Source: Candidatus Pacearchaeota archaeon
Lineage (GTDB): Archaea > Nanobdellota > Nanobdellia > Pacearchaeales > GW2011-AR1
NCBI GenBank assembly: GCA_016866935.1
Contig: VGKS01000008.1
Span: forward strand, 1-32,279
DNA length: 32,279 bases
Direction of reading: 5' to 3'
Part shown: positions 1 to 32,279 of the stretch, piece by piece
How positions within the stretch are numbered: position 1 is the stretch's first letter
Layout of the letters: every line of letters begins with the position of its first letter
Notes under the pieces: generated by a model
Seen by the model: only the letters and a program-made list of their open reading frames with translations
Told to the model about the DNA's origin: nothing
The model's database searches: none
Made by a program: the position numbers and the translations under genes

Positions 1-41
1 ATTATAAGAGAGCTACTCTGAAAGAAATTTATTTACTTAGA

Positions 42-127
42 CTGACTTTTCTCAATAAATCTAGAATTTAGTGTTCACTTTTGTGTGTTCAATCTCTTAA
101 AGATAAAAACATATGATGCCCCTGCCG
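42..127. repeat. att-like repeat copy A (tRNA-Glu 3' end plus flank)
   Basis: Two conserved blocks are visible. A 29-nt block at 42-70 matches 2041-2069 at 26 of 29 positions. The 11-nt core at 117-127 (tgcccctgccg) is identical to the complement of the last bases of the tRNA-Glu gene at 3025-3035. The spacing between blocks is 75 nt here and 66 nt in copy B. Just beyond lies a palindrome (ctgagctcag). The arrangement resembles attachment-site remnants left by integration at a tRNA 3' end, which is an inference; no integrase is present in the window. The rest of 1-245 holds nothing coding that I can support. Confidence 0.6.
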
Positions 128-206
128 CGTTCTGAGCTCAGTGAGCATCGGCATGGGATTTATTTTAAGACTCTAGAATATATTGTTATCTTTGCACAGT
201 AACAAC

Positions 207-214
207 TTTAAATA
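207..214 (+). promoter_or_regulatory. TATA box of the 579-aa cassette gene
   Basis: TTTAAATA lies about 35 nt before the ATG at 246, with a second TTTAAATA-like stretch just after it. The transcript would start within about 10 nt of the start codon. No Shine-Dalgarno sequence is visible. Confidence 0.45.
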
Positions 215-245
215 GATTTAAATATGGTCTAAAAATGGTAAATTC

Positions 246-1985
246 ATGCCAAAATCATGGGTTAAACAGAAGTTAATAGAAGCAGGCATTCCTGCAAAGG
301 ATCTAAAAGGTTTAGCTAAGCAACTTTCAGAATTTGAAACACAATTAGATGTTTTAGGAAATAAACTCGGAAAAGAAGTAGTGGAAAGTTTCTTTTTTGA
401 GGATATACTAGAATCGCCTTTCGGGGATAGGAACCAATCAGATAATTTGAGATATAGCACTCAACTGGCAAGAGAAATGTCTACGGCCCATAATATTTTA
501 CCCCCTCATTTATTTAGAAAGGATCCAATATCTAGATTAAGATTTCTAAATGCTTTAAGTTGTGGATATGGAAAGAGTAAGGTGGCATATACACCTGGGA
601 TGAGTTATGAGGATTTAAAAGAAAAAAATCCCTCTATGGCCAGGGCTATTTATTTAATTACTACTCCTGCAGGCCTTGAATTAATAAGGATTCATACGGA
701 TAGTAAAAGAGGCTTGAATATGGGTGCGGATAATCTTAGGGAGGGGCTAAGACAGATTATGGAATTAGAAGAAAAAAAAGAGGAAAACACTCTTGATGGA
801 TTGCTTGCAAAACATGGTAATCTAAAAAGAGTAATTTATAAAAGAGACAGAGACACTATCAGTCACCTTGAAAGCCTAGGAGTTAACTACACCCCATTCT
901 CAAATCTATCTGATCCTCAAATAGTAGCTTCTGCTGTAGATAAATTAAATGCAGAAAAAGCAGACCCCTTCTATGGAGTAGCTGTCCAAATTTTAAGACA
1001 AAAAGGCATTGAATTAACAACACTATCTACTGAAGATGTTAGAGTTTACTCTGATGAAGTTGCTCTTGGAATAGATGAAGCCATTAAAAAAAGACCTTCT
1101 GCTGCAAACAAATTTGCAGATTTAGAAGATCACGTAAAATCAGCTTTTAGTCGCGGAAATGTTTCATTTAGATATTCTACACGTTCAGACGAAGATAGAA
1201 AACTTGGAGATAAGTGTGGAGATTGTACTGCCAAAGGGGGATTAAATGCAGATAAAGTAGATTCATGGCTTGCTGACTCTTTGTATCAACAGATGTCTTT
1301 ATTCTACGGAACAAAATTTATGGGTAGGATGAATTTAGCAGTTGTACAAAGTTCAGATAAACCTATGGTTTTGATAGATGCAATTGAGTTTATTCCTCAA
1401 GCAAGAGAAGTTGATAAGTATTCTGAGATGGCTCGCACTGCTCTAAAAGAAGGAATTGAAAAAGTAAAACAAATTGCAGATTCTATGGGGATTAATCAAA
1501 TTGCAGCTTACACTTTCTCTAATTCAGAAGAGTTAACTGATGCACTTGAAGAAGTAGGGTATAGTTCTGAAAGAAGACATAATATTAGTTCATTAAGACA
1601 AAAGAGTATTCAAGAAGCAATGGGTGTAGAAAGAGGAATACCTTACTTCTTGCAAGCAATGGAACGCTCGGGAGAAGGATTTGAAAGAAGCATAACTGAT
1701 ATGGAAAAGATGCGTAAGTTTGAATCTATTCTTAATGAAGGTATATTAAAAGATGAAGCTAAAAAAAATCAATTAGCTAATTTAGTAAGAAGTGGAGACA
1801 TGAATACTGCAGCAAGTGCTATTGTGCAATATGATTTACTTATTGGAGATTCTTTTCTCTATAGAACGTTAGGAATGGGTCAAGAAGAAGTTAGCAAAGG
1901 TTTAAGGTTCTTATATGGACAGACTAGTTTAACTGATAAGTCTAGGGTTAAATTAACCACCATTAGAAAAGAAAAAGTAGCTTAA
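246..1985 (+). CDS. Uncharacterised 579-aa cassette protein with GNAT-like segment
   Basis: I do not recognise this protein as a whole. It is soluble-looking, with no signal peptide or membrane helix. The N-terminal 300 residues are charged and helical. Around residues 323-330 is a CGDC motif (Cys-X2-Cys). The stretch at about 350-440 reads like the second half of a GNAT acetyltransferase: beta strands, a long helix with AKEGIEKVKQIADSMG-like spacing, then YTFSNSEELTDALEEVGY, similar to the 'SN...A...Y...GF' end of that fold. The C-terminal 130 residues are helical. It is the only gene between two copies of the tRNA-Glu 3' end, so it is probably cargo of an integrated cassette. A function in defence or modification is possible but unsupported. 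The GNAT call is pattern-based and weak. Confidence 0.8.
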   Translation: MPKSWVKQKLIEAGIPAKDLKGLAKQLSEFETQLDVLGNKLGKEVVESFFFEDILESPFGDRNQSDNLRYSTQLAREMSTAHNILPPHLFRKDPISRLRFLNALSCGYGKSKVAYTPGMSYEDLKEKNPSMARAIYLITTPAGLELIRIHTDSKRGLNMGADNLREGLRQIMELEEKKEENTLDGLLAKHGNLKRVIYKRDRDTISHLESLGVNYTPFSNLSDPQIVASAVDKLNAEKADPFYGVAVQILRQKGIELTTLSTEDVRVYSDEVALGIDEAIKKRPSAANKFADLEDHVKSAFSRGNVSFRYSTRSDEDRKLGDKCGDCTAKGGLNADKVDSWLADSLYQQMSLFYGTKFMGRMNLAVVQSSDKPMVLIDAIEFIPQAREVDKYSEMARTALKEGIEKVKQIADSMGINQIAAYTFSNSEELTDALEEVGYSSERRHNISSLRQKSIQEAMGVERGIPYFLQAMERSGEGFERSITDMEKMRKFESILNEGILKDEAKKNQLANLVRSGDMNTAASAIVQYDLLIGDSFLYRTLGMGQEEVSKGLRFLYGQTSLTDKSRVKLTTIRKEKVA

Positions 1986-2040
1986 AGTTAAGCGAAAAAG
2001 AGCCTCAAAGAGCCTCTGGCAGACAGAGAGTATACAGAGA

Positions 2041-2118
2041 CTGACTTTTTTCAATAAATATCGAATTTAACTTAGACAATTGTCTCAAATCACTGAATAT
2101 AAAAAATGCCCCTGCCGG
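2041..2118. repeat. att-like repeat copy B (between the two cassettes)
   Basis: This is the second copy of the 29-nt block (2041-2069) followed by a 12-nt copy of the tRNA-Glu terminus at 2107-2118 (tgcccctgccgg). It separates the 579-aa gene from the PH-domain-like gene. The remainder of the gap 1986-2329 shows no further gene or clear structure. Confidence 0.6.
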
Positions 2119-2329
2119 AAAGATACATAGCCCTATACACTTTTAACAATACCTAATATGTAAAAATATAGCATTATTAAATAAGATTTATTGTTTTGAG
2201 GTTCAAAATTCTCACATAATAAAGATAAATTTACTTGGTAATTGTATGAATTTGTTAGTTGTTGTGTGGAAGGATGGTGCTTTTAATGACTGTAGAATAT
2301 GAATGGATTAATTAATAATGGCAGAAATT

Positions 2330-2923
2330 TCAAACTCTCAAGTTTATTTTACCAAGAATAAATCTGTATACAGTCTCAGAATTTTTTAAATATCTTAAAT
2401 TATATCTTTCTTTACCCCAACCAGTAATTAAGGTAAGTCTCAAAGATTCTGTTCCAAAAATATAATCTATCAATAATTTCTTTCTTTGAAGACTATATAT
2501 TTCAGAATATCTAAAGTATATTGGCTTAGTAGGAGACATTTCTTTTGAAGAAAACCGCATCCAAGGACTCAAAAAATATTTTGGATCGTGATAAACTTCT
2601 AGATAGTCTTGATAAAATCTATATTCTATACTATTCAAGTAATCTTTTGATTTACTTATTGAGTATCTAATTATTAAGAAATAGAATATTAGTAAAAGTA
2701 ACATTAATCCTAATATAAAATAAACTGTGAAATAATCTGCAGAGATATATCTCAAGCTACCAATAAATAAAAAAAGCATTATCGTAAATGCAAATAACTT
2801 TAGAGAAGCAAAAATCCATTGCTTAATGCCCCAAATATTTGGACCAATACTTGTACCTCCAAGATGAAGAATGTAAAGAGCCCTATTATCTGGCCTAACA
2901 GATAAATATTTTTCTCGAGTCAC
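2330..2923 (-). CDS. Two-helix membrane protein with PH-like (bPH2) domain
   Basis: After about 30 residues come two adjacent membrane helices (about 31-58 and 62-86). A soluble domain of about 110 residues follows, with the strand pattern of bacterial PH-like domains (YdbT/DUF304 type): YRFYQDYLEV, then YFRYSEIYSLQRKKLL, then a Phe-Gly-Thr turn and LRLTLI, ending in a helix. TM-TM-bPH2 is a common small architecture. The role is unknown; such domains often sit on the inner face of the membrane. The start is GTG. The gene lies alone between repeat B and the tRNA-Glu 3' end, so it may be cargo of a second cassette. The family call rests on pattern only. Confidence 0.65.
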   Translation of the reverse strand: MTREKYLSVRPDNRALYILHLGGTSIGPNIWGIKQWIFASLKLFAFTIMLFLFIGSLRYISADYFTVYFILGLMLLLLIFYFLIIRYSISKSKDYLNSIEYRFYQDYLEVYHDPKYFLSPWMRFSSKEMSPTKPIYFRYSEIYSLQRKKLLIDYIFGTESLRLTLITGWGKERYNLRYLKNSETVYRFILGKINLRV

Positions 2924-3024
2924 TAGGAGAGCAAATTAAATAGCTTAATAAAATCTTTGTTAAGGTATTTTAATTCTTGTCAATAATTATCTTGAATACC
3001 TTGCAGAGAATCAAAAAGATATTT

Positions 3025-3200
3025 TGCCCCTGCCGGGATTTGAACCCGGGTTTCCGCCGTTCTCCACCATCGCTTGCGCGACAGCCTGAGTTAACCATGC
3101 TGCTCTAGAGAGAGCACAGATATAGTCTCAGCGACATCACCTCGCATGCTGGTAAACCAGTTCGAGAGGGCGGTGAACTTGACCACTATTCTACAGAGGC
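3025..3200 (-). tRNA. tRNA-Glu(CUC) with 103-nt intron
   Basis: On the minus strand the 5' acceptor strand GCCTCTG (from 3200) pairs with CAGGGGC (3032-3026), with one G-U pair, and A73 is at 3025. D stem GAAT/GTTC, anticodon stem CCGCC (3173-3169) with GGCGG (3058-3054), T stem CCGGG/CCCGG with TTCAAAT loop. Loop bases 32-37 read CTCTCG, so the anticodon is CUC. An intron at the canonical 37/38 position (3162-3060) gives a clear bulge-helix-bulge: central helix CTCT/GGAG, bulges CGA and AAC. A TATA box TTTAAATA lies at 3231-3224, about 27 nt upstream, inside the end of the neighbouring endonuclease gene. CCA is not encoded. Confidence 0.9.
3060..3162 (-). other. tRNA-Glu intron (archaeal, BHB type), highly structured
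   Basis: The intron is 103 nt and carries three perfect short hairpins: CTGG-ttta-CCAG, GCTCT-ctct-AGAGC and TCGC-gcaa-GCGA. A longer pairing CTGAG/CTCAG encloses the middle one. A multi-branched fold is therefore likely. I found no convincing box C/D guide. It is removed by the tRNA splicing endonuclease, by analogy with other archaeal introns. Confidence 0.8.
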
Positions 3201-4103
3201 TTTCTTCTGAAAATTTTGTAGTCTATTTAAATGTTTATCGTTACTGAACCCTATTAGCTTTAAGTAAAGTTGAATATCTTCTTTCCTAGTAATAAATATT
3301 TGGTTTCCTTTAATTATTTTAGATGGATGAAACCCCAGTCTTAATAAAGATTCCCTGACGTCATCCAATAATTTTGGAATATAACTTGTAAAAGTTATAC
3401 GCAAATTTCGGTTATGTTTCGAGATGTAATGTATAGAACCATCTGTATCCATAAGACCTCTTAAACAAGCAGCGAGATAATCTTTATTTTCAAGAATCCA
3501 TGCAGGAATACCTTGTGAGTTTATTTTTTTATTTCCAGGCTTTATCCCTATTTTTTCAAAAAATTCAATTAACCTCTTTCCATTAACCACCAAGTAAAGT
3601 CCATTTCCATCATTTGAATTTTTAAACCTAGAATCATAATTAAAAAGTTGTTTAATCAGATTATTTACATATTTTCTTAGATAATTTGAATCTTTTACGC
3701 TATGGCCTGTTACTGTAAGAGAATATGATCTTATCTTTTTACCATTTTGATAGTATTCTAAATGTCCATCTCCTAAAATTATTCCACAAAGTTCAGCTAA
3801 AAAATTATTAAAAGAAACAGGTTTAAAGTATTTTAACTGTGATTCAACAGCATTTTTACCACCTTTAGATTTACCCCAATAATTTTCGAGCCTTTCTACA
3901 ATAAATTCATCAAAATTCTTTCCAGTTAGATCATTTAATAATTTATAAGTATCTTCGCTTAGAGTTCTAGTTTCCTTAAACAATTCGTTAACTAAATAAT
4001 TTTGATTTAATTTTAATTTTAAAGAAAGATCTTTCCAAGTCTCTTGCTTTTTTGCAAGAAGCAATAATTCTTTTTGTTTACCAAAAAGCAATTTTATTCT
4101 CAC
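3186..4103 (-). CDS. LAGLIDADG homing endonuclease inserted at tRNA-Glu 5' end
   Basis: The 305-aa protein has two LAGLIDADG motifs: ELCGIILGDG at about 104-113 and ACLRGLMDTDG at about 212-222, each with its acidic catalytic residue. It should act as a single-chain two-motif nuclease cutting a long asymmetric site. The first 95 residues are helical and look like an HTH-type DNA-binding part, followed by the WGKSKGGK linker seen in archaeal relatives. The start is GTG; an in-frame TAG lies just upstream. The last five codons (GCC TCT GTA GAA TAG) are also the first 15 bases of the tRNA-Glu gene, and a TATA box for that tRNA sits at 3231-3224 within the coding sequence. A second tRNA 5' end lies upstream at 4159-4139. 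The reading frame is intact. Confidence 0.9.
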   Translation of the reverse strand: MRIKLLFGKQKELLLLAKKQETWKDLSLKLKLNQNYLVNELFKETRTLSEDTYKLLNDLTGKNFDEFIVERLENYWGKSKGGKNAVESQLKYFKPVSFNNFLAELCGIILGDGHLEYYQNGKKIRSYSLTVTGHSVKDSNYLRKYVNNLIKQLFNYDSRFKNSNDGNGLYLVVNGKRLIEFFEKIGIKPGNKKINSQGIPAWILENKDYLAACLRGLMDTDGSIHYISKHNRNLRITFTSYIPKLLDDVRESLLRLGFHPSKIIKGNQIFITRKEDIQLYLKLIGFSNDKHLNRLQNFQKKASVE

Positions 4104-4138
4104 ATATCTCTAAATCATTAAAATATATAAATATTTCT

Positions 4139-4159
4139 TTACCACTAGACTACAAGGGC
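4139..4159 (-). pseudogene. Displaced 5' fragment of a tRNA-Glu-like gene
   Basis: On the minus strand the bases GCCCTTGTAGTCTAGTGGTAA resemble the true tRNA-Glu 5' end at 3200 (GCCTCTGTAGAATAGTGG), and the acceptor strand would still pair with CAGGGGC. The similarity ends in the D arm and AT-rich leader sequence of the endonuclease gene follows. It looks like the stump of the tRNA 5' end left after insertion of the endonuclease gene. Confidence 0.7.
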
Positions 4160-4181
4160 AACTATAACTCGTAATTTAAAG

Positions 4182-4189
4182 TATTTAAA
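4182..4189 (-). promoter_or_regulatory. TATA box of the displaced tRNA 5' end
   Basis: TTTAAATA is centred about 26 nt upstream of 4159, the correct spacing for archaeal transcription. This promoter probably now drives the homing endonuclease transcript, which may read through into tRNA-Glu. Confidence 0.6.
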
Positions 4190-4196
4190 AAACTAT

Positions 4197-4748
4197 TCAA
4201 AACAATAACATCAAGTATATACCGATAGAGTTACCTAAAAAGCCAATCAATGCAAAAATAACTCCGTGAACACGAGTAAATCCTGCCAGTAAAGTAACTG
4301 CTAGTTCATCGGGTAGCGGAGAAGCAATAATTACACATGCAATAAAATAAACTAAAATGGTACGTATTCCATCAGGGAATACTTTAAACATATTAACTAT
4401 GTGTTTAACAAGTGAAGTCTTTTCGAGCTTATGAAACTCCTTCATGAAAGAAAATCTAATAAAAGAAAATATTCCCAAGTCTGCAATTAAAGCACCAGCT
4501 CCTCCAATAATAGAAGCATAAATCAAATTTACGGCTGGATCAATGGAAAGGAAAAATCCGGTAGCAATAGGAGTTGTAAACCCTGCAGAAAATAATAATC
4601 CTCCAAAAAAGATTGATAAATAGGTCAAATTATCAAAAGAACTTATAAAATCACTAATAAATGGGTTTTGAAAGATAAAATAAGCAGCTATTATTCCAAT
4701 TATATAAAATGTAAGTTTAGGGTATGTAAAAATAAATAGCCTCTTCAT
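4197..4748 (-). CDS. DedA/VTT-like small membrane protein
   Basis: The 183-aa protein has about five membrane-spanning segments (starting about 8, 40, 70, 128 and 155). The stretch GGAGALIADLGIFSFIRF and the later ASPLPDELAVTLLAGFTRV match the glycine-rich and proline-acidic re-entrant motifs of the DedA/VTT (SNARE-associated) family. That family includes phospholipid scramblases and flippases. It is shorter than typical DedA proteins (about 200 aa). A TATA-like TTTAAACT about 25 nt upstream of the ATG indicates a leaderless transcript starting within the trailer of tRNA-Gln. Substrate unknown. Confidence 0.7.
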   Translation of the reverse strand: MKRLFIFTYPKLTFYIIGIIAAYFIFQNPFISDFISSFDNLTYLSIFFGGLLFSAGFTTPIATGFFLSIDPAVNLIYASIIGGAGALIADLGIFSFIRFSFMKEFHKLEKTSLVKHIVNMFKVFPDGIRTILVYFIACVIIASPLPDELAVTLLAGFTRVHGVIFALIGFLGNSIGIYLMLLF

Positions 4749-4779
4749 AAAACCTAAAGAAATTTCAAGTTTAAATAAA

Positions 4780-4852
4780 TAGCCCTACTCGGATTCGAAC
4801 CGAGGTTTCAGCCGCCAGAGGGCTGCGAACTTGACCGCTATTCGATAGGGCT
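4780..4852 (-). tRNA. tRNA-Gln(CUG)
   Basis: On the minus strand the acceptor is AGCCCTA/TAGGGCT, the D stem GAAT/GTTC, anticodon stem CAGCC/GGCTG with loop CTCTGGC (anticodon CUG), T stem CTCGG/CCGAG with TTCGAAT loop, and A73 at 4780. No intron, no encoded CCA. A TATA-like TTTTAAAC lies about 26 nt upstream. The D arm and variable loop closely resemble tRNA-Glu at 3200, as expected for the related Glu/Gln pair. Confidence 0.93.
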
Positions 4853-4912
4853 ATAGTCTAAAGCCCCGAAATGGGTTTAAAATAATTACGATTGCAAATT
4901 TTCCTAAAAGGT

Positions 4913-4921
4913 TATAAATAT
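4913..4921 (+). promoter_or_regulatory. TATA box of disA
   Basis: TATAAATAT is centred 26 nt before the ATG at 4943. This places transcription start at the codon and favours 4943 over the upstream TTG at 4892. Confidence 0.7.
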
Positions 4922-4942
4922 AAGTTAATCTTAGAACAAACT

Positions 4943-6034
4943 ATGGAAGAAAAAGAGGAAAAAAAAGAGTTTCAGACGCAAATTTTACAAGAAGAAGAAA
5001 AAGAAGCGAAATTGAAAGCAACGGAAGAAGAAGTAGATCATATATTGAGAATAGTCTCTCCGGGAACAAACTTTAGGAGCTCATTAGAAGGAGTAGTCCA
5101 TGCAAAAAAAGGAGCACTAATAGTAGTTGAAATAGAAGGAATACAACAAATTCTTGACGGTGGATTTAAAATAAACTCGAAGTTTACTCCTCAAAAAATA
5201 GTGGAATTATCCAAAATGGATGGGGCAATAACATTATCTAAAGATATGAAAAGAATAACTCAGGCAAATGTAATGGTTTATCCGGATAAAAAGATCTCTA
5301 CAAGAGAGACTGGAACAAGACATAAGACTGCTGAAAGAACTGCAAAAATGTTAGGCACATTGGTGGCTACAGTGTCGGAAAGAAGAGGAGAAATAGCAGT
5401 ATATTATAAAAATTTTAGACATATAGTAAAAGATGTTAATGATTTACTTAGAAAGGTAAACGAACAAGTTCAGATAATAGAAAAACAAAGGGAATTATTT
5501 GATTTAAATGTAGAAAAACTAACTCAGTCTGAATTAAGAAATAATCTTAATATACAACAAGCTTCGACAGTCATACAAAAAGGTAGATTAATAGAAAAAA
5601 TGGCAGATGATGTAAAAGATTTATTTTTAGAATTAGGAAACGAGGGAACTATAATAAAAACAAGATTAAAAGAGTTAACTACCGATATAGAAAAAGAAAT
5701 AAATTTAGTAATAAAAGATTATACTAAGGTCGACTTAAAGAAATCTAGAATATTGATAAATAGCTTAAATTATGAAGAGATTTTAGATTCGGATAACATA
5801 ATAAAATCTCTAGCATATGGAGAGGATAAAAAAGTTGAAAAAATAAGGGGTTGGAGAGTTCTATCCAAAACTTCATTGGATGAATCTGATATTGCTGCAT
5901 TAACTAAAGAGTTGGCTTCTTTAGGAAAGACAATATATTCAAATGTTAATTCTTATAAAAATATTATAGGAGAAGAAAAAGCAAATCTATTCAAAGAAGA
6001 AGTAGATCAAATTAAAAGAAATTATTTCTCATAA
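4943..6034 (+). CDS. disA: DisA-like diadenylate cyclase (c-di-AMP synthase)
   Basis: With the start at 4943 the protein is 363 aa, about the length of bacterial DisA. The DAC domain spans about 30-160 and shows both signature motifs: DGA at 93-95 and RHKTAER at 126-132. The enzyme condenses two ATP into cyclic di-AMP. A long helical linker follows (about 165-285) and then a C-terminal part compatible with the DisA HhH DNA-binding region. Archaea commonly use the shorter DacZ, so a DisA-architecture protein is of interest. The stop overlaps the next start by one base (ATAATGA), so it is co-transcribed with the phosphatase gene. The lysine/glutamate-rich first 25 residues are probably disordered. 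Confidence 0.85.
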   Translation: MEEKEEKKEFQTQILQEEEKEAKLKATEEEVDHILRIVSPGTNFRSSLEGVVHAKKGALIVVEIEGIQQILDGGFKINSKFTPQKIVELSKMDGAITLSKDMKRITQANVMVYPDKKISTRETGTRHKTAERTAKMLGTLVATVSERRGEIAVYYKNFRHIVKDVNDLLRKVNEQVQIIEKQRELFDLNVEKLTQSELRNNLNIQQASTVIQKGRLIEKMADDVKDLFLELGNEGTIIKTRLKELTTDIEKEINLVIKDYTKVDLKKSRILINSLNYEEILDSDNIIKSLAYGEDKKVEKIRGWRVLSKTSLDESDIAALTKELASLGKTIYSNVNSYKNIIGEEKANLFKEEVDQIKRNYFS

Positions 6035-6468
6035 TGAAAAGAATATTATTTATTTGCAAGCATAACCTTTTCAGAAGCAGAGTTGCAGAAATATTCTTTA
6101 ATAAATTAAATGAGAATAAAGAATACCAATCATCTAGTGCAGGAATTATAAGATATTATAAAAGAGATTTAAAGAATGATAGCGGTTATGAAGCTGAAAA
6201 GAATATTGCAAGGAGATTATTTAATATTAAACTGAAAGTAAAATCTAAATCAATAACTTCTAAAATATTAAGAAAAACAAACATCTTGATAATTGTAGCA
6301 GATGATGTTCCTGTAGAAATATTTGAAACCGAAAAGTCTTTTTCAGGGAAGATAATAGTATGGAAAATACCTGATGTAAAAAAGAAAGATAAAAATAAAG
6401 AAATTGTTGCGAGAAATACAATAAAATTCATTGAAAAAAAGATAAAAGACTTAGTTAACAATCTTTAA
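6034..6468 (+). CDS. Low-molecular-weight protein-tyrosine phosphatase family
   Basis: The N-terminus MKRILFICKHNLFRSR holds the CX5R(S) phosphate loop of the LMW-PTP/arsenate reductase fold (Cys8, Arg14, Ser15, with Asn11). A strand ending WKIPD (Asp114) near the C-terminus is in the place of the general acid (DP motif) of the family, though Pro after Asp is replaced by Val. It may dephosphorylate proteins or small molecules, or reduce arsenate; no further cysteine pair typical of ArsC is seen, so phosphatase is preferred. It overlaps disA by 1 bp and is translated from the same mRNA. Confidence 0.8.
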   Translation: MKRILFICKHNLFRSRVAEIFFNKLNENKEYQSSSAGIIRYYKRDLKNDSGYEAEKNIARRLFNIKLKVKSKSITSKILRKTNILIIVADDVPVEIFETEKSFSGKIIVWKIPDVKKKDKNKEIVARNTIKFIEKKIKDLVNNL

Positions 6469-6492
6469 AAAGCCAAAAATTCATTAAACAAC

Positions 6493-6603
6493 ATGAAAAG
6501 ATCATCAAGAAGATGGAAAAAGAAAGGACAAATGCGTTGGAAATGGCAGCGTAAGCGTCTTAAGAAGGAAAAGAGAAAGAGAAAAATGAGAAAGTCTAGT
6601 TAA
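6493..6603 (+). CDS. rpl41e: Ribosomal protein eL41
   Basis: A 36-codon ORF (ATG at 6493, TAA at 6601) encodes a peptide almost wholly of Lys, Arg, Trp and Met. From residue 14 it reads MRWKWQRKRLKKEKRKRKM, matching the highly basic single helix of eL41. The first 13 residues are an extra basic extension; the internal ATG at 6532 would give the usual 23-25-aa form. eL41 lies at the subunit interface. It sits 24 nt after the phosphatase gene and may share its transcript. Confidence 0.8.
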   Translation: MKRSSRRWKKKGQMRWKWQRKRLKKEKRKRKMRKSS

Positions 6604-6611
6604 GTAAAGTC

Positions 6612-7097
6612 CTAACTATTTCTATAGCCTAGCATAAAAAACAAACTGCTCAATCTATTGATATATTTGTATATTTCAGGCCTTAACTTGCCATCTCGCA
6701 ATAGCTTAACAAGATAAGTTTCAAGTTCTCGACACCTAACACGACACTCATTAAACCATATACTCTTTTCATTAGTAAATCTAACAAACCTATTAGGAGG
6801 TTCGCCTAAAGAATCAACATATTCTTCAAGTTTAATCAAATCTTCATTAGTAATAGGAGATATAATACACTCCCCATGGCAATTAGCTATCTCTCCAGAA
6901 GCCTGCCATAGTTTTTTCTGCACCTCTTGTAAAAATGGTGCATGTTCAATATCTAAAAACATAGACATATCAATAGCCGATTGTAAAAAATCAATTTTCC
7001 CATTAGCTAAAATCAAAATATCATCTTTATGTAATGGATTTCCAGCATAATCTTTAGTCATGCCAGCATCACCCTTAGTTGTATAAACTTTAGCCAC
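6612..7097 (-). CDS. PduO-type cob(I)alamin adenosyltransferase
   Basis: From the GTG at 7097 the protein begins MAKVYTTKGDAGMT, matching the family N-terminus (KIYTKxGDxGxT) that forms the ATP site. Further on, RxxxRxxE (RVRCRELE) and KYINRLSSLFF match the conserved helix motifs of human MMAB and PduO. The enzyme transfers adenosyl from ATP to cobalamin. An ORF extension to 7139 would add a hydrophobic stretch unknown in the family, and a TTTATTA box about 25 nt before 7097 supports the shorter 161-aa form. Several normally conserved positions near the dimer core differ, so activity is not certain. No other B12 gene is in the window. Confidence 0.75.
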   Translation of the reverse strand: MAKVYTTKGDAGMTKDYAGNPLHKDDILILANGKIDFLQSAIDMSMFLDIEHAPFLQEVQKKLWQASGEIANCHGECIISPITNEDLIKLEEYVDSLGEPPNRFVRFTNEKSIWFNECRVRCRELETYLVKLLRDGKLRPEIYKYINRLSSLFFMLGYRNS

Positions 7098-7194
7098 AAA
7101 AATGCAAATAAAAAGAAGTAATAAACATTTTGTCACCACAATGATTATATATGAAAACTAGCGAGTTCAAATAGATAAAAATAAGGGTGTTAAA

Positions 7195-8163
7195 ATGAGT
7201 CAAAGCGAAATATGGACTGAGAAATATAGACCTTCTATATTTGATGATATGGTTGGTCAGCAAGAAATAGTAAAGCGTGCAAGTGCTTTAGTTACTGCAA
7301 TGAATATTCCACATATTATGTTTGCAGGCCCATCTGGAACTGGAAAATCAACCCTAGCGCTAATAATAGTAAAAGAGTTATTCAAAGAAAAATGGAAAGA
7401 AAATTATCTAGAATTAAATGCCTCTGACGAGAGAGGTATAGAGGTTGTAAGACAAAAAGTTAAAGATTTCGCAAGAACAAAATCGATTGGAGCAGTTCCT
7501 TTCAAAGTTATTTTCTTAGACGAAGCAGATGCCCTAACGCAAGAAGCTCAACAAGCCCTAAGAAGAACAATGGAGAATTACACAAATACTTGCAGATTCA
7601 TTATGTCTTGTAACTATTCAAGCAAAATAATTGATCCAATTCAGTCAAGATGTGTAGTTTTTAGATTCAAGCTATTAGAAAAGAAAGATATTATAGCCGT
7701 AATAAGAAGAATAGCAGATAAAGAAAAGTTAAAGATTACTGAAGATGCTTTAGAAACCCTCTATGAAATGTCAGAAGGAGACTGCAGAAGAGCAATAAAC
7801 TTGCTACAGGCAACTTCATCGATAGCATTGGATATTAATTCAGAAATAATAAAGATGATTGCTGCAAATACAAAACCTACTAATGTAAAAATAGTTTTAG
7901 ATTATGCATTAGCAGGGGACTTTCTTAATGCACGTGAAAAACTCTTAGATATAATGTTAAAAGATAGTGTTTCTGGAACAGATATAATCAAAGCAATTCA
8001 AAAAGAAGTATGGACTCTCCAAGTAGAACCTCAAACAAAAGTTAAACTAACTGAAAAAACAGGAGAAGCAGAGTTCAGAATAGTTGAAGGTAGCGATGAA
8101 TTTGTACAACTTCAAGCACTTTTAGCTTCTTTCGTCCTAGCCGGACTTAAAGAAGAAATTTAA
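7195..8163 (+). CDS. rfcS: Replication factor C small subunit (clamp loader)
   Basis: A 322-aa AAA+ protein with the RFC box EKYRP at 9-13, Walker A GPSGTGKS at 45-52, Walker B VIFLDEAD at about 105-112, sensor 1 Asn140 and the SRC arginine-finger motif at 151-153. These define archaeal RFC-S, which with RFC-L loads PCNA on primed DNA. The length is normal (about 320 aa). No intein is present. A GGTG Shine-Dalgarno-like sequence lies 6 nt before the ATG. The large subunit gene follows 530 bp downstream, separated by an oppositely oriented zinc-finger gene. Confidence 0.96.
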   Translation: MSQSEIWTEKYRPSIFDDMVGQQEIVKRASALVTAMNIPHIMFAGPSGTGKSTLALIIVKELFKEKWKENYLELNASDERGIEVVRQKVKDFARTKSIGAVPFKVIFLDEADALTQEAQQALRRTMENYTNTCRFIMSCNYSSKIIDPIQSRCVVFRFKLLEKKDIIAVIRRIADKEKLKITEDALETLYEMSEGDCRRAINLLQATSSIALDINSEIIKMIAANTKPTNVKIVLDYALAGDFLNAREKLLDIMLKDSVSGTDIIKAIQKEVWTLQVEPQTKVKLTEKTGEAEFRIVEGSDEFVQLQALLASFVLAGLKEEI

Positions 8164-8165
8164 GA

Positions 8166-8597
8166 TTAACTAAAAATGCAATATATAAAATCTCCATCAT
8201 TTATTCCCCTACTTTCTTCTTCCAATAAAAATCTTCTTAAATCATCCAATTGCCTAGCATCTCCTCTATTAAGAAGATTTTTAGATTCTAGATACGCCAA
8301 AGCATTACCGGTTAATTCATGAGCTAAATAAATAGCTCCCCCCCTCCTACCACAACCATAACATGTAAATGTATTTTGTTCAGGTCTAAAAAATGCAGAA
8401 GGATTATTTTCTGAATGAAAAGGGCATAAACTCAAATGAGCATGTTGTAAACTATTAGGTCTTATTTTTAGTTGGTGAGGACTAAGGTCTCTAGCCACCC
8501 AAATTACAGATAAATCTCTATAGGTAGTAGGGCTTCTTTCCCAAAAAGGAACTTCCATTTCTACTCCACCAAAAAGAAGTCCCTGTCTTGCAACCAT
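8166..8597 (-). CDS. Stand-alone CHC2-type (DnaG primase) zinc-finger protein
   Basis: The 143-aa protein is built around a CHC2 zinc ribbon as found at the N-terminus of bacterial DnaG: LCPFHSENNPSAFF (Cys58, His61) and TFTCYGCGRRGGAI (Cys79, Cys82). The following helix (YLAHEL) corresponds to the DnaG 'I.f....' helix. No TOPRIM or RNA polymerase domain follows; the last 45 residues are charged and helical. Archaeal DnaG normally lacks this ribbon. It lies between the two RFC genes in the opposite orientation. Function is likely nucleic-acid binding, possibly linked to priming or to a mobile element. A separate small TOPRIM protein is encoded at 25893-26270. Confidence 0.8.
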   Translation of the reverse strand: MVARQGLLFGGVEMEVPFWERSPTTYRDLSVIWVARDLSPHQLKIRPNSLQHAHLSLCPFHSENNPSAFFRPEQNTFTCYGCGRRGGAIYLAHELTGNALAYLESKNLLNRGDARQLDDLRRFLLEEESRGINDGDFIYCIFS

Positions 8598-8689
8598 AAA
8601 AATAATTTATTAATGAGGTTAAAAAATATATTGACAAATAGATATATCCTTAAATAAGACAAACATAAACCAATAAGATAAGAGGTAAA

Positions 8690-9859
8690 ATGAAAGCATC
8701 AAACTTTGCAGAAAAATATAGGCCTAGTCTAGTCCAAGACATAGTAGGTCAAGAACAAGCAATACAAGATACTCAAAAATTTATAAAAGAATTCCCTAAA
8801 AAGAAAGGCCTAATCCTTCATGGTCAATCTGGAACTGGAAAAACAACTCTTGTTCATGCAATAGCAAAAGAAAACAATCTAGACATATTTGAACTAAATT
8901 CTTCAGATTTAAGAAATCGCCTTAAATTAGAAGAAATTCTAAAGCCAGCAAGCGAGCAACACAGCTTATTCAAATCAGGCAAAATACTTCTAATGGACGA
9001 AGTAGATGGGGTCACAGGAACAGATATAGGAGGAGTTCCAGAATTAATAAGAATCTTAGAAAAGTCGGCACATCCAATAATAATGACTGGAAATGATATA
9101 TGGGATTCTAAGTTTTCAGAATTAAGACCAAAGTGCAAATTAGTAGAAATGAATCCATTATCAGTAGAGAATATAGTAAAAGTTCTTCAAGGTATCTTAA
9201 AAAAAGAAGGAGTAAGCGAAAATGTCCATTATCTTAAACAAATTGCAATAAAGTCTCAAGGAGATCTAAGAGCAGCAGTAAATGACCTCCAAACTTATGT
9301 CTTGAGTGACCAAACAAATGTAGACTTCTTAGAAGAAAGAAGCAAGCAAGACACAATTTTCAATATTTTAAAGAAGTTATTCCAACAAAGAAATGATAAT
9401 CTTAACCTATTTGATACTACAAAAATGTCATTAGATGAAATATTATTATGGATAGAAGAAAACATTCCAAGAGAATACAAAGGTAAAGCATTGGCAAAGG
9501 CATATCTTGCCCTTGCCCAAGCAGACATCTTCCGTGGAAGAATATACCGTCAACAATTCTGGAGATTTCTAGTATATCAAAATATATTCCAGTCAGCAGG
9601 AATAAGCTATGCAAAAGACAAACCTAAAACAGCATTTACAAAATACGAAAGACCTCAAAGAATACTAAAAATCTGGCTCAACAATAGAATCATGGGAAAG
9701 AAAAAAACTATTTCTCAAAAGTATGCAAGATACGTCCACTGCAGCACCAGTAGAGCCATGCAAGACTTTCAAATAATAAAGAAAATTATCGCATCTAAAC
9801 CAGAGATAGCAAAAAACCTCAACCTCTCAGATGAAGAAATGGATTTTATTAAAAAGTAA
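8690..9859 (+). CDS. rfcL: Replication factor C large subunit
   Basis: AAA+ protein with EKYRP at 8-12, Walker A GQSGTGKT at 45-52, Walker B ILLMDEVD at about 99-106 and the VTGTDIGG sequence characteristic of the large subunit. The C-terminal collar region follows. At 389 aa it is short for RFC-L (usually 400-500). The C-terminus lacks the PIP-like tail found in longer homologues. A good Shine-Dalgarno sequence GAGGT sits just before the ATG and TTAAATAA lies upstream, so the mRNA is leadered. It partners RFC-S to load PCNA. Confidence 0.95.
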   Translation: MKASNFAEKYRPSLVQDIVGQEQAIQDTQKFIKEFPKKKGLILHGQSGTGKTTLVHAIAKENNLDIFELNSSDLRNRLKLEEILKPASEQHSLFKSGKILLMDEVDGVTGTDIGGVPELIRILEKSAHPIIMTGNDIWDSKFSELRPKCKLVEMNPLSVENIVKVLQGILKKEGVSENVHYLKQIAIKSQGDLRAAVNDLQTYVLSDQTNVDFLEERSKQDTIFNILKKLFQQRNDNLNLFDTTKMSLDEILLWIEENIPREYKGKALAKAYLALAQADIFRGRIYRQQFWRFLVYQNIFQSAGISYAKDKPKTAFTKYERPQRILKIWLNNRIMGKKKTISQKYARYVHCSTSRAMQDFQIIKKIIASKPEIAKNLNLSDEEMDFIKK

Positions 9860-10451
9860 AATTCTTCTCTACTTGCTTCCAGTTAACCATATTCCACCAA
9901 TTCTCAATAAATTCAGCTCTTCTGTTTTGATATTTCAAATAATACGCATGTTCCCAAACATCAATTACAAGTAGGGGCTTCTTTCCAACACTTAATGGAG
10001 AATCCTGATCCTTTGTGTTAATTATCTCTAACTTTCCGTTTGACAAAACTAACCAAGTGTACCCAGAACCAAATAAAGTAGTTGCATTTTGAGTAAACTG
10101 CTTTTTAAATTCTTCAAAACTTCCAAAATCTTTCTTAATAGCATCTAAAACTTTTCCATGAGCTTCTGTCTTCTTAGGCCTCATGCATTCCCAAAAAACA
10201 TTGTGATTGACATAACCTCCGCCAAAATTCCTAACAGCTGTTTGAATATCTTTAGGAACCTTATCTAATCCAATAAGTAACTCCTCAACGGTTTTATCAA
10301 ATAAAGCGGGATGCTTCTCTAAAGCCAAATTCAACTTATCACAATAAGTCTGATGATGTTTTGAATAATGTATTTCTACAGTCTTAGCATCCATATAAGG
10401 CTCCAAGGCATCAAATGCATAAGGTAATTTAGGCAAGGAGTGTTTATTCAT
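9849..10451 (-). CDS. sod: Superoxide dismutase, Fe/Mn family
   Basis: From ATG 10451 (TTTATAAA about 25 nt upstream, leaderless) the protein is 200 aa and starts like the family (LPKLPYAFDALEPYM). Metal ligands are visible: His28 (EIHYSKHH), His83 (NHNVFW), Asp164 and His168 (DVWEHAYY). The gateway Tyr36 is present. GGG at 77-79 and Gln149 in DQDSPL are Mn-type markers, so a Mn or cambialistic enzyme is likely. It converts superoxide to peroxide and oxygen. The gene ends 11 bp inside the end of rfcL (convergent overlap) and is divergent from herA. No signal peptide, so cytoplasmic. Confidence 0.94.
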   Translation of the reverse strand: MNKHSLPKLPYAFDALEPYMDAKTVEIHYSKHHQTYCDKLNLALEKHPALFDKTVEELLIGLDKVPKDIQTAVRNFGGGYVNHNVFWECMRPKKTEAHGKVLDAIKKDFGSFEEFKKQFTQNATTLFGSGYTWLVLSNGKLEIINTKDQDSPLSVGKKPLLVIDVWEHAYYLKYQNRRAEFIENWWNMVNWKQVEKNFTF

Positions 10452-10526
10452 ACAAAAATCCAGTAACCACAGTTTATAAAAATTTGTAGCCAAAACCTAT
10501 TTAATCATAAAAACATCAAGATAGAC

Positions 10527-11837
10527 ATGTCTTATGATATAATACTTGGTAGAGATGCTTCAGATAAAAAAAAGTTTGGTAAGTCAGGACTTATACCTAT
10601 AGGAAAAGGATATGTAACAATGGGAAATTATACCTCAATGTCTAACAACATATTTTTAGATGTAGCAAGATCTCATGTAATTCTAGTAGCAGGAAAGAGA
10701 GGATCTGGAAAATCATATACCTTAGGAGTTATAACTGAAGAAATAGCAAACTTGCCCCAAGAATTAGCAAGAAATATTGCTCCGATAATATTTGATACAA
10801 TGGGTATATTCTGGACAATGAAATTCAAGAATGAAAAAGACAAAGATATTCTTCATGAGTGGAATCTAGAAGCCAGAGAGTCTCCAGTAAAAGTATTTGC
10901 ACCAATAGGAAAGATTGAAGAGTATAAAGAGAAAGGAATTCCAGTAGATGAAACATTCGCTCTTAAAGCATCAGAATTAGATAGTGAAGACTGGATAATC
11001 ACTTTTAATCTAGCAATGACTTCACAAGAAGGAGTTCTAATAACAAACACCATAGCAGAATTAAAAGAAAGATCGAGTGACTTCAATATACAAGATATAA
11101 TCAAGCAAGTAACTCATACTCACAATGTAAGTCAAGAAACAAAGAATATAGTATCATCTTTATTCCAAGCTGCTGAAAGCTGGGGAATATTTTCAAAATC
11201 AAACCAAGGAACAGAAATAATAGACTTAGTAAATGCTGGTAAAACAACAATCCTAGATTTATCAGTTTACAGCTCCATAGGTTCATTTAATGTAAGAGGT
11301 TTAGTAATAGGTTTAGTCAGTAAGAAATTATTCAATGAAAGAATAAATGCTAGAAAGAAGGAAGAAATCCAATCTATTCAACACGGAATAGATTATGCAT
11401 CTTACAATCCTACAAGAGAGAATCCATTAGTGTGGCTTTTCATTGACGAAGCTCACGAATTCTTAAAAAAGAATGAAAAGACCCCGGCTACAGATGCTTT
11501 AGTACAGATTCTAAGAGAGGGAAGACAACCAGGCATATCATTAGTTCTAGCAACTCAGCAACCAGGCCAGATACATAATGATGTAATGACTCAATCAGAC
11601 ATAGTAATATCTCATAGAGTTACATCTAAACCAGATATAGAAGCTTTAAACCAAATAATGCAATCCTATCTTTTAGAAAGCATCAAAACAAGTATGGACA
11701 AATTACCTAGCAGTAAAGGAAGTGCAATAATCTTAGATGATAATTCAGAAAGAATTTATCCAATGAGGATGCGTCCAAGATTAACCTGGCACGGAGGAGA
11801 GTCACCTAGTGCTGTCAAGGGAGAATCCTCAATATAG
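10527..11837 (+). CDS. herA: HerA-like DNA helicase/translocase
   Basis: The 436-aa HerA/FtsK-type ATPase has Walker A GKRGSGKS at 56-63 after an N-terminal beta segment (HAS-barrel position), Walker B LVWLFIDEAHEF at about 301-312, and the later motif ILREGRQPGISLVLATQQP with QSDIVISHR, typical of archaeal HerA. HerA forms hexameric rings that work with NurA and Mre11-Rad50 in end resection. NurA is not in the window. The length is slightly below classical HerA (about 500 aa), so a HerA paralogue (DUF87 family) is possible. Confidence 0.88.
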   Translation: MSYDIILGRDASDKKKFGKSGLIPIGKGYVTMGNYTSMSNNIFLDVARSHVILVAGKRGSGKSYTLGVITEEIANLPQELARNIAPIIFDTMGIFWTMKFKNEKDKDILHEWNLEARESPVKVFAPIGKIEEYKEKGIPVDETFALKASELDSEDWIITFNLAMTSQEGVLITNTIAELKERSSDFNIQDIIKQVTHTHNVSQETKNIVSSLFQAAESWGIFSKSNQGTEIIDLVNAGKTTILDLSVYSSIGSFNVRGLVIGLVSKKLFNERINARKKEEIQSIQHGIDYASYNPTRENPLVWLFIDEAHEFLKKNEKTPATDALVQILREGRQPGISLVLATQQPGQIHNDVMTQSDIVISHRVTSKPDIEALNQIMQSYLLESIKTSMDKLPSSKGSAIILDDNSERIYPMRMRPRLTWHGGESPSAVKGESSI

Positions 11838-11871
11838 AAAAACTTAAATATTAGTTATACGGTTTATACAT

Positions 11872-12096
11872 ATGATAGAAATAAAGACTAAACTAAAAAA
11901 ATGGGGAAATTCATTTGGGGTAGTTGTACCCATAAGTTCAGTCGAAGAAGAGGGAGCAAAAGAAGGGGATGAAGTTATTGTATTAATGAAAAAAGAAAAA
12001 AACAATGTTCTAAGAGAAACTTTTGGAAAATATAAATTCAAAAAATCTACTAAAAAAATGATGGAAGAAACGGATAAAGCTTTGTATAATGAGTAA
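11872..12096 (+). CDS. AbrB-type antitoxin (VapB-like)
   Basis: The 74-aa protein opens with the swapped-hairpin AbrB/SpoVT motif: TKLKKWGNSFGVVVP and a following EGDEVIV strand. The C-terminal tail is charged and should bind the toxin. It overlaps the next gene by 8 bp, the usual antitoxin-first layout. AbrB antitoxins normally repress their own operon. A TTAAATATT element lies upstream in the 34-bp gap after herA. Confidence 0.85.
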   Translation: MIEIKTKLKKWGNSFGVVVPISSVEEEGAKEGDEVIVLMKKEKNNVLRETFGKYKFKKSTKKMMEETDKALYNE

Positions 12097-12451
12097 ATTT
12101 TTATTTGATACATATGCAATAATAGAGACCTTAAACGGAAATGAAGATTATTCCAAATATCTTGATTCTGAAATAGTTATTAATAATTTTATATTCGCAG
12201 AATTATGTTATAACCTGTTAAAAAATAAAGAAAAAGAAACTGAAAAACACCTAGACCATTATTCCAAACAAATAATATCTGTAAAACCAGAATGGATTAA
12301 AGGGGCAATGAGATTTAGAATAGAATGGAAAGATAGAAATGTGTCTATTACAGATTGTATTGGTTATATTATGGCAAAAGAACTAAACATAAAATTTCTT
12401 ACGGGAGATAAGGAATTCAAAGGTTTAGATAATGTAGAGTTTGTGAAATAA
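12089..12451 (+). CDS. PIN-domain ribonuclease toxin (VapC-like)
   Basis: The 120-aa PIN domain has the four acidic metal ligands in place: Asp7 (FLFDTYAI), Glu38 (IFAELCY), Asp89 (SITDCIGYIMA) and Asp107 (FLTGDKEF). Such enzymes cleave RNA, often tRNA or rRNA, when freed from the antitoxin. It overlaps the AbrB-type gene by 8 bp. All catalytic residues being intact suggests a working module. Confidence 0.87.
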   Translation: MSKFLFDTYAIIETLNGNEDYSKYLDSEIVINNFIFAELCYNLLKNKEKETEKHLDHYSKQIISVKPEWIKGAMRFRIEWKDRNVSITDCIGYIMAKELNIKFLTGDKEFKGLDNVEFVK

Positions 12452-12493
12452 TAAAACCACAAGCTTTTTAAACCACTTTTAAATAGTAACAAT

Positions 12494-12787
12494 ATGACAG
12501 AAAGAGAAGACTTCAGAGAATTTGAAGAAAGAGTAAAACTACCAGCAATAGCTACAAAAGAACAATTAGAACAAATAGGAGCGCGTCATTTCAGAGGAGA
12601 TAATTTCGAAAAAAACGGAGTCCAATTCAGAATAGATCAAATGCAATATCAAAAAGAAAAATGTATGTATGTATGGAAAAGAATAGGCCCTAACGCAAGA
12701 ATAGAACAAAAGCCTTATCTTATACATGTGGAAATAAGACCTGACGGTTACAAATATTTCGAAACTAAAGAAGATGAAATGTTATAA
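12494..12787 (+). CDS. Small uncharacterised protein, 97 aa
   Basis: I do not recognise this protein. It is charged, cytoplasmic, with an alpha N-terminus (DFREFEERVK) and a likely beta C-terminal half (KNGVQFRIDQMQ, YLIHVEIRPDGYKYF). It has a single cysteine and no known motif. A TTTTAAATA box lies about 20-25 nt upstream of the ATG, so it has its own promoter. It overlaps the end of the convergent Trm5-like gene by 6 bp. Confidence 0.7.
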   Translation: MTEREDFREFEERVKLPAIATKEQLEQIGARHFRGDNFEKNGVQFRIDQMQYQKEKCMYVWKRIGPNARIEQKPYLIHVEIRPDGYKYFETKEDEML

Positions 12788-13564
12788 TACTTTAACATCA
12801 GCTCTATACCTAAACTTTCTAGCTCCAACATCTCCAGCCTTTACAATTCTTAATATCTTAACTTTTTTCTTGGATTCATTAGCCCTTGATAAAATCATAT
12901 CTCTTAGATTGTTAACTTCATCTTCTAAATAAAAACCATAATAATGAATTATACTTCCTTTCTTAACAACTCTAAATGAAACGTCTAGAAAATCATCTTC
13001 TAAATTAGGCCTAGACATAACAACCCTGTCAAAAATTCCATTGACTTTTTTACCATTTCCAATTACTCTTCTAACATCTCCCTGTATAACATGCACTTTT
13101 CCAATCAATTTATTGCGTTTAACATTCTCCAAAGCATAACGAGAAGGTTCTTTTCCAAGCTCCACACTATAAACTTCACGAGCCAAAGAGTTCTTAGCAA
13201 TAACTATAGAAAAAGGAGCAACTCCACCAAACATTACAAGAACACGCTCTCCTCTCTTCACAAATGAAGCAACATTCTTCCTCTCCTCAGATAAACGAGG
13301 AGAAAAATAACATGTTTCTACATTAAATCTAAACTCACACCCATTTTCTCGATAAAGTGCCTCAAGAGTCTTATCTCCAGCAAGCCACTTAGTTTTCAAA
13401 GTCCTAAGACGACCAGAAAACTTTCCAGTCTTTTCCAAAACAGTCATAACGCCTTTATGTTTAGCCAAATAATCAACAGCAAATTTTCTTTTAGCTGGAA
13501 CAGAAACACCTCTATCAAACTTCAATATAGCTATATTTCCAACAACATCGAACCCAATACGCAT
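12782..13564 (-). CDS. Trm5/Tyw2-like tRNA methyltransferase
   Basis: The 260-aa protein matches the Met10/Trm5 family: N-terminal FDVVGNIAILK and GRLRTLKTKWLAGD (D2 domain), CYFSPRLSEER at 85-95 with the conserved Arg90, then a SAM-binding Rossmann core MFGGVAPFSI (111-120), SVELGKEPSRYALEN (133-147) and DRVVMSRP (179-186). Trm5 makes m1G37 in tRNA. Two deviations: the usual N-(L/P)-P motif reads Ser-Arg-Pro, and the optional D1 domain is absent, as expected from the length. Tyw2-like transfer to wybutosine precursor is the alternative. Confidence 0.8.
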   Translation of the reverse strand: MRIGFDVVGNIAILKFDRGVSVPAKRKFAVDYLAKHKGVMTVLEKTGKFSGRLRTLKTKWLAGDKTLEALYRENGCEFRFNVETCYFSPRLSEERKNVASFVKRGERVLVMFGGVAPFSIVIAKNSLAREVYSVELGKEPSRYALENVKRNKLIGKVHVIQGDVRRVIGNGKKVNGIFDRVVMSRPNLEDDFLDVSFRVVKKGSIIHYYGFYLEDEVNNLRDMILSRANESKKKVKILRIVKAGDVGARKFRYRADVKVL

Positions 13565-13568
13565 AATA

Positions 13569-14363
13569 TTAAATCAACTCTTTTCCGCGAGCCAGAACAT
13601 TTCTATGGTTTAATAAATCTCTTATTTGATCACGTGCACCATTAGGGTTAGGATGCGATCCATCGGCAATTGCTTTATTTATCTTTGTTATCTTTTCATT
13701 TATTTCCATTATCTGATTCCAAGTGTGTCTTGAGAATTGTTTTTTCATCTTCTGAGTTCTAATCCATTGAACTACCCATGTGTCAAAGAAGAAAGCATAG
13801 ATTAAAGCACCAAAAGCGCCCCACAAATAAACTCCAGCATACGCTTCCAACTCAGTAGTAGCCCATAATCCAAAGTAAATCACTGCATAAAATACCCAAG
13901 CAGCTTTTCTAAGCCATTCATCTAAATCTTTAGTAAATGCCCAGTAAATCATAAATGGCAGAACTCCAGCAACGGTAATAAACAAAACTTGATACTGAAC
14001 TAATATAGTTCCAATCCAAATATAATTAAGATTTCTAACTCCAAGTAATCCAATAATAATTGCAACTAATCTCAATACCCCTTTATGTTTAAATCCTTGG
14101 AAGAAAGGTAAATTACCTAAAATAATTCCTACAATAATAGAAATAAGGATGAAAAGTAAAGTTTTCTCAAACAATAAATATCCTGTCCAATCAAAGCCGC
14201 CTAGCAAAAACCTTAACAATGGTTCTAAATTCATAGTGATAGAATTGATTACCTGTTCAGTCCCATACCAAAACCCTCCTCCAAATTGAGCACTAACAAT
14301 AGGAATAAAAGCAAAAAATAACAAAGCAGATAAAGTCAGAACAATTGTATTTGTATTTTTCAT
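13569..14363 (-). CDS. Signal-peptide membrane protein, family member 1
   Basis: The 264-aa protein has a signal peptide ending VSAQ (about 25), an amphipathic stretch leading to LLRFLLGG, then about five to six membrane helices and a 55-aa charged cytoplasmic-looking tail (from about 205). It aligns visibly with the next gene: LL.FLLG, LLF.LI.I....L....., LRLVAIIIGLLGVR, PFMIYW and RKAAWVFYAVIYFGL. A TTTATAA box about 25 nt before the ATG matches that of the next gene. No enzymatic motif is seen and I cannot assign a function. It is the first of five similar genes between 13.5 and 17.4 kb. Confidence 0.8.
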   Translation of the reverse strand: MKNTNTIVLTLSALLFFAFIPIVSAQFGGGFWYGTEQVINSITMNLEPLLRFLLGGFDWTGYLLFEKTLLFILISIIVGIILGNLPFFQGFKHKGVLRLVAIIIGLLGVRNLNYIWIGTILVQYQVLFITVAGVLPFMIYWAFTKDLDEWLRKAAWVFYAVIYFGLWATTELEAYAGVYLWGAFGALIYAFFFDTWVVQWIRTQKMKKQFSRHTWNQIMEINEKITKINKAIADGSHPNPNGARDQIRDLLNHRNVLARGKELI

Positions 14364-14410
14364 GTGTTAAACAACACTCCAAGAGTTATAAACATTTTGA
14401 GAAAATTTAT

Positions 14411-15259
14411 TTATGCTTTCCCAACAAGCTTATACTTACCTGGAGGAATTCCCAACCTTTTAGCTTTCTTTTGAATACTCTTTATAACAATATCAGCCTT
14501 TTCAACATCAAAACCAGGCTCCAATTGATTCCTTGTAGCCTTAATATACTCATCATCAAGATCAAGCTGATGTTTAGCTAATCTAAGGTCACTATCCGCA
14601 CTTGCCCTAACATTAGCAAGAGCATTTTGTATAGTTTTATCTGCAATAAACATAATCAAACAAAGTCCTGCAGTAATCAAATAAATAAATGCCGGATTAA
14701 ATGCCGGATTAATTGGTTTTTCTTGTATACCGCTAGGATAAAAACCGATCGTAACTGCTTCTACTCTATAAAAGAAAAGCCCTACAAAAACAACAGCAGC
14801 AAATATCCAAGCAGTCTTTCGCATTACGGTGCTTTTAGCAAGACCTTTTTCCACATAAAAGAAATAAAGTATAAATGGGAAAAAAGAAGTTAAAGCTATA
14901 CCAAGCGCAGTATAAGGCAAAACAACAGTCTCAACCCATGTAGGAGTTATCCATCTAACAGCAAGAATCGAAACCACTACAGAAATAATCCAAGATTTGC
15001 TTTGCAGTGGAGAAACCTGGCTTAAAGCATAATTAACAAGAGATATTAAGATAATAAAAAAAAGCAACTTTGCAAAGAACAACTCTCCACTATCAGTGTT
15101 TTTTCCAAGCAAAAACTTACCAAATGGTTCAAAAATAGTGTTATAAAAATTCTCTGCACTATCCGCGACTACTTGTAAAGTTAACTGCGCACTAACAAAA
15201 TCAGCCAAACCACCAAATACAAAAAGCGAAAGTAAAACAATAACACCTAATTTCTTCAT
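14411..15259 (-). CDS. Signal-peptide membrane protein, family member 2
   Basis: The 282-aa paralogue of the downstream gene has a signal peptide ending VSAQ (about 25), the segment FGKFLLGK, about five to six membrane helices (with SKSWIISVVVSILAVRW, FFPFILYFFY and MRKTAWIFAAVVFVGLFF) and a 75-aa charged tail predicted helical. Its own TTTATAAA lies about 26 nt upstream, so each member seems separately transcribed from similar leaderless promoters. Function unknown. Confidence 0.8.
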   Translation of the reverse strand: MKKLGVIVLLSLFVFGGLADFVSAQLTLQVVADSAENFYNTIFEPFGKFLLGKNTDSGELFFAKLLFFIILISLVNYALSQVSPLQSKSWIISVVVSILAVRWITPTWVETVVLPYTALGIALTSFFPFILYFFYVEKGLAKSTVMRKTAWIFAAVVFVGLFFYRVEAVTIGFYPSGIQEKPINPAFNPAFIYLITAGLCLIMFIADKTIQNALANVRASADSDLRLAKHQLDLDDEYIKATRNQLEPGFDVEKADIVIKSIQKKAKRLGIPPGKYKLVGKA

Positions 15260-15303
15260 GTATTAACTCAAATCATCATCATTTATAAACATTTCTCGAA
15301 CAA

Positions 15304-15963
15304 TCAAGAACTTCCAGATTCTATGCCTTTAACGACCTTTTCTATCTTCTTCTCATTAAATCTAGAGTTTTGTTCAATTAAATTTTTTCTACGTTTCTCA
15401 AAATAAAATGCAAAAATAGAGTTAAGCTTATACCATAAAAATATAAATAAAAATATTATAAAAATAAAAAAAGTTCGCCAAAGCGGTGAAACTTTCAAAA
15501 AAACAAGTTCTGAAGCTAAGCTAGACAAAGAAGAAAAAAAATGTAATTGAGCTAAAACAGTAACACAAAGAAGAGAGTAGACAAATCTTAAGAGTTTACT
15601 ATCAACATAAAAGTATTTAGTAACAGAAATCAAAGTAAACAACCATAAACCAAATACAAAAAGCATAGTTAAGGACAAACTCCAATCAATTCCAAACAAA
15701 ACAACAAAAACTATATTTATCTTAATAAAGAAAGCATCAATTCCAGATATAAGCTTATTCTTTAGTAAAAATTCTTTCCATTGCATCCCTATAAATTCCC
15801 ATTTCTCCTTCTGCCCAAATTCCTTAACCTTTGTTATATTCCCCTCAAGATTTTCAACACCTTCATCGATTTTACCTTCAATATCTCCAATCTGTCCAGA
15901 AACTAAAGAAATAAAGGCTAAGATAAACAAAAATACCCCAATTCTTCTAAGCAAACTAACCAT
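15304..15963 (-). CDS. Signal-peptide membrane protein, family member 3
   Basis: A TTG at 15984 is possible but the ATG at 15963 fits a TATTTAAA about 25 nt upstream and gives a standard signal peptide (MVSLLRRIGVFLFILAFISL, ending VSGQ). The 219-aa product then has a charged, coil-prone segment (30-65), about four membrane helices and a basic tail (KRRKNLIEQNSRFNEKK). The order of helices, with a KLLRFVYSL segment after the second helix, parallels members 4 and 5. Function unknown. Confidence 0.72.
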   Translation of the reverse strand: MVSLLRRIGVFLFILAFISLVSGQIGDIEGKIDEGVENLEGNITKVKEFGQKEKWEFIGMQWKEFLLKNKLISGIDAFFIKINIVFVVLFGIDWSLSLTMLFVFGLWLFTLISVTKYFYVDSKLLRFVYSLLCVTVLAQLHFFSSLSSLASELVFLKVSPLWRTFFIFIIFLFIFLWYKLNSIFAFYFEKRRKNLIEQNSRFNEKKIEKVVKGIESGSS

Positions 15964-16012
15964 TAATATAAGAAAAAAGCCCAATTTAAATAACTTTCAT
16001 GATATCAAAATC

Positions 16013-16066
16013 TTTATATAAACTAAAAAATAGTAATTATAATAAAGAGTTATAATGAAAGGAGGT
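16013..16066 (+). promoter_or_regulatory. Promoter and strong Shine-Dalgarno of member 4
   Basis: TTTATATAAA at 16013 predicts a start near 16043. The resulting leader holds AAAGGAGGT with GGAGGT at 16061-16066, six bases before the ATG at 16073. This is the strongest ribosome-binding site in the window, among mostly leaderless genes, and it decides the start in favour of 16073 over 16055. Confidence 0.7.
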
Positions 16067-16072
16067 ATAAAT

Positions 16073-16639
16073 ATGATAAATAAAAAAGCAAGCGCATATG
16101 CCTTATTAGGATTAGTAGTCCTTCAAGTTATACTTTCAGTCAGTTTTGTTGCAGCTCAATCGGTTACAACAAAATCTAGCGTAATAACCGAACCATCATG
16201 GTTAGTTTCAATAGCTAAATTCATGGGGTTCATAAACAATGACGGTAACGTGACTTGGGCAATAATAGTGGCTTCGGTCGCAGTACTAGCTATGATTTTC
16301 GCAGCTACATATGACATATTAGAATTTACCGCATTCGAAAGTTCATGGGTAAAATTTGTAATTGCTGCATCAATAGCAATGATTGTTGCAGTAGCAGATG
16401 GAATAACATTCCTTACTGCACTTATAATGTCTATAGCTGGAGGTTCAGTTGCAATAGGAACTACTTTAGCGATAATTTTCGCAGTAGGTTTCTTCCTCGT
16501 AACTACATGGGCAAAAGGAAAAGCAAAGAAATTTAAAGCTAAAAATCAAGCGGCAAAAGCAGAAGCTGGATTTATCGAAGCAGCAAATGCACTTCAAGGT
16601 CTTAAAAATGTAGAAAAAGCAGCGGCTAAGAAGGAATAA
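16073..16639 (+). CDS. Signal-peptide membrane protein, family member 4 (probably abundant)
   Basis: The 188-aa product has a signal peptide (ending VAAQ, about 29), the segment PSWLVSIAKFMGF (42-53), a first membrane helix (61-80), the family signature ILEFTAFESSWVKFVI (82-97) and two or three further helices to about 146. An Ala/Lys-rich helical tail follows. Member 5 has the same signature (ILNFTAFERKWVRVVI). It is the only member on the plus strand and the only one with a leader, a strong Shine-Dalgarno sequence and a T-rich terminator, so I infer high expression, as for a structural subunit. No known family recognised. Confidence 0.82.
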   Translation: MINKKASAYALLGLVVLQVILSVSFVAAQSVTTKSSVITEPSWLVSIAKFMGFINNDGNVTWAIIVASVAVLAMIFAATYDILEFTAFESSWVKFVIAASIAMIVAVADGITFLTALIMSIAGGSVAIGTTLAIIFAVGFFLVTTWAKGKAKKFKAKNQAAKAEAGFIEAANALQGLKNVEKAAAKKE

Positions 16640-16646
16640 ATAAAGA

Positions 16647-16680
16647 TTTTATTTTTTTTATTCTTTATTCTTTATTTTTA
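16647..16680 (+). terminator. T-rich terminator after member 4
   Basis: Within 8 nt of the stop begins a 34-nt run dominated by T (ATTTTATTTTTTTTATTC and more T stretches), the usual archaeal oligo-T terminator with no hairpin needed. It separates the gene from the convergent member 5. Confidence 0.6.
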
Positions 16681-16728
16681 GTAAAAAAGAGAGTAAATCG
16701 TAAAAATAAGAACTTAATCGTTCTTTAA

Positions 16729-17316
16729 TTAAGAACTTTTAGAAACTATATCTGTAGTTCTAGCAAGATTATCTATTGCAATTCCGGCCTTAATGCCTTT
16801 GCTTTCTAAAGCAGACAATTTCTTATGCCGAGCAAATTCCTTCAAGAAAGCCGAAAGAATAAAGTATGCAACAAAAAGTCCAACTAATAAAAGTAAACCC
16901 TTCCAACTGAGAAAAAAGCCCGTCACTCCAAAGAGCATTTCAATAAAATTATTCAAAGCACCAGTAGTTGAAATCATAAAAGTAACTGAAAGGCCTATAA
17001 CTACACGAACCCACTTTCTTTCGAAGGCAGTAAAGTTAAGAATGTTCAAAGAAAAAATAAATAATACAACCCATAAAAGAGTCAACAAAAATATCTTGCC
17101 AAATGGAATTCCCTTAGATATATCCTCAAGATTGAAGATTACCTCATTCAAAACTTCAAGCCAAGGAGGTAAGATAATAGGTTTAGCTAAAGTTTTACTA
17201 GAAGAATCTTTTATAGTATCTAAAAATCCAGGACCTGTTAAATTACTAGTTAAGTTTTCTTGAGCACTAACGAAAGTCAAAAGAAAAAAAACTATCCCAA
17301 AAAATATAAACTTCAT
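16729..17316 (-). CDS. Signal-peptide membrane protein, family member 5
   Basis: The 195-aa protein has a signal peptide ending VSAQ (about 19), N-glycosylation-type sequons (ENLTSNLT), PPWLEVLNEV, a membrane helix, the signature ILNFTAFERKWVRVVIG (about 92-108), two more helices with GALNNFIEMLFG between them and a basic tail. The same order is seen in member 4. It is convergent with member 4. Function unknown. Confidence 0.8.
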   Translation of the reverse strand: MKFIFFGIVFFLLTFVSAQENLTSNLTGPGFLDTIKDSSSKTLAKPIILPPWLEVLNEVIFNLEDISKGIPFGKIFLLTLLWVVLFIFSLNILNFTAFERKWVRVVIGLSVTFMISTTGALNNFIEMLFGVTGFFLSWKGLLLLVGLFVAYFILSAFLKEFARHKKLSALESKGIKAGIAIDNLARTTDIVSKSS

Positions 17317-17382
17317 AACTAATTATATAAAATCAACTTTAAAAAATATCCTACATCTAAATTTACAAAAAATCTTACAAAA

Positions 17383-18399
17383 TCAGAATAAAGTACTCTG
17401 GCCCTTCTTAACCTTGAGTTCTCTTAACTTAGCAATCTGATTTTCAACTCTTTCTTCAGAAAACTCGTGTCTTGTGACCAAAATTTCCTTAATCTTTTTT
17501 TCATCAAACCTCGGAAATATGACTTTATGCTTTGAAACATTAGGTTTCTTAAAAATCTCAAAAATCTCTCTCCAGTTAAATCCCAAATCTCCATGTCTTG
17601 CAACAACTTCTTCGAAAATAGAAACAGGATGAATTCTCTGTTTAACAAGAGCCAGTGCTTTCTTAGGGCCAATTCCTTTAACACCTCCAGGATTAAAGTC
17701 TGTCCCAACCAAAATAGCCAAACAAATCAATTGATCCCCAGTTATCCCAAGCTGATTAATCACAGATTCAAACTCAATCATTTCAGGAGCAATATAAATA
17801 AATCCAGAAACAGTTTTGCGTTTGCGAGCTAAAGTTAAATTTTGAATTAAACGAGTCCCTCCAACAACTAAAGCATCATAATCCTGACTTCCAACAGCAT
17901 AAGCCTGCCCACTCTTTACCAATTCAGCCGCCTGCATTTCTCCTTCCCCAGGAGCTTGAACAACAGCAATTCCCATAGCTTCAAGTAATTCCTTACTTTC
18001 AGCAATCATCTTATCATCAAGCCTAATAAAACCACGAGAATACTTACTCATCCCTAGAACATCTTCCTCTTCCAAAGCTTCTTCATATTTTTCAGCCATC
18101 TTGTCTTTAGCAGCTTGACGAATCTCATGAGTCTTACCCTTCAAAACATGATATTCTCCATCAAAAACATAAATCAGACTAATTCCCTCTGAAAGTAAAG
18201 CCACATTTCTATAAAACAAACCAGACAAATGAGAAGTAACATTTCCTGTAGAGTCCATTAAAGGTGTTCCATCAGGTTGCCTAACAGAAGATAAAAATTG
18301 GTAAATTGCGTTAAATGCATCTACGGCAATAGTTTTACCCTTTAAATCAGAAAAAGCAACCTCTTTGCGATTAACTATATCTCCTATTTGTAAACCCAT
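17383..18399 (-). CDS. fen: Flap endonuclease 1
   Basis: The 338-aa FEN-1 shows the N nuclease block (VDAFNAIYQFLSS, FDGEYHVLKGKTHEIR), the I block (APGEGEMQAAEL, VGSQDYDALVVGGTRLI) and the H3TH region (GTDFNPGGVKGIGPKKAL). The catalytic carboxylates seen include Asp27, Asp79, Glu149/Glu151, Asp170/Asp172 and Asp221. It removes 5' flaps during Okazaki maturation and repair. The C-terminus GQSTLF is a PCNA-binding PIP box. Length is normal. Confidence 0.96.
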   Translation of the reverse strand: MGLQIGDIVNRKEVAFSDLKGKTIAVDAFNAIYQFLSSVRQPDGTPLMDSTGNVTSHLSGLFYRNVALLSEGISLIYVFDGEYHVLKGKTHEIRQAAKDKMAEKYEEALEEEDVLGMSKYSRGFIRLDDKMIAESKELLEAMGIAVVQAPGEGEMQAAELVKSGQAYAVGSQDYDALVVGGTRLIQNLTLARKRKTVSGFIYIAPEMIEFESVINQLGITGDQLICLAILVGTDFNPGGVKGIGPKKALALVKQRIHPVSIFEEVVARHGDLGFNWREIFEIFKKPNVSKHKVIFPRFDEKKIKEILVTRHEFSEERVENQIAKLRELKVKKGQSTLF

Positions 18400-18436
18400 A
18401 CAACAAAAAGAATTAATGAGTTAATAAGAATTATTG

Positions 18437-18748
18437 TTAAATAACTTCAGGACCATAACTGCCCTTGAAACTAAGTACGTAATCAACCACATTTGAATAT
18501 AAAACTCTGACACCATCATCCCTCATACTACCCTTACTAAAATCAACTGGAATCTTGTATCTGTAACCTTGCCCAGTTAATCTTCCAAGTAATCTTCTAG
18601 CTTCTTCAGCAGTAGGGCTTCTAGGAAATTGACTAGAAACAAACATGTAAATATGTTCGCTAGGAGGTAGCAATTCAAGCTTTGAAGTAGTACTGTTACG
18701 CCTACCAGTAAACCCATCATTTCCAAAAAGATCTAATTGTTTTGCCAT
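18437..18748 (-). CDS. Small uncharacterised protein with PIP-like N-terminus
   Basis: The 103-aa protein is not recognised. It starts MAKQLDLFGND, in which QLDLF resembles the short PIP form QxTLF found at the C-termini of FEN-1 and PolB in this window. The remainder has a mixed alpha/beta pattern (EHIYMFVSSQFPRSPTAEEA, then YRYKIPVDFSKG), no cysteines and no membrane segment. It lies upstream of fen on the same strand with a 37-bp gap. A role at the replication clamp is a guess. Confidence 0.65.
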   Translation of the reverse strand: MAKQLDLFGNDGFTGRRNSTTSKLELLPPSEHIYMFVSSQFPRSPTAEEARRLLGRLTGQGYRYKIPVDFSKGSMRDDGVRVLYSNVVDYVLSFKGSYGPEVI

Positions 18749-18902
18749 AAAAAATCAAAGCATGAAGAATATATAAATATTACTATTTTGTCTAACTTTA
18801 AAGTAACAACATAAATAGCAAATATGAGAAATCTCTCAAGAGTAATTGATAGAATACCTCATGAAAAACATTAGTCATTCTTAGAAAATAAAAATTTCAA
18901 AT

Positions 18903-19454
18903 CTAAATATATCTACAACAATAATACCTTGGATTGGTGAGTCCGGTATTGTGATACCCTGCAACATATTCATTTGCCTGACAGGTAAACTGATATACGG
19001 TAGGAGCAGTTGTAGATCTCCACTGACAATTTGCCTGATCCATAGGCTTACAACCAGCACCAGTACCTCGACAATATCCACTTGGACCAACACCCCCAAG
19101 AGCATTAGCATTGTTAGCAGTTGTGGCGGTATTTGCTGTGTTAGCAGTTGTGGCGGTATTTGCTGTGTTAGCAGTTGTGGCGGTATTTGCACTATTAGCA
19201 TTTCCAGCATTATAAGCATAAGCAGACCTAAGACTAGTTACTGAATGATTCGGCGCTCCTGCACTAAGACACCATGTATCTGCAGGATCAGTCAAACAAT
19301 TAGGAGTAGCACCAGGAACTTCAGCCACTGAGTGTCCTGGATTTGATGTTGATGGTGTTTGAGCGACGACAGTAATCAATCCTCCAACCAAAACAATAGC
19401 AAACAAGATAAGCAAAATATGCCTTTTTTCTATATTTACAGTAATGCTCACCAC
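18903..19454 (-). CDS. Repeat-bearing secreted/surface protein
   Basis: After a short N-terminus (NIEKRH) comes one hydrophobic helix (13-31), pilin- or signal-anchor-like. Then a segment with NPGHSVAEVPG and NHSVTSL follows, an Ala/Asn/Thr repeat and a Cys-rich C-terminal domain (about eight Cys, QFTCQANEYVAGY, YYCCRYI). The repeat unit is 9 aa (ANTATTANT-like), three exact 27-bp copies. GHS-(x)2-E segments followed by a stalk and a globular end are seen in exported proteins of uncultured archaea and phage tails. The start is GTG. It probably extends from the cell surface; ligand unknown. Confidence 0.72.
   Translation of the reverse strand: MVSITVNIEKRHILLILFAIVLVGGLITVVAQTPSTSNPGHSVAEVPGATPNCLTDPADTWCLSAGAPNHSVTSLRSAYAYNAGNANSANTATTANTANTATTANTANTATTANNANALGGVGPSGYCRGTGAGCKPMDQANCQWRSTTAPTVYQFTCQANEYVAGYHNTGLTNPRYYCCRYI
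19113..19193. repeat. Three exact 27-bp tandem repeats
   Basis: The unit gttagcagttgtggcggt plus nine bases is repeated at 19113, 19140 and 19167 (the last ends differently). It lies inside the surface-protein gene, keeps the frame and encodes the Ala/Asn/Thr stalk. Copy number change by slippage is possible without frameshift. Confidence 0.9.
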
Positions 19455-19494
19455 CCAAAATATAATAAAAATTCCTTATTAAATATTACTTTTA

Positions 19495-21861
19495 ATGCAT
19501 AGAAACCCTAAAAAAGAACAAATAACTGTATCTCTCATGAAAGGCTACATAGTAAATATATCTTCAAAATCAGAAGAAAATAATAACTTCATTCAAATAT
19601 TTGGAAGACTCCAAAATCAAAAATCATTTGCAGCAATTGTTCCATTTATACCATATTTTTACTTAAGAGAAAAAGACGTTGAAAAGATAAAAAGCCTAAT
19701 TTCAGATAAGAAAATAGAAAAAACAAATTTCACAAATAAAAATGGAGAGAATATAGTCAAAGTATCTCATAATGACAAAACAGAAATCACAAAAACAATA
19801 AAATCCATACATCAAAAAGATGTAAACACCTACGAGTCCGATATAACTCCCGCCCTTAGATATGTAATCGACCATGACCTCTACAGTACAATAGATATAT
19901 CTGGAGAAACCGAAACGGCAGAAAAAGTAGATATTGTTTATAAAAACCCTATAATAAAATCGTCAAAAGAAGAAATTCCGCTAAAAGTAATGTCTATAGA
20001 CATCGAAACGGACAAAAAGGGAGGAGGCCTATTTTGTATAGGTTTATACAGCAACAATTATGAAAAAAACATAATAATAAGTAAAGAAGAAGTAAAAGGA
20101 GCAATTAATGTTAAAACAGAAGCAGAAGCTCTTCTCAAATTTAAATCAGAAATAGAAAAATTCGATCCAGATATTATAACTGGATGGCATGTAATAGACT
20201 TTGACTTAAACTATCTCAAGAAAAAGTTTGAAGAAAACAACCTTCCATTTGATATAGGAAGAACAAATGAAAACGTCAAAATAAAAATAGAAAATAACTT
20301 CTTCAGATCTTCAAGCGCGAACATTCCGGGTCGTCAAGTTCTAGACGGTCTAACTCTTATAAAAGACCCATTTATCCAGGAAGCTCCTTCGATAAAAAAC
20401 AAAGAATTTGAATCCTACACCCTAGAAGACGTTTCTCAAGCAATGCTTGGAGAAGGAAAACTAATAAGTGGAAAAGACCGTCATGAAGAAATAGATATAT
20501 TATACAAAAAAGATAAAGAAAGACTTGTCAAATATAACATTCAAGATTGTAAACTTGCTTACGATTTATTAACTAAGACTAAAATGTTAGACTTAGCTAT
20601 AGAACGCTCAATGCTAACAGGTTTGCCATTAAACAAATTAACAGGCTCGATTATAGCTTTTGATTCATTATATATAAGGGAAGCAAGAAAAAGAGGAATA
20701 GTCTCTCCAACATTGCACTACAAAGAAAAAGAAGAAAGAATTAAAGGAGGTTATGTAATGGAACCAAAACCGGGAATATACCATAACGTTCTTGTTCTTG
20801 ACTTTAAATCACTATATCCCTCGATAATAAAAACATTCAACATAGACCCAATTTCAATGTTAGATAAAAAAGAAAAAAATTCTATTGAATCTCCAAACAA
20901 AGCTCACTTCAAAAACGAAGAAGGAATACTTCCTCAAATTTTAGAGAAACTACATAATGAAAGAGAAAGAGCAAAAAAAGAGAAAAGAGAATTATCAAGT
21001 TATGCTATAAAAATAATAATGAATTCATTTTTTGGTGTCCTAGCATCTCCAAATTGCAGATATTTTAACCTTGACATGGCAAATGCAATAACTCATTTCG
21101 GCCAAGAAATAATACAACTCACAGCAAGAAAAATAGAGGAGAAAAATTTGAAAGTAATCTATTCAGACACCGACTCCGTATTTGTAAAAGTAGAATCTGA
21201 AAAGGATAAACTAAAAATAATAGGGGAACAAATTCAAAAAGAAATAAATTCTTTTTATGAAGATTATATCAAAAAAAAATATGATAGAAAGTCTTACCTA
21301 GAATTGGAATTCAAAAAATATTATCTATCTTTCATGCTTCCTAAAGTAAGAAATGCAAAAGTAGAAACAGGCTCAAAGAAAAGGTATGCAGGACTTCTTG
21401 AAAAGAATGGTAAAGAAGAATTAGAGATAGTAGGTCTTGAAGCGATAAGAGGCGACTGGACGGAAGCAGCCAAAGATTTCCAGATAGAATTATTAAATAA
21501 AGTGTTCCATAGAGAAGACCCTATTCAATTCATAAAAGATTATATTAAAAAAATAAAAGAAGGAAAAATGGACTCAAAACTAATTTATAGAAAATCAATA
21601 AGAAAAGACTTAGACAAGTATACTAAAACAACACCCCCTCATGTTAAAGCAGCCCGCCTTCTAAACGAAATAGAATCAAACATAATTGAATATTATATAA
21701 CAAAAGAAGGCCCAGAGCCAATTCAAAAACACAAACATAAAATAGATTATGACCATTATATAGAAAAACAAATAACTCCAATAGCAGATACTATATTACA
21801 CTTCTTTAACACTTCAGTTGAAGAAATAAATAAGAACTCAAAGCAAAAAACACTTTTCTAA
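19495..21861 (+). CDS. polB: Family B DNA polymerase, Pol II-like
   Basis: The 788-aa polymerase has a proofreading domain with ExoI MSIDIETD (Asp169, Glu171), ExoII GWHVIDFDLNYL (Asp237) and ExoIII YNIQDCKLAYDLL, then PolA VLDFKSLYPSII, PolB KIIMNSFFGVLASPNCR and PolC YSDTDSVF. DFKSLYPSII and the NSFFGVL...CR spacing resemble E. coli Pol II. All catalytic residues are present and no intein is seen. The C-terminus KQKTLF is a PIP box. An alternative start at Met15 cannot be excluded, but a TATAATAAAA box upstream agrees with 19495. It is likely the replicative or main repair polymerase. Confidence 0.96.
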   Translation: MHRNPKKEQITVSLMKGYIVNISSKSEENNNFIQIFGRLQNQKSFAAIVPFIPYFYLREKDVEKIKSLISDKKIEKTNFTNKNGENIVKVSHNDKTEITKTIKSIHQKDVNTYESDITPALRYVIDHDLYSTIDISGETETAEKVDIVYKNPIIKSSKEEIPLKVMSIDIETDKKGGGLFCIGLYSNNYEKNIIISKEEVKGAINVKTEAEALLKFKSEIEKFDPDIITGWHVIDFDLNYLKKKFEENNLPFDIGRTNENVKIKIENNFFRSSSANIPGRQVLDGLTLIKDPFIQEAPSIKNKEFESYTLEDVSQAMLGEGKLISGKDRHEEIDILYKKDKERLVKYNIQDCKLAYDLLTKTKMLDLAIERSMLTGLPLNKLTGSIIAFDSLYIREARKRGIVSPTLHYKEKEERIKGGYVMEPKPGIYHNVLVLDFKSLYPSIIKTFNIDPISMLDKKEKNSIESPNKAHFKNEEGILPQILEKLHNERERAKKEKRELSSYAIKIIMNSFFGVLASPNCRYFNLDMANAITHFGQEIIQLTARKIEEKNLKVIYSDTDSVFVKVESEKDKLKIIGEQIQKEINSFYEDYIKKKYDRKSYLELEFKKYYLSFMLPKVRNAKVETGSKKRYAGLLEKNGKEELEIVGLEAIRGDWTEAAKDFQIELLNKVFHREDPIQFIKDYIKKIKEGKMDSKLIYRKSIRKDLDKYTKTTPPHVKAARLLNEIESNIIEYYITKEGPEPIQKHKHKIDYDHYIEKQITPIADTILHFFNTSVEEINKNSKQKTLF

Positions 21862-23937
21862 TCATTTAAGATTACTTATTAATCCTCCTGTATTAACCGG
21901 GCTATTTGTTAAGTTTGAAGCTAAAGCAATTCTTCTACGCTTAATAGCTTTAAATATCAATACCGATAATATTATTATCATAATAGAAAGTACTGCAATA
22001 AGAATCCAGAATATCATGCTTCTTAGAGCCATAGAGTTTGATTGAGTCCCAGGCAATGTCTGAGGCGTTCCAGTTCCAGAAGTAGTGCCAATACTAGTTG
22101 TAGTTCCCGCAGTTGTTCCATTTCCAGTACTAGTTCCCGCAGTTGTTGTTCCTCCGCTGCTAGAACCACTGCTTGAACTTCCTCCGGAATTAGAACCACC
22201 ACTAGACCTTGCAGTGGATGAACCCGTTGTATTAATAACGCTGAAATTTACAGAACCCTTTAGCCTCGTACCATTAGTAAAGTTTGCAAATGCTGTGAAA
22301 ATGTAATTCCCTACAGGAATTAAATCTTGATCATAATTAAATTGAAGACCATCAGTAGTATTCATTGTAGTGTTAGTTAGCCCATTATTGAAACTAAATC
22401 TAACACTTCCATTTAATGTGCTTAAGCCAACTCTGAAAGTTACGGGGAAAGAAGCAGTAGTATACTGTTCATTCGGATCGGGTTCGTTAATAGACATAGT
22501 TTGAGCACTAGGTTGTGGTTGCGTTGATACTTGTCCAGTCCAATTGATTGAATAATTTGTCCATCCAGTCACATTAAAAGTAGCAATTCCAAGATCAACC
22601 GTAACATTAGTGCAGATAGTTGAAGGACATGGAAATCCGTCGCGATAAACCGTTGCATTGAAGATGTTATTCGGTAAACCGTAGAAAGTGACAACTGCGG
22701 ATTTGTTTAAACCAAGGTTTAAATTAGATTTAACTTCAGCAAAATTATTACTTAAAATCATATGATCGCTCAAATTGTTTCCAATAACATTTCCAAAAAT
22801 AGAGGTGAAATTAATTAAACCATCTTTATTTGCAAAAATCAAATAAGTATTATTTAACCTATAGCTTTCAAAATAATTATCCTTAATCGATAAATAAGCT
22901 AAACCCTGTGAAGAGAAAAAAGGAGGATTAACATTCAAGCTATGATATCCAATTGTACCATTACTTACAGAATTATTCTCAAGATAATAAGAATACTGGA
23001 CAATTCCCGAAGTAATAAAACTTATTCCGTTTCTCGAAGGATTTAATATTTTATTACCTACAAATTTGTTATTATTTGAAAGAATAGAATAAACTCCATC
23101 AGAAAAAGAATTATTTATCTCATTTAAAGAAATAGAATTATTATCTGAACTGGAAAGAAGTATAGAATAATTAAGGCCGTTAATTTTGTTTAAAGATATA
23201 AAACTATTATAAGATGCTTGTAATCCAACTCCTTGTCCAGATTGTGATGGATTTGAAAGATAGGTTATAAAATTATTATAGACTAAACTATTATTAGACA
23301 AAGACAAAGATATTCCGTTAAGACTTACATTAACAATAATATTTTCTGATATGTTTGCTCCAAATGACTGAAAGACGTATATTCCTAGATTACTATCTGC
23401 TCCAGAACCATATTTAGGATTAAGAATATTTCTATAAGCAACTGAATTAAAAGTATTATTAAATGAAATTCCAGTATTCGTTGAAGAATTAATATAGTTA
23501 TTATATACAAAAGATCTGTTTCCCGAAGATATTATCCCATTTAGAAGCACACTAAAATTATTACTTGTAATATTAAGATTTTTTACGGTAACATCATTTC
23601 CAGTAATATTTACGGCAGTAAATCTAATTCCTATATTTGATGGATTGGCAATCCAATAACTATTCAAACCGTCTAAAGTAATATTATTCCCATTTATAAT
23701 CAAACAATCTCCTCCAACCGATAAACTCTGATTAAGAACATAATAAGAGTTGTTTTGAGACAAAACCCCACAACTTGAGACATTTATAGCATTTGAAGGT
23801 ACCGGTTGCAAAAGTAAAACAGGGAATTCAACTCTAAAAGTTAAAATTAAAATTAAAAGAGCAACTATACAAATAACTAGCATTGGCACACTATAGTACA
23901 AAGGAACTCTTGGAAAGATCTCTTCTTTTTGAATCAT
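21862..23937 (-). CDS. Anchored right-handed beta-helix surface protein (NosD/PbH1-like)
   Basis: The ATG at 23937 follows TATAAAAA by about 25 nt and is preferred over the start at 23973. The 691-aa product has a signal-anchor helix, then SSCGVLSQNN...YVL and CLIINGNNITLDG, the entry to a parallel beta-helix. Many repeated N-x-(I/V/S)-x-x-N turns follow (SLNEINNSFSDGVYS, NNKFVGNKI) up to about 390. Then Ig-like strands, a Ser/Gly/Thr-rich stalk (about 575-630), a C-terminal membrane helix and a basic tail. Such beta-helices often bind or cleave polysaccharide; no catalytic motif is apparent. Many N-glycosylation sequons. Confidence 0.85.
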   Translation of the reverse strand: MIQKEEIFPRVPLYYSVPMLVICIVALLILILTFRVEFPVLLLQPVPSNAINVSSCGVLSQNNSYYVLNQSLSVGGDCLIINGNNITLDGLNSYWIANPSNIGIRFTAVNITGNDVTVKNLNITSNNFSVLLNGIISSGNRSFVYNNYINSSTNTGISFNNTFNSVAYRNILNPKYGSGADSNLGIYVFQSFGANISENIIVNVSLNGISLSLSNNSLVYNNFITYLSNPSQSGQGVGLQASYNSFISLNKINGLNYSILLSSSDNNSISLNEINNSFSDGVYSILSNNNKFVGNKILNPSRNGISFITSGIVQYSYYLENNSVSNGTIGYHSLNVNPPFFSSQGLAYLSIKDNYFESYRLNNTYLIFANKDGLINFTSIFGNVIGNNLSDHMILSNNFAEVKSNLNLGLNKSAVVTFYGLPNNIFNATVYRDGFPCPSTICTNVTVDLGIATFNVTGWTNYSINWTGQVSTQPQPSAQTMSINEPDPNEQYTTASFPVTFRVGLSTLNGSVRFSFNNGLTNTTMNTTDGLQFNYDQDLIPVGNYIFTAFANFTNGTRLKGSVNFSVINTTGSSTARSSGGSNSGGSSSSGSSSGGTTTAGTSTGNGTTAGTTTSIGTTSGTGTPQTLPGTQSNSMALRSMIFWILIAVLSIMIIILSVLIFKAIKRRRIALASNLTNSPVNTGGLISNLK

Positions 23938-23999
23938 AAAAATATCACAACCCTCACTTTTTATAAAAAGCAAACTGATTTATAAACATTGTCTGCGCA

Positions 24000-24040
24000 G
24001 TTCGGCGCTTCGCGCCTCACTCTCACAGAGGCAAATTTTC
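24000..24040. other. GC-rich short hairpin between surface-protein and TPR-like genes
   Basis: A GGCGC-ttc-GCGCC hairpin (around 24003-24015) follows a tgcgca palindrome in an otherwise AT-rich gap between two minus-strand genes. It may be a transcription end or leader structure for the downstream gene; no T-run confirms a terminator. Confidence 0.35.
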
Positions 24041-24064
24041 TTAATTAGTATAAAAGACAAAAAT

Positions 24065-24604
24065 TCAATACTGATCCTGAACTCGATTCAATAAATGTTT
24101 TTTCCAAACCAAAATATAGCATCCAATTATCCCTAAAAAGAATATTATTAATCCCAAATAAGAAGAAGCTTTGATAGATCCTATTGATGCCCCAGTTATC
24201 GAAGGAGAAGAGAATAAAATTGAAAGAATAAACAAACCCAAAACATTTTCAAATCTAATATATTTTACAATCCATCTCTTAATAGGATTCATATGAATAG
24301 TAACCTTCTCAAGAGCAGCCTTATGTAGACAGTCTTTTGCTTTCTTCATAGCTCCATCATGAAGTAGACCTAAATGTTCTCTATCGTCCTTATGCAACTT
24401 AGGATCTCTAGAAGCCTCCCCATAAAAAGAAGCGGCATGTCTGTAAGACTTAGCAGCGTTTCTATAATCTTTAACACTAATATAAGAATGTCCTTCCTGC
24501 ATATCTGTATTAGCTATTTCTAAGTTTATTTGAGAAGCATTCCTAGCATATTCTGGAGCTCGCCCCCTTTCTTTTACCCTCTTTCTTTCCACTACATAAG
24601 TCAT
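24065..24604 (-). CDS. TPR-like membrane protein
   Basis: From ATG 24604 (TTATAAAC about 24 nt upstream) the 179-aa protein has an N-terminal helical-hairpin region (about 15-95: DMQEGHSYISVKDYRNAAKSYRHAASFYGEASRD) of TPR/MIT-like spacing, then two membrane helices (about 112-130 and 145-165) separated by PSITGASIG. The latter segment recurs in small DPANN membrane proteins. It may tether a cytoplasmic helical scaffold to the membrane. Function unknown. Confidence 0.7.
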   Translation of the reverse strand: MTYVVERKRVKERGRAPEYARNASQINLEIANTDMQEGHSYISVKDYRNAAKSYRHAASFYGEASRDPKLHKDDREHLGLLHDGAMKKAKDCLHKAALEKVTIHMNPIKRWIVKYIRFENVLGLFILSILFSSPSITGASIGSIKASSYLGLIIFFLGIIGCYILVWKKHLLNRVQDQY

Positions 24605-24634
24605 GATAATCAAAAGTAAATTATGTTTATAACT

Positions 24635-25249
24635 TTATACTTCTAAAATAACACCATCACGGCCAACATTAACAATCTTAGTATCTCCAATTTTATCTTC
24701 CGTTCCAAAAGTCTCATGAATATGTCCATGTAAAAGTAAGTCTGGTTTAAACTTCTTTATAGCTTTTGTAATAGACTCGCTTCCCTTGAAACCAACATCT
24801 TCAGATATACCTCCTGCAGGATGCATATGAGTCAACATAACTTTCTTTTCAATTCCTGCAAGGCCAGAGTGAGCCTTCTCTAAAATATTAAATAAATCTT
24901 CTTCCGATACATGTCCTGGATGAGGCAAATCAGAAGTTCCTCCTGCCCCAAAGAAGCCTACTTTCCCATAAACAGCGTTGTATCCATGAATATTTTTCAC
25001 ACCATAAAGCTGCGCCAAAAAGTCAGTTGTAGCAAATGAATCGTGATTTCCTGGAATTAAAAGCACTTTCTGCCCCCTATCTTTAAAAGGCTTAATCAGC
25101 TCCTTGCTTTCTTTAAAACCAGTCAAGTCCCCACAAAGTACAACTAAGTCTACTTTTTCTTCTTCAGCTCTCAAAGCTAGTCTTTTAGTTAACTTACTGT
25201 CACCATGCAAATCAGATGCAGCCAATATTCTTATTTTACCTTTGGCCAT
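24635..25249 (-). CDS. Calcineurin-like metallophosphoesterase
   Basis: The 204-aa protein carries the complete metallophosphoesterase set: ASDLHG (Asp13, His15), LCGDLTGF (Asp41), IPGNHDS (Asn/His about 66-67), MLTHMHPAGG and LLHGHIHE. These bind two metals. Family members cleave phosphodiesters or phosphomonoesters of nucleotides, nucleic acids or proteins; the substrate cannot be read from sequence. It is a short one-domain form of the YfcE/MJ0936 type. Cytoplasmic. Confidence 0.9.
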   Translation of the reverse strand: MAKGKIRILAASDLHGDSKLTKRLALRAEEEKVDLVVLCGDLTGFKESKELIKPFKDRGQKVLLIPGNHDSFATTDFLAQLYGVKNIHGYNAVYGKVGFFGAGGTSDLPHPGHVSEEDLFNILEKAHSGLAGIEKKVMLTHMHPAGGISEDVGFKGSESITKAIKKFKPDLLLHGHIHETFGTEDKIGDTKIVNVGRDGVILEV

Positions 25250-25330
25250 GTCAATAATTGATAGTTAAAGAATATAAATCTTCGGAGTCAAAAGAATCAA
25301 AAAATCGATGCGTGATTGTTGCTCAATTCA

Positions 25331-25501
25331 TCAAAAATCAAAGATTTTTGAGTGCCTCGCAATGCAGTGCATTGCTTAGTTTGGATGCAAAAAACTTCTT
25401 CCAGAAGAGAAGTTTCTGCACAGAAGTTTGTAAACAAACTTCTTGTGATCGAAGTCTCGAACACACCCTAAAGGGTGTGGTTTGTGTGAGAGACTATCGA
25501 C
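25331..25501. repeat. Cluster of five consecutive perfect or near-perfect palindromes
   Basis: The gap 25250-25624 holds five adjacent inverted repeats: 25331-25351 (9-bp stem, loop aaa), 25359-25375 (8-bp stem), 25393-25414 (7-bp stem), 25422-25443 (9-bp stem, loop taaa) and 25448-25501 (inner CACACCC/GGGTGTG stem with loop taaa inside an outer AGTCTC/GAGACT stem). Density is far above background. An ORF crosses it but its codons follow the palindromes, so I do not call it. Possible structured RNA, palindromic repeat element or a binding array. Confidence 0.7.
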
Positions 25502-25624
25502 ATCAAAAAAGTTACCAAAAAAAAGTGAAGTCTAATAACTACTAAAGAAGATAACAATGAAGCAGAAAGACTTAAAAGCGATATACTGGTTGGGATATAG
25601 AGGTTAGAAAAGATATATCCAAAA

Positions 25625-25906
25625 ATGAACCAAAAACCAAAAGACAGTTTTGACGTTTTCTTTAGAAGAAAACCTGCTTTGATGCTAGTATCACTTAAGA
25701 AACTTACAAGAGCTAGATACGGTTCAATACTTGCAAAAGAAGTAGACTGTACATATAGCCACGCTGTTAAAATACTTCAAATGCTTGAAAAGCTTGATTT
25801 AGTAGTATTTGAAAAGAAAGGAAGAATTAAGTTGATCAAATTGACAAAGAGAGGAGAAGAAGTAGCAAACAATATAGATAATATCAAAAGAATTATTTCT
25901 GATTAA
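25625..25906 (+). CDS. Winged-helix transcription regulator
   Basis: The 93-aa protein is a single winged helix: a helix after FDVFFRRKPALML, then ARYGSILAKEVDCTYSHAVKILQMLEKLDLV (HTH with recognition helix) and the wing GRIKLIKLTKRGEEVANN. This MarR/ArsR-like fold is common among archaeal small regulators. It lies immediately after the palindrome cluster, which could contain its sites (inference). It converges on the TOPRIM gene with a 14-bp overlap. Confidence 0.85.
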   Translation: MNQKPKDSFDVFFRRKPALMLVSLKKLTRARYGSILAKEVDCTYSHAVKILQMLEKLDLVVFEKKGRIKLIKLTKRGEEVANNIDNIKRIISD

Positions 25907-26270
25907 AGTTTGAGTGATTTTCAACATAACTGTCAAATCCTTCTATATGAGAAACATTTGTTCTAAGCAACATATTTCTAAACGAAGAATCAATCTTTAT
26001 TCCAAAGTCTTGCATTTCTCTTTTGATAATAAAATAAAGTTGTTTTCCCTTTTTATCAAAGTCAGTTAATATACAAACAGTGTCTTTTTTATCAAGAGTA
26101 TGAAGTATAGATTCTATCCTTTCATGAATTGATATTCCCGTCTGATGAATTTCATAAACTTTCTCAAACCCTAAAGCATGTAAAGCGGCAGTATCTTTCT
26201 TTCCCTCTACAATAAAAACAAAGTCCAAATACTTAGAAAATAAATTCTGCCATTCAAGGCCAATATCCAT
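25893..26270 (-). CDS. Small TOPRIM-domain protein
   Basis: The 125-aa protein is one TOPRIM domain: FIVEGKKDTAALHALG (conserved Glu22) and VCILTDFDKKGKQL (the DxD acid pair). This matches the archaeal stand-alone TOPRIM family (UPF0292 type, related to RNase M5 and the DnaG core). Likely a metal-dependent nuclease or a nucleotidyl-transfer/RNA-binding protein. The overlap with the winged-helix gene is at the 3' ends only. Confidence 0.85.
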   Translation of the reverse strand: MDIGLEWQNLFSKYLDFVFIVEGKKDTAALHALGFEKVYEIHQTGISIHERIESILHTLDKKDTVCILTDFDKKGKQLYFIIKREMQDFGIKIDSSFRNMLLRTNVSHIEGFDSYVENHSNFNQK

Positions 26271-26330
26271 AAAAGTTTGAAGCTTAAGTAGTATATATAG
26301 AATATTGATATAAAAAACAATAGTATAAAA

Positions 26331-26508
26331 TGGCCCCGAGGGGATTCCTTAAACTTGTAAAAGTTTAATGGGGCAGTTGAACTTGTTCAACTTGCATGTT
26401 CAAATCCCTTATTGTTAAATGGCCCCGAGGGGATTCCTTAAACTTGTAAAAGTTTAATGGGGCAGTTGAACTTGTTCAACTTGCATGTTCAAATCCCTTA
26501 TTGTTAAA
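26331..26508. repeat. Two 89-bp tandem repeats each with the tRNA-Lys 3' end
   Basis: Units start at 26331 and 26420 and appear identical. Each begins with the 16 bases tggccccgaggggatt, the complement of the end of tRNA-Lys at 26509. The unit then holds an arm TTAAACTT-gtaa-AAGTTTAA (26349-26368), an arm AGTTGAAC-tt-GTTCAACT (26375-26392) and a closing stem AGGGGATT/AATCCCTT (26339-26346 with 26403-26410). It thus folds as a cloverleaf-like three-way structure. It may be an att-site expansion or a tRNA-derived mini-element. Confidence 0.85.
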
Positions 26509-26584
26509 TGGCCCCGAGGGGATTTGAACCCCCGACACCCGGCTTAAAAGGCCGGTGCTCTAAACCAGGCTGAGCTACGAGGCC
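26509..26584 (-). tRNA. tRNA-Lys(UUU)
   Basis: On the minus strand: acceptor GGCCTCG/CGGGGCC, D stem GCTC/GAGC, anticodon stem CCGGC/GCCGG with loop CTTTTAA (anticodon UUU), T stem GGGGG/CCCCT with TTCAAAT loop, A73 at 26509. No intron, no encoded CCA. The first bases lie in a perfect 16-bp palindrome (CTACGAGGCCTCGTAG at 26575-26590). Upstream on the minus strand, GAGAATAATATTCTC is a second inverted repeat at TATA distance. Confidence 0.95.
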
Positions 26585-26723
26585 TCGTAGTTCAGAGAAT
26601 ATTATTCTCTAAAAATCAAAACAAAACTGGTTTTTTAAAGACTTCGTTTGATGTTTTAAAGAAATCGAATGTATTAGAAAACAAGTTTCCTAAGTTTAGC
26701 AATACAATCCAGATAGAAAATAA

Positions 26724-27035
26724 TTACCTGTAAATTCTCCAAGTATGTTCACACTTAGTGCACTTGTAAAACTTAGTCTCAGACTCATCACTCGATCTAG
26801 TCTGCATTGTCCAGAAATAAGCTTCTTTATGTTTACAGTCAGGACATTTTATTTCAACAATAGGATAAGTAGTCAATTTAGACTCGTCAACCACAGCAAT
26901 TCTTTCAGGTACAGCTATTTTCTCAGAAGCTTGTAATTTCAGTTTACCCTTATGACGATACCCGCATTTAGCACAAGTAGGAGCCTTATCTCCTTCTATC
27001 ATTAACATTCCGCCACATTTAGGACAAAATTCCAT
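26724..27035 (-). CDS. tfs: Transcription factor S (TFIIS/RPB9-like)
   Basis: The 103-aa protein has two zinc ribbons: N-terminal CPKCGG...CAKCGY and C-terminal CPDCKHKEA...CTKCEHTWR. Between the last two pairs lies TRSSDESETKFY; the Asp-Glu pair used to stimulate RNA cleavage by RNA polymerase is kept, while the usual ADEPET reads SDESET. It rescues backtracked RNA polymerase and is essential in most archaea. Length is typical. Confidence 0.93.
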   Translation of the reverse strand: MEFCPKCGGMLMIEGDKAPTCAKCGYRHKGKLKLQASEKIAVPERIAVVDESKLTTYPIVEIKCPDCKHKEAYFWTMQTRSSDESETKFYKCTKCEHTWRIYR

Positions 27036-27144
27036 AGTAAATTGAATAATTTATCAGACTGGATATTAAAAGTATATTAATGTTTCGTTTTTCGTAGAAT
27101 TAACCATATAACAATCCTCATCGTACAAGCAAGTGATTAGTGCT

Positions 27145-27717
27145 TTACTTGCAAAATCCTCTTTGATCAGCGGGTCGGCCAGCTTCAAAGAAAATCAACT
27201 TTATCCATCCCAAACCAGGAACTTTAGCAACAGCTTTCCCAATAAACTGCTCTTCTTCAACCCCCAATTCCCCAGGCAACTGAGCAAAATTATTGTCTCC
27301 TTTAGTATCATAAGGATCAACTCTAACAATTCTGTGTATCAAAGGATATCTATATTGGGAATTAAATATCAAAATATCTCCTTGTTCGTAACTTCCTCTT
27401 CCAGAAACAAGAACAATATCCCCCTTATTTAATCCATTCTTAAAAGTAGAATCTTCAAATTCTTCTTTACTTATCCCATGTTCTTCATACCATAATCCAT
27501 TTCTAGACCACCAAGACTCAAAATTATCCTGATGATACATACTACAACTCTCAACTACAACAAGAGGTAAAGAAGTAGCAAAAATCCATGATAATAATGG
27601 AAAAAGAATAAATTTAATTAAAATAAAAGCAAGAATTAGAGAAACTATCCAAGACTGCCAAGTATCTTTTTTAAGAAAATTCCAAAACCTCTTTAAACTA
27701 GATAAAAACTTGTTCAC
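27145..27717 (-). CDS. Signal peptidase I (S26, Sec11-like)
   Basis: The 190-aa membrane protease has one N-terminal helix (about 20-50), the catalytic serine box VVVESCSMY (Ser59), GLNKGDIVLV, and YPLIHRIVRV, where His128 takes the role of Lys in bacterial enzymes, as in archaeal and ER signal peptidases. TKGDNN (Asp141) completes the site. It cleaves Sec signal peptides; the many VSAQ-type precursors in this window are likely substrates. The start is GTG. Confidence 0.9.
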   Translation of the reverse strand: MNKFLSSLKRFWNFLKKDTWQSWIVSLILAFILIKFILFPLLSWIFATSLPLVVVESCSMYHQDNFESWWSRNGLWYEEHGISKEEFEDSTFKNGLNKGDIVLVSGRGSYEQGDILIFNSQYRYPLIHRIVRVDPYDTKGDNNFAQLPGELGVEEEQFIGKAVAKVPGLGWIKLIFFEAGRPADQRGFCK

Positions 27718-27796
27718 AAATTTAGTTGTAATTGCCTCTTTAAAAATCTAACTTGTAGAACAAAACTATATAAATAAGAAATAGGTCGTTAAATAA

Positions 27797-28465
27797 ATGA
27801 CGAATAAAAAGTTATTAGCCTTCTCGTTTCTCCCTATAATACTAATTACTTTTGTCATTGCAGCAGGAAATTCCCCCCCTGAAATAAAGAGTTTTTTTAT
27901 TCCTGAAGAATTAGGCCCTGATTATTCAATGCCATTCACAACAGGAGAAGGATTTGGAGTTTATCATATTGCAGCAGTAGTTGAAGATAAGGATGGAAAA
28001 TCTAATTTACTTAAAGGAAGTAATCTCAGACCGCGTTCAAGTCTTTACTTAGAAATAGCCTCTCCCTCTAAAGATGTAAAAAGACCTGTTTTATCCTGTG
28101 ATTCTTTTTCATGCTCTGATTCAACATTAAAGTCCCACTGCACAGATCCCTCAAAACAAATAGTTTATGTATGTTTTGGGGTATTGCTTCCAAGTGATCC
28201 ATCCTCAAATTCAGCATTAGACGAACTATGGACTGTAAAAGCTATTGCAGTTGATCTAGATGGAAGAAGTAGCAAAATAGTAGAAAGTGGTCAAAAAGGA
28301 TTTAATATTCCTGCAGATAATTACATCCAAGTGAATGAACCATATTATGCCTTGTCTCCAAAACCAGAAACAAGCACCGTAGCAATAGTGGTAATTACAG
28401 CACTAAGTCTAGCAATTTTAATTCTTATAGCAGCAATGGTTAAAGTAGCTAAAAAAAGAAATTAA
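27797..28465 (+). CDS. Secreted, C-terminally anchored protein, unknown
   Basis: The 222-aa protein has a signal peptide (1-22), a soluble exterior domain with Ig/Fn-like strand pattern (SPPEIKSFFIP, VYHIAAVVEDKDGKSN, WTVKAIAVDLDGRSS), four or more cysteines (CDSFSCSD...CTD...VCFG), a C-terminal membrane helix (about 195-216) and a Lys/Arg end. The two 'V.D.DG..S' segments look like repeated polycystic-kidney/Ig-type strands. No enzyme motif. Function unknown, likely cell surface. It is divergent from the signal peptidase gene. Confidence 0.75.
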   Translation: MTNKKLLAFSFLPIILITFVIAAGNSPPEIKSFFIPEELGPDYSMPFTTGEGFGVYHIAAVVEDKDGKSNLLKGSNLRPRSSLYLEIASPSKDVKRPVLSCDSFSCSDSTLKSHCTDPSKQIVYVCFGVLLPSDPSSNSALDELWTVKAIAVDLDGRSSKIVESGQKGFNIPADNYIQVNEPYYALSPKPETSTVAIVVITALSLAILILIAAMVKVAKKRN

Positions 28466-28503
28466 GCACGCAAATATTTACAAGAAAACAAAATTTGAAT
28501 GAC

Positions 28504-28531
28504 TAAACTTTATCACAATAAAGTTTAAATA
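28504..28531 (+). promoter_or_regulatory. TATA box embedded in a perfect palindrome (candidate operator)
   Basis: TAAACTTTAT-caca-ATAAAGTTTA (28504-28527) is a perfect 10-bp inverted repeat; its right arm overlaps TTTAAATA at 28524-28531. The box predicts a start near 28553 and a leader of about 13 nt with AAGGA before the ATG at 28567. A dimer bound here would block TBP. Confidence 0.6.
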
Positions 28532-28566
28532 GTATATCCCTATCCGTATATACATGAAGGATACAC

Positions 28567-28920
28567 ATGACAGACATTTTTGATAACATAATATTATGTA
28601 AGAACTGCAATATCAAAATGCAGAAAACAATAGTTAAAAAAAACGGTCTTGAATTAAGAGCCGTAATATGCAATAAATGCAAAGATCAAATAATTCACCC
28701 TGCAGACTTAAACAGCATGGAAAACTTCAATCAAATAAAAGATAAGAAATATGATGTCAAATTGAGAGTTGTAGGAAACTCTCATGCAATTAGTATTCCT
28801 AAAGAGATTGTCGAGTTTATACAGCACCAAGAAAAAATGATGGATGATATGGTAAGATTATGTTTCGAAGACATGAACAAACTAAGTTTAAGATTTCACA
28901 CAAGGGAAGGAGAATGGTAA
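28567..28920 (+). CDS. Zinc-ribbon / AbrB-like protein, upstream of cdc48
   Basis: The 117-aa protein has two Cys pairs (CKNC at about 11-14 and CNKC at about 35-38) forming a zinc ribbon, then KYDVKLRVVGNSHAISIPKEIVEF, the beta-hairpin pattern of AbrB/SpoVT DNA-binding domains, and a short helical end. The TAA directly abuts the cdc48 ATG, so both are on one transcript. It could be an autoregulator acting on the palindrome upstream (inference), or an adaptor. Confidence 0.78.
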   Translation: MTDIFDNIILCKNCNIKMQKTIVKKNGLELRAVICNKCKDQIIHPADLNSMENFNQIKDKKYDVKLRVVGNSHAISIPKEIVEFIQHQEKMMDDMVRLCFEDMNKLSLRFHTREGEW

Positions 28921-31287
28921 ATGCCTGAACAACCAAAATTAATCAAATTGAAAGTATTAGAAGCATTACAAGATGACGCATATAAGGGAATTGCTAGAAT
29001 CGACACAGAAGTAATGAGGGCCCTAGGTTTAAACAGAGGAGATATTGTTTCTATTCAAGGAGAAAGAGAAACCGTAGCAATAGTAGACCGCTCATATCCT
29101 GCAGATATAGGAGAGGGAATAATTAGAATAGACGGACTAACAAGAAAGAACGCTAAAACAGGTATAGGAGAGAAAGTCTCTATAAAGAAAGCTCAAGTAA
29201 AACCAGCTAAGAAAGTAACAATAGCACCCGCACAACAAGGAATAATGGTTCAAGGAGAACCAGAAGCATTCAAATCTGGACTTTTAGGCCGTTCGGTAAT
29301 GAAAGGAGATTTAGTTTCTCTAGGCGGAGCTCAAAGAAGAAAAGACTTAATGCAAGATATGCAAGAAGCATTTGAAGATCTCCATGATCTATTTAGTAGA
29401 GGTTTAGGGGGAATGGGATTCCAAAATATAAGATTCAAGATAGTATCTGCAACTCCCAACCAAGCAATAATAATTACAGAAGATACGGAATTAGTAATTC
29501 ACCCTAAAGCAACAAATGTAGAAGAAGAAACGATTCCAGAAGTAACTTACGAAGACATAGGAGGATTAACTGAAGAAATAAGAAAAATAAGAGAAATGGT
29601 AGAACTTCCTCTTAAACACCCTGAAGTGTTTGACAGATTAGGAATAGAACCACCAAAAGGAGTTCTTCTACATGGTCCTCCTGGAACAGGTAAAACATTA
29701 TTAGCAAAGGCAGTAGCTACTGAATCTGAAGCAAATTTCATTCTATTAAACGGGCCTGAAATAATGAGTAAGTTTTATGGAGAATCAGAAAAGAAAATTA
29801 GAGACTTATTTGAAGAAGCAGAAAAAAACGCTCCTTCTATTATTTTTGTAGATGAAATAGACGCAATTGCTCCAAAAAGAGAAGAAACTCAAGGAGAAGT
29901 GGAAAGAAGAGTCGTATCTCAATTATTAACAATGATGGATGGATTAAACTCAAGAGGAAAAGTAATTGTTATTGGAGCTACAAACAGGATTAACTCTATA
30001 GACCCTGCATTAAGACGTCCTGGAAGATTCGATAGAGAATTAGAAATATCAGTTCCAGATAAAAAAGGAAGATTAAACATTCTAAAGATTCACACAAGAG
30101 CAATGCCTCTAAAGAAAGATGTTAATCTAGAAGAATTAGCTGCTAAAACTCATGGTTTTGTAGGAGCTGATTTAGAATCTCTAGCTAAAGAAGCAGCTAT
30201 GGCCGTTCTTAGAAAAGCACTGCCAGACTTAAACTTAGATGAAGATAAAGAAATTCCTCAAGAAGCTCTAGAAAAAATGATTATAGGAAAAGAGGACTTT
30301 GAAGGAGCACTTAAAGTAGTAAGACCAAGCGCAATGAGGGAAGTATTAGTAGAAACTCCTAATGTAAATTGGGAAGATGTAGGGGGATTAGACAATATCA
30401 AACAGGAACTAAAAGAAGCAGTAGAATGGCCTCTTAAACATAAAGAAAGCTTTGAAAGGATGGGAATCTCTGCGCCTAAAGGAATTTTGTTATACGGTCC
30501 TCCTGGAACAGGTAAAACATTATTAGCAAAGGCAGTAGCAAAAGAAAGTGAGGCTAACTTCATTAATATCAAAGGTCCGTCATTACTTTCTATGTGGGTG
30601 GGTAAATCTGAAGAAGGGGTTAGAAAGGTCTTCGAAAGAGCTCGTCAAGTCTCACCATGTGTAATTTTCTTTGATGAAATTGATGCATTAGCAGGTAAAA
30701 GAGGAATGGAAATGGGCTCAAAAGTGACAGAAAGAGTTCTAAACCAAATGCTTTCAGAAATGGATGGAATTGAAGATCTAAAAAACGTAGTAGTTATTGG
30801 AGCTACAAATAGACCTGATATGCTTGATAGTGCATTAATGAGACCTGGAAGATTTGACAGAATATTGCTTGTAGACATTCCAAATGATAAATCAAGACAA
30901 AAAATACTCGAGATACATACTAAACCTATGCCAATAGCACCAACAGAAAAAGAAATGAAAGAAATAGAAAGTTATATTTCAAAAGACTCCAAATTAAACA
31001 CATCAGCAATGTCTGATAAAGATAAGCTAATACATTATCTTGTAAAGAAGACAGAAGGTTTTGTAGGAGCTGATATTGAAAACTTTGTTAGAGAAGCTGC
31101 AATTATAGCATTAAGAAAAAACATTAACGCAAAAACAATAATATTAGCAGACTTCGATGAAGCTCTATTAAAAGTCAAACCAAGCGTTTCAGAAGACACT
31201 GCAAAGCGTTACAAAAAAATAGAAGAGAATTATCTTAAGAAAGCAAAGATAGGCGGCCTAGAACTCGGTCCTTTATATGCTAATTAA
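28921..31287 (+). CDS. cdc48: Cdc48/VCP-type AAA+ ATPase
   Basis: The 788-aa protein has an N domain (residues 1-190, double-psi barrel starting [20 protein letters not shown]) and two AAA+ modules. D1 has [18 protein letters not shown] and [16 protein letters not shown]2 has [18 protein letters not shown] and [15 protein letters not shown]; both have the sensor and arginine-finger residues ([18 protein letters not shown]). The hexamer unfolds proteins, often for the proteasome. Slightly longer than VAT (745 aa), with an insert in the lid of D2. The C-terminus GPLYAN is an HbYX-related tail variant. Second gene of a two-gene operon. Confidence 0.96.
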
Positions 31288-31289
31288 TT

Positions 31290-31729
31290 TTATTTATTAT
31301 CTCGCAAAGACTTAGGCATAACAACTATCAATGAAAATTTATCATTTGGATGAGTTTTATTCCAAGCAGCCGGATCTTCTTCCAGATGCATTCCCCAAAT
31401 TTCTATTCCATGAAACTTTCCCTTCTCGGCAAAAGTTGAAGAAGATGAACCAGAAAAAGTATTTTGATACCCTTTTGGCATATTCGGCCAGTCATAATGC
31501 TTTCTCTGCCATTTAACATTTTCATTAATCTTGCATCCAAGAACAAGAGCAATTTCTATTGCCTTCTCCACTGCCGTTTTATTCGGCAACATCGGCTTAG
31601 CCCCCAGCTGTCCCGTGCATATCAGACAAATGTTGATATTTGGTTGAAGGCCTCTTTCTCTTGATACTTGACATTTACAGAATAGTTTTTCTTTGGTTAC
31701 CAGATAGTGTGGATTTCAAGGCCTATCAT
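31290..31729 (-). pseudogene. Broken 5' part of gatB/gatE (Asp/Glu-tRNA amidotransferase subunit)
   Basis: In three pieces the minus strand reads MIGLEIH (from ATG 31729), then in another frame YLVTKEKLFCKCQVSRERG, and NICLICTGQLGAKPMLPNK with the rest of the N-terminal domain (RKHYDWPNMPKGYQ, HLEEDPAAW). These match the GatB/GatE N-terminus (IGLEIH, KLFC.C, C..C.G.PG..P..N, PDLPKGYQ). A one-base frameshift near 31707 and loss of everything after about 150 residues (normal length about 480 or more) show it is a remnant. Only the last 100 codons form an open frame. Confidence 0.75.
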
Positions 31730-31751
31730 TCCGCTTGGTAGGGTCATGTAG

Positions 31752-31889
31752 TTGGCAGAAAAAATAGCAAGAGAGGAGTTTGATTGCACCAAGATGGTGG
31801 TCATTGCAGGCATAGGCGCGCGTGAATATTTCAAGAAGAAGTTACAATATAAACAAGAAGGACTGTATGTAAGTAAAAAATTAAATTAA
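31752..31889 (+). pseudogene. Remnant of elp3 C-terminus
   Basis: The frame from 31752 reads LAEKIAREEFDCTKMVVIAG, then GIGAREYFKKKLQYKQEGLY and a Lys/Leu end, and stops at TAA 31889. This matches the end of the GNAT domain of Elp3 (AE.IA.E.....VISG.G.REYYRK.GY...GPYM.K). An in-frame TAG immediately precedes it and nothing upstream matches the rest of Elp3 (about 500 aa). It is a gene tail with no body, converging on the next pseudogene. Confidence 0.7.
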
Positions 31890-32279
31890 GGCAATTCTAG
31901 CCACATAATAGTCTTAGCAGGTATATTACCAAATCCATGATCAGTGAATGCTTTAATGCACTGGCTTGCTGGAGCAGTGATAAATAAAGTAGCTGATTGT
32001 GGTGCATTGCCATCAGGCCAATTGATAGTGAAAGAAGGCGTTTGAGCTAGAATAGTGGAAGATGAATTGCAATCAATGATTGCGACCGAGCCTAAAGGAT
32101 TATTTCCACCACCAGTATTTCTAATAATACCATATACACTGATAAGATACTTGCGTCCTGCAAACTCACAACTTGCCTAGCAGAAGAATCCAAAGCGTCC
32201 TGCAAACTCACAACTTGCCCAGTAGAATTTTCAACATTAATCTCTCCAGCAGAGTGTCCCATAACAGGAGGATTTCCTG
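31886..32279 (-). pseudogene. Frameshifted surface protein, cut by the window edge
   Basis: From the window edge one frame reads GNPPVMGHSAGEINVENSTG and QVVSLQDALDSSA, the GHS..E...LQ.A signature of exported stalk proteins, but reaches a stop near 32098. Another frame carries SCEFAGRKYLISVYG, then IIRNTGGGNNPLGSVAIID, down to a C-terminal domain ending MWLELP at TAA 31886. The switch lies at a 25-bp repeat (copies at 32153 and 32195). Pseudogene or assembly fault cannot be told apart here. The protein is of the same general kind as the one at 18903-19454. Confidence 0.65.
32153..32219. repeat. Two 25-bp direct repeats, 42 bp apart
   Basis: gcgtcctgcaaactcacaac plus ttgcc occurs at 32153-32177 and 32195-32219. 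It is read in two different frames (as QVVSLQDA and as SCEFAGR), at the point where the surface-protein frame is broken. Confidence 0.85.

Follow-up and report, generated by a model that had tools for sequence, protein, structure and literature searches.

Can a homing endonuclease gene enter a tRNA gene and leave that tRNA usable? The question is raised by a 32,279-nt stretch of DNA from Candidatus Pacearchaeota archaeon (GCA_016866935.1, contig VGKS01000008.1, positions 1 to 32,279), which is called the window here. On its minus strand, tRNA-Gln(CUG) (4853-4779) is followed by a 183-aa gene, a tRNA 5' fragment, a LAGLIDADG gene and tRNA-Glu(CUC). A sequence-only reading of this locus had proposed a mobile element that uses the D arm as its way into the tRNA and supplies the promoter and 5' half anew, and had judged that this layout looks new.

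An endonuclease gene that ends inside tRNA-Glu

The last gene in this order, tRNA-Glu(CUC), scores 47.5 bits against Rfam RF00005 (gathering score 29). Its anticodon loop contains an intron that the sequence-only reading had not mentioned. Because the intron is also present in the sister species (L136), which lacks the homing endonuclease gene (HEG), it is by this comparison unrelated to the HEG. Direct reading confirmed the claim that the LAGLIDADG gene ends inside the tRNA: the final five HEG codons, stop included (GCC TCT GTA GAA TAG), are tRNA-Glu bases 1-15, and the stop codon consists of tRNA bases U13-A14-G15 of the D arm. The TATA box that had been placed within the endonuclease coding sequence is indeed located there. 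This box, TTTAAATA, spans -31 to -24 relative to tRNA-Glu and is encoded by a conserved K-H-L-N-R stretch of the endonuclease. A second TATA box and a tRNA-like 5' end had been reported upstream of the HEG, and both are present (Table 1); the tRNA-like 5' end, here termed the stump, reaches p 0.003 against shuffles.

Table 1 Features of the tRNA-Glu locus in the window.
Feature	Position	Strand	Basis
tRNA-Glu(CUC), functional copy	3025..3200	-	Rfam RF00005; ARAGORN with introns; alignment to the HEG-free sister tRNA in L136
Anticodon-loop intron of tRNA-Glu(CUC), ~103 nt	about 3059-3161	-	
LAGLIDADG homing endonuclease gene (HEG), 305 aa, GTG start	3186..4103	-	Pfam; alignment; AlphaFold2 model
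HEG/tRNA overlap	3186..3200	-	Direct reading; recurs in relatives
TATA box TTTAAATA for tRNA-Glu, within the HEG coding sequence	3224..3231	-	
HEG leader, beginning immediately after the stump	4104..4136	-	A+T-rich TATA-like stretch; similar junction in relatives
Stump, original tRNA-Glu 5' half broken in the D-loop, GCCCTTGTAGTCTAGTGGTAAAG	4137..4159	-	Shuffle test; homologue in L136
TATA box TTTAAATA of the original tRNA-Glu promoter, now before the stump	4182..4189	-	Homologous promoter in L136

The encoded protein is a single-chain LAGLIDADG endonuclease with two motifs (LGDG and DTDG), the catalytic acidic residues among them, and an N-terminal helical domain. It matches PF14528 (LAGLIDADG_3) with E=4.7e-16, and both catalytic motifs are invariant across 18 aligned rows. 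The AlphaFold2 model (pLDDT 89.6) has PI-PfuI, I-Tsp061I and I-DmoI as its best structural matches, and the predicted fold stops just short of the tRNA-encoded residues. Fold and catalytic motifs are thus those of archaeal LAGLIDADG enzymes. Whereas these three are encoded by introns or inteins, the window-type HEG stands apart from any intron and reaches into a tRNA; its sequence includes tRNA bases and, for some members of the family, the tRNA promoter as well. In-frame stop codons interrupt the HEGs of some relatives, and that of L153 is in pieces; such decayed genes fit a cycle of gain, decay and loss, as in the homing life cycle.

Related endonucleases precede tRNA genes

Relatives were chosen by protein similarity, not by tRNA proximity. 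The window endonuclease was first used to search 139 related genomes. A profile was then built from 18 full-length relatives and applied to 200 genomes at the level of the order and 378 at that of the class, and 60 further loci were fetched; the genomes are MAGs, some of them incomplete. The sequence-only reading had advised looking for other tRNAs preceded by LAGLIDADG genes, and this layout recurs widely: among 115 non-redundant loci from the same archaeal class, the HEG directly precedes the 5' end of a same-strand tRNA in 82. The remaining HEGs are convergent with a tRNA (7), follow one (5), are divergent from one (2) or have no nearby tRNA call (19), although several in this last group show, by eye, an intron-rich tRNA start at the HEG stop codon. 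The tRNAs at the HEG 3' ends of L061, L067, L070, L119, L121, L123 and L127 look intron-broken, D-loop included, and were missed by the tRNA finder. The 3' overlap recurs as well: in 47 of the 83 loci analysed, counting along the tRNA as called, the HEG stop falls at position 10/11 or 15/16 (U8-A9-G10 or U13-A14-G15). These are free-standing (intronless) homing endonuclease genes, located outside introns and inteins and near the presumed target. An origin from viruses was considered and rejected, as a scan for close relatives found no match in viral contigs; in genome contigs there was one, from a Pacearchaeota genome (L031) that is apparently the same as that of L002.

A mirror layout is seen in L022, L023, L024, L089, L108, L124 and L135, where the HEG is antisense to a tRNA (Phe, Cys, Ile, Ser) and its frame reaches or enters the tRNA 3' end. 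When a mirror-image 3' stump was sought in the seven convergent loci, only the tRNA-Cys of L108 had one, upstream.

Insertion in the D-loop

Comparison with relatives lacking the insert was possible in seven within-genus locus sets that share flanking genes and contain both HEG-bearing and HEG-free alleles: L009 vs L138/L137, L047 vs L179/L181, L053 vs L178/L176, L050 vs L169, L044 vs L183, L049 vs L160 and L048 vs L167. In the HEG-bearing alleles, a 5' relic ending in the D-loop is followed by the endonuclease and then by a complete tRNA, while the HEG-free tRNA has no such break. The last set is the clearest, with a 36-nt insert at GGCCAA^GGATT in the HEG-bearing tRNA-Glu and a HEG-free tRNA that is continuous there. 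These alignments locate HEG insertion in the D-loop. The proposal of entry through the D arm is therefore borne out by the paired alleles, by the relic 5' halves and by the placement of HEGs at tRNA 5' ends.

Stumps upstream of HEGs occur far more often than in control windows. A strict D-arm-like pattern was found at 17 of 83 loci, where 0.18 were expected, and at 12 of the 31 loci of the Glu/Gln group (0.03 expected). In a generic shuffle test 20 of 82 loci reached p<=0.05, with the significance mainly in the Glu/Gln group; outside this group, stumps were mostly seen by eye. Because of this excess, and because the layout recurs across the related loci, the arrangement in the window is beyond chance. 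Many relics lack the acceptor strand, which is decayed in L009, L013, L044, L050 and L053, as expected of dead sequence. In L006, two successive tRNA-like 5' fragments stand before the HEG, the first resembling the start of the D-loop intron, which suggests repeated insertion.

The relics also bear on whether the locus is instead a very long tRNA intron, in which the upstream fragment would be exon 1 and an intron in the D-loop would hold both the HEG and the duplicated 5' half. LAGLIDADG genes are known from archaeal bulge-helix-bulge (BHB) introns, and D-loop introns do occur at the position where the stump breaks off. However, in the window the downstream D-stem strand GUUC can pair with the GAAU encoded by the HEG and not with the GUCU of the stump, and the acceptor strand of the stump has decayed in the five loci named above. 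Rather than lying between exons to be spliced, the HEG precedes a tRNA that is complete, and a short D-loop intron is present within some of these HEG-proximal copies. On the strength of stump decay and D-stem pairing, the long-intron reading was rejected as extremely improbable.

The closest sister genome, G002 (locus L136), was considered as an empty site and rejected, since it contains a stump and other cargo; the comparison of HEG-bearing and HEG-free alleles was consequently made in other genera. L136 has the same gene order as the window and a stump with promoter (Glu promoter and 5' half), and has no endonuclease. At L136:2876-3440 the tRNA-Glu stump passes, within the D-loop, into the 3' part of a tRNA-Gln, beyond which lie a 101-aa ORF with no Pfam match and then a promoter and tRNA-Glu. 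By homology, L136 supports the window stump as the original start of tRNA-Glu, and its junction may be the repair scar of a D-loop break. Repeats of ~84 nt are present downstream of the tRNA-Gln (L136:2013-2180), ending in a copy of the last bases of the tRNA, and similar-looking sequence is found downstream of tRNA-Gln in L009 and L010.

Promoter supply

In HEG-free Glu/Gln tRNAs, a TATA-like box most often starts at -31/-30. Near the endonuclease C-terminus, a conserved K-H-L-N/K-R/K stretch encodes a TATA-like box near -31 at Glu-target loci and in part of the Gln-UUG clade, and such an embedded box would serve the rebuilt tRNA. Overall, the HEG contains such a box at 18 of 31 core loci, where random windows taken from these genes lead one to expect 4. 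The 13 core loci that do not are all Gln loci, so promoter supply is not universal; within the 31 core loci analysed, no clear TATA at -31 was found inside the HEGs of the Gln-CUG clade. The idea that the element rebuilds both promoter and 5' half thus holds for Glu targets and for part of the Gln-UUG clade, and its promoter half is not clear for the Gln-CUG clade.

Target specificity

In a maximum-likelihood tree of 113 endonuclease proteins, the sequences group by target isoacceptor, not by host, across genera and orders. The groups include Gln-UUG, Gln-CUG, Glu-CUC, Glu-UUC, Gly-CCC, Gly-UCC, Thr-GGU and others, some isoacceptor labels of the deeper clades being automatic tRNA calls, which introns can mislead. 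ARAGORN names were wrong for several intron-bearing tRNAs of the Glu/Gln group (Ser, Tyr, Phe, Thr, Asn, His, Pro) and were reassigned from sequence. The HEGs of Gln-UUG, Gln-CUG and Glu-CUC form separate supported clades that span genera. More than one clade can be found within a host group: the G199 genome has HEGs of both the Gln-CUG and the Glu-CUC clade, and the genus of the window has a Glu-CUC HEG at the window locus and a Gln-UUG HEG in G001. As judged from this tree, the window HEG belongs to a large, isoacceptor-specific family of which each branch is tied to one kind of tRNA, and whose hosts are small symbiont-like archaea.

Altered D arms in HEG-linked tRNAs

A D-loop intron, or at least one extra base between A14-G15 and the GG pair, was present in 19 of 30 HEG-linked and in 6 of 57 HEG-free Glu/Gln tRNAs (Fisher p 4.9e-7, in a test that ignores shared ancestry), with D-arm classes assigned from the sequences by the analyst after the pattern had been noticed. 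Neither change was present in the other 11 of the 30 HEG-linked tRNAs. Within the paired alleles, an extra D-loop base distinguishes L009, L047, L053 and L044 from their HEG-free counterparts, L048 has an intron instead, and clear stumps retain the shorter D-loop. Close relatives thus differ in presence or absence of the HEG at one site, with an altered target in the filled allele.

The D-loop inserts share a fold resembling the bulge-helix-bulge (z -3.4 to -5.4), and the introns are presumably spliced. Set against the pattern used to recognize this motif (at the splice sites, a helix and then a ~4-bp helix set between two 3-nt bulges), most have a 5' AAA bulge and a GGYC/GRCU helix, and the 3' bulge is <3 nt in the lowest-energy fold. 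The window tRNA-Glu has a re-paired D-stem, GAAU/GUUC vs GUCU/GGAC in the sister. Because the HEG-free neighbour tRNA-Gln of the window has the same GAAU/GUUC stem, this change is weak evidence of resistance. The D arm of L153, with its decayed endonuclease, is ordinary. Taken as sequence comparisons, the linked D-arm changes are as expected of cleavage-resistant replacement. L146 and L187 are HEG-free tRNA-Glu/Gln genes with a D-loop intron that could be leftovers of earlier elements; no stump was found within 1.3 kb upstream of them.

These differences can be weighed against the view that the HEG cuts elsewhere, the space upstream of tRNAs being a tolerated landing site and the stumps the products of unrelated tandem duplications. 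Free-standing endonucleases of phage T4 do cut far from their own gene (PMC2988022), and the HEG-free sister locus L136 also has a duplicated Glu promoter and 5' half. Nevertheless, the clades are faithful to single isoacceptors across genera, and in several syntenic sets the D arm differs between HEG-bearing and HEG-free alleles at the insertion point. We regard cutting elsewhere as unlikely.

Proposed mechanism and comparison with known systems

The reading that we favour, and hold to be probable, is that tRNA genes are the home of a homing endonuclease element, which replaces the tRNA 5' half after insertion in the D-loop. The endonuclease would cut the gene of one tRNA isoacceptor in the D-loop; the fidelity of clades to isoacceptors and the insertion point bear indirectly on such a sequence-specific double-strand cut. 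Repair from a HEG-bearing allele would insert the endonuclease gene together with a new tRNA 5' half at the break, and the stump would be what remains of the old promoter and 5' half. To complete the tRNA, the 3' end of the HEG would provide a 5' half, often with a promoter; the HEG itself terminates on a stop codon made of conserved tRNA bases. The replacement would usually bring a changed cut site (a D-loop intron, an extra D-loop base or a re-paired D-stem), and therefore the element's own tRNA should escape re-cutting. Sequence comparison shows the anatomy, the point of insertion, the grouping of HEGs by isoacceptor and the D-arm changes that accompany them; cleavage, homing, resistance, splicing of the D-loop introns and use of the embedded promoter are what the scheme proposes.

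Parts of this scheme are known from integrases. pTN3-like integrases use the tRNA 5' half as target, and the rebuilt tRNA receives the integrase promoter (PMC8371274). The working principle of a tRNA 5' half as integration site, with an element-supplied rebuilt copy, is common to those elements and to the HEGs described here. This raises the possibility that a plasmid or virus was integrated by a tyrosine recombinase, either at the tRNA 5' half in the pTN3-like manner or at a tRNA in the pNOB8-type manner, with the LAGLIDADG gene as cargo; an insertion in a Caldiarchaeum tRNA-Thr has indeed been ascribed to pNOB8-type integration (PMC3293823). Yet pTN3-like integrases are tyrosine recombinases, belong to larger elements and leave the original tRNA restored, whereas in the core loci read here the insert is ~1 kb, with only the LAGLIDADG gene inside, and the D arm is often altered. 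In addition, the endonuclease tree follows the target isoacceptor, and site-specific recombination, which restores att, would alone leave the D-loop introns and extra bases of the HEG-linked copies unexplained. Integration of this kind appears very improbable.

The most similar anatomy, likened here by its published description alone, is that of tRNA-Thr(GGU) in Caldiarchaeum subterraneum, where a 5' fragment is followed by a 1.9-kb insert with an 813-bp ORF adjoining a same-strand tRNA; the insert-linked copy has an extra intron at 24/25, and SVMProt had classed the ORF as a putative DNA recombinase, with plasmid integration proposed (PMC3293823). Free-standing T4 endonucleases (SegB in the tRNA region, SegG) have host promoters embedded in their coding sequence, which favours retention (PMC2988022). 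As in our loci, the gene is outside introns and contains the promoter of a host gene. The T4 enzymes, though, are GIY-YIG or HNH proteins encoded in phage intergenic regions, cut hundreds of bases or more away (PMC2988022) and rebuild no RNA gene, whereas the tRNA HEG lies at its presumed target itself. In collaborative homing, a free-standing endonuclease is paired with an intron at its cut site (PMC2988022). What is alike is that the free-standing endonuclease is suited beforehand to a site where an intron inserts; the difference is that HEG and D-loop intron stand side by side at one tRNA and that the intron is optional. A literature search, mostly without subscription papers and bioRxiv preprints, found no description of such an endonuclease family. 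The novelty claimed for the layout is upheld to that extent, although the pTN3-like integrases and the Caldiarchaeum insertion (PMC3293823) precede parts of it.

We further think it rather likely that these elements are widespread natural "home-and-rescue" drives, in which isoacceptor-specific D-loop cutters carry a recoded, cut-resistant 5' half and generate D-loop introns and tRNA 5' fragments in archaea; they may also explain the disruption of the Caldiarchaeum tRNA-Thr. The HEGs described here make up a family of mobile elements that interrupt tRNA genes midway and yet keep the tRNA usable by encoding the missing half in the HEG. It would provide a testable source for the D-loop tRNA introns and tRNA 5' fragments of archaea, a long-debated question. 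Engineered drives exist that cut their target and carry a recoded rescue. The tRNA HEGs would be a natural parallel to such cut-and-rescue drives, and endonucleases whose tRNA targets can be predicted could be drawn from them. Finally, introns have been proposed to shield tRNA genes against mobile elements (a proposal discussed in PMC3293823 and PMC4033280); with the HEGs, this idea would acquire a concrete actor and, linked to it, a pattern of alleles that are possibly resistant.

Follow-up and report, generated by a model that had tools for sequence, protein, structure and literature searches.

Introduction

The archaeal type IV pilus or archaellum machine is made up of a secretion ATPase, a TadC/FlaJ platform, a prepilin peptidase and pilins (Front Microbiol 2016, PMC4858521). 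In cluster 2 DPANN archaea, two conserved type IV pilus-like loci have been described, and genes for a CpaF-type ATPase, a TadC-type platform and coiled-coil proteins are conserved in Woesearchaeota, Pacearchaeota and others, as stated in the sections on these loci (Nat Commun 2024, PMC11291902). The same sections report that cultivated DPANN archaea are attached to other archaea, and propose the pilus-like loci as candidates for this contact. Here we analysed a stretch of 32,279 nucleotides from a Candidatus Pacearchaeota genome (the window), in which five genes, P1 to P5, probably encode an accessory module, seated in the membrane, of the type IV filament machine of DPANN archaea.

Two unnamed families of signal-peptide membrane proteins

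A reading of the letters alone (the sequence-only reading) had placed five adjacent genes with a common plan at 13569-17316, and the open reading frames P1-P5 were all found there (Table 1). They were confirmed as genuine genes forming two unnamed protein families, I (P1 and P2) and II (P3, P4 and P5). The start of P3 was set at the ATG at 15963 (219 aa; an alternative TTG gives 226 aa) and that of P4 at the ATG at 16073 (188 aa; an upstream ATG gives 194 aa). P4 lies on the opposite strand, so P1-P5 are not a single operon.

Table 1 Features of the P1-P5 locus (positions in the window)
Feature	Position	Strand	Description
P1	13569..14363	-	264 aa; family I; signal peptide, 4-5 membrane helices, basic tail
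P2	14411..15259	-	282 aa; family I; paralogue of P1
P3	15304..15963	-	219 aa; family II; long segment bearing a conserved W...W...LL motif, besides a signal peptide, some 4 hydrophobic segments and a basic tail
P4	16073..16639	+	188 aa; family II; signal peptide, short helix, 3 hydrophobic segments, long basic C-terminal helix
P5	16729..17316	-	195 aa; family II; paralogue of P4
GGAGGT Shine-Dalgarno-like site of P4	16061..16066	+	
HerA/DUF87-type ATPase	10527..11837	+	marks the site HerA-Trm5-[cluster]-FEN1 at which the cluster recurs; no membership in the module claimed
Trm5/TYW2-type methyltransferase	12782..13564	-	flanking marker gene
FEN1/XPG-type nuclease	17383..18399	-	flanking marker gene

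The signal peptides of P1 to P5 end in IVSAQ, FVSAQ, LVSGQ, FVAAQ and FVSAQ, which by eye are Sec-like (xxQ), and a simple hydropathy scan gave 4, 5, 4, 3 and 3 hydrophobic segments after them, followed by basic tails. With these Sec-like ends and 3-5 further hydrophobic segments, P1-P5 lack the hallmarks of type IV pilins, which carry a class III signal peptide and have one helix, at the N-terminus. The motifs quoted for pairs of members were recovered as FTAFESSWVKFVI and FTAFERKWVRVVI in P4/P5 and as RKAAWVFYAV and RKTAWIFAAV in P1/P2, but LRLVAIII is confined to P1.

BLASTP matched P1 with P2 (5e-16) and P4 with P5 (3e-7), which is beyond chance. Pairwise comparison of P3 with P1, P4 and P5 gave no significant match, and P3 joined P4/P5 by profile comparison (hhalign, 98.3%). 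Family I matched P4/P5 at 97.1-97.5%, and one family I profile aligned with P3 over the signal peptide only (28 columns). BLASTP for the two close pairs and profile comparison with reversed-sequence controls thus bear out the idea that the five proteins are related to each other.

It had also been suggested that one member is overproduced, as expected of a structural subunit. P4 is indeed the only gene of the five with a strong Shine-Dalgarno site: GGAGGT precedes it and no such site precedes P1, P2, P3 or P5, which look leaderless by eye, with TATA-like boxes about 20-30 bases upstream of the P1-P3 starts and closer to that of P5. With automatically assigned starts, at least 5 Shine-Dalgarno bases were counted for 6 of the 54 ORFs of two loci, and P4 is absent from these 6, since the start chosen for it in this way is the upstream ATG. 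The terminator that was thought special to P4 is a T-run 3' of the gene, and as it is located between two convergent genes, it is not specific to P4. Overproduction was not supported, since GGAGGT was found before 0 of 8 other P4/P5-type genes (among these, one has a purine-rich stretch, one lies so near a contig end that its upstream region is truncated, and one has an uncertain start).

Recurrence and placement of the cluster

The cluster recurs within the order "Candidatus Pacearchaeota", where we found 97 loci. Among 56 genomes of the family, strong matches to both families occurred in 22, to P3 only in 8, to family I only in 2 and to neither in 24 (Fisher p 5e-7 for co-occurrence, with relatedness ignored), and co-occurrence of the two families fits parts of one assembly. 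Scattered homologues would have spoken against a common system, and the two families lie within about 6 kb on one contig in 19 of the 22 genomes where they occur together. A24 (prepilin peptidase) was present in 51 of the 56 genomes while 24 lacked a strong P3 or family I match, so the module is dispensable.

As in the source genome, FEN1, Trm5 or HerA is found at most 8 kb from the cluster in 62 of the 97 loci (family f1 and one f87 genome), and none of these 62 has A24, T2SSE or T2SSF within 8 kb. Most cluster loci, the source locus included, thus lie among housekeeping genes, an observation that goes against a filament role. Since the RFC and PolB genes are also present in the window, P1-P5 could be membrane anchors of a DNA replication/repair neighbourhood (FEN1, HerA, RFC, PolB) unrelated to pili, a reading we regard as unlikely, because signal peptides and a mostly membrane-embedded plan are ill-suited to a cytoplasmic DNA role, and because 16 of the 35 loci at other sites belong to the pilus operon or its surroundings. 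The frequent pilus ATPase beside the triad described below also counts against it. HerA itself was not taken as a part of the system, as it stays with Trm5 in loci without P3 (L165-L167, all of which retain some cluster gene).

A24, T2SSE or T2SSF was found within 8 kb of the cluster in 16 of the 97 loci; the source genome, whose pilus genes are on other contigs, is not among them. In 20 A24 regions from genomes whose cluster is elsewhere, weak or absent, A24 was near RPA- or EF1B-like genes in 16 and near T2SSF in 12. By our own reading of the gene maps, the cluster lies between the HIT-like and EF1B-like genes of the A24 block in about 10 genomes, while about 6 genomes, including one from another family, have it across A24, on the side of the pilins. 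One 19-kb contig (G041) carries an A24 fragment, pilin-like genes, P4/5-P4/5-P3, T2SSF, T2SSE and the triad. These placements share ancestry, so they represent few independent events at the pilus operon.

A near-universal triad of 5-helix proteins

Of 119 genomes sampled from the phylum, 117 encode three 5-helix proteins (T1, T2 and T3) in tandem, here called the triad, and so does the source genome. T2SSE, the type IV filament ATPase, is encoded nearby in 16 of 26 triad loci, that of the source genome included, and was not seen in the other 10. In Nanoarchaeota-type DPANN archaea the triad is often encoded beside a T2SSE/CpaF-like ATPase and a T2SSF/TadC-like platform.

By hhalign, family I matched the pooled triad at 94.7-95.6% and P4/P5 matched it at 87.4%, with controls (reversed profiles and the unrelated A24 membrane peptidase) at no more than 3.2% in these pairs and in those that join family I and P3 to P4/P5. 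One control was elevated: family I reached 41.2% against its own reversed profile over 36 tail columns, so charged tails can mislead. By triad position, family I gave 96.4% for T2, 95.2% for T3 and 60.6% for T1, and P4/5 gave 80.5% for T3, 12.9% for T2 and 3.0% for T1. P3 reached at most 11.2% against any triad member and is connected through P4/5, and the pooled family II profile reached 30.7% against the triad. The family I profile also matched ORFs of other family genomes that overlap triad genes (E 5.6e-10 and 6.4e-10). At the level of profiles, family I and, more weakly, P4/P5 are shown to share a superfamily with the triad.

Searches against known families and systems

No credible match was found for P1-P5 in Pfam, NCBIfam or PHROGs, nor for the triad proteins in Pfam or NCBIfam (NCBIfam was run on P1-P5 and ten triad members, PHROGs on P1-P5 only). 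The matches were weak and inconsistent, for example DUF267 (0.0016), Bax1-I (0.00042) and holin (0.0028), and none ties a member to an unrelated known family, which would have undone the idea of a common system. The claim that the proteins can be placed in no known family or system is upheld as far as family libraries go, but genome context and the triad point to type IV filament machinery. The T2SSF Pfam model did not match P1-P5 at E<=1, and the platform-like protein of the genome's own pilus locus likewise has no Pfam match (E<=0.01).

Against PDB sequence profiles, family I matched a sodium channel (0.00049) in the tail region, a match that we regard as an artefact of the charged tail, and P4/P5 gave nothing below 0.8. 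The AlphaFold2 model of P4 had a mean pLDDT of 80.5 and a pTM of 0.56, and that of P2 was of low confidence (67.8 and 0.42). The best VIA Z in the fold search was 7.6 with the P4 model and 6.3 with the low-confidence P2 model, both within the tool's stated noise, and neither model had a PDB match at E<=0.001. VirB2, VirB6 and CedA1 were absent among the matches listed, which excludes nothing.

Scans of viral contigs, run with a single alignment each for P3 and family I and dependent on short conserved stretches, showed no relatives, and a viral or mobile origin was set aside for these two. A holin-like lysis or toxin pore, or a transporter unrelated to pili or the DNA neighbourhood, would suit the P3 matches to the PHROG holin profile (0.0028) and to Pfam Hol_Tox (0.13). 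Such levels are usual here for hydrophobic stretches, and the multi-gene cluster recurs among chromosomal housekeeping genes, with no viral counterparts seen for P3 or family I, which makes this explanation highly improbable.

A conjugation-like apparatus of the type IV secretion, Ced or Ted kind was also weighed, in which family I would be a VirB6/CedA-like channel, family II a VirB2/CedA1-like pilin and the HerA ATPase the motor. The plan of signal peptide and helical hairpin agrees with it, and so does the family I/II pattern, as the N-terminus of CedA is homologous to the CedA1 pilin according to the text on published Ced systems (PMC9905601). The HerA-type ATPase near the cluster matches the CedD model weakly (8.7e-11, 41 bits against a cut-off of 600), and among 10 triad members one weakly matched PF04956 TrbC (0.0011) and one PF18895 T4SS_pilin (0.05); the TrbC match, however, is beaten by a triad member's weak Bax1-I match (0.00042). 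The TrbC (PF04956) and TrbL (PF04610) models found nothing in the source genome. TrbC matched in 7 of 36 genomes, where the four matches over cut-off are separate ORFs of 110-122 aa, and TrbL matched weakly in 2 of 36. Two VirB2-like proteins (G288, G006) and two 6-helix proteins of G007 that are encoded beside TrbC matches and were taken as VirB6-like matched each other at 90.2%, but reached at most 2.3% against family I, P3, P4/5 and the triad. By sequence, as compared through the TrbC and TrbL models and the VirB2/VirB6-like proteins of relatives, P1-P5 do not belong with VirB2 or VirB6; these models and profiles lowered the conjugation reading, which we consider improbable.

Discussion

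The association of the cluster and the triad with type IV filament machinery is fairly well supported. P1-P5 are most likely lineage-specific signal-peptide membrane proteins of a superfamily whose core is the near-universal triad. They most likely form one mixed membrane subcomplex working with the filament machine, in which the signal peptides would be cleaved, the following segment would lie on the outer face, the helices would embed the proteins in the membrane, and the basic cytoplasmic helices may touch the platform or the ATPase. Such a subcomplex might scaffold or anchor the filament, or build a lineage-specific filament variant, perhaps for attachment to host cells.

More tentatively, and at somewhat less than even chances, DPANN archaea hold an undescribed, near-universal triad subcomplex of the type IV filament machine, from which Pacearchaeota derived P1-P5 as a second version, mixed in composition, exposed at the surface and with its signal peptides cleaved, perhaps a dedicated device for host contact or transfer. 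The P cluster would then be a lineage-specific outgrowth of the triad. The triad, present in 117 of 119 genomes, often beside a pilus ATPase and without a credible Pfam or NCBIfam match, is a concrete gene set for study in cultured DPANN. No description of the triad or the P cluster was found in the literature listings and text passages searched.

The DPANN pilus-like loci (PMC11291902) resemble ours in that the triad adjoins similar genes, and the section and legend text of that paper names neither the triad nor the signal-peptide families, though its figure may show them. Compared with archaeal type IV pili and the archaellum, as described in the text of PMC4858521, P1-P5 differ in having no class III signal, so they are not pilins, and none of them is recognisable as a platform protein by the Pfam T2SSF model. 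The Ced and Ted DNA import systems, as presented in the text of PMC9905601 and PMC11868833, are alike in pairing a membrane protein of several helices with a smaller relative that has the same N-terminal part, and in their HerA/VirB4-type ATPases. P1-P5 differ from them in having no profile similarity to the VirB2/VirB6-like proteins of relatives, and in a genome context that favours type IV filaments.

Two families of signal-peptide membrane proteins

The genome has 685,645 bases in 43 contigs, of which C8 is the window. The five cluster ORFs all code for signal-peptide membrane proteins, which fall into two families, I (P1 and P2) and II (P3, P4, and P5). When 38 cluster proteins from 11 genomes were grouped by BLASTP at 1e-4, 16 fell into one group, 20 into another, and 2 into neither. 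A pattern scan for a signal-like start that ends in A/G-Q covered 21 loci, the majority picked for holding the cluster or a pilus locus; 15 of the 16 proteins it found were cluster members.

A sample of 180 genomes of the order gave P3-type matches (E ≤ 0.001, weak and broken matches counted) in 98, and the 56 genomes of the taxonomic family gave them in 34; family I matched in 43 of these 56, many of the weak matches being ORFs of triad size (see below). Co-occurrence was counted in the 56 genomes, most of them incomplete, at stricter cut-offs (1e-10 for P3 and 1e-15 for family I): 22 had both, 8 P3 only, 2 family I only, and 24 neither (Fisher p = 5e-7, relatedness ignored). Of these 22 genomes, 19 had the two on one contig, no more than about 6 kb apart, and G020, G029, and G043 had them on separate contigs. 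Outside the taxonomic family, the P1/P2 profile gave weak matches in the phylum sample (n = 237; best 1.3e-5). Two such ORFs, in L028 (531 aa, 1.3e-5) and L031 (429 aa, 9.4e-4), had a signal-like start, a few helices, and long charged tails. The cluster is genuine, recurrent, and unnamed.

Profile-profile comparison (hhalign) gave 98.3% over 137 columns for P3 against P4/P5, and 97.1% over 93 columns for family I against P4/P5 (97.5% over 140 columns with a second family I alignment). For these pairs no reversed profile scored above 2.2%, and the control with an unrelated A24 membrane peptidase stayed at or below 1.8%. The common region was the segment preceding the first membrane helix plus the first helical hairpin. 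Two results count against a simple picture: in one comparison of family I with P3 the signal peptide alone aligned (28 columns), although the second family I alignment reached 95.5% over 61 columns, and family I scored 41.2% against its own reversed profile over 36 tail columns.

A widespread triad, often beside pilus genes

Weak out-of-family matches led to five-helix proteins of about 170-220 aa, by eye without a signal peptide, mainly in tandem threes (the triad). A profile built from ten of them matched 117 of 119 sampled phylum genomes (E ≤ 0.001), and the triad is a more general finding than the cluster. In this genome it adjoins a T2SSE-type ATPase (Pfam T2SSE, 5.7e-14), two small genes, and a nine-helix, platform-like protein without a Pfam match, which we call T2SSF/TadC-like from its position and resemblance. 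Of the 26 triad regions, which include short ones, 16 held a T2SSE-type gene. When members were split by gene position (clean triads from 24 of 25 loci), family I gave 96.4% with member 2, 95.2% with member 3, and 60.6% with member 1, and P4/P5 gave 80.5%, 12.9%, and 3.0% with members 3, 2, and 1; P3 had no direct match to any member (at most 11.2%). The family I profile also matched ORFs in G011 (5.6e-10) and G002 (6.4e-10), both overlapping triad genes.

Coordinates of the features in the window and related loci
Feature	Location	Description	Basis
Cluster (P1-P5)	window 13569-17316	five ORFs	
Triad, this genome	C13:8393-10012 (L077:8372-10048 in fetched locus)	three genes	triad profile
DisA-type diadenylate cyclase (so listed)	window 4892-6034		
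LAGLIDADG-domain ORF (so listed)	window 3186-4103		
703-aa ORF	window 21862-23973	adjoins PolB gene	right-handed beta-helix match
Different signal-peptide multi-helix family	L007:7974-8525; L050:6461-7084	beside FEN1; 183-207 aa; 41% mutual identity	
HerA-like ORF	L041:129-2729	866 aa (436 aa in window)	

Genomic homes of the cluster

We classed 97 loci from 91 genomes, a subset of those with a match, with home-made profiles; many regions stop at contig ends. FEN1, Trm5, or HerA lay within 8 kb in 62 loci, the window's arrangement included, and A24 prepilin peptidase, T2SSE, or T2SSF in 16; RPA- or EF1B-like genes were the sole tested neighbours in 3, and 16 had no marker neighbour of any class. 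None of the 62 had both kinds of neighbour (Fisher p = 5e-9, relatedness ignored). The different family in L007 and L050 adjoins FEN1 where a family I gene was not found next to it. The HerA-like ORF of L041 is unlike the others past the ATPase P-loop, possibly because of an intein.

Another 20 A24 regions came from genomes that had the cluster elsewhere, only a weak P3 match, or no P3 match at all. RPA- or EF1B-like genes accompanied A24 in 16 of them and T2SSF in 12, so the A24-RPA/EF1B block also occurs with no cluster in it; the copy in this genome is on contig C11. On our reading of the gene maps, with HIT-, EF1B-, and RPA-like names assigned by eye, the cluster lies in this block between HIT-like and EF1B-like genes in G002, G050, G385, G396, G380, G311, G332, and G304 (less clearly in G318 and G307), and across A24 on the opposite side in G043, G334, G361, G041, G009, and G294, the last being a genome of another taxonomic family. 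A single stretch of G002 (L164, L039) held two detected triad genes, T2SSE, T2SSF, pilin-like genes, A24, three family I genes, and P3. G043 had P3 and P4/5 at A24 and one family I gene between FEN1 and Trm5 (L165).

Small VirB2-like proteins that pass the PF04956 cut-off also occur in some relatives (L177, L183 (G007), L176 (G288), and L178 (G006)); in G007 a six-helix protein and another membrane protein follow, resembling a conjugation operon.

Structure models and proposed role

In the AlphaFold2 model of P4 (pLDDT 80.5, pTM 0.56), a signal helix is followed by a short one, two of membrane length, another short one, and finally one of about 62 residues that takes in the third hydrophobic segment and basic tail. 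By the positive-inside rule, the predicted fold would suit N-out, C-in. The P2 model was weak (pLDDT 67.8), and neither model had a match in a PDB structure search at E ≤ 0.001. Homology, distribution, and placement suggest that P1-P5 would form a membrane accessory of a type IV filament machine, and the cluster is most likely an accessory of this known machine.

Neither the triad nor the cluster turned up as described in the literature searches made. For some DPANN pilus islands, a review on archaeal dark matter proposes that the signal-peptide proteins still without identity there are diverse pilins (PMC6393860), a reading that multi-helix proteins such as P1-P5 do not fit. Published DPANN loci of type IV pilus-like kind contain CpaF, TadC, and coiled-coil proteins (PMC11291902), and the small genes beside this genome's triad may be their coiled-coil genes.
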